The translations under genes and the position numbers were made by a program. Below, in pieces: positions 1 to 55,924 of a stretch of 55,924 nt of DNA. Where the stretch lies: assembly GCF_016900375.1 (NCBI RefSeq), contig NZ_JACJKB010000016.1, forward strand, positions 1 to 55,924, written 5' to 3'. How positions within the stretch are numbered: position 1 is the stretch's first letter; each line of letters starts with the position of its first letter. The notes beneath the pieces are model-generated. The model was not told the DNA's origin. It was given only the letters and a program-made list of their open reading frames with translations, and did not search any database. This DNA comes from Collinsella tanakaei (GTDB lineage: Bacteria; Actinomycetota; Coriobacteriia; Coriobacteriales; Coriobacteriaceae).

Positions 1-98
1 GTGAAAGTTAGGGGACAGGTCCCATATTTGCAGGCAGATGCGGAGCCCGCGGGCTCCGCATCTGCCTGCAAATATGGGACCTGTCCCCTAACTTTCAC
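1..98. repeat. Perfect 98-bp palindrome at the contig edge
   Basis: Bases 1-49 are the exact reverse complement of bases 50-98, with no loop. The outer part carries GTGAAAGTTAGGGGACAGG, a relative of the TGAAAGTTTGGGGACAGG motif at 38968 and 43524. It lies 23 bp beyond the tex stop codon, so in RNA it could act as a 3' hairpin, although no T-run follows. The contig starts exactly on its first base, so the element may continue outside the window. A related palindrome with the same 49-bp arm length sits at 48360-48457. Confidence 0.9.
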
Positions 99-121
99 CG
101 CGTCCCGGCTCCCGCCGGCTC

Positions 122-2272
122 TTACTTCACCATCGAAAGCGAGATCTTGGCGCGTTCGCGATCGATGCGCTCGACCCACACGGTCACCGTGTCGCCCACG
201 GTCACCACGTCGCTCGGGTGCTTGACGAAGCGCTTGGCCATCTTCGAGATGTGCACGAGGCCGTCCTGGTGCACGCCGATGTCCACGAAGGCGCCGAAGT
301 CGACCACGTTGCGCACAGTGCCCGCAAGCTCCATGCCGACCTCGAGGTCGTCGATGCTGCGGGCGGCGCTGCTGAACACGACCTCGGGCGCGTCGTCGCG
401 CGGGTCGCGGCCGGGCTTCTCGAGCTCGGCGATGATGTCGAATAGGGTCAGGATGCCACAGTCGATCTCGGACGCCAGCGCCGACACGCTGCCCACGCGC
501 TGCTCGATGTCGGGGATGCCGCCCGCCGCGAGGTCGGCCGCACCCACGCCGGCGCGCTTGAGCACCTCGCGCGCCACCGCATAGCTCTCGGGATGCACGC
601 TCGTGGCATCGAGCGGATTGTCGCCACCGGTGATGCGCAGGAAGCCCGCTGCGTTCAGGTACGCCTTGGGACCGAGCTTGGGCACCTCCTTCAGCTGGCG
701 CCGATCGGTGAAGGCGCCGTGCTCTTCGCGATAAGCCACGATGTTCTTGGCGACTGTCGGCGTGATGCCCGACACGTAGGACAGCAGGCTCGCGCTCGCC
801 GTGTTGACGTCGACGCCCACGCGGTTCACCACGTCCTCTACCACATGGCCGAGCGTGCGCGCAAGCTCATGCTGGTCGAGATCGTGCTGGTACTGCCCCA
901 CGCCGATGGACTGGGGCGGAATCTTCACGAGCTCTGCCAGCGGATCTTGCAGGCGACGGCCCAGGCTCATGGCACCGCGCGTGGTCACATCGAGATCCGG
1001 ATACTCCTCGCTCGCGAGCTCGCTTGCCGAGTACACCGATGCACCCGCCTCGTTGACGATCGTGTAGCGCAGGTCGGGCGCGGACTCGCCGATGAAATCG
1101 GACACGACCTCCTCGGTCTCGCGGCTCGCGGTGCCGTTACCGATGACGATGGTGTTGATGCCGTACTTTTTGATAAGACGCGCCAGCTCGCGCTTCGTTC
1201 CCGCGATGTCGCGGCGCGGCGGCGTGGGATACACCACGCCGTGATCGAGCAGCTTGCCCGTCTCGTCGAGCACCGCCACCTTGCAACCCGTGCGGTATCC
1301 CGGATCGAGGGCGATCACGCGGGCACCGCGCACGGGCCGCGCCGAAAGCAGGCCCTCGAGATTCTTGGCAAAGACCTTGATGGCATCCATCTGGGCGCGC
1401 ACCGTGAGCTTGGCGCGCAGCTCGCGCTCGAGCGAAGGAGCCATGAGGCGCTTGTAGCCGTCGGCGATGGCGGCGTCGAGCACCGGCGCGAACACGCCCG
1501 CGCGGCGCGGCCAGCGGAAACCCAGACGCGCCACCGCGGCATCCGTGTCGACGCTCACGCGCACGCGCAGCTTGCCCTCGCGCTCGCCGCGGTCGATCGC
1601 CAGGATACGGTGGTTGGGGATCTTGCGCGCGGGCTCGGAGAAGTCGTAGTACGGCTCGTAGGGCGTCTTCTCGTCCGCATCGACCGCCACAGCAGCGATC
1701 TCGCCCGTGCCTTCGGTGAAGGAGCGCAAGTCGGCCACGTTCTCGGCGTCTTCCGCCACCGTCTCGGCAACGATGTCGGCCGCGCCGGCGAGCGCCTTCT
1801 CGGGCGTATCGAAACCGGCCTCGGCGGCCTCGGGCGTCACGTAGGCGCCGGCGGCGTCGAGCGCCGAGCCCTTGGTGGTCGCCTGCATGATGATCATGTT
1901 GGCGAGCGGCTCGAGCCCCGCCGCGCGTGCCTTGCCCGCACGGGTCATGCGCTTCTTGCGGTAGGGCTTGTAGAGGTCCTCGACGCGCTGCAGCTGCGTG
2001 GCCGCGCGGATGTCCGCCTCGAGCTCCGACGTGAGCTTGCCGGCAGCACCGATGAGCGCGATGACATCCTCCTTGCGCTGCTCGAGATTGCGCAGGTAAG
2101 CCAGGCGGTCGTCGAGCGTGCGCAGGGCGACGTCGTCCATGCCGCCCGTCGCCTCCTTGCGGTAGCGAGCGATAAAGGGAATGGTGTTTCCCTCGTCGAT
2201 AAGGTCAACCGCAGCTTGGACAGCTGCCTTCTTCAGGCCGAGCTCCTCGGCAAGTGTTGCGATGATATCCAT
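122..2272 (-). CDS. tex: Tex family RNA-binding transcription accessory protein
   Basis: 716 aa, normal for Tex. In order: a helical Tex N-terminal region opening MDIIATLAEELGLKKAAVQ; a YqgF/RNase H-like domain around residues 315-410 (RVIALDPGYRTGCKVAVLDE, IVIGNGTASRE); helix-hairpin-helix repeats around 470-545 (VGVDVNTASASLL, VPKLGPKAYLNAAGFLRI); and a C-terminal S1 domain ending at residue 716 (GMELAGTVRNVVDFGAFVDIG). Tex binds nucleic acid and is thought to help transcription or RNA turnover; no enzymatic activity is firmly established. The start at 2272 has a GGGGAG Shine-Dalgarno five bases upstream and the usual family N-terminus; an upstream in-frame extension of 33 codons is low-complexity and unlikely. 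The gene stands alone between repeats. Confidence 0.95.
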   Translation of the reverse strand: MDIIATLAEELGLKKAAVQAAVDLIDEGNTIPFIARYRKEATGGMDDVALRTLDDRLAYLRNLEQRKEDVIALIGAAGKLTSELEADIRAATQLQRVEDLYKPYRKKRMTRAGKARAAGLEPLANMIIMQATTKGSALDAAGAYVTPEAAEAGFDTPEKALAGAADIVAETVAEDAENVADLRSFTEGTGEIAAVAVDADEKTPYEPYYDFSEPARKIPNHRILAIDRGEREGKLRVRVSVDTDAAVARLGFRWPRRAGVFAPVLDAAIADGYKRLMAPSLERELRAKLTVRAQMDAIKVFAKNLEGLLSARPVRGARVIALDPGYRTGCKVAVLDETGKLLDHGVVYPTPPRRDIAGTKRELARLIKKYGINTIVIGNGTASRETEEVVSDFIGESAPDLRYTIVNEAGASVYSASELASEEYPDLDVTTRGAMSLGRRLQDPLAELVKIPPQSIGVGQYQHDLDQHELARTLGHVVEDVVNRVGVDVNTASASLLSYVSGITPTVAKNIVAYREEHGAFTDRRQLKEVPKLGPKAYLNAAGFLRITGGDNPLDATSVHPESYAVAREVLKRAGVGAADLAAGGIPDIEQRVGSVSALASEIDCGILTLFDIIAELEKPGRDPRDDAPEVVFSSAARSIDDLEVGMELAGTVRNVVDFGAFVDIGVHQDGLVHISKMAKRFVKHPSDVVTVGDTVTVWVERIDRERAKISLSMVK

Positions 2273-2410
2273 AGGGCTCCCCTGTTGTCGGGTGCAGGGC
2301 TGAACAAGAATACCCGCCCATGAGGGCAGTCGCAAGGGCGGCCTGCCACCGGATGACGCCGGCTTCGGCACGATGCGGCCTGGGTGCGCCCTGTCGGGCC
2401 ACCCCGCCGC

Positions 2411-2546
2411 GAAAAGCCCGGACTTTGGACGGATTATTCACCCCGGGGCCGTACAAGCCCCCTTTGGACCTGCGAAAACATCGAGGTCAAAAGAGCGCTT
2501 GTCTCGACCCGGCGTCAAAAGTCCGTCCAAAGTCCGGACTATTTGC
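2411..2546. repeat. Inverted-repeat element, about 136 bp
   Basis: The arm CCGGACTTTGGACGGA (2418-2433) is repeated exactly in inverse orientation at 2522-2537, with weaker pairing continuing outward. It lies in the 734-bp non-coding space between tex and the hydrolase gene. No copy of this sequence elsewhere in the window was noticed. The region from 2273 to 2410 should hold the tex promoter, but no clear boxes were seen. The stretch 2547-2746 shows nothing recognisable. Confidence 0.75.
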
Positions 2547-2746
2547 AGCCTGCATACCGAACCGCCACCCTGCCGCGACGGCCCGTCCTGCGAGGCAGCG
2601 CACATGGTCCGTCGGGCGCCGAGTGAATACGCTGGCAGATGGCCCGCTATGCACGGATCGCCCAAGCGCCTGCCGCCTTCCCACTTGCGCGGGCGCGTGC
2701 CGACGGGTCGCGCCGATACCGATTTTGCCGGCCCGAGAGCATGCCC

Positions 2747-2899
2747 TGGATGAAACCGCGACTTTTGTACCCGATTCCGAGAGCAGCCAGCCTCTACAGC
2801 CGCCAAATCCGCCCTAAGGCTCCGTCGTTTTGGCAGCTTAATCGGTTTCGCTACCTGACCTCGCTCTCATATCGGGTACAAAAGTCGCGGTTTCATCCA
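2747..2899. repeat. MITE-like terminal-inverted-repeat element (family 2)
   Basis: Both ends carry TGGATGAAACCGCGACTTTT in inverse orientation, continuing through GTACCCGAT, so each terminal repeat is about 29 bp. The interior is AT-richer and has no open frame of its own. An element with closely similar ends (CACTTTTGTACCGG / GGTACAAAAGTCGCCATTTC) lies at 45474-45670, so this is a dispersed family rather than a local hairpin. It ends about 100 bp upstream of the hydrolase start. Confidence 0.8.
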
Positions 2900-3006
2900 C
2901 AGTCCGCCTCGCAGCACCCCACATGAGCGTCCGACTTCCGGCCCAACGCCGGTTTCGCGCCGACGGATATGCAACAATGGAGCGCATCGCACGGGAAGGA
3001 ACCTCC

Positions 3007-3771
3007 ATGGATGAACGGAACGCCGAAAAGCAAGGTCGCAGGGTTTGGCCTCGTCGGGTGGCCATCGGCATCGCGGCGCTCATCATGACCGCAACAGCCG
3101 CCTTTTTCATCTATACGGCGGACTACTACCGCGCCGGCGATACCGCACGCCAGCTGGCAGAATCCCTTACCGCATCGGGCGAACTCACCGAGACGGACGG
3201 CTCCATCGCCATCGGAGACGACGACGCGGACGTCGGCATCGTGTTCTACCCGGGCGCCAAGGTCGAGGCGGCGGCATACATCCCGCTCGCCTGCGAGCTC
3301 GCCGAGCGCGGCTACTACTGCGTGATCGCGAAGATGCCCTTCAACCTTGCCTTCTTTGGTATCGACGCAGCTAACGGCATCATGGGCGATGCGCCCGAGG
3401 TCGAAAGCTGGTGGATTGCCGGGCACTCGCTCGGCGGCGCCATGGCGGCCCAGTTCGCCGCGGGGCACAGCAGCGAGCTCGAAGGCGTCCTGCTGCTTGC
3501 CGCCTACGCCGCGAGCGATCTTTCCGCCACGAACCTCGCCGTCAGCATCGTATATGGCAGCGAGGACGGCGTGCACAACCGCGATGCCCTCGAGAAGAAC
3601 GCCGCCAACCTGCCCGCAGGCGCGAGCACGACGGTGCTCGACGGAGGCAACCACGCCGGCTTCGGCGACTACGGCCCGCAGGCGGGCGACGGGGAGGCAA
3701 GCGTGAGCGCAGCCGAGCAATGGAGCCAGACCGCCGACCTGGCGGAAGAGGCAATCGAGGCAACCCGATAG
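3007..3771 (+). CDS. Alpha/beta hydrolase, membrane-anchored
   Basis: 254 aa. Residues 17-38 (RVAIGIAALIMTATAAFFIY) form one N-terminal membrane segment or signal anchor; the rest should face outside. The hydrolase fold shows the nucleophile elbow GHSLGG (Ser141), a candidate acid in YGSEDG (Asp187) and a histidine in GGNHAGFG (His216), a complete Ser-Asp-His triad. This matches the small extracytoplasmic hydrolases of the Abhydrolase_5 type. The substrate cannot be read from the sequence; carboxylic esters are likely. The start at 3007 was chosen because GGAAGGA lies six bases upstream; an upstream in-frame ATG at 2923 overlaps the repeat-rich leader and has no ribosome-binding site. Confidence 0.85.
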   Translation: MDERNAEKQGRRVWPRRVAIGIAALIMTATAAFFIYTADYYRAGDTARQLAESLTASGELTETDGSIAIGDDDADVGIVFYPGAKVEAAAYIPLACELAERGYYCVIAKMPFNLAFFGIDAANGIMGDAPEVESWWIAGHSLGGAMAAQFAAGHSSELEGVLLLAAYAASDLSATNLAVSIVYGSEDGVHNRDALEKNAANLPAGASTTVLDGGNHAGFGDYGPQAGDGEASVSAAEQWSQTADLAEEAIEATR

Positions 3772-3822
3772 CGGGAGCCGCCTTCGCCGTCGCCGCCAGC
3801 CCACTGACGATCCCGTGTTGAA

Positions 3823-3904
3823 CACCCACAACCAAGGCCCACAACCTAGGGGTTAGGCCGTTTCGAAAACGATTTCGGCTCAAGTTGTGGGTGCTTTGTG
3901 GGTG
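3823..3904. repeat. Imperfect inverted repeat between convergent genes
   Basis: CACCCACAACC...CCCACAAC (3823-3845) pairs with GTTGTGGGTGCTTTGTGGGTG (3884-3904, 21 bases in total) apart from a few mismatches. A second, inner stem surrounds CGTTTCGAAAACG. The element sits between the convergent hydrolase and acetyltransferase genes, where it may serve as a two-way terminator. There is no clear T-run. Confidence 0.55.
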
Positions 3905-3924
3905 ATGGCCCGAAAGGCCGCCTG

Positions 3925-4548
3925 TCAGCCGAGCCAGAAGCCGTCGACGGGCTTATCGCCGTCGTAGAGGGCATCGTCGCGGTCAGTGATGTCCCGTAGC
4001 ACGCGGCAGGGGTTGCCCGCAGCCACGACGCCCGCGGGAACGTCGCGCGTAACCACGCTGCCCGCGCCCACGACGGAGCCCGCACCCACCGTCACCCCCG
4101 GAAGCAGGATGGATCCCGCGCCGATCCAGGCGCCCGCGCAGATGCGCACGGGTTTGTTGTACTGCAGCCCCAGCGCGCGCAGGCGGGGCGACACGGGATG
4201 CGTGCCCGTGCAGATGGTCACGTTGGGGCCGATCATGACATCGTCTTCGATAAAGATATCCGTGTCGTCCACGAGCGTGAGCCCCATGTTGGCGTACACG
4301 CGGTTACCAAGATGCAGGTTAGCGCCGCTCCAGTTGGCGTGAAGCGGCGGCTCGATCATGCAGCCCTCGCCTGCCTCGGCAACTAGGCGACGCAGCAGCG
4401 CGTCGCGCTCGGCCATATGGCCGAACGGCAGACTGTTGTACTCATCGAGCACATCTCGCCTGGCCATCTGCTCCGCGAACAGCTCGTCGCTGTTGGCGAT
4501 GTACAGGCGGCCATCCGCCATGCGCCGCTTGATCTCTGCGAGCTCCAT
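3925..4548 (-). CDS. Maltose/galactoside O-acetyltransferase-type hexapeptide enzyme
   Basis: 207 aa, the usual size for the maa/lacA/nodL group. The N-terminal Mac segment (MELAEIKRRMADGRLYIANS) is typical of maltose O-acetyltransferase. It is followed by hexapeptide repeats forming a left-handed beta helix at about residues 75-185 (VTVGAGSVVGAGSVVTRDV), with the catalytic histidine in TGTHPVSP (His117). These enzymes transfer acetyl from acetyl-CoA to a sugar hydroxyl in the cytoplasm; the sugar cannot be told from sequence. The start at 4548 has a GGGAGGG site four bases upstream. The gene stands alone. Confidence 0.9.
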   Translation of the reverse strand: MELAEIKRRMADGRLYIANSDELFAEQMARRDVLDEYNSLPFGHMAERDALLRRLVAEAGEGCMIEPPLHANWSGANLHLGNRVYANMGLTLVDDTDIFIEDDVMIGPNVTICTGTHPVSPRLRALGLQYNKPVRICAGAWIGAGSILLPGVTVGAGSVVGAGSVVTRDVPAGVVAAGNPCRVLRDITDRDDALYDGDKPVDGFWLG

Positions 4549-4657
4549 AGACCCTCCCCTTTCCGAACATGTGCCCCATGATGGCACAAAAGAGGGCGGG
4601 CACGCGCGCCGAAGCGCAAAGCGTACCCGCCCCGAAATCAGTCGCCCCCGCAAGCCG

Positions 4658-7600
4658 CTAGGCGAAGGGATCGAGCTGGTCGACGGCGCGCAGACGCATC
4701 ATGAGGGTCGCCATCTGGGCGCGCGTGCAGGCGCCCTGGGCATCGAGGAGCACCGAGCCGTCAGGCTGGTCGACACCGCTGATGATGTCGGCGGCCACAC
4801 CCCACGACATACTCTCGAGCGCCCAAGCGGACACCCCGCCCGCATCGGGGAATGGCGAAAGATCGATGCGCGCCGACACGTCGTTACCGCTCAGCTGCTC
4901 CCACCGCATCATCACGGCGGTCGCCTGCTCGCGCGTGAGCGGATCGTTCGGCCCGAACAGGTCGGTTCCCTCGTAGCCCACGAAGACGCCGGCCGACTGT
5001 GCCCACAGGACGGAATCCGCGAACCAATCGTCCTCGCTCACGTCGGAGAAGCCCTTGGCGTCCGTCGCGGATGGCCTGCCCTCGGCGTTCCAGATAATCT
5101 GCGCCATCTGGGCGCGCGTGACCGCATCCTCCGGCCCCATGAGGCCCGTGTCGCTGTATCCGCCGAGAATGCCGTGGACGATTGCCCAGTCAAGAGGATC
5201 GTGATACCACTGCGTGGGGTCGGCGTCGGGGAAGCGGCGCGAGGGGCAGAGGTCTCCCCCGTCGCATCCGAGCAGGACCTGCACCGTAACGCTGGATGCC
5301 GGCATCGTGAACGTGTAGGTGCCGTCATCGCGCGCAGCAAGCTCAACCAAGCGGCCCCGGCCATCGAGCGCGGAGATGTCGCGCAGCTCGAAGCCCTCAT
5401 CGGGGTCGATGGTCACCGTGACGGTCGTGCCGGCAGAAGCGGTCTTGCGATCCGCCGCGGCGCTTCCGTGGGCGTGCGTGTTCACCGTGACGGCATAGGT
5501 CGTCGCCGGGGGCCTCGGAGGATTGGGGCCCACCGTGCTCCATTGCGCGTAAAGCGTGACGATAGCGCCGTCCTCCGTGGTGAGGTTGCCCACCTGCGCT
5601 TGGTCGGCGTAGAAGGCACCGCTACCGTCCGCCTCGGTATTCCAGCCGCTGAACACGTATCCGTTACGCGTGAACGCGTTCGGCTCGAGCGTCTGGGCAA
5701 CGTCGTAGGTGAAATCCTGGGGGAACATAATTCCCTCGCCGCCGTTCGCATCGAACTTGACCTCGTACTGGGCCGGGCGCGCATGTCCTGTCAGGGCCAC
5801 TTTGCCCTGGACGGTGATGTCTTGGGCGCCGGGGTTATCGGCGTCGAGGCCATCCGGCATGATGCCTTCGACGGCATAGCCCTCGAAAACGTAGCCATCG
5901 GAGAGGCTTGCACTGATCGTGACCTTGTCTCCCGTGAACACGACTCTGGAGGATCCGCCGAGAGTGTCACCGAACCGGACATCCACGTGCTCGTCGACGC
6001 CCGCAACGGTGATGGTGCTGTAGTCGAGCGCGACGGTTGCCGTTTGGCCGTCTTTGACCTCCACCGTCTTGTTGCCCGCCGGATAGCCGTCTGCGATGAC
6101 GCGGTAGGTGCCTGGTTTGATCTCGTAGGCGGAGTACACGCCGGGCACACCGTCGTAGGCTGTCAGCGGAATCGTTTGCCCGTCCGCAACGAGAGCGATG
6201 TTGGCGTTTTCGACGGCGATGTTGTCCTTCGTCAGCGTGATAAGGACGTCGTCGCTCCATGCCCAGACAGCGCTTAGGATGTGGCCCTGCGGCTTGCCGT
6301 CGTCGTCGATCGTGCAGAGGTTGACAACGGTCTCCCTGTCGCCGATCAGCGTGCTATTCCCGGTTTCGCCGGAGATTGCCCAGCCGATGAAGACCTGACC
6401 GTCGTTGGTGAATGAGTTCGCTCTGAGCGATGCGGACTGGTCAAAGGTCATTTGCTGCGAGTCCATAGAGCCGCTGCCACCGTTGGAGACAAACTGCACC
6501 GTGTAGATCATCGGCTTCCACTGCGCATAAAGCGTGACGGTAGCGCCGTCTTCCGTGGCGAGGTCAATCACTTGCTCTTGATCGCTATAGGGCGTACCGG
6601 CACCATCCGCCTCTGTGTTCCAGCCCGTGAACTTGTAACCGGGCAGCTGGAACGTGCTGGCGGCCAGTGCGGCGCTCTTGCCGTAAGTCAACTTCTGCTC
6701 GCTCATGGCACCGGTCAGCAGATCGGTCGTGCTTGCATTTTCGGGAACATTCGCATCAAAGGTGAGGGTGTAAGAGACCGGTTGCCATTGTGCGTAGAGT
6801 GCAACTTCTCCGTCCTTCACCGCAAGCGCAGGCACGGTCGTGCCGGCCTCATATGTGACCCCATTTCCATCCGCCTCAGTATTCCAGCCAGTAAACGTGT
6901 AGCCCGCGCGGGTGAAGCCGCACCCGGAGACGAGCCAGTCCTCGTTCGTGGGGACGGACTCGGGATTCATGGAGCCCACGGCATCGGTGGCGTTGGCTTG
7001 GAACGTCACCGTATACGTATCCCGTTCCCACTGCGCATAGAGTGTGACGGTGGCGCCGTCGACCGAGGTGAGGTTGCTCACCGATGCCTCGTCATCATAC
7101 GTCGTGCCGCTCGGATCATCCGAGAGAGGATGCGCCTCGGTACTCCAACCAACAAAGGTGTAACCGTCGCGCGTGAACGTGTTCGAGGTGAGATTCTGCG
7201 ACTTGTCGAACGTAAATGACTGTGGGTTCATCGTGCCTTCGCCGCCGTTCGCATCGAAGGCTACGGTGTATGAGTTCGGCTTCCATTGAGCTTCCAGGGT
7301 CACGGTCTCATTGTCAGATTTTGCGAGGTTCCGGACTGTCGCCTCGTCGTCATATTCCGCCGTGCCGCCCTGCACCATCCACCCGGCAAAGGTGTAACCC
7401 GGCAGCGTGAACGCACAGGCAGGAAGCTTGTACTCCTCGGTAGAGAGGAGGTCCGTCATCGTGGCCATCTTGCCCGATGCCTGGCCCTTGGTGCTTGCGT
7501 CGGCAGGATAGTTGGACTCGAACGAGACGCTGTAGGAAGCCGGGCGCGCATGCGCTGTGATGGTCACGCCACCGTTCACCTTGATTTCCTGAGTGTCCGG

Positions 7601-10600
7601 CTCGTTCAAAACCAAGTCGTCTGGAACAACGCCATCGACATCGTAGCGATCGAAGACGTAGAGGGCATCCGAATCGGGGTAGGTCTTCGCCTGGAGCGAC
7701 ACCTTCTCGCCCTGAAACACTGTTCGCGCGGTAGAGGTCGGCGACGTTGGGCTCTCCCCAATCCAAGCGTTTACATGTGCGCTATCCGCAGACTTCACGG
7801 TAATCGTGCAGTAACTCGCGCTGAATGAATTGCTCTTGCCGTTTTCCACAGTGATTGTTTTCTTGTCGGTCGGAAACCCTGCCGACTCGCCATCGTTTAT
7901 ATCGACATGATACGTACCAAGTTTGACATTTGAAAGGCCATAAACTCCTAAGACGTCAGTCGCAGAAAAGCCCTTCACGGTCTCTGATGAATCCTCGGTG
8001 CTCACGAGCACGATATCCTCACCCGGATTATCCAGCACGACCGGTTCGCCGTTGTTGAAAATCGTGATGACGACGGCGTTGTTGGGCAACCACTGCGCGG
8101 TCAGTGTGCGGCCGATCGGCTTGTCACCGGAAGACTGCTGGTCGAACGTGCACAGGTTGGTCACGGCCTCACCGTCGACGTAGAGATTCTCGTCTCCATC
8201 CTTCCAGTACAGGAAGCTAGAGCTACTGCCCGACGGAGGTTTGAACGCATTCCGGTCAAGTGCCTCCTTCTGGTCGAACGTCATCACCTGAGACTTCATC
8301 TCACCCGTCCCATCGCCGGACTCAAACTTCACCTCATACGTATACGGCTCCCACTGGGCGTACAGCGTGACGGTACCGTCGTCCGCGTCGAGGAACAGGT
8401 CGTTCCTGATGAGAGCGCCGCCTTCGTAGTCGTCGCCAAACCCATCGGGATCGGTGTTCCATTCGGTGAAGCGGTATCCGGGCAGCGAGAAGCCGCCCGA
8501 GTTGATATGCGCATCTTTGGCATCAGCCTCAACATAAGCGTGCTGGGTATCTCCAACCAGCTCCGTACTCGCATCCTCCGGCCTATTCCCCTCATAGACA
8601 ATCGTGTAGGTCTTGGCCTCCCACACCGTCTCGAGCGTCGCCTCATTGCCGCCCTTATAAGTCCACACGCCCCCGGAGGAGTACTCCGTGTCACCGCTAT
8701 AGATCATGCCATTCGAATCCGCCACGCGCCGACCCACCGAGTCCGCATAGTGGTCAACCGCTCGGCCAAGGCCGTCCGTAGGCTCTTCGTCTATCTCGAT
8801 ACTCGTCTCGCCCACCGTGGCAAAGGCCGCTCCATCGTAGCCGTTCCCGCTCACCAGCAGAACGTTTGTCGTCGGCTTGAGCTGACCAGCCTCACCCGGA
8901 TAAACATTCCCTCGATAGGCAACCCCGTTCGCATCCTCCGCAGTGCGCGTATACGTGCTCCCAGGCAGATACACAAACAGGTTCTGCGCATCCCCGTCGG
9001 CAAGGGTGTACAGGTCCGTCGAGCCATAGTCGTAGCGTGCCGCCGAACTTCCCTGCCCGATGCCGATATTCAGGTCCGTAATCTTCGTGCTCGTCGTCAG
9101 TCCCACGACGGTGGCGACGGTGCGGTACACCGTCTCGTTGTTGCCGTTGACAAGCTTGCAGTCGTCGGCAAACGCGCGCACGGAGCCGCCGGTGATGACG
9201 GCAGGCGAATTGTCCCGCACAGCAATGGTGCCGTCGACGGTTCCACCGCTCACACTCACGTTCCTGGCGCGGTTCGAGCCGATATCGCCCGTGCTCGACT
9301 GTCCACCCGTAGCCCTGATCAGGCCGCCCTCGATGGTGATGATGGACAGGTCTTCGCAATACTGCCCGGCGCCGATGCCCGCTGACCCGGGGCCGCCTGT
9401 CGCCGTGATCGTGCCGCCCACGATGTGGATGCTATAGCACGAGGAGCATTGGTGGCTGGCGCCGATGCCCGCACCGCCCGTACTCGAGCCGATGGCCGTC
9501 ACGGTGCCGCCGCGCACGATGATGCCCGAAACGCTCACGTTCTCGCCTGCGCCGCATCCGATACCCGGCGCATCCGTGCCGCCGCGAGCAGTCAAAGTCA
9601 GGTTGTCCCGCTGATACGTTCCTATCGCGATTTTGGAGACAGAAGACGCACTTCCGCCACCGACACCCGCGGCGTACCCGCCGCCCGCGGCATCGACCGT
9701 ACCCCCGCCGACCGTAATCGCGCTGGCGCTGCCTCCCGCACCGCTGCCGATGCCGGCACCGCCGTTGGCGGACGTCCCGCCCTTAGCCGTCACCGTTCCG
9801 CCACTCACGGTGATATTGCTTGCGCGACCTCTCGAGCCGCTGCCGATGCCGGCGCCGCCACCCGAGCCGGTCGCGCGCACCGTACCGCCGATGATGGTGA
9901 TGTTCTCGGCATGGCCGCCCTTGCCTCCGCCGATGCCCGCCGAATTGGCGCCGCTGCCTGTTGCAATCACCTCTCCGCCGCTGATGGTGAGGTTCTTTAA
10001 CGTCAGGTTGCCATCTTTGCAGCCAATGGCGGGTGCGTCGTGCCCGCGCGCCTCGACCTTGCCGCTCTCGAAATGGATGTTGCCGGCAACGGTTCCCGAC
10101 CCCCCGTTCGAACCGATGGCGGGAGTGCTGCCTTCCGACGAGGCGACTGCGGTCAACGTCCCAGGCTGGCCTGCTGTACGCGTGCTGAAAATGAGCTTCG
10201 TCGCGGTTCCGTTCTTGCGGATGGCCGGCGCACCGCGATAGCCGCCCAAGTACACCTGGGCGCTCTCGAGGGTGATGATGTTCACCGTCGCGCCGGTCGC
10301 CTCGCCGATGGAGATGGCCGGCGCAGAGGAGAGGTCCCAGCCGCGGCCGGTGAAGTCGGCATCGATACGAAGGCCGTTCTCCAGATAGATGTTCACCGTG
10401 CCGTATTCTGGCGGCTGCACGACGATGCTCACGCGGTTCGTGCTGCCCTTCAGGTGGTAGTCCCCCGACGCGGTGATGCGGTAGTCGGCGCCTCGCTTCG
10501 CCGTGCTGACGTCGTAGTAGACGACATTCGCAGCCCCGACTTCGCCCGCATCGTCAACCGCATGGGCGCGCCCCACAGGAAGAAGGAGCGCCACGAGCGC

Positions 10601-10678
10601 CATCGCCATCGCGACGAAAACCGCCAGCATATGCCTCACATGAAGGCGTCCGCCCGCAAACGTTCCGAATCCACCCAT
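4658..10678 (-). CDS. Giant SLH-anchored surface protein with beta-helix and InlB-type repeats
   Basis: 2006 aa. A signal peptide (MLAVFVAMAMALVALLLPVG...AHA) is followed by a Gly-rich beta-helix region at about residues 95-510, with recurring AGIGGG/GGTVTA units. Next come eight InlB/Listeria-Bacteroides-type repeats at about 690-1715, recognisable by FDANGG near the start, GYxFxGWNTEADG in the middle and VTLYAQW at the end. A proline linker (GPNPPRPP) and another beta-rich domain precede three S-layer-homology domains filling the last 190 residues (VTRAQMAQIIW, LTREQATAVMM, CTRAQMATLMM). The protein is therefore probably exported and bound non-covalently to a wall polymer, perhaps for adhesion. 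The start has AAGGA eight bases upstream. It lies 87 bp behind the LPXTG gene on the same strand, so co-transcription is likely; a GC-rich hairpin without a T-run lies in the gap at 10701-10735. Confidence 0.9.
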   Translation of the reverse strand: MGGFGTFAGGRLHVRHMLAVFVAMAMALVALLLPVGRAHAVDDAGEVGAANVVYYDVSTAKRGADYRITASGDYHLKGSTNRVSIVVQPPEYGTVNIYLENGLRIDADFTGRGWDLSSAPAISIGEATGATVNIITLESAQVYLGGYRGAPAIRKNGTATKLIFSTRTAGQPGTLTAVASSEGSTPAIGSNGGSGTVAGNIHFESGKVEARGHDAPAIGCKDGNLTLKNLTISGGEVIATGSGANSAGIGGGKGGHAENITIIGGTVRATGSGGGAGIGSGSRGRASNITVSGGTVTAKGGTSANGGAGIGSGAGGSASAITVGGGTVDAAGGGYAAGVGGGSASSVSKIAIGTYQRDNLTLTARGGTDAPGIGCGAGENVSVSGIIVRGGTVTAIGSSTGGAGIGASHQCSSCYSIHIVGGTITATGGPGSAGIGAGQYCEDLSIITIEGGLIRATGGQSSTGDIGSNRARNVSVSGGTVDGTIAVRDNSPAVITGGSVRAFADDCKLVNGNNETVYRTVATVVGLTTSTKITDLNIGIGQGSSAARYDYGSTDLYTLADGDAQNLFVYLPGSTYTRTAEDANGVAYRGNVYPGEAGQLKPTTNVLLVSGNGYDGAAFATVGETSIEIDEEPTDGLGRAVDHYADSVGRRVADSNGMIYSGDTEYSSGGVWTYKGGNEATLETVWEAKTYTIVYEGNRPEDASTELVGDTQHAYVEADAKDAHINSGGFSLPGYRFTEWNTDPDGFGDDYEGGALIRNDLFLDADDGTVTLYAQWEPYTYEVKFESGDGTGEMKSQVMTFDQKEALDRNAFKPPSGSSSSFLYWKDGDENLYVDGEAVTNLCTFDQQSSGDKPIGRTLTAQWLPNNAVVITIFNNGEPVVLDNPGEDIVLVSTEDSSETVKGFSATDVLGVYGLSNVKLGTYHVDINDGESAGFPTDKKTITVENGKSNSFSASYCTITVKSADSAHVNAWIGESPTSPTSTARTVFQGEKVSLQAKTYPDSDALYVFDRYDVDGVVPDDLVLNEPDTQEIKVNGGVTITAHARPASYSVSFESNYPADASTKGQASGKMATMTDLLSTEEYKLPACAFTLPGYTFAGWMVQGGTAEYDDEATVRNLAKSDNETVTLEAQWKPNSYTVAFDANGGEGTMNPQSFTFDKSQNLTSNTFTRDGYTFVGWSTEAHPLSDDPSGTTYDDEASVSNLTSVDGATVTLYAQWERDTYTVTFQANATDAVGSMNPESVPTNEDWLVSGCGFTRAGYTFTGWNTEADGNGVTYEAGTTVPALAVKDGEVALYAQWQPVSYTLTFDANVPENASTTDLLTGAMSEQKLTYGKSAALAASTFQLPGYKFTGWNTEADGAGTPYSDQEQVIDLATEDGATVTLYAQWKPMIYTVQFVSNGGSGSMDSQQMTFDQSASLRANSFTNDGQVFIGWAISGETGNSTLIGDRETVVNLCTIDDDGKPQGHILSAVWAWSDDVLITLTKDNIAVENANIALVADGQTIPLTAYDGVPGVYSAYEIKPGTYRVIADGYPAGNKTVEVKDGQTATVALDYSTITVAGVDEHVDVRFGDTLGGSSRVVFTGDKVTISASLSDGYVFEGYAVEGIMPDGLDADNPGAQDITVQGKVALTGHARPAQYEVKFDANGGEGIMFPQDFTYDVAQTLEPNAFTRNGYVFSGWNTEADGSGAFYADQAQVGNLTTEDGAIVTLYAQWSTVGPNPPRPPATTYAVTVNTHAHGSAAADRKTASAGTTVTVTIDPDEGFELRDISALDGRGRLVELAARDDGTYTFTMPASSVTVQVLLGCDGGDLCPSRRFPDADPTQWYHDPLDWAIVHGILGGYSDTGLMGPEDAVTRAQMAQIIWNAEGRPSATDAKGFSDVSEDDWFADSVLWAQSAGVFVGYEGTDLFGPNDPLTREQATAVMMRWEQLSGNDVSARIDLSPFPDAGGVSAWALESMSWGVAADIISGVDQPDGSVLLDAQGACTRAQMATLMMRLRAVDQLDPFA

Positions 10679-10765
10679 CGCAGTTATCCTTCGTCGAATG
10701 CCACAGGAACGCGCCTGCGCCCGAAGGCGCGACGCGTTCCCCTTACCCGTTATGTCGCGGCGCGG

Positions 10766-13700
10766 CTACTCATCGCCACCGCCTGCCGCACCGTCGGAGT
10801 CCTCTGCAGCGCGCTCGATGGCATGGCGCCGCGCGCTGTACGCGAGGAAGCCCGCAGCCGCGGCGGTCGCCGCCAGGCCCGCCACCGTCGGCACGGACGC
10901 ATCGCCCGTGCCCGGCAGGACGCCCGAGGATGCCTGGGTCTTCCCCGACGAGCCGGAACCACCCGAACCGCCAGAGCCGCTGGACCCTCCGGACCCTCCC
11001 GGCGCATCCGGTTCATCCATTCCGACACCGCCACCGCCGATGGGGGTATCGGAGCCGTCATCCTCCACTTTCCACGCACCGGGATCGAAGAGGTCGAACT
11101 CCTCGTCGCCAACCTCCTCGTGAACGGGAACCTCACTGGTAAGCGACTCGTGATAGGGCGCGGTGTAGTGCAGCACGGGCACCTCGCCCTCGGTGTCGAC
11201 GGCCGACACGATGGTGTCGTACTGGTAGTCCTTGAGCTGGAAGTACACCTTCTTCGTGCCATGCCAGTCCTTGGGAATGGAAAAGTTGACCCGGTACTGG
11301 GCGGTCTTGCCCGGCATGAGCAAGTTGTTCGCAGCGGGATCCGCCAGCAGATGCGGTCCGTCGTTGGCGTTCGTAACGGCGGCAAGGCACTCGGGCGGAT
11401 AGATGTTCTGCTTGAGCTCAATCAGCTCCAGCAGCTCGGGCGTGGGATCCTCATAGAGCTCGGGGTTCCACACCGAGGCGCACAGCTTGTCCTTCGAGAA
11501 CGAGAACCGGCGGGAATCCACCGTCCGCCTCGTCTCGGCGTCGCACATCTCGATCGTGCAGCCCTTGAGGATCACGCTGCCGTCGTTGCGCAGGGTGATG
11601 AAGAACGGCGCGTCGGGGTCGCCCTGCTCGACGAACTGGTAGACCGCCTCGAAGCCGAGCGGCGTCGCCGTGGCGACGACGGGGATATCGAGGTAGTAGA
11701 GGTCCGCCGCACTGGTGGACATGTCGGTGATGGAGGTCGCCAGGAACGTGTAGGACGCCCCGCCGTTGACGGCAAACAGCGAATCCACAGGGTGGTTCAG
11801 CTCCGCCAGGGGGAACGACTCGGAGAACAGGTCGTCGCACAGGATGCTCGCGCACACGCGGTGGATGCTCACCTTGGTCGGCGACGGCTCGCCCGCCTCG
11901 TTGAAGGTCTGGCCGCCCTCGCCCTCCCTGTTCTCCAGGAAGAGCAGGACATTGCCGTTCTCGCTCACCATGAAGCCGGACATCCTGATGCTCTCGGGAC
12001 CGACCTGCCGGGAGCTCAGCTGGCCGTGCTGCACGTCCGGATTGAAGGTGGACGCATAGAGCACGCCGTCCTTTACGGTGAGGAGCGCAGAATGGTTGGG
12101 CCACACCTTGACATCGGTGATGTCCTTGGTATCGGCGATGTTCTCGACGGCGTCGAATTCCATGTCGGCACCGGCAACCTTGTTGGTTTCCATGGCTGCG
12201 AGATTCTCAGGGAGATCCATCTTCACGGTCGTGATGCGCACGCCCGCCTCGCTCGACCGGGAGGCGACAACAAAGGACAGCTTCGCCCTGCCGCCGCTTA
12301 CGCTGCCCGTATTGGCCGCGAGCACCATGTCGTAGGCAGTCGAGTGCACGGCGAACGGAGCGCACTCCAGGACCTTCGTGCCCGAAAGCAGCAGGTACTT
12401 CGCCGTCGTTTGCGCCGCGGAGCCGAACAGCCCCTCCGGCGTCGAGGCGCAGCGGCGCAGGTACACCGCGGCGATGCCGTAGGCCGATGCGCTGGACCCA
12501 TTGCTTGCAGGCAGCACGACCAGGCGGGGAACCGACGGGTAGCTATAGGTCTTCGAGGTGCCGGGGTTGTATTTCCACGAGTAGGTTGCCGTAACCTGGA
12601 GGTATTCGTCCAGAATCAGCCAGGTCATGAGCTGGTTGCTCGCAACATCCGCAAGCCCGGTCGTATCGCCGCTCGGACGTGTGCCGCTTATCAGCAGGAC
12701 ATGCATGCCGTTGGGCACATTCGGATTCGATAGGTCCTCCGAATAGGCGATCACGTCGAAGTCGTGGTCGAAGGTATCGATGCGCGCCCCCATGTTCCCC
12801 AGGTTGACGTCGATCACCTTCGGCCGCTCCCACTTGCCGGTGTCGGCGTTGTAGCGCTGGGCCGAAAGGCGCGTGCGCTGGACCGTCTTGTCCTGGAGCT
12901 TGTAGGTGACGCTCACGATGCGGAACATGTACGGCGTGGAGTGGAAGAGGACGGTCTTCTGGAGCGGGTTGCTGAAGATGTTGCGCGAGATGCGCGTGTC
13001 GGCGGTGGGCTTCACACCGCCGAGCTCGCCGATGCCCGCAACGCCGAGGCTATCGCCAAAGCGGCAGACCGCGTCCTCGTCGCGCCCGATGTACTCGTAG
13101 TCGAACTCCTCCATGTCCTCCTCGGCGTTGGCCGGCCCAAACGTGCGCATCTCGGCGACGTACAGGTCGTCGCCGATTTGATGCTGCTCATACGAGAAAG
13201 TCGTCGCCGTGAAGCCCGCCTTCTGCTTTGCGCTCACCTCGGCGGTCTTGGCGAGCTCGCCCTCCGTCACGATCGACGCCTCGTTGAGGAAGGCCTCGAG
13301 GTTCAGATCGCCGTTGCCGAGCGGCCCGGAGTGCGAGTAGACCGCCCCGCCGTCGTTACCCGCGCTAAGCTGGAACCCGAGCGGCTCGGCCACCCTGTTC
13401 CCCTCGACCTCGCCCGCAGTGAGGGTCGGATTAAGCCCCGCCCAACGATCGTAGAGCCGCGGCCACGAGTAGCTCCAGAGCTTTCCGCTCCACTTGAAGA
13501 TCAGCAGCTGGACGATGACCTCGACATCGAAACCGGAGCTGACGATAACGCGCGGGAGCGGATAGCCCTCGATATAACCCTTCATCTCGAAGGCGCCGAT
13601 GTAGATCGTGAAGTAGCCGACGCCGCGGAAGCCGAACGACGCGACGCCGGAGATGCCCACGCCCACATGGACGCCGACCTGGATGTTGATGGTGAAGCTG

Positions 13701-15205
13701 ACCTGCACATTGGAATCGTTCACCAGGTTGATGGCGAGCGGGTTGTTCCGAGGGGCTTTAACCTGCGCCGCAGCCGAGATCAGGGCGCTGATCTCGGGCG
13801 AGAGCGTGACGAACAGAGGCACCGGACCGACGACGAACGTCCAGTTCAGCTCGACTCCCATGCTGAATTCCGCGAGCAGGTTCGCCGAACCGGTAAAGGG
13901 TTTGCTTTCGTCGAACAGGTCGCAGCTCACCAGGAGGAACGCCTGCAGCGCCACGCTCGCCTTGAGCTTCGACGAGAAGCTCACGGCCTTGCCCGCACCG
14001 CGCGCGATGGACTTCATGCGCTGCGTCTTGGCGATCTGGTCGTTCCAGCGCTTCTGGAGCTCCTGCCATTGCTGCTTGGCCGAAGAATGGCCCTCGCGTT
14101 CCCACTCCCCTCCCGTAAGCGGGGAGTTCTTGACCCAATCGAGACCCACCGTGCTGACGCCGAACATGGCGTAGCCGAACGGCGAGACATAGCCCATGAT
14201 CGGGAAGGACGGCTTCCAGACGGTCAGCGTGCCCTGAAGCGGCTTCGGGACCGAGTCACCGAGCTTGATTGCAGGCCATGCCTCGTTGTCCTGCGCGTTC
14301 AGCGCGAAGTCTTGGCCGCTGCTCAGCACCGAATCGACCGGCGGTTGGACAACGGACAGGCCCGTCTCGAAACGGTACTCGTCCCCATCGGAAAACGCGA
14401 CATGGTACAGATACGATGTGTTCAGACTCAGGCAGGCTTTATGCCCGGGGCACAGGAAGTGATCGGAGGCCGAGAAGCTGCCGACGCCGTCCGAGAACGT
14501 CACATCGAACGTGCGGATAACCGACTCGCTCCCGGTGCCGTTGTCCTTTGCCACGAGCGAGACCGTCGCTGCACTCTTTTGCGGCGCCTCGATCTCGCCG
14601 GCCAGGTCGTGCGTGGTCAGTTCGCTCTTGACCAGGGGAAAGGCGTTCTTCGTGTACTGGATATCCCAGCCGTTGAACGACATCTTCCGGAAGTACACGT
14701 AGTTCTGGTCGGTGACCAGGCGCGTGGGAACCTTCATGCCGCTGCCGCCGTCGCAGCGGATACGCTCGATCGTGACGCGGCGGTAGCCCTCCTTCTCGAT
14801 GTCGATGCGCCCGTCGAAGCGGTAGATGACCTCGCCGTCGCCCACATCGATGGGGGTCGTCATCTTCGAGATGTCGACCACGATGTTGCCGTCCGCATCG
14901 GTCGTTCCCTGCTTGGTCGTGGAGAACGGCCCGCGCGTCGTGAGCGTCACCGCGGCGCCGGGCAGCGGCCTGTTCTGGTTGTTCGTGACGTCCACAGCCG
15001 CGATGCCGATCTCTTTATTCGAGACGACAAACACCTTGAACTCGGGATTCGCGCTATCGACCGCATAGGCGCGCGTCGCGCCATCTTGCCACAGAGGGGT
15101 CAGGAACAGCGATGCCGCGCCCGCGAGGCCGCCGAGCACGAACGAACGACGCGAGACCGCCATCGAAGACTTGGTCTGGGTGGATTCAGGGGTTCGAGCG
15201 CTCAT
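10766..15205 (-). CDS. Tat-exported LPXTG surface protein of unknown function
   Basis: 1479 aa. The N-terminus has a twin-arginine signal (VSRRSFVLGGLAGAASLFL, Arg19-Arg20) with a likely cleavage site after AYA. Residues about 60-155 resemble a carboxypeptidase-regulatory/Ig-like fold (PLPGAAVTLTTRG...TDADGNIVVD). The large middle part is unfamiliar. Near the C-terminus a Gly/Ser linker precedes the sortase motif LPGTG (1430-1434), a hydrophobic segment and SARR. Unusually, a further acidic tail (ERAAEDSDGAAGGGDE) follows the basic stop. The features indicate folding before Tat export, then covalent wall attachment. The start has GAGGAGGGG seven bases upstream. It is followed by the giant SLH gene and preceded by a LuxR regulator. 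Confidence 0.88.
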   Translation of the reverse strand: MSARTPESTQTKSSMAVSRRSFVLGGLAGAASLFLTPLWQDGATRAYAVDSANPEFKVFVVSNKEIGIAAVDVTNNQNRPLPGAAVTLTTRGPFSTTKQGTTDADGNIVVDISKMTTPIDVGDGEVIYRFDGRIDIEKEGYRRVTIERIRCDGGSGMKVPTRLVTDQNYVYFRKMSFNGWDIQYTKNAFPLVKSELTTHDLAGEIEAPQKSAATVSLVAKDNGTGSESVIRTFDVTFSDGVGSFSASDHFLCPGHKACLSLNTSYLYHVAFSDGDEYRFETGLSVVQPPVDSVLSSGQDFALNAQDNEAWPAIKLGDSVPKPLQGTLTVWKPSFPIMGYVSPFGYAMFGVSTVGLDWVKNSPLTGGEWEREGHSSAKQQWQELQKRWNDQIAKTQRMKSIARGAGKAVSFSSKLKASVALQAFLLVSCDLFDESKPFTGSANLLAEFSMGVELNWTFVVGPVPLFVTLSPEISALISAAAQVKAPRNNPLAINLVNDSNVQVSFTINIQVGVHVGVGISGVASFGFRGVGYFTIYIGAFEMKGYIEGYPLPRVIVSSGFDVEVIVQLLIFKWSGKLWSYSWPRLYDRWAGLNPTLTAGEVEGNRVAEPLGFQLSAGNDGGAVYSHSGPLGNGDLNLEAFLNEASIVTEGELAKTAEVSAKQKAGFTATTFSYEQHQIGDDLYVAEMRTFGPANAEEDMEEFDYEYIGRDEDAVCRFGDSLGVAGIGELGGVKPTADTRISRNIFSNPLQKTVLFHSTPYMFRIVSVTYKLQDKTVQRTRLSAQRYNADTGKWERPKVIDVNLGNMGARIDTFDHDFDVIAYSEDLSNPNVPNGMHVLLISGTRPSGDTTGLADVASNQLMTWLILDEYLQVTATYSWKYNPGTSKTYSYPSVPRLVVLPASNGSSASAYGIAAVYLRRCASTPEGLFGSAAQTTAKYLLLSGTKVLECAPFAVHSTAYDMVLAANTGSVSGGRAKLSFVVASRSSEAGVRITTVKMDLPENLAAMETNKVAGADMEFDAVENIADTKDITDVKVWPNHSALLTVKDGVLYASTFNPDVQHGQLSSRQVGPESIRMSGFMVSENGNVLLFLENREGEGGQTFNEAGEPSPTKVSIHRVCASILCDDLFSESFPLAELNHPVDSLFAVNGGASYTFLATSITDMSTSAADLYYLDIPVVATATPLGFEAVYQFVEQGDPDAPFFITLRNDGSVILKGCTIEMCDAETRRTVDSRRFSFSKDKLCASVWNPELYEDPTPELLELIELKQNIYPPECLAAVTNANDGPHLLADPAANNLLMPGKTAQYRVNFSIPKDWHGTKKVYFQLKDYQYDTIVSAVDTEGEVPVLHYTAPYHESLTSEVPVHEEVGDEEFDLFDPGAWKVEDDGSDTPIGGGGVGMDEPDAPGGSGGSSGSGGSGGSGSSGKTQASSGVLPGTGDASVPTVAGLAATAAAAGFLAYSARRHAIERAAEDSDGAAGGGDE

Positions 15206-15229
15206 ACAGGCCCCTCCTCGATATAGCGT

Positions 15230-15305
15230 TTTAGCAGCGTGGACGCATTGTCCACTCAGCGTAGCGAAAAGGGAGGCAGCGCGGCACCGCCGTTTTTCTG
15301 CTAAA
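15230..15305. promoter_or_regulatory. Candidate operator region upstream of the LPXTG/SLH surface genes
   Basis: Two inverted repeats lie in the 178-bp gap between the LuxR gene and the LPXTG gene. TTTAGCAG (15230-15237) is matched by CTGCTAAA (15298-15305), 60 bp apart. Between them is the small dyad TGGACgcattGTCCA (15240-15254). Their place just upstream of the surface gene, next to a LuxR-type regulator, makes them reasonable binding sites. No convincing -10/-35 pair was found. Confidence 0.35.
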
Positions 15306-15383
15306 TCGGGTAGGCAAACAGGACGGACCGCGCCGGGCGATCACCATGTGGCGACGCTCCGGGGCCCGTCCGCAGCGCACTCG

Positions 15384-16676
15384 TCAGCGCAGCATGTGCT
15401 GCGCCAGGTCCTGCCGCTTGCTGATGCCAAGCTTGCGGAAGGCAGAGGTCAGGTAGCTTTTGACCGTGTTCGCCGAGATATCCAGGTGCTGACCGATCTC
15501 GCTGTTGGTCCAGCCTCGGGCCGCGAGCATCGACACGGCGAACTCCGTGGTGGTGAGGTTGTCGGCGACTGTCTCGGCGGTCGCGGGATTGTGGACGCGG
15601 CGCCAGCCGGCGGAGAAGCGGTAGGTGATGTCGATGACGCGCTTGAAGTCCTCGGGCCAGTCGCTCTTGATGACCGACTCCAACATGCCGCCTAGCAGGC
15701 CGTGGTGCTCGCCGAACGCCTCGATGAGTCCGTCGGGACGCGCAAGCTCCCAGGCGGTCAGCAGGTGCTCGCGTGCATCGGCGATGCGCTTGAGGCTCAT
15801 GCAGTCCATGACGGCAACGAGGTTCAGGTAGATATCGGATATGGGATAGACCTTCGGGCTCATGAGCAAGGCCGCCTCGGCCACGCCCAGGCTTCGCGCG
15901 TAGTCGCCGCTAAGATACAGCGCGTGCGCTCTGACATAGAGGGCGAACGCGCGCAGGCCCGGGGGAAGCAGCGGCAGCAGCGAGTCGACGGGCGGCACGT
16001 CATCGGGCACCGGAATATGCAGGAGGATAGAGGACGTATGGCCCATGAAGGCGATCGCCGCGCGGCTTTGCTCGGACGAGACGTTCGGGGAGGCTTTCAG
16101 GGCGCGCTGGAGCTCCGCCAACGCAAAGCGGGAACGGTTGATATTGCCCAGAGGCAGGTTGGCATACGCGTAGATAAGGCATGCCGAGAGGCGGACTGCC
16201 AGGTCGTCATGGGAAAGCAGCTCGCTTGTCAGCTGAACGGCTCGCTCGGCGTCGCCGCTGAAGTAGCAGAACTCCGCTTGAGCGATCATGCGTATCTCGG
16301 GGTCCTCGAACTGCTCGATCGTCTGCTGGCAGGTTCCCGGCTCGAACGAGGTGTTCATCAGGGGCATCAAGCGCGAGAACACACCGGGCGCGATGGGGGA
16401 CATCTGAGGGGCGTGCACCGCCGGCGGTGCCCACGACGCAGAGGGACGATGCTTCTCGTCTGGCTGGGACGTCTCGGCTATCGGTTGCTCGGCAGGCTCG
16501 TGCCCCGTCGACCGGCGCTTGCGAAGGTCCTCGGGCTTTTCTGCATTCTCCGGGATGATCCACGTTCCCCCGAGCTTACGGGCACCCTCGATTCTTCCCG
16601 CGGAACAAAAACGCTGCACCAGGCGGTCCGAAATCCCCCACGATTCAGCGGTTTCCCTCACATTGCGATAGTCCAT
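15384..16676 (-). CDS. LuxR-family regulator with an extra N-terminal HTH
   Basis: 430 aa. Residues 1-50 (MDYRNVRETAESWGISDRLV...GGTWIIPENAEKP) form an excisionase/MerR-like winged HTH. A polar linker follows, then a helical TPR-like middle part (about 115-350), and a classic LuxR C-terminal HTH at about 365-430 (LAARGWTNSEIGQHLDISAN, TVKSYLTSAFRKLGI). It is probably a cytoplasmic transcription factor. It lies directly upstream, on the same strand, of the two large surface-protein genes and is the obvious candidate to control them. The start at 16676 was chosen because it gives a compact HTH start and has GGAG four bases upstream; a longer in-frame N-terminus is basic and unlike a protein domain. 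Confidence 0.85.
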   Translation of the reverse strand: MDYRNVRETAESWGISDRLVQRFCSAGRIEGARKLGGTWIIPENAEKPEDLRKRRSTGHEPAEQPIAETSQPDEKHRPSASWAPPAVHAPQMSPIAPGVFSRLMPLMNTSFEPGTCQQTIEQFEDPEIRMIAQAEFCYFSGDAERAVQLTSELLSHDDLAVRLSACLIYAYANLPLGNINRSRFALAELQRALKASPNVSSEQSRAAIAFMGHTSSILLHIPVPDDVPPVDSLLPLLPPGLRAFALYVRAHALYLSGDYARSLGVAEAALLMSPKVYPISDIYLNLVAVMDCMSLKRIADAREHLLTAWELARPDGLIEAFGEHHGLLGGMLESVIKSDWPEDFKRVIDITYRFSAGWRRVHNPATAETVADNLTTTEFAVSMLAARGWTNSEIGQHLDISANTVKSYLTSAFRKLGISKRQDLAQHMLR

Positions 16677-16907
16677 CACGCGCTCCGTTTCGACTCGGTA
16701 CCTACGCATTGTATTCGTTCGTTTTCGCGAACAATTGGTGCTAACGACGGATGAAACGGGTGAGCTGGCGAACGGTACGCGACGGGACCGCTTTGCCGGG
16801 CTCAGAGCGCCGAGGCGCAGCGTCCATTCCAAAAGGAGCGGCTATCGCGCCGAAGCCCCGGTCTTCATTATTCGTCTTCCATGCAGGCGATGAGCGTCTA
16901 TACCGAA

Positions 16908-16944
16908 GACAAAGACGAGGCTGCGGGATTATCGCAGCCTCGTC
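16908..16944 (-). terminator. Rho-independent terminator of guaA
   Basis: On the minus strand a 12-bp stem (GACGAGGCTGCG / CGCAGCCTCGTC) with a 7-base loop is followed by TTTGTCTT. It lies about 50 bp past the guaA stop codon. The AT-rich bases between it and the stop (16945-16996) and the rest of 16677-16907, which should hold the LuxR gene promoter, contain no other recognisable element. Confidence 0.85.
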
Positions 16945-16996
16945 TTCATTCATACATCTATGTATTAGTATTAGTTTTATTAATACATATATTAAG

Positions 16997-18595
16997 CTAC
17001 TCCCATTCGATGGTCGCCGGAGGCTTGCTCGTGATGTCGTAGGCCACGCGGTTCACACCCGGGACCTCGGCCACGATGCGGCTCGAGATCTTGGCGAGCA
17101 CGTCGTAGGGCAGCTTGGCCCAGTCGGCGGTCATGGCGTCGCTCGACTCCACGGCGCGGATGATCACCGGGCGCTGGTAGGTGCGTTCGTCGCCCATGAC
17201 GCCCACGCTCTTGATGTCGGGCAGCACCGCGAAGTACTGCCAGCAGCTGTGCTCGGAGTTGCGGTCACCCGTCGCCTCGAACAGGCGCGCGTTGTAGGCG
17301 TCGAGCTCCTCGCGGACGATGGCGTCGGCGTTCTTCAGGATCTCGAGCTTCTCGGGGCTCACCGAGCCGATGATGCGGATGGCGAGGCCCGGACCCGGGA
17401 AGGGCTGACGGTACACGATGTGCTCGGGCAGGCCGAGAGCCAAGCCAAGCTCACGCACCTCGTCCTTGAAGAAGTGGTCGAGCGGCTCGATCAGATCGAA
17501 GTGCACGCCATCGGGGAACGGGATGAGGTTGTGGTGGCTCTTGATGGTCGAGGCCTTGCCGCCGGTCTTGCGGGCGCCGGACTCGATGATGTCGGGGTAG
17601 ATGGTGCCCTGGGCCAGGTACTTCACGCCGTCGAGCTCCTGGGCCACGGCGAAGAACTCCTTCCAGAACTGCGTGCCGATGATGCGGCGCTTCTCCTCCG
17701 GCTCGGTGACGCCGTCGAGCAGCGCGGCGTAGCGATCCTCGGCGTGCACGTGGATGAAGTCGACGTCGAACTGCTTGGTGAAGACCTCCTCGACCTGCTC
17801 GGGCTCGCCCTTGCGCAGCAGACCGTGGTTGATGAACACGCAGGTCATCTGGCGGCCGATGGCGCGAGCGCCGAGCGCCGCGACCACAGAGGAGTCCACG
17901 CCGCCCGAAAGCGCCAGGATCACGCGGTCGCTGCCGACCTTCTCGCGGATGTCGGCGCACATGCTCTCGACCAGGTTGTCCATGGTCCAGCTGGCCTCGA
18001 GACCGCAGATGTTGAACAGGAAGTTCGACAGGATCTGCTGGCCGAACTCGGTGTGGCGCACCTCGGGATGGAACTGCGTGGAGTACAGCTTGCGCTCGGG
18101 GCACTCCATGGAGGCGACGGGGCACACCTCGGTGGACGACGTGACCACGAAGCCCTCCGGCGCGCGGGAGACGGCGTCGCGGTGGCTCATCCACACGGTC
18201 TGCTCGATGGGCGTCGCGTTGAACAGGGCGCTCTCACGGTCGCGCTCGATGGTGGCGGGGCCGTACTCGCCGATCTCGGAATGCGAGACCTCGCCGCCGA
18301 GCGTGACGGCCATGATCTGATGGCCGTAGCAGAAGCCCAGCACAGGAAGGCCCAGGTTGAAGATCTCAGGATCGATGGAAGGCGCGTCGTCGGCATACAC
18401 GGACGCCGGTCCGCCGGAGAGGATGAGCGCCGAGGGATTCAGGGCGCGAACCTCGTCGGCCGAGATATCGCACGGAACGATCTCGGAGTACACATGCAGG
18501 TCACGCACGCGACGGGCGATGAGCTGGCCGTACTGCGCGCCGAAGTCAAAAACGAGGACCTTGCTCCCCGTCTTGCTGGAAGAAGTCTGCGACAT
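16997..18595 (-). CDS. guaA: GMP synthase (glutamine-hydrolysing)
   Basis: 532 aa, full length. The N-terminal class I glutamine amidotransferase has the triad Cys89 (GFCYGHQ), His176 and Glu178 (QFHPEVRH). The ATP-pyrophosphatase domain carries the P-loop LSGGVDSS (about 229-236), and the C-terminal dimerisation domain ends YDITSKPPATIEWE. It converts XMP, glutamine and ATP to GMP, the last step of guanine nucleotide synthesis. The start at 18595 has GAGGAG five bases upstream and gives the family N-terminus; an upstream extension of 33 codons is not supported. The gene is single, with its own terminator. Confidence 0.97.
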   Translation of the reverse strand: MSQTSSSKTGSKVLVFDFGAQYGQLIARRVRDLHVYSEIVPCDISADEVRALNPSALILSGGPASVYADDAPSIDPEIFNLGLPVLGFCYGHQIMAVTLGGEVSHSEIGEYGPATIERDRESALFNATPIEQTVWMSHRDAVSRAPEGFVVTSSTEVCPVASMECPERKLYSTQFHPEVRHTEFGQQILSNFLFNICGLEASWTMDNLVESMCADIREKVGSDRVILALSGGVDSSVVAALGARAIGRQMTCVFINHGLLRKGEPEQVEEVFTKQFDVDFIHVHAEDRYAALLDGVTEPEEKRRIIGTQFWKEFFAVAQELDGVKYLAQGTIYPDIIESGARKTGGKASTIKSHHNLIPFPDGVHFDLIEPLDHFFKDEVRELGLALGLPEHIVYRQPFPGPGLAIRIIGSVSPEKLEILKNADAIVREELDAYNARLFEATGDRNSEHSCWQYFAVLPDIKSVGVMGDERTYQRPVIIRAVESSDAMTADWAKLPYDVLAKISSRIVAEVPGVNRVAYDITSKPPATIEWE

Positions 18596-18821
18596 AGGTC
18601 TCCTCTGCTTGATATGTCGGCCCGCGCCGTGCAGGCCGCATTCGATACCCGCACTATCATACATGCGAGCAGCCGTTTCGTGCCCAATCCCCATCGTTTA
18701 CGCAGGCTGTACAAAGACAGCGGCTTCCACAGCCCGTCGCCAGCCCGCTTTTAAGGCTTCGCAGGGCGCTCGAGGCGTGTTGTGGGGCCGATTTGCACGG
18801 GGCAACCGGGCGTTTCGCAAA

Positions 18822-19039
18822 GTTAATTCAGATATGCGTAAGCGCACAAGTTTGATAGGTTGTCCGCAGCGCGCCGCAGATGCGTTTTAACGGTTTTATT
18901 TCGGACATAACGGACAGTTCTTCTGATTTCTTCCGCATCCGCCCGGATAGAGCCCTTTATCTTGGAGCTTTTCGCGCCGAATTTTCATCCTATCTATCAA
19001 CTAGGTAACGCATATCTGAATCTATTTCTTTAAATTAAC
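18822..19039. repeat. Terminal-inverted-repeat element, about 218 bp
   Basis: GTTAATTCAGATATGCGT at the left end is mirrored by ACGCATATCTGAAT...ATTAAC at the right end. The imperfect arms reach about 33 bp (a second matched block is GATAGG / CCTATC). The interior is more AT-rich than the flanking genes. It fills nearly all of the intergenic space between guaA and the asparaginase gene, so it probably moved in there or carries regulatory signals for one of them. Confidence 0.7.
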
Positions 19040-19144
19040 CCCCGTACCCCTTCAAGCACGCGTTCGAACCGCGGCAGAGGCGCAGCGTTTGGCTCCAGAT
19101 ATGTCACAATAGACGGCAATACGGCATCCACGGGAGCACACCTT

Positions 19145-20191
19145 ATGAAAAACATCCTGCTTATCGCAACCGGCGGAACCATCGCCTCCGCAGAGGACGG
19201 TCACGGCCTCTCCCCCAGCCTCACCGGCGAGGACCTCGCGCGCGCCGTGCCCGAGATCGCCCGGCTCGCCCATATCGGCATCTGCCAGCTCATGAATATC
19301 GACAGCACCAACATGCAGCCAGCAGACTGGCTCCGCATCAGCCGCGCCATCGTTCGAGAATACGACGCCTACGACGGCTTCGTCGTGCTGCACGGCACCG
19401 ACACCATGGCGTACACAGCAGCCGCCCTCTCCTACCTGATCCAGGACAGCCCCAAGCCGATCGTGCTCACCGGATCGCAGAAGCCCATGGAGGATTCGTT
19501 CACCGACGCCAAGCTCAACCTGTTCCAGAGCATCCTGTATGCCGTCGACGACCGCAGTCACGATGTCACGATCGTGTTCAACGGCGCGGTGATCGCCGGC
19601 ACGCGCGGTCGCAAGCAGCGGACCATGAGCTTCAATGCGTTCAAAAGCGTCAACTACCCTTCGATCGCCTATATCCGCAACGACCGCATCATCCGCAGCG
19701 GCGACGCGCTCGTCGCGGCGCAGGGCCTCGCCGCCACCGCTTCCAAGCCCACGGGCCCGCATTTCTTCGACACGCTCGACGAGCGCGTCTTCGTCCTCAA
19801 GCTCACACCCGGCATCAGCCCCGAGATTTTCGGGCTGCTCAAGCCCAACTACGACGCCATCATCCTCGAGACGTTCGGCATCGGCGGCATCCCTGAATAC
19901 GCTGCGTCCAACCAGGACGGACTCTCCTTCAAAGAGGCGATCTTCGATTGGGTCGACTCCGGCCGCACGATCGTCATCACGACGCAGGTCCCCGAAGAGG
20001 GTCTCGACCTCGGCGTTTACGAAGTCGGCCGTGCCTACGCGGAACACTCTGGCATCCTCAAGGGCGATGACATGACCACCGAGGCGCTTGTTGCCAAAAC
20101 CATGTGGGCGCGCGGTCAGTCGAGCGACCCCGACCGCGTCAAGGAGCTGTTCTACCGGCCTGTCAACAACGACCGTCTTGCCGCGCTGTAG
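19145..20191 (+). CDS. ansA: Type I L-asparaginase
   Basis: 348 aa. The signature TGGTIAS is at residues 9-15 with nucleophile Thr12, and the second catalytic pair Thr85-Asp86 is in HGTDTMAY. There is no signal peptide, which points to the cytoplasmic type I enzyme that hydrolyses asparagine to aspartate and ammonia. The substrate-binding IDSTNM (52-57) is also present. A GGGAGC ribosome-binding site lies about seven bases before the ATG. The gene is single and is followed by a strong hairpin. Glutaminase side activity is possible but cannot be judged. Confidence 0.93.
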   Translation: MKNILLIATGGTIASAEDGHGLSPSLTGEDLARAVPEIARLAHIGICQLMNIDSTNMQPADWLRISRAIVREYDAYDGFVVLHGTDTMAYTAAALSYLIQDSPKPIVLTGSQKPMEDSFTDAKLNLFQSILYAVDDRSHDVTIVFNGAVIAGTRGRKQRTMSFNAFKSVNYPSIAYIRNDRIIRSGDALVAAQGLAATASKPTGPHFFDTLDERVFVLKLTPGISPEIFGLLKPNYDAIILETFGIGGIPEYAASNQDGLSFKEAIFDWVDSGRTIVITTQVPEEGLDLGVYEVGRAYAEHSGILKGDDMTTEALVAKTMWARGQSSDPDRVKELFYRPVNNDRLAAL

Positions 20192-20221
20192 CGCTGCGGT
20201 GCCGAATACTATCCCATAACA

Positions 20222-20267
20222 GCAAAGGCCGGGCGCAGGATGCGATCAACCTGCGCCCGGCCTTTGC
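20222..20267. terminator. Bidirectional terminator hairpin after ansA
   Basis: An 18-bp perfect stem (GCAAAGGCCGGGCGCAGG and its complement) encloses a 10-base loop between the convergent ansA and DUF1648 genes. The AAAGG...CCTTT base of the stem gives short U-runs in both directions. Confidence 0.85.
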
Positions 20268-20289
20268 GCATCGAATGTGCGGATCGCGA

Positions 20290-20664
20290 TTACACGGTCA
20301 TCGCCGTGACCACCCGATACATCAGGTAGATGTTCGCGATGTTAATGGCAGCGCAGGTCAGCACCGCGTTGCGCATGAAGCGCTCGGCCGTGGTGACGGC
20401 CATGCTCTGGGAGGTCTTCGCGTGCTCAGCCGCCTTGCGCGACGTCTGCATGTAGATGCCCGCGCCGAATGCAAGGGCCAAAACGGGCGCGATGAACAGC
20501 TCGTACTTGCTTCCCCATCGGCTGATCTCGCCGGAGAGCTCCACACCCATGGGGACGGAATCGGGCAGACCCGGAACGATGATGAAGGCGGCGATGAGCG
20601 GCGCCACGGCGAGTAGGCCGGTCACGACGCTCAGGATGCCCGCCATCTTGCTGTACTTGAACAT
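20290..20664 (-). CDS. DUF1648-containing membrane protein
   Basis: 124 aa with three hydrophobic segments (about 8-32, 56-74 and 92-118). The loop LPDSVPMGVELSGEISRWGSK matches DUF1648, which is found in small predicted integral membrane proteins near SdpI-like immunity proteins; its function is not known. The Shine-Dalgarno AAGGAG lies six bases before the ATG. It is followed by ansA in convergent orientation and preceded by ychF, 33 bp away on the same strand, so the two may share a transcript. Confidence 0.8.
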   Translation of the reverse strand: MFKYSKMAGILSVVTGLLAVAPLIAAFIIVPGLPDSVPMGVELSGEISRWGSKYELFIAPVLALAFGAGIYMQTSRKAAEHAKTSQSMAVTTAERFMRNAVLTCAAINIANIYLMYRVVTAMTV

Positions 20665-20697
20665 GGTTCTCCTTTGCAGCGGATACGTCGCGGTAGC

Positions 20698-21774
20698 CTA
20701 GACGTTGAAGCGGAAGTGCACCACGTCACCATCGGCCATGATGTACTCCTTGCCCTCCATGCGCAGGCGGCCAGCGGCCTTGGCGCCCTGCTCGCCGCCG
20801 AGCTCGATGTAGTCGTCGTAGCTGATGACCTCGGCCTTGATGAAGCCGCGCTCGAAGTCGGTGTGGATGACGCCCGCAGCCTGGGGAGCCGTCGCGCCCT
20901 GGCGCACCGTCCAAGCCTTGACCTCCATCTCGCCTGCGGTGAAGAACGACTGCAGGCCGAGAAGCTTGTAAGCCGCCTGGGCGAGGACCTCCAGGCCCGG
21001 GCGCTCGAGCCCCATGCTCTCCAGGTACTCGGCGGCCTCCTCGGCGTCGAGCTCGGAAAGCTCGGCCTCGACCTTGGCGCAGATGGGGATGGGCGTGACG
21101 CCGTCGATGGGCTCCAGCTCCTCGCCGAGCATGTCCTCGTCGACGTTGGCCACGTACAGGATAGGCTTCATGGTGAGCAGGAACAGGCCCTTGGCGGCAG
21201 CGCGCTCCTCGTCGATCATGTCGAGCGCGGCGGCGCGGTTGCCCTCGTTCAGCCATGCGATCAGGCGCTTGGCGATGTCCAACTTGGGCTGGAGCTCATG
21301 GTCGCGCTTTGCCTCCTTCTCCAGCTTCGGAATCTGCTTCTCGAGCGTCTGGATGTCGGCCAGGATGAGCTCGGTCATGATGGTGTCGGCGTCGCCCGCC
21401 GGGTCGACGAAGTCGCCAGTGCGGCCCACCTCGCGCATGACGTTGGGATCCTTGAAGTAACGCACGACCTCGCAGATGGCGTCGGTCTCGCGGATGTTCG
21501 CCAGGAACTGGTTACCCAGGCCCTCGCCCTCGTTGGCGCCCTTCACCAGACCGGCGATGTCCACGAACTCGACCGTCGCCGGCACGATGCGGCCCGGGTG
21601 CACGATGTCCGCAAGCTTCTGCAGGCGGTCGTCGGGCACGTCCACAATACCCACGTTGGGATCGATGGTCGCGAACGGATAGTTGGCGGCAAGGCCGCCC
21701 TTCTTAGTGAGCGCTGTGAACAGGGTCGATTTGCCAACATTGGGCAGGCCGACGATGCCGATAGACAGGGCCAC
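20698..21774 (-). CDS. ychF: Redox-regulated ribosome-binding ATPase YchF
   Basis: 358 aa. Walker A GLPNVGKST lies at residues 8-16, the switch/G3 region has VDIAGLVKGANEGEGLGNQF, and the NxxE-type motif ANVDED replaces NKxD, as expected for this ATP-preferring Obg-family member. The C-terminal TGS-like part ends MADGDVVHFRFNV. It binds ribosomes and hydrolyses ATP. The start is GTG at 21774: it gives the conserved N-terminus M-ALSIGIVGLPNVGK and has AGAAGG six bases upstream. The ATG 27 codons further out gives a non-conserved extension. Confidence 0.95.
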   Translation of the reverse strand: MALSIGIVGLPNVGKSTLFTALTKKGGLAANYPFATIDPNVGIVDVPDDRLQKLADIVHPGRIVPATVEFVDIAGLVKGANEGEGLGNQFLANIRETDAICEVVRYFKDPNVMREVGRTGDFVDPAGDADTIMTELILADIQTLEKQIPKLEKEAKRDHELQPKLDIAKRLIAWLNEGNRAAALDMIDEERAAAKGLFLLTMKPILYVANVDEDMLGEELEPIDGVTPIPICAKVEAELSELDAEEAAEYLESMGLERPGLEVLAQAAYKLLGLQSFFTAGEMEVKAWTVRQGATAPQAAGVIHTDFERGFIKAEVISYDDYIELGGEQGAKAAGRLRMEGKEYIMADGDVVHFRFNV

Positions 21775-22010
21775 GATGTACCTTCTCTCAAACGAAAGCG
21801 CCCCGCCGGCAAGCAGCGGGGACGCTCGAACCTTCGAGTATGTATGATAGCCCATCGCCGATGCATAAGGGCCACGCCATCCAAGCTCCCCATCATCTTG
21901 GGCAATGTCGCCGTCACATCAGCGCATCGAGGCGCGCGATTGCGAGCTTTGCTCCGCGTCTTGCGCCATGATGATATGGCGGGTTTCAATCCGGTGCTAG
22001 ATCCACCCTG
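21775..22010. other. Intergenic region, no feature recognised
   Basis: These 236 bp between the ychF start and the end of the broken zinc-ribbon gene hold the ychF leader. No repeat, RNA gene or clear promoter boxes were found. The bases next to ychF carry a GC-rich hairpin (GCGCCCCGCCGGCAAGCAGC) of unclear meaning. Confidence 0.5.
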
Positions 22011-22472
22011 TTACTTGGCGTCTTCGGTGTAATCGGTGATGTACTCGTCGGAGATGACAGTCCGTGTGGTCGGAACTGGATAGCCTGTTTCCGCTTCGTA
22101 CTCTTCGGGGGTGACCCAGCGAGACTCGTTGCGGCTTACGACCAGCTCCACTTGACCCGTTCGAAGATTAGGCAAGCCCGCAGCTTCTCCGACGTTCTGG
22201 ACGTAGGACTGCAGGAACATCATCTTCTTGTGTTCGTCGTCCGCAGAGGTCCACTCGTCCTCGGAGTACAGGCCCGTGTCGATAACCATCTTCTTTGCTG
22301 TGGACATCGTCATGCAGCCGACCGCAGTCTGCGAAGCGGCGATGCCATCGCGACCCTCTTCCCAATCGACTCCGCCCTGGTACACAAACCAGATGGCCTG
22401 CTCTCCACGCACGCTTTCATAGCCCGCAACCGCTTGGAAGTACGCCTCCCGCCAGTTTTGACCATCATCCAT
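22011..22472 (-). pseudogene. C-terminal part of the frameshifted zinc-ribbon membrane protein
   Basis: 153 codons continuing the protein above after the frameshift. The residues (AVAGYESVRGEQAIWFVYQGGVDWEEG...DEYITDYTEDAK) have normal composition and acidic character like the upstream portion, whereas the overlapping upstream frame is basic here. The ATG at 22472 has no ribosome-binding site, so this is probably not an independent gene. Together the two parts would code for about 480 residues. Confidence 0.7.
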
Positions 22473-23455
22473 ATATGGCCCTGGATGTAGTAGTACGACC
22501 CTTCGCCCTGGAATCCGAACAAGCCCGTAGCGGCTTCATGTAGCTCGGATTCGGACAGCCAATTAACTGGCAAGGCGGGAATGATTGCCGACGTCGATAC
22601 ACCTCCCGCAGCGATTTCGTCGGTTGTCATAGGGTGGACGATCTGCCCATTTTTGATTTCACAGGCATCCACGCCAAACTGCATCTCTGTCGCAAACGCA
22701 CCCGAAAAGTACGAGAAGTAACCCTGCCAGCCAAGCGCACTGAGCGAATTGCCCTTATCGAAGTCCGATAGCACGGTTTCATCCACCTGCTCCGCAGGCA
22801 GCTCCGAGCGCAGGACGTCGCCCATGACCTGGCCGTACAGCCAAGCGTTATCCTCGCTCACTACATCCTCGAGTCGAGCATCGCCACCGGTGTACCGATA
22901 CAGGCCTTCGTCAGAAAGATAGGCATCGATCTCGCTCGGCTCCATTGCCAGCAGCTCGGCAAGCTGCATGAAGTTATCGGGGTCACCCGTTGCGGATGCC
23001 TGGACTTCGGTCTCCTCCTCCGGAACCTCCTCCTCATCGGCAGCTGGCTCCTCGGCCTCCTCAGCAAGCTCCTCAGCTGCCGGAGAATCCTCCACGATCT
23101 CGGTCTGCGGCTGCATCATCGGAATGACGACATCCGTGACGACGCGGTACAGCGCGTACGCACACAGTGCGGTCGCAAGCGCCGTGATGATGAAGATGAT
23201 GAACAACGGGACGCTCTTGAGCGTCAGGCGGCGAAATGCCGAAAACCCTTTGCGCTCCGGTTTCTGATCAGCCTGAGTCCCTTCGGTACTGGATGCATTC
23301 GCTTCAGAGAGGAAGGCGTCCGAGCCGACATCGCCCTGCTGCTTCTCCGCGGCTGAAACGTCCCCGGCCTCGACGCGCGCGCCGCACGAGGTGCAGAATT
23401 TCGCTCCCCGTGTAAGTCGAGCGCCGCAGTATGTGCAGAAAGATGTCTCGCTCAT
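22310..23455 (-). pseudogene. Zinc-ribbon membrane protein, N-terminal part before frameshift
   Basis: The frame opens with a zinc ribbon (Cys7, Cys10, Cys21, Cys24: CTYCGARL, CTSCGARV), an acidic/Ser-rich linker, one membrane segment at about 82-104 (VPLFIIFIITALATALCAYAL), a strongly acidic stretch and an extracytoplasmic domain. After YYYIQGHI the frame continues with basic, family-unlike residues to 22310. The true continuation (MDDGQNWREAYFQAV) is in another frame from 22472. The shift lies at the ATATAT run 22471-22476: two extra bases or one missing base would restore it. The RBS GGGGAGGG before the ATG is good. The function is unknown; the layout resembles envelope-sensing zinc-ribbon proteins. 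The neighbouring gene has the same design and is also broken. Confidence 0.8.
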
Positions 23456-23495
23456 CCGGCTCGCCCTCCCCTAACGTCCCTGATTGCCGTTTCTA

Positions 23496-25064
23496 CTACG
23501 CCTTCGTCAGCGTGTAGATGTCCTCGCAATCTGCATCCGTCGTAAACCAGCTCTCCTCGTATTCAACCTTGGTGTAAAGAGCCCCGTACGCCGCGTTTGG
23601 ATCATCGCGCTCGCTGAAACCGAAACTAACCGTAATGACCCCATCGCCGGTATCGGGCATCTCGTACTCGGCGACATACTGCATACTCTTCATATGGTTG
23701 TAGTTGTGCCCTAGCGTACTATCCCTTTTCAGCGTGGCGGTAAACTCAATCGGCCCGATTTCCTTGTCACCCTCAGTGGATTCCTGATCGCTCTCAGTTG
23801 GAGCGTGGTAATGCGCGAGGCCCGAGAACGTGCCCTTCACCTTTCCCGTCGTCGGGTCAACCGACTCGATGTCGAGAGTAAACTCGCTGTTTTCCGCGCC
23901 GTAGCAGATTCCCTTGCCCGACTTGCCCGCCGTCTCTTTGAACGTGCCCTTCCAGGTTCCTATCAGCTTGTCAAACGAACTTTTATCTGCGTCATCATCC
24001 AGCACCACATCATCCAGACGCCAATCCCCATTATTGAATTCAAAGGTGGCGGTGACGTCACAGCGCGCATCGAAATACGGGGATCCGGCGTCGCAGGCAA
24101 TCGTCACGGCGCTGGACTGGCCATCATCGCCAAGCTTCACTTCGCTAACCGTAAACTTACCGTTCTCGTACAGCTTCTAAACCTCGTACCAGTCATCCGC
24201 ATGCGTTACGATTCCGTCAGCCTTCCGCTGGATAACCTCCTCGTTGGGACCCTTCTTTGCCGTATATTGCGAATCGCTCGTGCTCGCCGAGAACGGCTCC
24301 CACGAATTGCCCTGCTTGATATAGGAAACTGACACAGTGCGCTCGGCATCGACGCCAGTGCTAGACGCCTTCACCTTCACGTCAGCGCCATAGTACTCGG
24401 AACCGACACCGCCGAAAAGCGTTCCTTCCAGGCTCTCGCGCTCCTCGTTCACGATCTCAAAGGACGAGATTTTGAACGAGTCGCCGTAACCGTATTCGCC
24501 GTCATCCGCCCAGTCCGACAGCTCGGCACGAACATCGGCCTCGATGCGACCTCGATCGGGCTTCCCGTTCAGCAGGCCCGACAAGCCGCCGAAGCACACG
24601 ACCACAACGAGCACCACGGCAACAGCAGCCCCGGCAAGTATCGCCGGCTTCGGAATCTTGCCGCCCGAAAGATGCTTGGAAACCATGTCCTAGGAAGACG
24701 GATGCTTGGGCTCGTTCGCCTGGTTTGCGGCAGCAGTGCTCTCCTGAGGAGCAGGATTCGCCAGCGGCCTGGGAGCGTCTTGAACAGCAGCAGCGGCGGC
24801 ATCCTGGGAAATGGGCTCAGCGGAAGGAACGGCATCGTCTAGAGCCGCCGCACCATCCTCCTGAGGCACGGTGTCGTCTTCTCGAGCGGTTGCGCCCGAA
24901 TCATTTACCTCCTCAGCGATTGGCTGCTCCTCCGTCGAGCCGCAAGGCTCCTGCTGCAGCAGCTCCTCGCCACCCGTCTCGTCTTCCTGCTCAACGGGAT
25001 ATCCGCACTTCGCGCAGAAACGATAGCTCGGCTCGACCTCGTATCCGCAGTTCTTGCATTTCAT
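23496..25064 (-). pseudogene. Zinc-ribbon membrane protein interrupted by two in-frame amber codons
   Basis: One continuous reading frame of 523 codons with TAG at 24690-24692 and again at 24177-24179, and no frameshift. Segment 1 (124 aa) has a zinc ribbon (Cys3, 6, 17, 20: CKNCGYEV, CAKCGYPV) and an acidic/Ala linker ending KHPSS. Segment 2 continues DMVSKHLSGGKIPKP and a membrane helix (ILAGAAVAVVLVVVVCFGG), then an outside domain ending DDWYEV. Segment 3 resumes KLYENGKFTVSEV and ends YTLTKA. Both stops could come from CAG by one C-to-T change. The start at 25064 has GGAGGG upstream. Separate translation of the segments is unlikely to give a working protein, although the segment 2 ATG (24686) and a GTG (24140) exist. 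The 237 bp on to 25301 hold nothing recognisable. Confidence 0.8.
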
Positions 25065-25301
25065 CGGTTCAGCTCCCTCCTGCCAGCCAGGCATGCTCCC
25101 GCACTCGATTCCGAGCACGTTCCTTCTCCTTGCGCCAACATTAAACTGACCCACGGCCTAAGAGTTGCGCATTTTTCGACATACCTGCAGGTGAAGCCGT
25201 GCCAAACAGGGCATCTAGAAGCGCGAATGCGCCCGCGCGGCCATCTCTGCCCGCCTTCTGCTACTCACTCTATTGATTTTTAGAACCGTAAAAAGGGTGA
25301 A

Positions 25302-26600
25302 TTAAGGAGTAATTTTCAGCTTAATCTGCTTGAGGCGCCGAGCATTTACCAGCCGGCTCACATCAAGCCCCTCGGCGACACAACGCCTGAGAAGATCAGA
25401 AAGGGCAATGCCGACCTCGGCAATCTGGTCGTCGATCCTATGCTTCAGCTCAACCCATTTGGATAGGTCCGCACGCACACGGGCAGCCGCGCTGTCGGCC
25501 TCCACGGTCGGATACAGCTCCCGCACGATCTCTGCAACGCTTGCCCCCTGGAGAAACATCCGTCGCGATGCCTCCCTATCCGCCCTTGACCGAGCGTTCT
25601 TCGCGTCGGTCTTGCGCTGCCGGGAGCAATACCGTCGCTCGGCCCCGCGATGTCCGACCAGCGAAAACGGCTTTCCGCATTGCTCGCAGTATCCGATTGA
25701 CACCCTGCTGAGGCGTCTAGAGAAGTCGTACCAAAGCCATGCCAGAAAGCTCTCAAAAGAGAGATTCCCCGTCGCATCGTAATCTGCAAACGCATCAACA
25801 TGCACACCATCGAGATGAGCCGAAACGATCGCCCTCAGGAGGGCAGCGATTGCGGGGAGATCCTCGGCGCATAGTTCCGAATCTTCGAAGACATACCTGT
25901 CGGGCTCCACGGCAAAAGTGGCAAGCGCCTCCTTGCCATCGGCAATCCCCGCATCTTCCATGAGCTCCTGTAGGTCGGAGGCATCCATATCTTCCGCAAG
26001 CCGAATCGCTACGAACTCCAGATAGGTCAGATCCGCTTCGTCGTGCCGAGCGACGGAGACGTAACAGATTCCATCGGCATCCTCCGTGCGCCGAATCATC
26101 GGCCGCGTCGAAACGACGTCTCGATATTCCCCGCAAACCGCAATGGCAACGTCGAGCTCATCGAAGCCGACACCTGCTGCCGAATCGATTACCCGCTGCT
26201 TATGCACCCGTCCGAGCGCCTTGAGCGACGATATCGGCTTCAAGCCGTTGGCGCATTCCTGAAGCCTCGTCGCGAGCATCGCAACGTCCGCCGCGTACTT
26301 CCATGCACGAAGCGATTCGATATGCGATGAGCCGAACAGCGGTCCCGACCACTGTGCGAATGCGTAAAGCATCGATTCCGCACGCTGCGCGTCGGAAGAT
26401 TCCGCCGAAGGAGAGCATAGCGCGAGGTCGATGAGATCCTTCGTTGCCGCAGGCGATGACATCATCGCGCGCTGAGAGGGCTCGGCACTCATCAGCTCCC
26501 GCGCGGACAGCACATCGAATTCGAGCACCCCATCATCGCGCAGCATAACCCCTCGGAAGGGAATGAATCCCTGAGAGGTCTTTGTCTGCACGAACGACAT
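25302..26600 (-). CDS. Hypothetical protein with CGNR-like Cys motif
   Basis: 432 aa, not assigned to a family with confidence. The first 300 residues are mostly acidic and helical, without membrane segments. At about 312-345 it has CEQCGKPFSLVGHRGAERRY followed by CSRQRKTDAKN, which resembles the CGNR-type zinc finger (CxxC, aromatic, R-rich, CS) but lacks the last cysteine. The following ASRRMFLQGASVAEIVRELY segment could be a helix-turn-helix. A nucleic-acid-binding role is therefore possible. The Shine-Dalgarno GAAGGAG is nine bases from the ATG. It is downstream of the ferredoxin-like gene on the same strand, but a strong terminator lies between them. Confidence 0.65.
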   Translation of the reverse strand: MSFVQTKTSQGFIPFRGVMLRDDGVLEFDVLSARELMSAEPSQRAMMSSPAATKDLIDLALCSPSAESSDAQRAESMLYAFAQWSGPLFGSSHIESLRAWKYAADVAMLATRLQECANGLKPISSLKALGRVHKQRVIDSAAGVGFDELDVAIAVCGEYRDVVSTRPMIRRTEDADGICYVSVARHDEADLTYLEFVAIRLAEDMDASDLQELMEDAGIADGKEALATFAVEPDRYVFEDSELCAEDLPAIAALLRAIVSAHLDGVHVDAFADYDATGNLSFESFLAWLWYDFSRRLSRVSIGYCEQCGKPFSLVGHRGAERRYCSRQRKTDAKNARSRADREASRRMFLQGASVAEIVRELYPTVEADSAAARVRADLSKWVELKHRIDDQIAEVGIALSDLLRRCVAEGLDVSRLVNARRLKQIKLKITP

Positions 26601-26647
26601 GGGGAGCGCTCCTTCAAGCGAACGGAAACCTATCGACCATCATGGAA

Positions 26648-26677
26648 AACGCGCGCGGTTCGCAGGCCGCGCGCGTT
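26648..26677 (-). terminator. Terminator after the ferredoxin-like gene
   Basis: An 11-bp GC stem (AACGCGCGCGG / CCGCGCGCGTT, 8-base loop) lies just beyond the stop codon at 26686. Read on the minus strand it is followed by TTCC, so the U-run is short but begins inside the stem. Confidence 0.7.
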
Positions 26678-26685
26678 GGCAGTTT

Positions 26686-27951
26686 TTACTTGTCGAGCTT
26701 CTCCATGGAGTCGAGCATCTTGTTGAGCTTCTTTTTTGCCTCGGCCTTGGTCTTCTCCATCTCGATGCGGGCCTTTGCGGCCTCGGCGGCCTTCTTCTCG
26801 GCCTCGGGATCGGGAACCACAAGATCACTTGCGTCGTGCTCAACCATGGTGAGCGCATGGTCCTCGCAGGCCTCGGCGCACAGGCCGCAGCCGATGCAGT
26901 AGGTCGGCTCCACGGCAAAGCGCCCGGCGCCCACGAGGTCCGTGGCGTGCGTGGGGCAGATCTTCACGCACTCGCCGCACAGGGTGCACTTGGAGAAGTC
27001 GCACTCAGGGGTCTTGACCTGGATGTTCTCCGCGAGCTCGGGATAGGACTGAAGCGTCGACAGCATGAGCTGGCGGCCCTGCGTCAGGATGCGGCGACGC
27101 TTCTGCGTCGTGGTGCCGCAGGCGTTCTTGAGGGTCTTCTCGAGCGCCGAGATCTTCTGCGAGTGGTCCTTCAGGCGCTGGGCGACCGAGGTCACCGCCG
27201 CCGTCGCGGGGTTGAGCTTGCTCACCGCAAGACCCGTCGTGCGCATGATATTGTCCATGAACTCCTTGCGCTCGAACTCGCGGCGCTTCGTGCAGGTGAG
27301 CGCCTTCGCGTCGACCTCAAGGCCCAAGCCGGCGCCCGCCCACTCCTCGGCGGTGGCAATCGCGTTGCCCAAGATCTCCTCGCCGGTGGTGTTCTTGCAG
27401 TTCTCGCAGATATCGAGCGGCAGATACACGCTTACGTTCGGGTAGTCCACCAGCACCGAGAACCAGACCTCGGGCGTCACGTCGCCGATGCAGGCAACGA
27501 CGACCTCGTTCTCGCGCGGTAGGCGACGCAAGGCGCGCGTGCAGGTCACATAGGCCGTCTCGTACGCAGCAGCGGCACCCGCGATGGCGTCGTACAGTTT
27601 CTTGGGCTGGATGCGCGGCGACACGAACGCCTCGGTCGGGCACACGGCAGCGCACAGACCGCACTTGCGGCAGCTGTCTTTGATCTCGATGCAGAATTCC
27701 TCGATGTCGATCGCATCGACCGGACAGGCATCCATGCAGGCGGTGCAGGAGCTCTTCTCGTAGTTGCACACCAGGCACGGGATGGAGTTGGCGCGCGGAC
27801 GCTCCTTGTAGTCGGCGGGATTCCAAACCGGCGCATCGGGCGCATCCACGCCGAGCAGCGCATCGGTCACGCCGGAAAACGGGTCCTTCAGAGCGCCAAG
27901 GCCCTTGCTGATATCGATGATGTCGTCGAACAGGTCGTGCTGCTGCGCCAT
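26686..27951 (-). CDS. Ferredoxin-like protein with four [4Fe-4S] motifs
   Basis: 421 aa, soluble. Two ferredoxin pairs are separated by about 210 residues. The first pair contains CTACMDACP (about 69-76; preceded by CLVC) and CRKCGLCAAVCP (94-105); the second contains CTLCGECVKICP (about 322-333) and CIGCGLCAEACE (352-363). The middle part has another CENCKN site. The C-terminus is a charged coiled coil (about 375-421). It is likely a cytoplasmic electron carrier or redox subunit; no partner is encoded next to it, and the redox partner cannot be named. The ATG at 27951 has GAGGGAG eleven bases upstream, a rather long spacing. Confidence 0.8.
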   Translation of the reverse strand: MAQQHDLFDDIIDISKGLGALKDPFSGVTDALLGVDAPDAPVWNPADYKERPRANSIPCLVCNYEKSSCTACMDACPVDAIDIEEFCIEIKDSCRKCGLCAAVCPTEAFVSPRIQPKKLYDAIAGAAAAYETAYVTCTRALRRLPRENEVVVACIGDVTPEVWFSVLVDYPNVSVYLPLDICENCKNTTGEEILGNAIATAEEWAGAGLGLEVDAKALTCTKRREFERKEFMDNIMRTTGLAVSKLNPATAAVTSVAQRLKDHSQKISALEKTLKNACGTTTQKRRRILTQGRQLMLSTLQSYPELAENIQVKTPECDFSKCTLCGECVKICPTHATDLVGAGRFAVEPTYCIGCGLCAEACEDHALTMVEHDASDLVVPDPEAEKKAAEAAKARIEMEKTKAEAKKKLNKMLDSMEKLDK

Positions 27952-28113
27952 AACGAAAACGCTCCCTCATGCGAAGGGGCCGACAGGCCCCACGTTGCAA
28001 CCCTTCAATTGTAACCGGACTTACCGGGAGATGAACGCACCGATCCGCGTTGCCACCTATCCCCCGCCCTTCTTAGACAGCAAGAACACATCGACTGTGA
28101 GGGAAAGCTAATT

Positions 28114-28262
28114 ATGAAGCCCGTTTTCAGCGAATCTCTCTGACAGAGCTGAGTACAGCGCAATGCCGAGAAACTCTCAACTGGGAAAACGCCGCGCAGC
28201 GAGCTCCCAAAACGGCCCTTCACTCCAAGACCCAAATGGGATTCGCTGAAAACGGGCTTCAT
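28114..28262. repeat. MITE-like element, family 1, copy A
   Basis: 149 bp with ends ATGAAGCCCGTTTTCAGCGA and its exact complement (ATTCGCTGAAAACGGGCTTC plus AT). The interior shares GAGTACA, AACTCTCAACTGGGAAAACGC and spacing with copy B 257 bp away, and the bases before it (GACAGCAAGAA) are shared too, so the mobile or duplicated unit is larger than the hairpin. It has no coding capacity. Confidence 0.85.
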
Positions 28263-28370
28263 AAGTTTTGCAATGCCAAAAACAACTGCACTACCCGTTC
28301 CACGCCGACGCCCACATTCTTCGCTCTTCTATGACAGCAAGAATGAGCTGATTGCACGGGCAGACGAAAT

Positions 28371-28519
28371 ATGAAGCCGGTTTTCGGTGTATCTTTCGGA
28401 CCCTGCCGAGTACAACCCGATTGCGAGCAACTCTCAACTGGGAAAACGCTGTTCGTCAACAGCCCATATGGGTGCTCTACTCGGGGAGTTCAAAAAGATA
28501 CACCGAAAACCGGCTTCAT
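28371..28519. repeat. MITE-like element, family 1, copy B
   Basis: Also exactly 149 bp, in the same orientation as copy A. Its ends read ATGAAGCCGGTTTTCGGTG and complement: both arms changed together (CCC to CCG, CAGCG to CGGTG), which is compensatory and implies the hairpin itself is under selection. It lies between copy A and the groEL terminator. The whole stretch 27952-28575 is otherwise non-coding. Confidence 0.85.
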
Positions 28520-28568
28520 AATAAGCTGACGTGTCAAAGCAGCGCGCCGAGTCGGCGCTATCGGAGCC

Positions 28569-28611
28569 ATAAACAGGAAGCCCGGAGGCGCGAAAGCGCC
28601 TCCGGGCTTCC
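28569..28611 (-). terminator. groEL terminator
   Basis: A 16-bp perfect stem (GGAAGCCCGGAGGCGC and complement) is closed by the tetraloop TTTC and followed on the minus strand by TGTTTAT. It starts 25 bases after the groEL stop. Confidence 0.9.
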
Positions 28612-28636
28612 GAAGGAAGTTCTAGGCCGTTACGGC

Positions 28637-30274
28637 TTAGTACATGCCGCCGCCCTGAGCGTTGGCGGTAGCGGCCGCGATGGCGTCCTCAAGCTGCGTG
28701 TTCTTGGGAACATCCGTCACGGTGGCCTCGGTGATAAGGATCAGGCCGGCCACGGAAGCAGCGTTCTGCAGGGTGGTGCGGGTGACCTTGACCGGGTCGA
28801 GCACGCCCATCTCGATCATGTTGCCCCACTCACCGGTAGCGGAGTTCAGGCCCTCGCCGGCGGGCAGCGAAGCGACCTTGTCGACGACGACGGCGCCCTC
28901 GAAGCCAGCGTTCTTAGCGATGGTGGCAACCGGAGCGGTCAGGGCCTTCTTGATGATGTCGATGCCGATCTGCTCCTCGGGATCGGTGATCTCGATGCTA
29001 TCGAGCGCGGGAGCGGCGTCCATGAAGGCCACGCCGCCACCGGCGACGATGCCCTCCTCGACGGCAGCGCGGGTCGCCTGCAGGGCGTCCTCGACGCGGT
29101 GCTTGATCTCCTTGAGCTCGGTCTCGGTCGCAGCGCCGACCTTGATGACGGCAACGCCGCCGGAGAGCTTGGCCAGACGCTCCTGGAGCTTCTCGCGATC
29201 GAAGTCGGAGTCGGTGTGCTCGATCTCGCCCTTGATCTGCGCAACGCGGGCGTCGATGGCGGCCTTGTCGCCCGAGCCACCCACGATGGTGGTGTTGTCC
29301 TTGGACACAGTCACGCTCTTGGCGGTACCGAGCATGTCGGCGGTGATGTCGGCGATCTTGATGCCGAGCTCATCGAGGGCAGCCTGGCCACCGGTCAGGA
29401 TGGCGATGTCCTCGAGCATGCGCTTGCGGCGGTCGCCGTAGCCCGGCGCCTTGACGGCGCAGACGTTGAGGGCGCCGCGGATCTTGTTGAGCACGAGGGT
29501 CGGCAGGGCCTCACCGTCGATGTCCTCAGCGATGATCAGCAGGCTCTTGCCGGCGCGGGACACAGCCTCGAGCACGGGCATGATGTCCTGGACGTTGGAG
29601 ATCTTCTGATCGGTGATGAGGATGTAAGGATCCTTGAGGGTGGCCTCCATGCGATCGTTATCGGTCACGAAGTACGCAGAGACATAGCCCTTATCGAACT
29701 GCATGCCCTCGACGGTGTCGATGGTGATGTCGAAGGTCTGGCCGTCCTCGACGGTGATGACGCCGTCCTTGCCCACGACGTCCATGGCGTCGGAGATCTT
29801 GGCGCCGACGTTGGGGTCGCCAGCAGAGATGGTGCCGACGGAAGCGATCTGCTCCTTGGTCTCGACCGGCTGTGCCTGCTTCTTCATCTCCTCGACGGCG
29901 GCGGCGACAGCCTTCTCGATGCCGCGGCGGATGGCCAGCGGGTTGGCGCCGGCGGCCACGTTGCGCAGACCGTCGTTGACGATGGCCTGGGCGAGCAGGG
30001 TCGCGGTGGTGGTGCCGTCACCCACGGTATCGTTGGTCTTGGTGGCGACCTCCTTCACCAGCTGGGCACCCATGTTCTCGATGTTGTCCTCGAGCTCGAT
30101 CTCCTTGGCGACGGAAACGCCGTCGTTGGTGATGGTCGGCGCGCCATAGGAGCGCTGCAGGGCGACGTAACGGCCCTTGGGACCCATGGTGACGGTAACG
30201 GCGTCGGCCAGCGTATTGACACCCTTGGCGAGCTTGGCGCGCGCGGTGGTGTCGAAGGTGATGTTCTTAGCCAT
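28637..30274 (-). CDS. groL: 60 kDa chaperonin GroEL
   Basis: 545 aa, full length. The N-terminus [20 protein letters not shown], the ATP-site motif [13 protein letters not shown] (about 85-97) and the Gly/Met tail ending AQGGGMY are all present. It forms the double-ring folding chamber with GroES in the cytoplasm. It is the second gene of groES-groEL, 54 bp behind groES, with GGAGG eight bases before the ATG. Control is expected from the groES promoter region, where a HAIR-like site is seen. Confidence 0.98.
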
Positions 30275-30328
30275 GTTTATTCCTCCGGGGAATGGTTGAG
30301 TTACGAAAACCTACGTGCAGCGGATGGG

Positions 30329-30616
30329 CTACTCGACGATGGCGTAGATGTCGTCGGCGCGCATGAGGAGGTAATCCTCGCCGTCGACCTTGATCTCGTT
30401 GCCGCCGAACTTGCCGTAGATGACCTTGTCGCCGACCTTGACGTCCATGGGGATGCGCTGGCCATCGTTATTGAGCTTGCCCTCGCCGACCGCGACGACC
30501 TCACCGCGCTGCGGCTTCTCCTGGGCGTTGCTGGCGATGTACAGGCCGGAAGCGGTCTTCTGCTCGGCTGCATCGGGCTTGATCAGGACGCGGTCTCCAA
30601 GCGGCTTCAGACTCAT
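30329..30616 (-). CDS. groES: 10 kDa co-chaperonin GroES
   Basis: 95 aa. MSLKPLGDRVLIKPDAAEQK, the mobile loop region KTASGLYIASNAQEKPQRGE and the end YLLMRADDIYAIVE are typical. It caps GroEL. The start at 30616 has AGGAGG eight bases upstream; a longer in-frame start is not supported. It is the first gene of the groES-groEL operon. Confidence 0.98.
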   Translation of the reverse strand: MSLKPLGDRVLIKPDAAEQKTASGLYIASNAQEKPQRGEVVAVGEGKLNNDGQRIPMDVKVGDKVIYGKFGGNEIKVDGEDYLLMRADDIYAIVE

Positions 30617-30668
30617 GCTTGATTCCTCCTTTTGCGCTGGCGGGCCCATGTGACGGCACCCAACCAGC

Positions 30669-30719
30669 CTTGACCTTTCGTACGCCAAGAATAATACCCA
30701 GCAATCCCGACTTATACAA
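30669..30719 (-). promoter_or_regulatory. groESL promoter with HAIR-like (HspR) operator
   Basis: On the minus strand TTGTAT (30719-30714) and TATTAT (30696-30691) are 17 bp apart, a fair sigma-70-type promoter. Immediately downstream, over the expected transcription start, is the 21-bp dyad CTTGGCG-N7-GGTCAAG (30689-30669). It has the exact length and outer CTTG/CAAG bases of the actinobacterial HAIR consensus CTTGAGT-N7-ACTCAAG. No CIRCE (HrcA) site is present. HspR repression is inferred from this similarity only. Confidence 0.5.
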
Positions 30720-30902
30720 CGCAATGGCAAAAAATCTTATTAATCGGCACTTAGATTTCTTCAGTGCGCTCGCATAGGTCGTGTTACGGCTGGTACCGCC
30801 GCGCAAACGCCCGCAAATGCTTGCTCTATACTTCTAGGCGCATACCATACGAGGAGCCCCGTCGCCCGCATGCGCCCGGAAGCTCCCCAGGAAGGACCTG
30901 TT

Positions 30903-32138
30903 ATGGACGCACCGAACGCAGCACCCTCCCCCATCGACGCCACCGCCGCAATCAAGCAGCTTGGCGCAGAGTACGAACCCTACATCATCGAGCAGCGGCG
31001 CCACTTCCATAAGCATCCCGAGCTCAGCCTGCATGAGTTCCAGACCACGGACGACATCGCCGCGCAGCTCGACGCGATGGGCATCCCCTACGATCGCCCG
31101 CTCGAGACCGGCCTCGTGGCCACGCTCGCCGGCACCGCAAAGGACGCCTACAACGCCGACGGCACTCCGCGCCGCCGCCTCCTGCTGCGCGCCGACATCG
31201 ACGCCCTGCCCGTGCTCGAGCGCACGAACGAGGAGTTCGCCAGCGTGAACGAGGGCGTCATGCACGCGTGCGGCCACGACTGCCATATCGCGATGATGCT
31301 CGGCGCCCTCCAGATCCTCTCCCGCATGACCGACCAGCTGCACGGCGAGGCCCGCATCGTGTTCCAGCCCTCCGAGGAAAACGGCAGCGGCGCCAAGATG
31401 ATGAAGAAGACGGGTGTCTGCGACGGTGTCGACGGTGCCTTCGCCATGCACATCTGGAGCGAGGTCGACGCGGGCACCATCTCGTGCGAGCCCGGCCCGC
31501 GCATGGCGAATACCGACTGGTTCCGCATCGATGTGGAGGGCACCTCGTGCCACGGCGCCATGCCGCAGCGCGGCGCCGACGCCATCATCGCCGCGGCCGA
31601 GATCGTAAACGGCCTGCAGACCATCGTCAGTCGCGACCTTTCGCCCTACGAGCCCGCCGTCGTGACCGTCGGCGAGCTGCACGGCGGCACGGCGCGCAAC
31701 GTCATCGCCGGCTCCGCCTACCTCACAGGCACCGTGCGCACCTACAGCGACGCTACGCACGACATCATGCCCACCCTCATCGAGCGCATCTGCACGCACA
31801 CGGCGATGGCGCTCGGCGCCGAGGCCAAGCTCACCGACTACACGATCGCCAACTACAAGGTGGACAACGACGCGCAGGCAAGCGAGCGCTGCCGCCAGGC
31901 CATCGTGAAGGTGCTCGGCGAGCAGGGCGTCGGCAGCTACCGCGGCACGATGTCGGGCGAGGACTTCTCGGAATACCTGCACGAGGTGCCCGGCGTGCTC
32001 GCGTTCGTGGGCTGCCGCAACCCCGCCATCGGCGCCACCTGGGCCCAGCATTCCTGCTACTACAAGGTCGACGAGACCGTGCTCGCCAAGGGCAGCATGA
32101 CCGCCGCACAGTACGCCGTCGACTTCCTGGCGGAGTAG
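30903..32138 (+). CDS. M20 family metallo-amidohydrolase (hippurate/N-acyl-amino-acid hydrolase type)
   Basis: 411 aa. RRHFHKHPELSLHEF (about 32-46) is typical of the amidohydrolase branch of M20D. The metal ligands include Cys123, His125 and His128 in ACGHDCHIAMM, PSEENGSGAKMM (about 156-167), MHIWS, and the C-terminal SGEDFSEY. It probably cleaves N-acyl or N-aminobenzoyl amino acids or related amides in the cytoplasm; the exact substrate is not readable. The start at 30903 has AGGAAGGA seven bases upstream; an in-frame ATG 11 codons earlier lacks one. The gene is single and divergent from groES. Confidence 0.9.
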   Translation: MDAPNAAPSPIDATAAIKQLGAEYEPYIIEQRRHFHKHPELSLHEFQTTDDIAAQLDAMGIPYDRPLETGLVATLAGTAKDAYNADGTPRRRLLLRADIDALPVLERTNEEFASVNEGVMHACGHDCHIAMMLGALQILSRMTDQLHGEARIVFQPSEENGSGAKMMKKTGVCDGVDGAFAMHIWSEVDAGTISCEPGPRMANTDWFRIDVEGTSCHGAMPQRGADAIIAAAEIVNGLQTIVSRDLSPYEPAVVTVGELHGGTARNVIAGSAYLTGTVRTYSDATHDIMPTLIERICTHTAMALGAEAKLTDYTIANYKVDNDAQASERCRQAIVKVLGEQGVGSYRGTMSGEDFSEYLHEVPGVLAFVGCRNPAIGATWAQHSCYYKVDETVLAKGSMTAAQYAVDFLAE

Positions 32139-32181
32139 CGCCGCGCCACACGTCACACGCCGACAAGCAACCCAAAACAGC

Positions 32182-32209
32182 GAAGCGGGGCGCCTCGACG
32201 CCCCGCTTC
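32182..32209. terminator. Terminator between convergent genes
   Basis: An 11-bp stem (GAAGCGGGGCG / CGCCCCGCTTC) with a 6-base loop lies 43 bp past the amidohydrolase stop. The plus side continues TCAT and the minus side GCTGTTTTGG, so it may serve both strands. Confidence 0.75.
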
Positions 32210-32245
32210 TCATATCGGCCAGAAGGTTTTGCAAGCTCCTCGCCG

Positions 32246-33427
32246 CTAGACGACGGGACGCCCCTCGGTTCCGGGAATCGTGAACACGAAGTCGCTCTCG
32301 CCCTCATGGATCCACGCCGGCGCATAGCGCTGCGCCCAGTAACCCAAGGCGCGATACGCAAGCACGCTGGTAAAGGCCGCAGCGCAGAACACGACGAACA
32401 CCATGGCCGCCACGCAGATCACGAGCGGAATCGTCGCGAAGAGCTGCTCCACCGCGTTGCCGAACACCGAATACATGGTCCAGCTATCGAACATACTCCC
32501 CGTCAGCGGCATCAGAATCATGAGTACGATGTACATGGCGATGCCGACGAGCATCCTCGACAGGATCGAGGCGCAGAAGAGCTTGCCCGCGGTGCCCTTG
32601 ACGACGCGGACCACCTTGCCGAGGGCGAAGGTCGACTCGACGCGACCGGTCACCGCCATGTGCATGACGGCGGCATCGCCGAACATGGTGAACAGGACCG
32701 CCAGCACGATCGTCGCCAAGATGAGAATCAACAGCACCAGCACGCCGAGCCCCGCCGGGAAGCCGCCGGATGAGTAGCCGCCTCCAAAAAGCGCGGAGAG
32801 GATGCCCGTTCCCGTGGTGAGGGTAAGGAACGCGATGAAAATCAGCAGCGGGATGAAGGCGACCGTGAAGAACAGGCTCCGGACCGCGTTGCCGAAAAAG
32901 CCGAGCGAAAACAGCGAGGTGCGCAGCAGCGGCGCCTTGGTATCGAAGCCGCGCCCGCGCGAGAGCTCGCGGCCCCACTCGATGGCGTAGCCCTCAGCGC
33001 AGATGCTCGCGCACCACGCGAGGATGAGCCCGATGGCACCTGCAACCCAGCCGATCATCGGGATGATGAACAAGACGACCGAGGCGACGGCGATGATGCC
33101 GGGCACGAAGGCGATCTTGAGTACGCGCTGAAGGGCGCCGGGCACCTTCGTGATATCGTCGAAGGCCTGCGCGAGGCAACCTTTGGGATGAGCTGCCACA
33201 GGCCCCGAGCCCGCGGGCTGAGAGCTGCCAGACCAGTCGAACGTCGGCGCCGTCTGCGCCGTCGTGGGCTGAGCTGTTGTGGGCTGGGCATCAGCTGTCG
33301 CCTGCGTGCCAGATGCCGGCCCCGATGCCGCCTGGGCCTGCTGCGCCATGCGCGCGTTCGGCGCGCCGCATGCCGGGCAGAAGCGGTCGTAATCTTCCAT
33401 CTTGGTACCGCATTTGTTGCAATACAT
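32246..33427 (-). CDS. Zinc-ribbon membrane protein, DUF4013-like
   Basis: 393 aa. A zinc ribbon (Cys3, 6, 17, 20: CNKCGTKM, CPACGAPN), a Thr/Ala/Gln-rich linker to about residue 75, then a DUF4013-type membrane domain with about six helices, including the loop GRELSRGRGFDTKAP, which is conserved in DUF4013 proteins. The function is not known; the family is common in archaea and actinobacteria. GGGAGG lies five bases before the ATG. Unlike the two broken zinc-ribbon genes at 22-25 kb, this one is intact and has several membrane segments. Confidence 0.8.
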   Translation of the reverse strand: MYCNKCGTKMEDYDRFCPACGAPNARMAQQAQAASGPASGTQATADAQPTTAQPTTAQTAPTFDWSGSSQPAGSGPVAAHPKGCLAQAFDDITKVPGALQRVLKIAFVPGIIAVASVVLFIIPMIGWVAGAIGLILAWCASICAEGYAIEWGRELSRGRGFDTKAPLLRTSLFSLGFFGNAVRSLFFTVAFIPLLIFIAFLTLTTGTGILSALFGGGYSSGGFPAGLGVLVLLILILATIVLAVLFTMFGDAAVMHMAVTGRVESTFALGKVVRVVKGTAGKLFCASILSRMLVGIAMYIVLMILMPLTGSMFDSWTMYSVFGNAVEQLFATIPLVICVAAMVFVVFCAAAFTSVLAYRALGYWAQRYAPAWIHEGESDFVFTIPGTEGRPVV

Positions 33428-33531
33428 AGGACCTCCCTTGCAAAAGCGCCGTGCATGCTGGCGCGAGTCCTATTGTATGGCAGGGTTTCCGCCGCATAAT
33501 TGCGCAATTTCATGTGAAACAGAAGGGTGTC

Positions 33532-33574
33532 CGAAAAAAGAAGCCCCGCAGCGCAGAGAGACTGCGCCGCGGGG
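33532..33574 (-). terminator. Terminator of the metNIQ operon
   Basis: CCCCGCGGCGCAG / CTGCGCTGCGGGG (one mismatch, 5-base loop) is followed on the minus strand by CTTCTTTTTTCGG. It starts 37 bases after the metQ stop. Confidence 0.88.
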
Positions 33575-33610
33575 AGGCATCCAATACCTATAAGGATGAG
33601 GGCAAAGCCG

Positions 33611-34474
33611 TTAGAACGCGGCCTGGACCGAATCGCCGAAGGTGTCGGCGAGGTACTCCTTGAACTCGTCGGTCGTGAGCACGTCGACCAGCGCGGCGAT
33701 GCGCTCGTCGTCCTCGAGGTCGGGCGTCGTCACGATGACGTTGGCGTACTCGTTCTTGATGACGTCGGAGTCGGCGCTCTCCTGCGCCACGGCGTCGGCA
33801 AGGGTCAGGCCCGCATCGATCGCGTAGTTGCCGTTGATGACGGCGAAGTCCACATCGGCAAGCGTGGAGGGCAGCATGGCGGCCTCCTGCTCGAGGATCT
33901 CGATGTTATGCGGGTTGTCCACGATGTCGTTGGGCGTGGCGGTGATACCGGCGTCCTCGGACAGGGTGATGACGCCGTGCTCCTGGAGCAGCAGCAGCGC
34001 ACGGCCCTCGTTGGTGGCGTCGTTGGGCACCGAGATCGTGGCGCCGTCGGCCACGTTGGCCAGGTCGTCGGACTTGCCGGCGAACACGCCCATGGGCTCG
34101 AAGTGGATCTTGCCCACGCTCACGAGGTCGGTGCCGTTCTCCTCGTTGTAGTTGGCCAGGTAGTTGAGGTGCTGGAAGTAGTTGCAGTCGACCTCGCCGG
34201 CGCTCGTGTCCTGGTTGGGCAGGATGTAGTCGGTGTACTCCTTCACCTCGAGGGTGATGCCCTGCTCCTCGAGCTTGGGCGCGGCGAACTCGGAGAGGAT
34301 CTCCGCATGCGGGCTCGGGCTCGCGGCGACCGTAAGGGTGACGGGGGAATCGACCGCAACGGAGCCGGATGCGGAGGTGTCGTTACCGCCGCAGGCGGAA
34401 AGGGAGCCGGCGGCCACGATGCCGGCGGCAGCGGCGATGAACGAACGGCGGGAGATGGTGGAATCAAAGCTCAT
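33611..34474 (-). CDS. metQ: MetQ, methionine ABC transporter substrate-binding lipoprotein
   Basis: 287 aa, NlpA/MetQ family. The signal peptide carries SRRSFIAAAAGIVAAGSLSAC with the lipobox cysteine at 28; the twin arginines suggest Tat export before lipidation. The mature part has the family segments SPHAEILSEF, YTDYILPNQ and VDCNYFQHLNYL. It should capture methionine (D- or L-) outside the membrane and pass it to MetI. The start at 34474 has AAAGG eight bases upstream and avoids a 25-residue extension. It is the third gene of metN-metI-metQ. Confidence 0.93.
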   Translation of the reverse strand: MSFDSTISRRSFIAAAAGIVAAGSLSACGGNDTSASGSVAVDSPVTLTVAASPSPHAEILSEFAAPKLEEQGITLEVKEYTDYILPNQDTSAGEVDCNYFQHLNYLANYNEENGTDLVSVGKIHFEPMGVFAGKSDDLANVADGATISVPNDATNEGRALLLLQEHGVITLSEDAGITATPNDIVDNPHNIEILEQEAAMLPSTLADVDFAVINGNYAIDAGLTLADAVAQESADSDVIKNEYANVIVTTPDLEDDERIAALVDVLTTDEFKEYLADTFGDSVQAAF

Positions 34475-34595
34475 GATGAAAGCCTTTCTTACGAAGCGAT
34501 GGAGATTGAGATTACGGTACAGCAGCGGCACGCAGAGGGCAGCTGCCAATCGAAAACGTTACGAACGGTGCGCAGCCAGGCGCCCGGCCCGAACC

Positions 34596-35277
34596 TTACG
34601 CGTCGCGTGCGCCGCGGTGGTCGACCTTGCGCGCCGCCAGGTCGCAGACGCTCTGGATGACCTGGACGATCACGATCAGGATGATCACGGCCACGATCAT
34701 GACCTCGTCCACGCGGCGGTAGTAGCCGTAACGCACGGCGATATCGCCCAGGCCGCCCGCGCCGATGGCGCCGGCCATGGCGGTGTAGCCCAGAACGGAG
34801 ATGAGCACGACGGCGACGCCGCGGACGATGGAGGGCAGCGCCTCGGGCAGAAGCGCCGAGAAGACGATGCGCGGGACGCTCGCGCCGCAGGCCTCGACTG
34901 CCTCGACGGACTCGCGCGGGACCTCGGCGAGCGACTGCTCGATCATACGCGCGATGAACGGCGACGCGGAGAGCACGAGCGGCGGAATGGTGCCCAAAAT
35001 GCCCGAGCCAGTGCCCATGATGAGGCGTGTGAACGGGATGATGAACACCATGAGGACGATGAACGGGAACGAGCGCAGAATGTTCACGACCCAGCCGAGC
35101 ACGGCGTTGAGCACCGGCATGGGGCGCAGTGAGCCCGGCGAGGTCAGGTAGAGCACCACGCCGAGCGCGATGCCGATGATATAGGAGATGAGCGTGGGCA
35201 CAAGCACCATCACGATGGTGCTGACCGTGCCCTCGGCGAGCAGCTCGCCGTACTCGGCGATGAAGGCGTTCACGGCG

Positions 35278-35285
<8 letters not shown>
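34596..35285 (-). CDS. metI: MetI, methionine ABC transporter permease
   Basis: 229 aa with five or six membrane helices. The EAA loop is seen at about 130-165 (EACGASVPRIVFSALLPEALP), along with the family segment SFPFIVLMVFIIPFTR. It forms the channel with MetN. The ATG at 35285 was preferred over a TTG three codons earlier, because GAAAGGG lies nine bases upstream of the ATG but touches the TTG. It overlaps the end of metN by eight bases, indicating translational coupling. Confidence 0.93.
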
Positions 35286-36027
<742 letters not shown>

Positions 36028-36056
36028 GAGAACACCACCCGATGATTTGGTCTAGG

Positions 36057-36079
36057 AAAAAGGCGGGTCGACTCCCGCC
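36057..36079 (-). terminator. Attenuator terminator in the metNIQ leader
   Basis: On the minus strand GGCGGG-AGTCGA-CCCGCC is followed by TTTTT, a complete intrinsic terminator placed 29 bases before the metN start and 9 bases after the leader peptide stop. Being upstream of the operon it can only work as an attenuator. Confidence 0.85.
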
Positions 36080-36153
36080 GGAGACGACCTAGCGAAGGCG
36101 CCCGGTCTCCCCATGCCCGCGATGATCGCTCGGCATGGCAAAGTGCCCGGGCG
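36067..36153 (-). promoter_or_regulatory. Alternative RNA structures of the metNIQ attenuator
   Basis: Four pairings compete on the minus strand. (1) Antiterminator GTCGtCTCC / GGAGtCGAC, 36088-36067, starting one base after the leader stop codon and using the 5' arm of the terminator. (2) GGAGAC (36110-36105) with GTCTCC (36085-36080), which would hold the antiterminator arm and favour termination. (3) CCATGCC / GGCATGG, 36138-36111, a local hairpin. (4) CGCCCGG (36153-36147) with CCGGGCG (36105-36099), enclosing hairpin 3 and breaking pairing 2. A ribosome at the stop codon would cover the antiterminator arm; one stalled at the Met codons would let pairing 4 and the antiterminator form. This folding was drawn by eye and was not computed. 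Confidence 0.65.
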
Positions 36154-36199
36154 AGGGCATCATCATGACCATCATCATATGTGCGGCAGTCGTAAACAT
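36089..36199 (-). CDS. Methionine-rich leader peptide of metNIQ
   Basis: 36 codons: MFTTAAHMMMVMMMPSPG, then HFAMPSDHRGHGETGRLR and TAG. Seven of the first 14 residues are methionine, six of them in the run HMMMVMMM (codons 8-14, 36178-36158). It ends one base before the antiterminator and 62 bases before metN. This is the layout of amino-acid leader peptides, in which ribosome stalling at codons of the end product senses charged-tRNA supply. There is no clear Shine-Dalgarno; a weak promoter (see 36207-36235) would place the transcript start at or one base before the ATG, so it may be leaderless. Translation is inferred, not shown. The frame is open further upstream, so another start cannot be excluded. 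Confidence 0.7.
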   Translation of the reverse strand: MFTTAAHMMMVMMMPSPGHFAMPSDHRGHGETGRLR

Positions 36200-36206
36200 G
36201 CACTCA

Positions 36207-36235
36207 AGGGTAGCAGGGCACTTTAGCGGATGCAA
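36207..36235 (-). promoter_or_regulatory. Candidate promoter of the metNIQ leader
   Basis: TTGCAT (36235-36230) and TACCCT (36212-36207) are separated by 17 bp on the minus strand. The -10 box is poor apart from its TAnnnT frame. The expected start site falls around 36200-36199, the A of the leader ATG. Confidence 0.35.
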
Positions 36236-36291
36236 GTTCGGAATGAAACGCAACAACGGATGCGCGGTGACACGTCCGCCCCGCCGCGAAC

Positions 36292-36332
36292 GCAAAGGGG
36301 CCGCCACCGCGATCGCTCGCGATGACGGCCCC
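36292..36332 (-). terminator. Terminator of the amaP-asp23 operon
   Basis: On the minus strand GGGGCCG / CGGCCCC with an inner GC-rich dyad is followed by TTTGCG. It begins 28 bp after the Asp23 gene stop and separates that operon from the metNIQ leader. Confidence 0.75.
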
Positions 36333-36360
36333 GTCTTGCACACGTTGCATGCCTGCGGCG

Positions 36361-36885
36361 CTACTCGGCAGCTGCCTCCTGGGCGCGCTTGTGGCTCGCG
36401 GCGTACTCCTCGCGCGTCATGACGTCCTCGATGCGCAGGTTGATGCCGGCAACCTCGAGGCCCGTCATGGCGGTCAGCTGCTCGGTCACGCGCTCCTTCA
36501 CGTCCTCGAAGATCGCGGGCGCATAGCTTCCGTACTCGATGATCACGGAGATGTTCACGATCACGCGGTTGTCGTCGGTCACCTCGACCGACACGCCCTT
36601 CGTGAGGTTCTCGGCACCGAGGGTCTCCTGCACGAAGTGCATGAGGTTGCCCTTCATGCCGAGCACGTGGTCGGCCTCGCGCGTGGCGATGGCGACGATC
36701 TTCTCGATCACGCCGTTCGAATAGGTGAGCGAGTCCTCGGAGTCGAGCTCCTCGTCCTCGAACTCCGCGTCGTCGGATTCCTCGGCAACCGCGAGGTCCT
36801 GGTTCTCGGCCGCCACCGGAGCGGCAGCCTCATCGAGAGCGCCCTGGTCGGCGGTCTCCACCTCAACTTTGAGCTCATCGGTCAT
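36361..36885 (-). CDS. Asp23/Gls24 family envelope stress protein
   Basis: 174 aa. An acidic N-terminal tail (about 1-50, many Glu/Asp/Ala) precedes the Asp23 domain (SLTYSNGVIEKIVAIATREADHV...VSVEVTDDNRVIVNISVIIEYG). Family members sit under the membrane, tethered by AmaP, and respond to envelope or alkaline stress. A taggaaagGGGAG ribosome-binding site lies upstream. It is the last gene of amaP-DUF2273-asp23, 66 bp behind the DUF2273 gene. Confidence 0.9.
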   Translation of the reverse strand: MTDELKVEVETADQGALDEAAAPVAAENQDLAVAEESDDAEFEDEELDSEDSLTYSNGVIEKIVAIATREADHVLGMKGNLMHFVQETLGAENLTKGVSVEVTDDNRVIVNISVIIEYGSYAPAIFEDVKERVTEQLTAMTGLEVAGINLRIEDVMTREEYAASHKRAQEAAAE

Positions 36886-36951
36886 GGGTACTCCCCTTTC
36901 CTAACGCGTCCCGCCGGCGCGCATCGCGGCCGGACGGGGGTCGTATCCATC

Positions 36952-37323
36952 CTAACGCTTACCGGAGAACAGCCTGCGGAAGAAATTCACGATGCCGTTG
37001 TCGCCATCGCGAATCTGGCCGAGCGTGGCACCGACACCGGCGAACACGGCGATCACGATCGTCGACCACAGCCCTATCGTGAGGATGAGGACCGCGAGCA
37101 CGAACCCGATGAAGCCGTAGAGCACCGTGTAGTGATGGGATGCCGCGTACGCCCACAGCGACGCGCCGAGACCCTTGATGAAACCGACGGCCTCCTCGCC
37201 GATCTCCGACGCCGCGGCGCGAACGCCCTCGCGCTCGGCAGCGCGCTCCGTATCGCTTTCAGGCATGGGCGCCTGGTCGATCGTCAGCTTGGGCGCCGTC
37301 TTGCGTGCACCGGTGTCGCTCAT
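36952..37323 (-). CDS. DUF2273 small integral membrane protein
   Basis: 123 aa: a charged N-terminus, then two membrane helices (about 65-85 and 87-105; YTVLYGFIGFVLAVLILTIG and WSTIVIAVFAGVGATLGQ) and a basic end NFFRRLFSGKR. DUF2273 proteins are found beside Asp23 and AmaP; their role is unknown but presumably belongs to the same membrane complex. AAGGAGG lies six bases before the ATG, inside the intergenic single base after amaP, so translation is coupled. Confidence 0.88.
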   Translation of the reverse strand: MSDTGARKTAPKLTIDQAPMPESDTERAAEREGVRAAASEIGEEAVGFIKGLGASLWAYAASHHYTVLYGFIGFVLAVLILTIGLWSTIVIAVFAGVGATLGQIRDGDNGIVNFFRRLFSGKR

Positions 37324-37324
37324 G

Positions 37325-37861
37325 CTAGACCTCCTTGGTCACAATCGTGGTCTTGCTGGGAAGAAAACGGACGCGGGCGGTCACGCCGCTCGTGCCGAGC
37401 ATGCGCTCGCAGGCGTCGACCACGCGCTGGCGCATACGGTCGGCAAGCGGCTCGAGCCCCTCCTCGGTGAAGGCGATGGCCTCGATCGTCAGACGGACCT
37501 CATCGCGGCCCCTCCCGCCGATCTTGCCCTCGACCGATTCGATCATCACGTCGTCGGAACCCGCGGCGGCCCGCTTGGCGGTGGAGGTGAGCGCAGCGAG
37601 CGTCACCTCGATATCGGGATTGCCCGCCGGGTGGACGCAGGTGGGGTCCGGTCGCTCCGCGAACGCGCGGATCACGGTGATCAGCACGCCGAGCGCGACG
37701 ATCGCCGTGAACACGAGCAACGCGATGCGGCCCGGCTGGCGCTCGAGCATGCCGTCGAGGCGGCCGAGGCTGACCCCCAGCATCCGGCAGGTGGAAACCC
37801 CGAGCACGCAGCCCGCGGCAAGCAGGTATATGACGGCGGAGATCCTCCGGATCGCGCGCAT
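37325..37861 (-). CDS. amaP: Alkaline shock response membrane anchor protein AmaP
   Basis: 178 aa. Two N-terminal membrane segments (about 5-28 and 45-68) are followed by a cytoplasmic domain related to Asp23 (DIEVTLAALTSTAKRAAAGS...VRLTIEAIAFTEEG...VRFLPSKTTIVTKEV), the expected AmaP order. It should anchor the Asp23 protein to the membrane. The start at 37861 has GAGGGGAG seven bases upstream; an ATG ten codons earlier has no such site. It is the first gene of its operon and is preceded by the yebC terminator. Confidence 0.85.
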   Translation of the reverse strand: MRAIRRISAVIYLLAAGCVLGVSTCRMLGVSLGRLDGMLERQPGRIALLVFTAIVALGVLITVIRAFAERPDPTCVHPAGNPDIEVTLAALTSTAKRAAAGSDDVMIESVEGKIGGRGRDEVRLTIEAIAFTEEGLEPLADRMRQRVVDACERMLGTSGVTARVRFLPSKTTIVTKEV

Positions 37862-37948
37862 ATGTCGGCTCCCCTCAGCGCTTCTCGTCATCTGCGGTCC
37901 CTATGCCCCGCCCGCGATACGCAGGGTCGGCCGCACGGTACGCAGAGA

Positions 37949-37977
37949 GCCGGGTCGCGAACGCGCGCAAACCCGGC
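37949..37977 (-). terminator. Terminator of yebC
   Basis: On the minus strand GCCGGGT and ACCCGGC form a 7-bp stem with a GC-rich loop, followed by TCTCT. It begins 41 bp after the yebC stop. Confidence 0.65.
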
Positions 37978-38018
37978 CCTCCCTTCATGCCTATCGACGC
38001 GGGATCACCCGCGCGGGC

Positions 38019-38825
38019 CTACTCCTCCTCCAGAGCGGCCATGACCTCGTCGGTCATGTTCATGGTGCTGTAGACGTCCTGGACGTCGTCGAGCTCCTCG
38101 AGGCGGTCGATGAGGCGCTGGACCTTCTTGGCGTCGGCCGGCGTCACATCGGTCGGGGTGGTCGGAACCATGGTGAGCTCGGAGCCCTTGACCTCGATGC
38201 CCTGCTCCTCAAGGCCCTTGGAGACGGCCATGAGCTCGGAGGGGTTCGTCCAGACGACCCACTCGTCGCCGGCGTCCTCGTAATCGTCGCCACCGGCCTC
38301 GGCGACGGCCATCATGAACTCCTCCTCGTCGCCCGCGGCGCCGTTGGCCATCATGTTTTCCTTCTTGTCGTTGGGATCGACGATCTCCTTGGAAACGACG
38401 ACCTGACCCTTGCGCTCGAACTGGAAGGCCACCGAACCGGTGGTGCCCAGGTTGCCGCCCGCGTGGCTGAAGGCGGAGCGGACGTCGGCGGCGGTGCGGT
38501 TGCGGTTGTCGGTCAGGCACTCGACGTACACGGCGACACCGGCGGGACCGTAGCCCTCGTACACGATGTTCTCGTACACGGCGGCGTCGGCACCCGTGCC
38601 GAAGGCCTTGTCGATGGCCGACTTGATCTTGTCCTTGGGCATGGACTGAGCCTTGGCCTTGGCGACGGCCGCGGCGAGGCTGGCGTTGTTATCGGGGTTG
38701 GGATCGTTGCCAAGACGGGCGGCAACGGTGATGTTGCGGCTCAGCTTGGAGAACAGCGCGGAGCGCTTGGCGTCCTGCGCGCCCTTGCGATGCTTGGTGG
38801 TTGCCCATTTAGAGTGTCCGGACAT
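38019..38825 (-). CDS. yebC: YebC/PmpR family regulator
   Basis: 268 aa. MSGHSKWATTKHRKGAQDAK, the middle NIVYEGYGPAGVAVYVECLT and TDNRNRTAADVRSAFSHAGG are family hallmarks. Some 20 extra residues, rich in Glu/Asp (GDEEEFMMAVAEAGGDDYED), make it longer than the usual 240-250. YebC proteins have been described as DNA-binding regulators and, more recently, as ribosome-associated factors easing proline-rich translation; which applies here is unknown. AAGGAG lies seven bases before the ATG. The gene is single, with its own terminator. Confidence 0.95.
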   Translation of the reverse strand: MSGHSKWATTKHRKGAQDAKRSALFSKLSRNITVAARLGNDPNPDNNASLAAAVAKAKAQSMPKDKIKSAIDKAFGTGADAAVYENIVYEGYGPAGVAVYVECLTDNRNRTAADVRSAFSHAGGNLGTTGSVAFQFERKGQVVVSKEIVDPNDKKENMMANGAAGDEEEFMMAVAEAGGDDYEDAGDEWVVWTNPSELMAVSKGLEEQGIEVKGSELTMVPTTPTDVTPADAKKVQRLIDRLEELDDVQDVYSTMNMTDEVMAALEEE

Positions 38826-38967
38826 GGCACAGCTCCTTCTATCTTATCCAGCCGAAATCAGCACGCGGGGTGCAGCTCGGCCCATAGAAACACACGATAA
38901 GGCATGATATACCGATTACGGCTTGCGCAAAAGCCCCACGGCCACATGCCACGCAAAGAGCATCATG

Positions 38968-38998
38968 TGAAAGTTTGGGGCCTGTCCCCAAACTTTCA
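38968..38998. repeat. 31-bp palindrome, left flank of the P-type ATPase/KTN island
   Basis: TGAAAGTTTGGGG-CCTGT-CCCCAAACTTTCA. The sequence is identical to 43524-43554 in inverse orientation, and its outer 13 bp resemble the ends of the palindrome at 1-98. The 350 bp from 38826 to 39175 also contain a CCACGAGGGC...GCCCCGTGG hairpin (39113-39141) followed by a T-run, which could be a leader element of the ATPase; no known riboswitch was recognised. Confidence 0.9.
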
Positions 38999-39199
38999 TG
39001 CCGTTTGGGCAGCGTCGGCGGCCGTTTGCCGTGTTCTTGCGGGAGCGGTTCGGAAAAATCTGAAAAAGGATATTGCACCCGCTGCGGCACATGACTAAGA
39101 TGCGTTGCAATCCACGAGGGCATGCGCGAGCCCCGTGGCCCAAAGTTTCATTTTTTCTCGCCATAAGCCCAGCTCATGGCCGTGGAAAGGATGGGGATT

Positions 39200-42127
39200 A
39201 TGGGAACGCAGAACCCCGCGTCGCCGCAGGATGCGGCTGGCACAGGCAGGGGCGTGCATTTATCGCCCCGCTGTACCGAAAACGCCGGAGCGGATTCCGG
39301 CGATCTTATCGAAAGCATCAGAAAACAACCGATTGAAGAGACGTTTGCCCGGCTCGACGTTGGCCCGGGCGGCCTGAGCACCGACGAGGCAGCCGCGCGC
39401 CAGGGGCGCTTCGGCAAGAACCTGATCGAATCAGGTAAGAAGCGCTCACCCGTGCTCGCGTTTCTGTCCAACTTCACGCATCTCATGGCGATCCTGCTGT
39501 GGGCTGCGGGCATCATCGCCTTCGTGGCGGGGCTGCCGGAGCTGGGCATCGCGGTGTGGCTCGTCAACATCATCAACGGCGTCTTCAGCTTCTGGCAGGA
39601 ATTTCGCGCAAGCCAGGCAACCGAGGCGCTCAAGAAGATGCTGCCCGCCTACACCAATGTCATCCGCGACGGCCAGGAGCAGAAGGTGCTGGCCGAGGAC
39701 CTCGTCCCCGGCGACATCATGCTTCTTGCCGAGGGCGACAAGATCTCGGCCGACGCCCGCGTCATCGCGAGCTCGGACCTGCAGGTGAACCAATCCACCC
39801 TGAACGGCGAGTCGAACCCTTCGCGCAAAACGTCCGACGCCGTCCTGGAGGAGGGCCTTTCCGCAGCCGAGATCCCCAACCTCGTGTTTGCCGGCACGAG
39901 CGTGTCCGAGGGCAACGGACGGGCCGTCGTGGTCCGCATCGGCATGGACACCGAATTCGGCAAGATCGCGAGCCTCACGCAGAACATGGAGGAGGCCGAA
40001 AGCCCACTCCAGCGCGACCTCGATCGCCTGACCAAGCAGGTCACCATCTTCGCCATGTGCATGGGCATGATCTTTTTCGCCCTCTCCATGTTCGTCGTGC
40101 ATGAACCCTTCGCGCAGTCGTTCATCTTCGCGCTCGGCATGGTCGTGGCGTTCATTCCAGAGGGCCTGCTGCCCACCGTGACGCTGTCGCTCGCCATGGC
40201 GGTGCAGCGCATGAGCAAGCGCAACGCCCTGGTCAAGAAGCTCAACTCCGTCGAGGCGCTGGGCTCCACGAGTGTCATCTGCACCGACAAGACCGGCACG
40301 CTCACCCAAAACGAAATGACGGTCAACCACCTGTGGACCGCAGCTCGCGAGTACGAGATCACCGGCGTGGGCTACGCGCCGGAAGGCAGCATCGAGGCGG
40401 CGGGCACGACGTATCGCGCCGTCGACGACCCCGACCTCGAGCTGCTACTCGAAGGCGGCCTGCTGTGCGGAAACGCGCGCCTGCACGCCCCCGAGGAGGA
40501 GGGCCGTCGCTACGAGGTCTATGGCGACCCCACCGAGGCCTGCCTGATCGTGTCGGCCCAGAAGGGCGGCATCGACCCCGATGAGCTCGAGCACCGCATG
40601 CCCCGCGTGAAGGAGCTGCCGTTCGAGAGCCGCCGCAAGCGCATGACCACCGTGCACAGCCTCGAGGACCCGATCGACGGGGCGCGCCGCATCGCCTTCG
40701 TCAAGGGCGCTCCCAACGAGGTCGTCCGCCTGGCCGACAAGATCCGCGTGAACGGGCGCGTGGAGCCCATGACCGAGGAGCTGCGCGGGCGCATCATGGC
40801 GGCAAACGACGGCTACGCGGCCGATGGCCTGCGCGTGCTCGCCGTGGCGTACCGCCCGCTCGACGCCACCGCGGCGCGTGAGGGCGTGCCGGCGGCCATG
40901 AGCGCATACACGCCCGAGAACATCGAGTGCCACCTCACGTTCGTCGGCCTCCAGGTCATGATGGACCCGCCCCGCCCCGAGGTTGCCGCCGCCGTGGCGG
41001 AGTGCCGCCGTGCCGGCATCCGCATCGTCATGATCACGGGCGACTACGGCCTCACCGCCGCGAGCATCGCCAAGCGCATCGGCATCGTCGAGGGCGACGA
41101 CCTCTCCGTGATCTCGGGCTTCGAGCTTTCGCAGATGGATGACGAGGAGCTCAAGCGCCGTCTTGCGGGCCAGGTGGTCTTTGCCCGCATGGCGCCCGAG
41201 CAGAAGCTTCGCGTGGTCACCGCCCTGCAGGAGATGGGCGAGATCGTGGCCGTGACGGGCGACGGCGTGAACGACGCGCCCGCCCTGAAGAAGGCCGACA
41301 TCGGCGTCGCCATGGGCGTTGCCGGCACGGACGTGGCCAAGGAGGCCGCGGACATGATCTTGACCGACGACAACTTCGCCTCGATCGTGGCAGCCATAGA
41401 GGAGGGCCGCGCGGTGTACAGCAATATCCGCAAGTTCCTGCTCTACATCCTGAACTCCAACGCACCCGAGGCCGTGCCCAACGCGGTGTACCTACTCTCC
41501 GGCGGCGCCGTCCCGCTGCCGCTCACCACGATGCAGATTCTCACCATCGACCTGGGCACCGACATGCTGCCCGCCCTCGGCCTGGGCACCGAGCCTCCCG
41601 AGAGCACGATCATGGACCAGCCCCCGCGCGACCCCAACGAGCGCCTGCTCAACCGCCGTGTGCTCGTGAAGGCCTTCCTGTGGTACGGCCTCATGGGGTC
41701 CATCGCCGCCATGATCGGGTACTTCCTGGTCAACATCCTGAACGGTTGGGTACCCGGCGCCCCGCTCGCGGGCCTCGGCGACGACGCCGACCCGATCTAC
41801 ATCCAGGCGACGACCATGACGCTCGCCGGCATCGTGTTCGCGCAGATCGGCCAGGTCATGAACTGCCGCACCGAGAAGACCTCGGTGTTCAAGATCGGCC
41901 TGTTCGCCAACCGCCAGATCATGATCGGCATCGTGTTCGAGGTGGCGCTCATCGTGTTCCTCACGGTCTTCCCGCCGCTTCAGGGCGTGTTCCACACCAC
42001 GCCGCTCGCCTGGCAGGACTACGTCTTCCTCTGCTGCATCCCGCCGATCGTCATCGCGATCGAGGAGGCGCGCAAGGCATGGCTCAGGCGCCGCGACGCC
42101 CGGCGAGCCGGACGGGAGGCGCGATGA
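39200..42127 (+). CDS. P2C-type (Na+/K+-ATPase-like) cation pump
   Basis: 975 aa with ten expected membrane helices. The phosphorylation site ICTDKTGTLTQNE has Asp363, and the hinge reads MVTGDG-like VTGDGVNDAPALKKADIGVA. Transmembrane 4 has PEGLL (320-324), helix 5 YILNSNAPEAVP (Ser753, Asn754, Glu757) and helix 6 IDLGTDMLPAL (Asp784, Asp788). These match the K+/Na+ site residues of the animal alpha subunit and differ from SERCA. The actuator loop reads LNGES instead of TGES. Helix 8-9 residues of the third Na+ site seem replaced (AQIGQ, VFEVAL). Na+ export/K+ uptake is likely, but Ca2+ cannot be excluded. No beta subunit is seen. The start at 39200 was chosen for GGAAAGG nine bases upstream; an in-frame ATG eight codons earlier is possible. 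It heads an operon with two KTN genes. Confidence 0.85.
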   Translation: MGTQNPASPQDAAGTGRGVHLSPRCTENAGADSGDLIESIRKQPIEETFARLDVGPGGLSTDEAAARQGRFGKNLIESGKKRSPVLAFLSNFTHLMAILLWAAGIIAFVAGLPELGIAVWLVNIINGVFSFWQEFRASQATEALKKMLPAYTNVIRDGQEQKVLAEDLVPGDIMLLAEGDKISADARVIASSDLQVNQSTLNGESNPSRKTSDAVLEEGLSAAEIPNLVFAGTSVSEGNGRAVVVRIGMDTEFGKIASLTQNMEEAESPLQRDLDRLTKQVTIFAMCMGMIFFALSMFVVHEPFAQSFIFALGMVVAFIPEGLLPTVTLSLAMAVQRMSKRNALVKKLNSVEALGSTSVICTDKTGTLTQNEMTVNHLWTAAREYEITGVGYAPEGSIEAAGTTYRAVDDPDLELLLEGGLLCGNARLHAPEEEGRRYEVYGDPTEACLIVSAQKGGIDPDELEHRMPRVKELPFESRRKRMTTVHSLEDPIDGARRIAFVKGAPNEVVRLADKIRVNGRVEPMTEELRGRIMAANDGYAADGLRVLAVAYRPLDATAAREGVPAAMSAYTPENIECHLTFVGLQVMMDPPRPEVAAAVAECRRAGIRIVMITGDYGLTAASIAKRIGIVEGDDLSVISGFELSQMDDEELKRRLAGQVVFARMAPEQKLRVVTALQEMGEIVAVTGDGVNDAPALKKADIGVAMGVAGTDVAKEAADMILTDDNFASIVAAIEEGRAVYSNIRKFLLYILNSNAPEAVPNAVYLLSGGAVPLPLTTMQILTIDLGTDMLPALGLGTEPPESTIMDQPPRDPNERLLNRRVLVKAFLWYGLMGSIAAMIGYFLVNILNGWVPGAPLAGLGDDADPIYIQATTMTLAGIVFAQIGQVMNCRTEKTSVFKIGLFANRQIMIGIVFEVALIVFLTVFPPLQGVFHTTPLAWQDYVFLCCIPPIVIAIEEARKAWLRRRDARRAGREAR

Positions 42128-42200
42128 TCGGCATCCGATGCGCGGCAGCGCGCGCTCTGAACCCCTTTGGTTTCCCGTATGTGCAGAAAGGTGATGCACG

Positions 42201-42854
42201 ATGAACGTTATCGTAGTGGGAGTCGGCTACATGGGCGCCGGTCTGGTGCGGCGCCTCTCCCGCCAGGGATTCTCCGTCACAGCTGTTGACACCAGCAAGG
42301 CAGCGCTCGATTCGCTGGGCGCGTCCTTTACCGGCAAGAAGGTCTGCGGCGTTGGCTTCGACCGCGCCGTGCTCGAGGAGGCGGGCATCATGCGCGCGAG
42401 CGCGCTCGTGTCGTGCATGGGATCCGACGAGGCGAATATCGTGGTCGCACACGTGGCGCGCAGCATGTTCCGCGTTCCCCGCGTGATCGCGCGCCTGCAC
42501 GACCTGTCCAAGGCCGAGACGTACCGGCGCCTGGACATCCAGACCATCTCCCCCAACACGTGGGGCATCTCGCGCATCTGCGAGCTGCTCACCTACGGGC
42601 AGCTCGACGGCGTGTACGAGATCGGCTCTGGAGACGTGCACCTCGTGCGCGCCGACATCCCCGCGCTTCTTTCCGGCACGACCGTCCGCGAGCTCACCGC
42701 GCTCGGCGAGGTCCAGATCGTGAGCGTCTCGCGCAACAACGAGACGTTCATCCCCACGCAGGGCACCGTCCTGTCGGACGGCGACATCATCTACGCGGCC
42801 GTCGCGACGTCGGCCAACCGCAAGTTCAAGCAGATGCTCGGCATCGGAGAGTAG
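42201..42854 (+). CDS. TrkA/KtrA-type KTN regulatory protein 1
   Basis: 217 aa: an RCK_N Rossmann domain (VVGVGYMGAGLVRRL at 5-19, with Asp30 in AVDTSKAAL at the second strand) and a C-terminal RCK_C domain (from about 140, VHLVRADIPALLSGTTVREL to residue 210). Such proteins bind NAD(H) or ATP/ADP and gate Trk/Ktr K+ channels. Here no trkH/ktrB lies nearby; instead it follows the P-type pump gene by 73 bp and precedes a second KTN gene by 9 bp. AAAGG lies upstream of the ATG. Confidence 0.9.
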   Translation: MNVIVVGVGYMGAGLVRRLSRQGFSVTAVDTSKAALDSLGASFTGKKVCGVGFDRAVLEEAGIMRASALVSCMGSDEANIVVAHVARSMFRVPRVIARLHDLSKAETYRRLDIQTISPNTWGISRICELLTYGQLDGVYEIGSGDVHLVRADIPALLSGTTVRELTALGEVQIVSVSRNNETFIPTQGTVLSDGDIIYAAVATSANRKFKQMLGIGE

Positions 42855-42863
42855 GCGATCGGT

Positions 42864-43523
42864 ATGCAGATCATCATCGCAGGCGGCGGCAAGATCGGCG
42901 CCCACCTGGCTTCGCAGCTGTGCGCGGACGGCGAGACCGTCACCATCATCGAGCAGCGGCCCGAAGCCGTCGAGCGCCTGAGGCGCACGTGCCCGGACTG
43001 TACCATCATCGAGGACAGCGCCGCGAACCCGCTGGCGCTCGAGCAAGCGGGCGTGCACATGGCGGACGTGCTGGCCGCCGTCACCGGCAAGGACGAGGTG
43101 AACCTCGTCATCGCGATGCTCGCCAAGATGGAGTTCTCGGTCCCGCGCGTGGTCGCGCGCGTGAACGACCCCTCGAACGCCTGGATGTTCACGCCGGTCA
43201 ACGGCGTCGACGTGGGCGTCAACCAGGCCGAGATCCTCACGCGCTTCATCCGCGAGGGCATGAGCCTGCGCGATATGCTCACGCTCATGAAGCTCGGCCG
43301 CGACGAGCACAGCATCGTGCAGACGACCGTGAACCCCGGGTCGAAGGTCGACGGAATGGCCCTTTCCAGCATCGTGTTTCCCGAGCAGACTATCGTCGTC
43401 GCGGTCGACCACGGCGGCAGCCTGACGGTTCCGAATGGACGCACCGTGCTGCACGCGGGCGACGAGACCGTGCTGTTCTGCAGCCGCGAAGGCCGCGACA
43501 CCATCCGCCGACTCTTCGCCTAG
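42864..43523 (+). CDS. TrkA/KtrA-type KTN regulatory protein 2
   Basis: 219 aa: RCK_N (IIAGGGKIGAHLASQL at 4-19, Glu30 in IIEQRPEAV) and RCK_C (about 145-215, with FPEQTIVVAVDHGGSLTVPN). It differs clearly from KTN 1 and could form a heteromeric ring with it, as TrkA or paired Ktr proteins do. GGAGAG lies 12 bases before the ATG, straddling the stop of KTN 1, so translation is coupled. A palindrome identical to the one before the operon begins right after its stop codon. Confidence 0.9.
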   Translation: MQIIIAGGGKIGAHLASQLCADGETVTIIEQRPEAVERLRRTCPDCTIIEDSAANPLALEQAGVHMADVLAAVTGKDEVNLVIAMLAKMEFSVPRVVARVNDPSNAWMFTPVNGVDVGVNQAEILTRFIREGMSLRDMLTLMKLGRDEHSIVQTTVNPGSKVDGMALSSIVFPEQTIVVAVDHGGSLTVPNGRTVLHAGDETVLFCSREGRDTIRRLFA

Positions 43524-43554
43524 TGAAAGTTTGGGGACAGGCCCCAAACTTTCA
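43524..43554. repeat. 31-bp palindrome, right flank of the P-type ATPase/KTN island
   Basis: TGAAAGTTTGGGG-ACAGG-CCCCAAACTTTCA, the exact reverse complement of 38968-38998. It starts directly after the second KTN stop codon (43521-43523). Confidence 0.9.
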
Positions 43555-43559
43555 TGTAC

Positions 43560-43608
43560 AAGGCCGCCCTCGCCGAGATGCCTTCGGCGAGGGCGGCCTT
43601 CGCTTTTC
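43560..43608. terminator. Bidirectional terminator between KTN 2 and lgt
   Basis: A 16-bp perfect stem (AAGGCCGCCCTCGCCG and complement, 9-base loop), followed on the plus strand by CGCTTTTCT; on the minus strand CTTG follows. It is placed between two convergent genes. Confidence 0.88.
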
Positions 43609-43637
43609 TATATATGTCGGTCGCGTTGCGGCGTCGA

Positions 43638-44456
43638 CTAGTCGTCGAGGTAGCCGCGCTGCGGGCGCTTGGCGTGAAGCGCGAAGGCGATCAGCGCGAT
43701 ACCGATCACCACGAGCGGCAGGCTGAGCAGCTGGCCCATGGTCACGAAACCGCCGAACAGGTAGCCCAGTTGCGCATCGGGCACGCGCACGAACTCCACG
43801 AGGATGCGCGCCACGCCGTACCAGGCGACGAACACGCCCATGAACAGGCCCTGCGGGGGCAGCGGCTTTCTGCGCGAGAGGATCTGCATGACGACGAACA
43901 GCAGCACGCCCTCGAGCAGCGCCTCGTAGAGCTGGGAGGGATGGCGCGCCACGTTACCGCCCGACTCGAAGATCACGCCCCAGGGCAGGTCGGTGGGCTT
44001 GCCCCATAGCTCGCCGTTGGTGAAGTTCGCGCAGCGGCCGAGCGCCAGCGCGACGGGCACGCCGATGACCGCGAGGTCCGCGATGGTCCAGGCGGACAGC
44101 CGGCAGAACCGGCACGCAAGGATGCCGCCGAGCGCGCCGCCCACCAGGCCGCCGTGGAAGCTCATGCCGCCGTGGTTCACGGCGAAGATCTCGAGCGGAT
44201 GCGCGAAGTAGTAGCCATCACCATAGAACAGCACGTAGAACAGGCGGGCACCGATGAGCAGACCGAACACGATGCCGACGACCACCGTCATGATGTCGTC
44301 GACGGTGATATCCAGGCCCCAGCGGCGCTGCGTGCGGTACATGACGACGCCCGTGAGCAGCGCGCCCACGATGTAGGAGATGCCATACCAGTAGATGGTG
44401 ATCGGACCTGCCGAGAAGGCGACCGGGTCCAGGCTTTGGTAGAGCTCGTTGAGCAC
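43638..44456 (-). CDS. lgt: Prolipoprotein diacylglyceryl transferase
   Basis: 272 aa with seven membrane helices. Conserved Lgt residues are seen: HGG at 101-103 (FHGGLVGGALGG), Arg141 and Asn144 in LGRCANFTNGELWG, and ARHPSQLYEALLEG. It moves diacylglycerol from phosphatidylglycerol to the lipobox cysteine of prelipoproteins, such as MetQ in this window. The GTG start at 44456 has AAAGGAG five bases upstream; a TTG seven codons earlier is less likely because the ribosome site would fall inside the gene. Confidence 0.96.
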   Translation of the reverse strand: MLNELYQSLDPVAFSAGPITIYWYGISYIVGALLTGVVMYRTQRRWGLDITVDDIMTVVVGIVFGLLIGARLFYVLFYGDGYYFAHPLEIFAVNHGGMSFHGGLVGGALGGILACRFCRLSAWTIADLAVIGVPVALALGRCANFTNGELWGKPTDLPWGVIFESGGNVARHPSQLYEALLEGVLLFVVMQILSRRKPLPPQGLFMGVFVAWYGVARILVEFVRVPDAQLGYLFGGFVTMGQLLSLPLVVIGIALIAFALHAKRPQRGYLDD

Positions 44457-44501
44457 GGAGGCTCCTTTCGTTTGCAATCGAGCGAGGCTAGGGCCGCGGA
44501 G

Positions 44502-44903
44502 CTACGCGCGCGCCGCCGGGCCCTTGCGGATGAAGTGCAGGCAGTGGCGGCACTCCTCCTTGATGGCGGCCATGCGGTCGACCCGGGGATCGAGCAGGTC
44601 GTCGAGCGAGGTGGCCTCCCGATGCCACGGGCGCTGGCAGCGCGTGTACGCGCAGGTGCCGGGACACGGAGAGTAGCGGTCGGGCACGTTATGCGGGCAC
44701 TCGTCCTCCATGTAGGCGTCAAAGCCGTAGATGCCCGCGCAACCGCGCACCTCCCAGCAGCGCACGACACCGTCTTCCCCTCGGGGGTCGACCGGCTCGT
44801 AATCGCGCCCCGACTCGTGCCCGACGGGCGCACCGGGTGCGATCTGGGTGACGGGAGGAAGCCCGCCGGGACATGCGGCGTCCCTTGCGCTCGATGCCGT
44901 CAC
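44502..44903 (-). CDS. Small cysteine-rich protein, unknown
   Basis: 133 aa with ten cysteines in the C-terminal part: CWEVRGCAG, ECPHN, PCPGTCAYTRCQRP and CRHCLHFI. The first motif resembles the CWE-x-x-GC...CP pattern found next to sensor domains in anaerobes. It probably binds metal or an iron-sulfur cluster. The N-terminal 45 residues are Pro/Gly-rich and disordered. The start is GTG at 44903 with GGAAGGGGAG seven bases upstream; no suitable ATG exists. It lies between nifU-like and lgt on the same strand. Confidence 0.7.
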   Translation of the reverse strand: MTASSARDAACPGGLPPVTQIAPGAPVGHESGRDYEPVDPRGEDGVVRCWEVRGCAGIYGFDAYMEDECPHNVPDRYSPCPGTCAYTRCQRPWHREATSLDDLLDPRVDRMAAIKEECRHCLHFIRKGPAARA

Positions 44904-44942
44904 GCTGACACTCCCCTTCCGGTATAGCCCTGCTTCAACAAC

Positions 44943-44969
44943 GATGGGGCCGCTTGACGCGGCCCCATC
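44943..44969 (-). terminator. Hairpin after the NifU-like gene
   Basis: GATGGGGCCGC / GCGGCCCCATC, 11 bp with a 5-base loop, followed on the minus strand by GTTGTTG. It begins 24 bp past the stop codon of the NifU-like gene; the short U-tract suggests partial termination before the Cys-rich gene. Confidence 0.7.
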
Positions 44970-44992
44970 TGAGATACCTGTACGCTCGATGA

Positions 44993-45274
44993 TTAGAACG
45001 GCGCGTACTCGTCGTAGAGGTCGGCGGCTCCGCCGGTCAGGTCGTTGATGGCGACAACGCGCGTCACGCCGGGAACGTGCTCCTTCACGATGCGCTCGAT
45101 GCCCATGGAGAGCGTGAGCTGGCTCATGGGGCAGCCGGCGCAATGGCCGGTGAGCTCGAGGGAGACGACGCCGTCCTCGTCCACGCCGTGATACTCCATG
45201 TCGCCACCATCGGCCTGGAGGTTGGGGCGGATCTCGTCGAGCACGGCGAGCAGCAGCTTTTCGTTAACGGCCAC
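44993..45274 (-). CDS. NifU C-terminal-like Fe-S scaffold protein
   Basis: 93 aa, a single NifU-like domain. Its cysteine pair is in GHCAGCPMSQLTL (about 43-55), with IRPNLQADGGDMEYHGVDED before it. Such Nfu-type proteins carry and hand over [4Fe-4S] clusters. The GTG start at 45274 has GAAAGGAG six bases upstream. The next gene on the strand codes for a Cys-rich protein, so a client relationship is conceivable but unproven. The 199 bp upstream to 45473 show no element. Confidence 0.92.
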   Translation of the reverse strand: MAVNEKLLLAVLDEIRPNLQADGGDMEYHGVDEDGVVSLELTGHCAGCPMSQLTLSMGIERIVKEHVPGVTRVVAINDLTGGAADLYDEYAPF

Positions 45275-45473
45275 GAGGGCTCCTTTCGTATGCGGTGTGC
45301 GGGCGCCTTTGCGCTGCGCCCGCAGGTAGATGTAATGGTACTACAAGCTCATACCCGAAATGCAACCGACAAGACACCCCATACGAGAAGCACGCCGGCC
45401 CGTGATACCGACCCCGTTTTTTCGCGAACAGCGACGAACGCATGCGACCCTAAACCGAGCGATGCAGCGCAGC

Positions 45474-45670
45474 TGGATAGATTCGCCACTTTTGTACCGG
45501 TAAGGTGCCTTACCGTTCGCCATTCGGCTGCCCCTTTCGCCGTTGCGGGGGGTCTTTATCTGTCCGGTTTGACCGCTATAGCCCTATTGGCAGTATCTTG
45601 CCCCCGCATTCTGCCTGGGCAAGCAGGCTGGGCCCAAACCCAAGCGGTACAAAAGTCGCCATTTCATCCA
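45474..45670. repeat. Terminal-inverted-repeat element (family 2)
   Basis: The right end, GGTACAAAAGTCGCCATTTC followed by ATCCA, is mirrored imperfectly by the left end TGGATAGATTCGCCACTTTT followed by GTACCG. The same end sequence marks the element at 2747-2899. A nested hairpin (CGGTAAGGTGCCTTACCG) follows the left end. It fills the space between the NifU-like and OPT transporter genes. Confidence 0.7.
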
Positions 45671-45703
45671 GCCGCCCTGCTGGAACGGCAGAATGCGGCG
45701 CCG

Positions 45704-47389
45704 CTACCCCAGCAATCCGCCGGCTACGGTGGCGAACGCCACGATGACGCCCACGATGGACTCGCCGCCGAGCACACCCGAGGCCACGACGACACCCGTC
45801 TCCTCCGAGGCCTCATCATCGAGCCCGCGGGCCGCGCAGATGCGGTCGTACACCCAGCGCATCACCGCGCCGAGCACGGTGGAGATCGACATGTAGAACG
45901 GCAGGTACACGCCGAGACCGAGCATCATCGAGGGGATTCCCATGCAGTAGAGCACAGCACCCGCGGCCAAGCCGATCACGAACCCGTTGACGCTCGGAAT
46001 GCCCGAGACCATCGTCGCCACCACGTTGGCCTGCGCGGAGACGAACAGCGCATCGGTGCCGAACGCGTCGGGCCCGTAGGCGGCCACGAGCGCGACCATG
46101 ACGGCGACAGCGACGAACGTTCCCAGCACAGCGCCGATCGCCTGGCCGAACCACATGGAGCGTGGGCTCGTGCCGATGATCTGACCGGTCTTGAAATCGC
46201 TCATGACATCGCCCGCAAGGCCGCAGGCCACGGCGATGATACCCGCCACGAAGAAGAGCTGCACCTGCGTCGCCTCGGAAAACGCCGCCACGAACAGCAG
46301 CACGATCAGGCCGAAGATCTCCATGGGATCGATACCCGACTGGCCCACGGACTGCGCGCTCATGATGGCTGTCACGAACGCGAGCAGCACGACGACCACG
46401 GCAACCACGGGGCCGAGGCCGAGCGCGAAGCACACGATGAGCGCAGCGGAGGCGGCCATGAGCGCAAGCACGCCGGCGTCGTAACGCGAGATGAAGCGGG
46501 AGATGAAACCGGGCTCGCCCTGCGTGCCCTCGGAACCGTCCTTCGTCTGGGCCGTCCTGAGGCGCGCGCGGCGCACAAGCGGCACCACGATGTCGCGCAC
46601 GACCACGCCGGCACCCGAGCCCATCATGAGCCCCATGCCGAGGCTGCTCACGATACCCTGCGCACCCGCGGCATCCCACAGCCCCACGGCGGTTCCGCCC
46701 ACGACGACGCCGAACCAGCCGACGATGGCGCCGATCGCCCAGTAGATGATCGAGCGGCGCCCAGCCAGAAAGCCCACGGCCCAGCGCATCGGCGAGTTCT
46801 GGATACCGAAGGCGACGCCCGGCACCGGCACCTGCGCCACGAGCGACGGCATGAGACCGAGCACGTCGCGAACCACGCACCACAGGCCCGCCACGGCCAT
46901 CGAACCGAAGAGCTTTCGGCCCGTCGAGCCGCCGGCGCGGCTGGCGAGCAGCGTCTCGGCGGCAGCGGTACCGATGGGATACTCCAGGTCCGACTCCTCC
47001 ACGAAGTGCCGCTGGATAAGCGCCGTGCACACGAGGCCGAGCAGCGTGCCGGCAAGCGCCACGGCGAGCATCTCGCCCCAGCCCACCTGGTCGGTGAGGC
47101 CGAGCATCCAGATACCCGGGATGGTAAAGGCCAGACCGCCCGCTACCATGGAGCCGGCGGACATGATGACCTGGGTGATATTCGCTTCGTTGAGAGATGT
47201 CCTTCCCACCGCGCGCAGCAGTACGAGCGCGGTGATGGACGTGAAGATGGTCGGCCACGGCAGGGAACCCATCTTGAGGGCGGTGTACACCGAGGACGCC
47301 GTGATGATGACGCAGCCGATGCAGCCGATCAGGATGCCGGCGGCAGACAGCTGCCCGCGCAGGCCCGCGCGGTCGCTCGTAGAGCTCAT
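45704..47389 (-). CDS. OPT family oligopeptide transporter
   Basis: 561 aa, about 14-15 membrane helices. Family segments visible are NEANITQVIMSAGSMVAGGL and DLEYPIGTAAAETL near the N-terminal third and GDVMSDFKTGQIIGTSPRSM in the C-terminal half. Members import small peptides or metal chelates by ion coupling; the substrate is not evident. The start at 47389 has GAAGGAG six bases upstream; a longer start 11 codons earlier overlaps that site. It is divergent from coaX, and a perfect TATAAT (minus, 47461-47456) lies 67 bp upstream, partly beside a long palindrome. Confidence 0.88.
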   Translation of the reverse strand: MSSTSDRAGLRGQLSAAGILIGCIGCVIITASSVYTALKMGSLPWPTIFTSITALVLLRAVGRTSLNEANITQVIMSAGSMVAGGLAFTIPGIWMLGLTDQVGWGEMLAVALAGTLLGLVCTALIQRHFVEESDLEYPIGTAAAETLLASRAGGSTGRKLFGSMAVAGLWCVVRDVLGLMPSLVAQVPVPGVAFGIQNSPMRWAVGFLAGRRSIIYWAIGAIVGWFGVVVGGTAVGLWDAAGAQGIVSSLGMGLMMGSGAGVVVRDIVVPLVRRARLRTAQTKDGSEGTQGEPGFISRFISRYDAGVLALMAASAALIVCFALGLGPVVAVVVVLLAFVTAIMSAQSVGQSGIDPMEIFGLIVLLFVAAFSEATQVQLFFVAGIIAVACGLAGDVMSDFKTGQIIGTSPRSMWFGQAIGAVLGTFVAVAVMVALVAAYGPDAFGTDALFVSAQANVVATMVSGIPSVNGFVIGLAAGAVLYCMGIPSMMLGLGVYLPFYMSISTVLGAVMRWVYDRICAARGLDDEASEETGVVVASGVLGGESIVGVIVAFATVAGGLLG

Positions 47390-47464
47390 TCTGTTCTCCT
47401 TCGTATATCCGCTCCCCCTCAAACCGGGAAGTCGGGTTACGGCTCGGACGCGGTGATTATATGA

Positions 47465-47537
47465 CAGTTAGGACGGGGTCAGCTGTCACAATCGCGGCAA
47501 GGCCGTAAGATTGTGACAGCTGACCCCGTCCTAACTG
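47465..47537. repeat. 29-bp-arm palindrome in a divergent promoter region
   Basis: CAGTTAGGACGGGGTCAGCT continuing to ATC (47465-47493) is perfectly mirrored at 47509-47537 across a 15-base loop. It lies between the divergent OPT and coaX genes, ending 15 bp before the coaX start, so it would be transcribed in the coaX leader and covers the -35 side of the likely OPT promoter. Confidence 0.9.
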
Positions 47538-47552
47538 CCATGAAGGAGAGCT

Positions 47553-48338
47553 ATGGGTGCTGTGCTGACCGTTGATGTGGGAAACACCACCACGCGCTTC
47601 GGGTTGTTTGCCGTAGATGGCTCCGCGCCCGAGCTCGTGGGCTCCTGCGAGTTCACCACGCTTTCGCCCCTCACCCGCGACGAGGCGCGCGCGCAGATCG
47701 CCCAGGCACTCGTGCTGATGGGCGAAGGCAGCGCCGGCGGTGCCATCCTCTCGTGCGTCATCCCCTCGCTGACCGACACCTGGCGGCAGGCCCTTGCAGC
47801 CGCGAGCGACACCAAGCCCCTCGTGGTAGGTCCAGGCCTTAAGTCCGGCGTGCAGATGAAATACGACGACCCGTCTGAGGTGGGCCCCGACCGCGTGGCG
47901 GATGTCGTCGCCGCACGCGCAGCCTATGGCACCCCGGCTATCGTGGTCGATCTGGGAACGACGACGAACTTCGAGGCCATCGACGAGCACGGCGCGTTCG
48001 CAGGCGGCATCATCGCGCCCGGCGCGGCACTCGGCGCGCGCTCGCTCGCGCAGGCGGCGGCGCGCCTGCCCATCATCGAGCTGCGGGCGCCCAAGCGCGT
48101 TATCGGGCGCAGCACGCGGGCGGCCATGCAGTCCGGCGTGGTGCTCGGCGAGGTCGCGCGCATCGATGGCCTGCTCGACGCGATGGTCGCCGAGATGAGC
48201 TGCGCCACGGAGCCGCAGGTCATCATCACCGGCGACGGTGCGGCCACCATCGCCGCCCTGCTGAGGCACACGGCTACCGTCGACGACACCCTCACGCTGC
48301 GCGGCCTCGCCCTCCTCTGGACGGCGAACCAGCGCTAG
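47553..48338 (+). CDS. coaX: Type III pantothenate kinase
   Basis: 261 aa. The ASKHA-fold phosphate motif DVGNTTTRFGLF (8-19), the GPDRVADVVAA segment (about 111-121) and VVDLGTTTNFEAID (about 130-143) identify CoaX. It phosphorylates pantothenate, the first step of coenzyme A synthesis, and needs a monovalent cation such as K+. AAGGAG lies six bases before the ATG. It is the only CoA gene here and faces the 2-hydroxyacyl-CoA dehydratase-like gene across a long palindrome. Confidence 0.96.
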   Translation: MGAVLTVDVGNTTTRFGLFAVDGSAPELVGSCEFTTLSPLTRDEARAQIAQALVLMGEGSAGGAILSCVIPSLTDTWRQALAAASDTKPLVVGPGLKSGVQMKYDDPSEVGPDRVADVVAARAAYGTPAIVVDLGTTTNFEAIDEHGAFAGGIIAPGAALGARSLAQAAARLPIIELRAPKRVIGRSTRAAMQSGVVLGEVARIDGLLDAMVAEMSCATEPQVIITGDGAATIAALLRHTATVDDTLTLRGLALLWTANQR

Positions 48339-48359
48339 TCAAAAGCTATGACAGGTGGG

Positions 48360-48457
48360 CTGTCCACTTTCAGGACGGAGATGTTTTCGGACACCCGACG
48401 CGGGCCGGCCGGCCCGCGTCGGGTGTCCGAAAACATCTCCGTCCTGAAAGTGGACAG
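48360..48457. repeat. Perfect 98-bp palindrome between convergent genes
   Basis: Bases 48360-48408 are the exact reverse complement of 48409-48457 with no loop; the outer bases read CTGTCCACTTTCAGGACGG. Imperfect pairing continues outward to TGACAGG (48349) and CCTGTCA (48464). It begins 22 bp after the coaX stop, and the convergent dehydratase-like gene ends 66 bp beyond it. It would form an extremely stable 3' hairpin on both transcripts. Confidence 0.92.
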
Positions 48458-48522
48458 CCTGTCACGAAAGGGCCGCCCCGAAGGACGGCCCTCATATGCA
48501 AGCTGTCTTTGTGGCGGGAAGG

Positions 48523-51500
48523 CTACTTCTTCCCCATGAGGCGATCGGCCACGGCGGCAACGGCCTCGTCGCTCACCGCACCGCAGGCGGTGCAGCTGCC
48601 CGAGGCGCCCTCGTCCTCGCCATGGTGCGGACGGAACTTGGAGTCGACCGCGTCCATCTCGAGCGGCTTGATGTGCTCCAGCGTGAAGCCCTTGCCCGCG
48701 CGCATGTTCTCCTTGGCAACCGAGATCATGAGCTTGATGCGGTTCAGCTGGTTCACCTCGGACGCACCCGGGTCGTAGTCGACGGCCACGATGTTGCTCT
48801 CGGGGTGCAGGCGGCGCAGCTCCTTGATCACCGCCTTGCCCACCACGTGGTTGGGCAGGCAGGCGAAGGGCTGCGTGCAGATGATGTTCGGTGCGCCGTG
48901 GTCGATGAGGTCGAGCATCTCGGCCGTGAGCAGCCAACCCTCGCCCATGTTGTTGCACAGGCTGAGCACCGTGTTGGCCTTCTCGGCCATGACGGAGATA
49001 GGCTCGGGGCGCTCGAAGCGGCTGGACTTCTCCAGCAGGTCGTCGACCGGCTTGCGCATCCAGTCAACCGCGGCGATGGCGGCATCCATGGCGGCACGCG
49101 ACGCTGCCGAGCTGCCGAGCTCGTCCTTCTGCACCTTGGCGTTGCTCATCGAGTACAGGAAGAAGTCGAGCAGACCCGGGACCACGGCCTCGCAGCCCTC
49201 GTTCTCGATGACCTCGACCACGTGGTTGTTCGCGGTGGGATGGAACTTGACGAGGATCTCGCCGACCACGCCCACGCGCGGCTTGGTGCCCTCGCCCACG
49301 AGCGGCATGGTGTCGAAGGCGCGGATGGCCTCGCGCGCGAGCTTCGTGAAGCTGCGACGCGTGAACTTGGGCGCAAGCTGGCGAGCGCGCGCCATGTACT
49401 CCTCGAACAGCGCGTTAGCGGCGCCCGGCGTCACCTCGTAGGGACGGCAGCGGTAGAGCATCTGCATCATCACGTCGCCGAACAGCACGCAGTACACCGC
49501 GGCCTTGAGCAGGCCGGGCGACAGCTTGAAGCCGGGGTTGGACTCGTCGAGCTTCACGGCGGCCAGGCTGATCACGGGAATCTCGGGGTGGCCGGACTCG
49601 CGCAGCGCCTTGCGGATGAGCGCGATGTAGTTGGTGGCGCGGCAACCGCCGCCGGTCTGCGAGATGATCACGGCGGTCTTCGACAGGTCGTAGCGGCCGC
49701 TCTCGATGGCCTCCATGATCTGGCCGGTCACGAGGATCGACGGATAGCAGATGTCGTTGTTCACATAGCGCAGGCCGGCCTCGACGGCGCCTCGATCGGT
49801 GGAGGGCAGAAGCTCGAAGTTGTAGCCGCCCGCCTTCATGACCTCCTTCACCAGGTCGAAGTGGATGGGCGCCATCTGCGGGCACAGGATGGTGTAACCC
49901 GCATCGCGCATCTCCTCGGTGAAGGGCACCTTCTCGAAGGCGGCGGAGTTGGCGCGGCGCTGAGCGGAGAGCGCGTACTTGTGCGTGGAGAACGCCGGGG
50001 CGTCAGCGCTCGGCGCCACGGGCGCGGCGTCGCCCTGCTTGTAGTCCTCGCCGGCAGCCGCGGCAGCGGCGGCGCGCTCGGCCTCCTGGTCCTTGAGCGC
50101 GGCCATAAGCGAGCGGATGCGGATGCGCGCCGCGCCGAGGTTCGAAACCTCGTCGATCTTCAGCACGGTGTAGATCTTGCCGGAGCCCTCGAGGATCTCC
50201 TGCACCTGGTCGGTGGTGAGCGCGTCCAGGCCGCAGCCGAAGGAGTTCAGCTGAATGAGGTCGAGGTCGTTGCGCAACGTGACCAGCTTGGCCGCACGGT
50301 ACAGGCGGCTGTGGAACATCCACTGGTCCACGACGCGGATGGGACGGTCGGGCTTCACGAGGTGCGCCACGGAGTCCTCGGTCAGCACCGCGAAGCCGAA
50401 GCTCGAGATGAGCTCGGGCAGCGCGTGGTTGATCTCGGGGTCGTTGTGGTAGGGGCGCCCGGCGAGCACGATACCGTGGCCGCCGTGCTCCTCGATCCAG
50501 TTGATGGCCTCCTCGCCCATGGTCTGGATCTGCTCATGGAAGGCGGCATCGGCCTCGTAGGCGGCGTTCACCGCGGCGTCGATTTCGGAGCGGGTGATCT
50601 TGGGTCCGCGCACACGGCCGCGACCGGCCTCGGCGTCGGCCACGCGCTCGACGGCGATGAGCTCGTACAGGCGGCGCTTGAGCTCGACCTTGTCGTGGTA
50701 GGGCACGAACGGGTACATGAACTCGACGTTCTTGGCGGCGATGTCGTCGATGTTCAGGCCGAGCGCCGTCGGGTAGCTCATGACGATGGGGCAGTTGTAG
50801 CAGTTGCCCGCGGCCTCGTCCTCCTTGCGCTCCCAGCGGATGCAGGGCATCCAGATGAAGTCGACGTCCTTGTCGATCAGGTTCATGATGTGGCCGTGGG
50901 AAAGCTTGGCCGGATAGCACACGGACTCCGACGGCATGGACTCGATGCCCGCCTCGTAGACCTTCTTGCTCGAGTTGTCCGACAGCACCACGCGGAAGCC
51001 CAGCTTGGTGAAGAACGTGTGCCAGAACGGGTAGTTCTCGTACATGTTGAGCGCGCGGGGCAGGCCGACCGTACCGCGCGGGGCGTCGGCCTCGTCGAGC
51101 ACGGGACGGTTGAACAGCAGCTCGTTCTTCTTGGCGAAGAGGTTCGGCGCCTCGGTCTTGGCCTTCTTGTGGCCCGCGCCCTTCTCGCAGCGGTTGCCGG
51201 TGATAAAGCGACGGCCGCCGCCGAAGTCGTTGATGGTGAGCAGGCAGTTGTTGGAGCAACGGCCGCAACGGGCATGCTTCTGGGTCACGGTCAGACGGGC
51301 GATCTCGTCGGCCGAAAGGATGGCTGAAGTGCCCGTCTCGCCCGCGCGGTCGCGCGCGAGCAGCGCGGCACCGTAGGCGCCCATGCAGCCGGCGATGTCG
51401 GGACGGATGGCGTTGACGCCCGTGAGCTGCTCGAAGGCGCGCAGGGTCGCGTCGGACATGAAGGTGCCGCCCTGGACGATCACCTTCGTGCCGATCTCCT

Positions 51501-53355
51501 TGGGATCGCGCAGCTTGATGACCTTGAACAGCGCGTTCTTGATGACGGAGTACGACAGGCCGGCGGCGATGTCGCCCACCGTCGCGCCCTCCTTCTGCGC
51601 CTGCTTGACGCGGGAGTTCATGAACACCGTGCAGCGGCTGCCCAGGTCGACCGGGTTCTTGGCGCGGATGGCCTCGTCGGCAAACGCGCGCACGTCCATG
51701 TTCATGGACACCGCGAAGCTCTCGATGAAGCTGCCGCAACCCGAGGAGCAGGCCTCGTTCAGCATGATGTGCTCGATGACGCCATCGCGCACGCGCAGGC
51801 ACTTCATGTCCTGGCCGCCGATGTCCAGGATGAACTCGACACCCGGCAGGAAGGCCTTGGCGCCGCGCAGGTGCGCCACGGTCTCGATCTCGCCCGAGTC
51901 GGCCTTGAGCGCCTCGATGAGCAGGGCCTCGCCGTAGCCGGTCGTGGTCACGTGGCCGATGGTGCAGCCCGCGGGGATGTGCTCGTAGAAGTCGGCCATG
52001 ATGGTCTTGGCCGTGCCCAGGATGTCGCCGTTGTTGTTGCCGTACCAGGTGTGAAGCAGCTGGCCGTCCTCGCCGACCATGGCCGCCTTCATCGTGGTGG
52101 AGCCGGCGTCGATGCCGATAAACACTCGGCCGCCCGCATAGCTCGCAAGGTCGCCCTTGGGCACGACCTCGGTGTCGTGACGCTCCTTGAAGGCGCGGTA
52201 TGCCTCATCGTCGGCAAAGAGCGGGTCAAGGCGCGCGACCTCGGAACCCTGGGTGTCGCCCAGCGAGTCGATGGCGGCGATGAGCTCGGGGAAGGTCGAG
52301 AGCTTGTTGGACTCGTGCGCCATGGCCGCGCCGCTCGCCACGAACAGGTGCGCGTTCTCGGGCACGATGCGGTGCTCCTCGTCGAGCTCGAGCGTGATGT
52401 AGAAGCGCTTGCGCAGCTCGGAGAGGTACTGCAGCGGACCGCCCAGGAAGGCGACGTTGCCGCGGATGGGACGGCCGCACGCGAGGCCCGAGATGGTCTG
52501 CGTGACGACGGCCTGGAAGATCGAGGCAGCGACGTCCTCGGGACGGGCGCCCTCGTTCAACAGCGGCTGCACGTCGGTCTTGGCGAAAACGCCGCAGCGG
52601 CTGGCGATGGGATAGATGGTGGTCGCACCCTTTGCGAGCTCGTTCAGGCCGGAGGCGTCGGTGTGCAGCAGCGTCGCCATCTGGTCGATGAACGCGCCCG
52701 TGCCGCCGGCGCAGGTGCCGTTCATGCGCTGCTCGATGCCGTGGTCGAAGTAGATGATCTTGGCGTCCTCGCCGCCGAGCTCGATGGCGACATCGGTGGC
52801 GGGGATGAGCGTCTCGACGGCGCGCTTGGAGGCGATGACCTCCTGCACGAACTCGAGGCCGAGCCACTGCGACAGGAGCAGGCCGCCCGAACCGGTGATG
52901 GCGCAGGTCATGGGCGTGCGCTTGAGCAGGCCGGAGGCACCCACGAACAGGTCGCGCGCGCAGGCGCGCACGTCGGTGTGGTGGCGCTGGTACTTGGCGT
53001 ACACGATGCGGTTGTCGTCGTTCAACACCGCGAGCTTGACCGTCGTGGAGCCCACGTCGATGCCGAGGTGGAGGGTGCCGTAGGCCTCCTCCGGCGCCCA
53101 GAGGGCGCCGGACGGAATCTCGACCTGAGCGGCCTTGTCAGATGCCGCACCTTGCCCTTCAATCGTCGGTCGCCGCACGTCAGGCGTGCTCCCTCCTCTT
53201 TCAGGGCAATCTGCGGCATCTGACAAGGCCGTCTCCGTAGTAGAAGTGACAGGTGTAGGGGTTTCCATGCTCGAAATAGCGGGCGCGGGGGTCTGCGTGG
53301 TTGTGGATTCGGGCTCGTTGGCGGGGTCGGCCTTTTTCTTCCTGAAGAATCCCAT
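48523..53355 (-). CDS. Giant tandem activase/2-hydroxyacyl-CoA dehydratase-related protein
   Basis: 1610 aa. A Pro/Thr-rich, probably disordered N-terminus (1-90) is followed by two ASKHA activase domains. The first (about 95-350) has GIDVGSTTVKLAVL, GTCAGGTGAF (Cys215) and SRCGVFAKTD (Cys254); the second (about 410-675) has GIDAGSTTMKAAMV, ACSSGCGSF and SRCTVF. The cysteines match the bridging [4Fe-4S] ligands of HgdC-type activators. A Cys motif CGRCSNNC (697-704), a DUF2229 part (about 780-1000) and an HgdB-like dehydratase part (about 1150-1500) follow. Activase and dehydratase-like functions thus sit in one chain, suggesting an ATP-driven low-potential reductase; the substrate is unknown. 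The tail has CTACG. GAGGAG lies seven bases before the ATG. It is two bases behind the tetR gene. Confidence 0.9.
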   Translation of the reverse strand: MGFFRKKKADPANEPESTTTQTPAPAISSMETPTPVTSTTETALSDAADCPERGGSTPDVRRPTIEGQGAASDKAAQVEIPSGALWAPEEAYGTLHLGIDVGSTTVKLAVLNDDNRIVYAKYQRHHTDVRACARDLFVGASGLLKRTPMTCAITGSGGLLLSQWLGLEFVQEVIASKRAVETLIPATDVAIELGGEDAKIIYFDHGIEQRMNGTCAGGTGAFIDQMATLLHTDASGLNELAKGATTIYPIASRCGVFAKTDVQPLLNEGARPEDVAASIFQAVVTQTISGLACGRPIRGNVAFLGGPLQYLSELRKRFYITLELDEEHRIVPENAHLFVASGAAMAHESNKLSTFPELIAAIDSLGDTQGSEVARLDPLFADDEAYRAFKERHDTEVVPKGDLASYAGGRVFIGIDAGSTTMKAAMVGEDGQLLHTWYGNNNGDILGTAKTIMADFYEHIPAGCTIGHVTTTGYGEALLIEALKADSGEIETVAHLRGAKAFLPGVEFILDIGGQDMKCLRVRDGVIEHIMLNEACSSGCGSFIESFAVSMNMDVRAFADEAIRAKNPVDLGSRCTVFMNSRVKQAQKEGATVGDIAAGLSYSVIKNALFKVIKLRDPKEIGTKVIVQGGTFMSDATLRAFEQLTGVNAIRPDIAGCMGAYGAALLARDRAGETGTSAILSADEIARLTVTQKHARCGRCSNNCLLTINDFGGGRRFITGNRCEKGAGHKKAKTEAPNLFAKKNELLFNRPVLDEADAPRGTVGLPRALNMYENYPFWHTFFTKLGFRVVLSDNSSKKVYEAGIESMPSESVCYPAKLSHGHIMNLIDKDVDFIWMPCIRWERKEDEAAGNCYNCPIVMSYPTALGLNIDDIAAKNVEFMYPFVPYHDKVELKRRLYELIAVERVADAEAGRGRVRGPKITRSEIDAAVNAAYEADAAFHEQIQTMGEEAINWIEEHGGHGIVLAGRPYHNDPEINHALPELISSFGFAVLTEDSVAHLVKPDRPIRVVDQWMFHSRLYRAAKLVTLRNDLDLIQLNSFGCGLDALTTDQVQEILEGSGKIYTVLKIDEVSNLGAARIRIRSLMAALKDQEAERAAAAAAAGEDYKQGDAAPVAPSADAPAFSTHKYALSAQRRANSAAFEKVPFTEEMRDAGYTILCPQMAPIHFDLVKEVMKAGGYNFELLPSTDRGAVEAGLRYVNNDICYPSILVTGQIMEAIESGRYDLSKTAVIISQTGGGCRATNYIALIRKALRESGHPEIPVISLAAVKLDESNPGFKLSPGLLKAAVYCVLFGDVMMQMLYRCRPYEVTPGAANALFEEYMARARQLAPKFTRRSFTKLAREAIRAFDTMPLVGEGTKPRVGVVGEILVKFHPTANNHVVEVIENEGCEAVVPGLLDFFLYSMSNAKVQKDELGSSAASRAAMDAAIAAVDWMRKPVDDLLEKSSRFERPEPISVMAEKANTVLSLCNNMGEGWLLTAEMLDLIDHGAPNIICTQPFACLPNHVVGKAVIKELRRLHPESNIVAVDYDPGASEVNQLNRIKLMISVAKENMRAGKGFTLEHIKPLEMDAVDSKFRPHHGEDEGASGSCTACGAVSDEAVAAVADRLMGKK

Positions 53356-53357
53356 GG

Positions 53358-54044
53358 TTAGTTCTCCTCGGTGTCGAGTTGCAGGTTCAAAAGCTTCATG
53401 CCGTAGGCCGGCACGTTGATATCGATCGGCTTGCCATATAGGTCGCCGGGACGCACGAAGGCGATGACCGTCATGATGCGCGCCATGGTCTCGGGCGATT
53501 CCCTCAGGCCGTTTTCGAACCAGCGCTGGATCACGCCGACCTCAGCCGAGACGACATAGCTCAGGTAGTAGTCGAAAAACGACCCGAGCGCGCCCGGGAA
53601 AATGCCGGTCTGCATGCGGTCGGCAACCACCCCGCGCGCCAGGTCGATCAGCTTCTTGATGAAGGCCGGGTCGCCGCCCGGGCCGAGCAGCGATCCGATA
53701 AGCGCACGGCGATCGCGCAGGTAGCTCAGCAGCTCAACGGAGCCGGGCGCGGGCGCCAGCTCGCCGATGTTGCGGTAGAGGTCCTCGAGCGTCGCTGCGC
53801 CGATACGCGCCGTGAGCTCGCCGATATCGGCCAGAAGCGCCGCCTCAACCTGCTCGACGAAATCCGGTATGTCCTTGTAATGGGTGTAGAACGTGCGCCG
53901 TGTTAAGCCTGCCCGCTCGGTGAGCGACGCCACCGTGACGCGGGAGAGGTCCTCCCCCTCGCCAAGCTGCTGGACGAGCGCGTCGAGCAGGGCCTGCTGC
54001 GAGCGCAGCGACCGTCGGTCGCACTTGAAATCGGTCTGTGGCAT
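53358..54044 (-). CDS. TetR family transcriptional regulator
   Basis: 228 aa. The N-terminal HTH covers about residues 10-60 (LLDALVQQLGEGEDLSRVTV, RAGLTRRTFYTHYKDIPDFV), and the rest is an all-helical ligand domain ending LLNLQLDTEEN. Its stop lies two bases before the giant activase gene, so both are in one operon and the protein is the likely local regulator, perhaps of itself as well, because a dyad sits just upstream. The start at 54044 has GAGAGGA about five bases upstream; an earlier ATG would place the start in the operator. Confidence 0.9.
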   Translation of the reverse strand: MPQTDFKCDRRSLRSQQALLDALVQQLGEGEDLSRVTVASLTERAGLTRRTFYTHYKDIPDFVEQVEAALLADIGELTARIGAATLEDLYRNIGELAPAPGSVELLSYLRDRRALIGSLLGPGGDPAFIKKLIDLARGVVADRMQTGIFPGALGSFFDYYLSYVVSAEVGVIQRWFENGLRESPETMARIMTVIAFVRPGDLYGKPIDINVPAYGMKLLNLQLDTEEN

Positions 54045-54066
54045 GCAGTCCTCTCGGTTGCAATTA

Positions 54067-54097
54067 CACTCAGTGTGCATTATTGCACACAGTGTGC
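54067..54097 (-). promoter_or_regulatory. Candidate TetR operator
   Basis: A perfect dyad GTGTGCA-TTAT-TGCACAC (54073-54090) inside a longer imperfect one (CACTCAGTGTGCA / TGCACACAGTG), 29 bp upstream of the tetR start. A second GTGTGCAC half-site follows at 54092-54099. Position and symmetry fit self-repression of the tetR/activase operon. Confidence 0.65.
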
Positions 54098-54130
54098 ACG
54101 ACTATTCACCGAGCACCGTCTCTGCATAAC

Positions 54131-54202
54131 CGGCCGACAAGTTCGAACCCGGCCCAACCCTGCCGGCCGGCAGGGTTGGGCCGGGTTCGAACTTGTCGGC
54201 CG
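54131..54202. repeat. Perfect 72-bp palindrome
   Basis: Bases 54131-54166 are exactly complementary to 54167-54202, without a loop; the outer arm is CGGCCGACAAGTTCGAACCC. It touches the MITE-like element at 54208 (five bases between). It lies between the tetR promoter region and the end of the membrane LuxR gene. Confidence 0.92.
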
Positions 54203-54207
54203 CAATT

Positions 54208-54367
54208 ATGAAGCCCGTTTTCAGCGAATCTTTCGGCTACCCCTCAGTAGAGCCAATCACACGGAACCTTGACACCATATCTGACCTGCGGTTTTGTAAA
54301 TCGTATTCGGCGCAGATACCCACTCTACTCGGCAGATTCGGGAAGAAACGCTGAAAACGGGCTTCAT
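54208..54367. repeat. MITE-like element, family 1, copy C
   Basis: 160 bp. The left end ATGAAGCCCGTTTTCAGCGA is followed by ATCTTTCGG, and the right end has CGCTGAAAACGGGCTTCAT. It shares with copy B the right-hand block CTCTACTCGG, and with copies A and B the terminal repeats. It is located after the membrane LuxR gene stop. Confidence 0.85.
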
Positions 54368-54406
54368 AACTATCCAGCTTGAATTCACCGGTGCCCGATT
54401 CCGCCC

Positions 54407-55905
54407 CTACTCCACCAGATCGAGCAGCTCCTGGTGCGAATGGACGTCGAGCTTGGCGTAGATGTGCTTCACGTGGGCCTTCACGGTGTTGCGCGAGATG
54501 CTGAGATGCCCCTCGATGTACTCGCGGTTGCGCCCGTGCGCCAGCATGAGGAACACCTCGCGCTCGCGCGGCGTCAGGCCGTGCGCCTCGGCCACCGTCG
54601 CACACCGCTCATCGATGCTCGCAGGCGGAACGGCAGATAGCTCTCCCGCAGCGCCCGCGTCTTCAAGCGGCGTCTCCTCCACAACGGGAACCACGCCGCC
54701 AATCGTCTCGTCGAAACTGAATCCGCGCAGGCAGAAGAGGACATAGACCATGAGCGCGAGCACGAAGCCCGCGGACACGAGGATGACCGACACCTGGTCG
54801 ACGCCGAAGAGCGCTCCCGCCCGTGCGCCGCAAAACGCGCCGGCAACCGATCCCAAGCAGGCGGCGCCGCGGCCCCACGAGAACGAGGCCACCGCCGCGC
54901 GCGGATTGCGCGAGGCGAGCGTCACGAGTGCCGTCCACGACACGAGCTCGAATAGCACGCTTCCCGCCGTGAGCAGCGAGGTGCTGACGCCCGGGGCGGC
55001 CGGCAGCGGCAGCATCGAGCAGAGCAGGGCCGCCGTCACAATCAGACCACCATGCTCACAAAGGCATCCCATGGTCTCTGGCCAAGCACGTGCACCGGTT
55101 GCGCATCGCCCGCGCGGCGCGATGCGGGCCATGCGGAGCGCACGAGCACGGCAACGACCGCAGCAAGGGCAACGAGCCAGTCGGCAACAGGATTCGCGTC
55201 GTTCACGTCGAACCGAAGCGCGTATCCGAACACGAGCTTGAACACGAGCATGCTCACGAACAGACGGCTGGTCAGGGGCAGAAACGTCGCAGGTTGCGTG
55301 ACGGAGAAATCGCGCGGCGCCTCGTCGTGCTCGGTCGCCTCGAAGGCGGCGCGTGCAGCCGGCCGCGCGATCGTGAGCGCGGCGAGCGGCCCGATGAAAA
55401 ACGCAGTAAGACCGACCGCTGCGGGGAGCCTCCATGCGACCGCGGCAACCGTGTAGGCGGCGGCGAAGGCGCCCGTCACGCAAAGGGCGATATCGCGGCG
55501 CGGCAGGCGGGAGATCGCCGTTCCCACAGCGACCGTCACCCATCCGCGACCGACCGCGAGCACGATCGACGCGACGACCAAAAGCACCGGCACCTGCCAC
55601 GCAAGCGCAGGGAGAAGCAGCAGCGGGCCTGCGACAAGGCACCCCAAGGACATCTGCGACATGCGCTTAGTCATGAGCAGGCGCGGGGCTGCCGTCGCCA
55701 CCAGAGCGACCCCCATGAGCAGCACAGCCATCGCCAGCACCGAAATGTCGCGGGCAGCGGAAAACGTCTGATCGTACAGAGGGAAAACGACGAGATTGAG
55801 CAGGGGCGTCGAGACCTCGAGCAGCGCCAGCATGGCCACGCAGGCGGTAAACGAGGGATGCGGGGCTCGTGCTGCGGAAGCGCAAGCCGAACCGGCCTCT
55901 ACATC
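54407..55905 (-). pseudogene. Membrane-bound LuxR regulator, frameshifted and truncated by the contig edge
   Basis: About 500 codons are present without the true start. Residues from the edge (DVEAGSACASAARAPHPSF) through repeated hydrophobic helices to AQPVHVLGQRPWDAFVSMVV are in one frame, which stops at 55042. The next helices (LIVTAALLCSMLPLPAAPGV...VYVLFCLRGF) and a LuxR HTH (LTPREREVFLMLAHGRNREY, ISRNTVKAHVKHIYAKLDV) are in another frame ending at 54407. One missing G in the GGTGGTCTG stretch around 55044-55050 would explain it. This is the polytopic MFS-like LuxR type frequent in Coriobacteriia. The apparent starting residues MYKRQ come from adapter sequence. Either a real mutation or an assembly error near the contig edge is possible. 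Confidence 0.8.
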
Positions 55906-55924
55906 CTGTCTCTTATACACATCT
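55906..55924. other. Tn5/Nextera mosaic-end adapter remnant
   Basis: CTGTCTCTTATACACATCT is exactly the 19-base mosaic-end sequence of the Tn5-based library kits. It is not genomic and should be trimmed. Confidence 0.97.

Follow-up and report, generated by a model that had tools for sequence, protein, structure and literature searches.

In the Collinsella tanakaei DNA analysed here (the window, 55,924 nucleotides), the genes for a methionine ABC transporter, metNIQ, follow a short methionine-rich reading frame, and comparison with relatives gives good support to its being a leader with regulatory Met codons. We consider it fairly likely that this leader is a methionine-responsive, leaderless translational attenuator of metNIQ. 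The first-pass annotation had drawn attention to a 36-codon frame containing HMMMVMMM ahead of metNIQ, which is indeed present at 36199–36089 on the minus strand; it overlooked the probably leaderless start and the predicted pairing between the leader coding region and the metN ribosome-binding region.

All features of the locus lie on the minus strand. The leader frame (MFTTAAHMMMVMMMPSPGHFAMPSDHRGHGETGRLR followed by its stop), assigned from its sequence and from homologues, runs from an ATG at 36199–36197 to a TAG at 36091–36089, and the run of Met codons read from it (MMMVMMM, 36178–36158) is the proposed sensor. Its end is separated by 61 bases from the GTG start of metN at 36027, after which come metN, then metI and metQ. 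These encode a metN-type ABC transporter ATPase of 249 amino acids (35278–36027; best match TIGR02314, 312.6 bits against a cut-off of 499.7), a metI-type permease (34596–35294; best match NF008049, 189.3 bits against a cut-off of 212) and a metQ-type lipoprotein of the NlpA family (33611–34549; PF03180 at 266.7 bits, above cut-off, with the MetQ model NF008285 best but below cut-off). Among named models the methionine-transporter ones thus score best for all three products, yet under the curated NCBIfam cut-offs. The MetN alignment ends at model position 240 of 343, so that the C-terminal part of the TIGR02314 model is absent; in E. coli MetN this part carries the regulatory domain that binds methionine, and regulation of uptake may therefore act through expression alone. 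Methionine genes are usually under the control of SAM riboswitches, T-boxes or repressors. At Rfam gathering scores nothing matched within the window, the leader thus giving no match to a SAM riboswitch or T-box family, nor was a SAM-I riboswitch (RF00162) detected anywhere in the genome to which the window belongs. The same genome holds two T-box-like matches of 56.5 and 42.2 bits, below the family cut-off.

A search for relatives of MetN returned 78 loci, 62 of which were examined for Met-containing short ORFs no more than 450 bases upstream of metN, the other 16 being left out. In 46 of the 48 Coriobacteriia-type loci a short ORF with the motif M-P-[SK]-P-G after Met codons was found within this distance; two of the 48 (L046 and L047) had no such ORF there. 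Forty-four loci carry 4–6 Met per eight residues before the motif, L044 carries three and L050 two. The 14 loci from other bacteria had no ORF with M-P-[SK]-P-G, only a few unrelated Met-containing frames. Judged from these comparisons, the short ORF before metN is not a product of chance. A covariance model that begins at the last Met codon and extends slightly beyond the second hairpin, built on 40 leaders without near-duplicates, matched 75 of 396 genomes of the class, once per genome and in two families of the same order, under strict filters by which weak matches are lost. Within Collinsella this metN (E below 1e-110) occurs in 20 of 43 genomes, and 18 of the 20 match the model; the leader motifs of the remaining two (G035 and G037) are visible in the alignment. 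In the 23 other Collinsella genomes the best ATPase matches have E values of about 1e-50 to 1e-53; 20 of them have no model match and three are not listed.

The leaders came from 116 places that collapsed to 76 distinct sequences, every one of which has two to six Met within the ten codons that end at the last Met (mean 4.6), the length of the run differing between leaders by whole codons. Divergent leaders retain two or more Met codons together with M-P-x-P-G and the ACCGGGC motif, and in several the remaining peptide is unlike that of the window. The 52-leader alignment and 30 later loci were chosen by the motifs CCCGGGCA/ACCGGGCG or ATGCCC..GCCCGG, and the fixity of the motif letters is for that reason partly due to selection; the ORFs at 46 of 48 metN loci were found without these motifs. 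The initial proposal of a leader peptide with regulatory Met codons is supported by its conservation, and the Met run holds up when the leaders of relatives are aligned. Just downstream of the run (36160–36143, codons M14–H19), the codon after the last Met is CCC in 76 of 76 leaders, the second Pro codon is CCC in 76 and the Gly codon is GGG in 75; the constancy of the CCC after the last Met exceeds what pairing in the first hairpin (P1) needs, and is partly due to motif selection.

The position of the promoter points to the way in which the leader ORF is translated. A scan blind to the ATG placed a sigma-70-type promoter at 36235–36207, with a −35 element TTGCAT (36235–36230), a 17-nt spacer and an extended −10 element TGcTACCCT (hexamer 36212–36207), and the leader ATG lies 7 nt downstream of the −10 box. 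A promoter of the form TTGC...TGnTAnnnT stands ahead of most leaders in the alignment. In 67 of the 76 distinct leaders a −10 box, found by a scan blind to the ORF, lies 6–8 nt before an in-frame ATG, and the nearest ATG in any frame falls at that distance in 66 of 76 real sequences compared with 71 of 760 dinucleotide shuffles. As some seven bases between −10 box and ATG leave no room for a Shine-Dalgarno sequence, the leader ORF is most likely translated leaderless, and this promoter position suggests that the transcript probably starts at or beside the ATG. A pairing of AAGTGCCC (36221–36214) with GGGCACTT was dropped, since the former falls in the promoter spacer.

Two hairpins follow the Met run. 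P1 (36153–36099) joins CGCCCGG (36153–36147) to CCGGGCG (36105–36099), a pairing put forward at the outset that is present in the window and conserved in relatives, and includes an inner stem. Six of the seven outer base pairs (GCCCGG/CCGGGC) are identical in 40 of 40 leaders, in part because of how the leaders were selected, and the inner stem covaries, with two-sided changes at six of eight pairs. The second hairpin, P2 (36089–36066, GGTCGTCTCC-GGCG-GGAGTCGACC), begins inside the stop codon and covaries at eight of ten pairs. Taken together, 16 of 28 pairs of P1 and P2 change on both sides, with 71 two-sided cells compared with 21 after shuffling, and 91.0% of cells are paired compared with 85.0% when shuffled and 41–53% when slid. 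The stem GTCGTCTCC/GGAGTCGAC had been placed one base after the stop; a covarying hairpin does follow there, but because the pairing in relatives includes the last G of TAG, P2 abuts the stop codon directly. Compensatory changes were found in the inner stem of P1 and in P2 and not, in its fixed form, in the third stem that had been proposed (P3, below).

The stop codon usually stands at a fixed distance from the second arm of P1, and in several leaders before that arm. Eight of the 76 leaders, which have no P2 loop motif, were left out of the ribosome-position folding and terminator tests, leaving 68. When a ribosome footprint was placed at the stop, predicted P1 dropped to 0.00 in 68 of 68 leaders, and P2 was lost in the 55 leaders of the common arrangement, whose stop lies 12–18 nt after the start of the ACCGGGC motif (mean 0.00), and mostly retained in the other 13 (mean 0.79). 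The masking of the 5′ arm of P2 by a ribosome at the stop codon, as first envisaged, is consequently predicted for the 55 and mostly not for the 13, since the stop codon moves between leaders. The loop of P2 (36079–36076) reads GGC[GA] in 68 of 76 leaders, while its proposed terminator partner varies; the idea that it contacts UGCC at the last Met codon is no more than a suggestion. One relative (L011:2653-2865) has about 20 extra GC-rich bases after P2 that could form a further hairpin, followed by CTTTTC. A pairing of GGAGAC, before CCGGGCG, with GTCTCC of P2 showed no covariation and was rejected.

The leader also has a candidate long-range partner in metN itself. Codons 2–11 (36196–36167) are complementary to a stretch at 36052–36025 that comprises GACCA..TCATC, a Shine-Dalgarno-like GGGTGGTG and the metN GTG start; this pairing, P0, was delimited by duplex and permutation tests. 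When the sequence from the leader to the metN start was folded with the ribosome absent or at the stop, the Shine-Dalgarno core paired mainly with the leader coding region up to the last Met: summed pairing probabilities with this region were 201 free and 187 with a ribosome at the stop, compared with 8 when the A site holds the first Met codon and 79 when it holds the last, and the mean unpaired probability of the core was 0.24, 0.25, 0.40 and 0.32 in the same order. In the window, the metN site is predicted to cost 14.5 kcal/mol to open when no ribosome is present and 14.6 kcal/mol with one at the stop; a ribosome whose A site holds the first Met codon lowers this to 8.1 kcal/mol, the middle one to 9.3 and the last to 10.9. 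The permutation, half-arm and arm-shuffle tests used cluster representatives, 45, 34, 27 or 18 of the 76 leaders. Own P0 arms paired better than permuted ones at each of these sizes (z of −6.0, −5.0, −4.5 and −4.3, respectively), and three control segments gave z of −1.1, −0.8 and 0.2. The Met-run half of the leader arm carried a signal with positions −32 to −15 of metN (z −4.0; −3.3 with 18 representatives), and the 5′ half gave a weaker one with Shine-Dalgarno and start combined (z −2.1; −2.2 with 18 representatives; p about 0.015 before correction for 24 tests). The crossed halves gave none (z 0.0 and 1.2; 0.6 and 0.1 with 18 representatives), so that the signals are ordered as one antiparallel helix would require. 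These comparisons suggest co-evolution between the Met run and the sequence that immediately precedes the metN Shine-Dalgarno and, more weakly, between the codons before the run and the Shine-Dalgarno and start.

Other results speak against P0. In the 46 leaders of 76 that could be aligned, its two helices are conserved (82.6% and 91.5% of cells paired) and showed no covariation. No signal was seen for the whole leader arm with the Shine-Dalgarno plus start (z −0.6 and −0.7), and the Met run showed no co-evolution with the Shine-Dalgarno proper (z 1.2 and 0.1). Apart from P0, a search for one pairing common to all leaders, between the A or B motif and some downstream sequence, came up empty (mean z −0.42 and −0.35). 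Across the family, the mean effect of a first-Met stall on opening the site was small, about 1.2 kcal/mol. Opening cost over 1 kcal/mol more in the stop state than in this stall in 33 of the 76 leaders and over 1 kcal/mol less in nine; for a middle-Met stall the counts were 33 and 15. Real leader arms gained only marginally over codon-shuffled arms (Wilcoxon p 0.058 and 0.052) and were no better than arms swapped in from other leaders (1.46 versus 1.44 kcal/mol, p 0.56). RNAalifold favours a different long-range register, with the leader arm adding only 2.4 kcal/mol. The strength of the P0 duplex reached p ≤ 0.05 against shuffles in 27 of 76 leaders, and 57 of the 76 have a paired Shine-Dalgarno core. 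A single ribosome standing on a Met codon would cover on average 86% of the P0 pairs, and might cover as little as 35% in one leader (L153). In view of these weak energy, covariation and consensus results, we rate closure of the metN ribosome-binding region by P0, as predicted by folding, as no more than probable.

Met content and pairing are partly separate. The last Met codon is 100% conserved and codon −2 is Met in 88%, with 9% and 23% of their bases in P0, respectively, and 242 of the 351 Met codons are unpaired in P0. In two leaders, L044 and L153, P0 pairs mainly through other codons, and the Met codons lie just downstream. Since the last Met and codon −2 are conserved yet rarely in P0, and in view of these two leaders, the Met codons and P0 pairing both seem to be selected.

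The attenuator that we favour would operate as follows. Transcription would begin at or next to the leader ATG, as the promoter implies, and ribosomes would load on the leaderless 5′ end. With ample charged Met-tRNA, a ribosome would pass the Met codons and reach the stop; the first ~14 codons of the leader would then be free to pair with the upstream stretch, Shine-Dalgarno and start of metN, with P1 and P2 sitting between the two arms of P0, and metN would be translated poorly. With Met-tRNA scarce, the ribosome would halt on the Met run and cover the leader arm, P0 would be blocked and metNIQ translated. If the sensor codons themselves form part of the P0 strand, one ribosome stalled for Met-tRNA would be both sensor and unmasker. 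The model draws on comparison of sequences for the conserved Met codons, the promoter position, the covariation of P1 and P2 and the co-evolution of the P0 arms; from it we infer ribosome stalling, the direction of the response and metN translation as the step that changes.

A classical transcription attenuator, the arrangement first proposed for this leader, would use the same codons differently: a ribosome at the stop would block P2, allowing P3 and a U-tract to terminate transcription, and a stall on Met would let P1 and P2 form and give read-through. The window does contain such a structure (36079–36057), with GGCGGG (36079–36074) and CCCGCC (36067–36062) followed by TTTTT (36061–36057), and in the 55 leaders of the common arrangement predicted P3 rises as P2 is lost, with a mean of 0.64 for a ribosome at the stop compared with 0.33 for a first-Met stall, a response also predicted for L156, one of the other 13. 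Against this, in those 13 of 68 leaders taken together, first-Met stall and stop left mean P3 (0.16 and 0.16) and P2 (0.77 to 0.79) unchanged, and in the window itself P3 does not track the position of the ribosome, being 0.24 free, 0.42 at the first Met, 0.26 at the last Met and 0.35 at the stop. The 3′ arm of P3 hardly exceeds shuffled arms (−11.1 versus −10.0 kcal/mol; p ≤ 0.1 in 13 of 68 leaders), a U-tract (at least five U among the following eight bases) follows in only six of 68, the window included, and P3 in fixed form showed no covariation, though 88.3% of its cells pair compared with 38–66% when slid. The terminator described initially is therefore present in the window but not conserved, and control through terminator and antiterminator finds little backing in these tests. 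We regard a transcription attenuator as unlikely, although it is the strongest competitor of the translational model. By comparison of the leaders, an intrinsic terminator is not the conserved read-out; it may add to control in the window and in some relatives.

Two further explanations concern what the leader senses, and we think each quite improbable. The nascent peptide might arrest the ribosome at M-P-x-P-G in response to methionine or SAM itself, not Met-tRNA. Such arrest would account for the retention of Met-Pro-x-Pro-Gly where the Met run shrinks to two, and for codons fixed as CCC, CCC and GGG in 76, 76 and 75 of 76 leaders, but much of this conservation fits the pairing of GCCCGG in P1 and part comes from collecting leaders by motif; a Met run whose length varies by whole codons is more readily explained by codon sensing than by an arrest peptide of fixed sequence. 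Alternatively, the AUG repeats might serve solely as antisense to the metN site, with the switch sensing general translation of the leader and not methionine. The Met run does pair with a TCATC-type sequence upstream of the Shine-Dalgarno; against an antisense role alone stand the roughly two-thirds of Met codons outside P0, the two leaders noted above that pair mainly through other codons, and the identity of the controlled gene, metNIQ. The translational attenuator read by Met-tRNA remains our preferred reading.

Precedents exist for several parts of this attenuator. Canestrari et al. (2020) reportedly found that stalled ribosomes on mycobacterial poly-cysteine short ORFs unmask the binding site of the next gene. 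In M. smegmatis, leaderless short ORFs carrying an unbroken row of Cys codons control the translation of downstream genes by ribosome speed, according to the part of the report available (PMC9031893); these resemble the present leaders in being leaderless short ORFs with a codon run governing downstream translation, but use Cys, whereas the leaders described here use Met, have two covarying hairpins and occur in other bacteria. A comparative study of Actinobacteria described, in the sections accessible, a LEU element upstream of leuA in which a run of Leu codons is proposed to pair with the leuA Shine-Dalgarno, and reported there no conserved RNA structure before methionine operons (Seliverstov 2005, PMC1262725). 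The element resembles P0 in the proposed pairing of a leader-peptide codon run with the Shine-Dalgarno of the gene under control; compared by its description, it differs in having Leu and not Met and in being described as a pseudoknot with a base stem.

Met leader peptides have themselves been proposed, contrary to the view of the first-pass annotation that no Met-codon attenuator was described. In S. lividans a leaderless Met leader peptide, metL, is proposed upstream of metNIQ, again with an unclear terminator, although its peptide ends in GARCMCRRMCAF and has few Met together with Cys, as given in the available text (PMC8079986). Our phylum search for MetN (TIGR02314, E ≤ 1e-100) found it in six of 149 genomes, and in two of the six a metL-type leader is present. 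These two (L183 and L184), both in large genomes, have leaders of the form MTTTS.RTLATEA...GARCMCRM.AF upstream of metN, resembling S. lividans metL in their mixed Cys and Met codons, and do not have the M-P-x-P-G motif of the Coriobacteriia leaders. Proposed Met-codon leader peptides are likewise found in C. jejuni, where the accessible parts of two reports describe MetL upstream of metBA (PMC3847290) and CJsORF19, MMYQMR, before a D-Met transport gene (PMC11955535), and the start of MetL has been seen by translation-initiation-site profiling (PMC3847290/PMC11955535). The proposed read-out of MetL is, unlike ours, transcriptional, and the available text places it only in C. jejuni, C. coli and C. 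doylei (PMC3847290). A screen for premature terminators names neither metN nor Collinsella in its available part (PMC2965389), and the literature searched, leader peptides of Collinsella included, yielded no description of this element, in a search that subscription journals largely lay outside. Met-codon leader peptides as such having already been proposed in Campylobacter and Streptomyces, the Coriobacteriia element is a variant. There is about an even chance that it constitutes a class of methionine-sensing RNA switch not described before, occurring in two families of one Coriobacteriia order and characterized by a leaderless poly-Met leader, no conserved terminator or known riboswitch, and sensor codons in the strand that closes the metN ribosome-binding region.

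The leader provides short, precise sequences for direct tests of stalling and of site unmasking. If the attenuator is as we propose, methionine would join cysteine and leucine among the amino acids with leaderless codon-run attenuators, and a Met-codon switch that reads the supply of Met-tRNA would show how these gut bacteria sense methionine.
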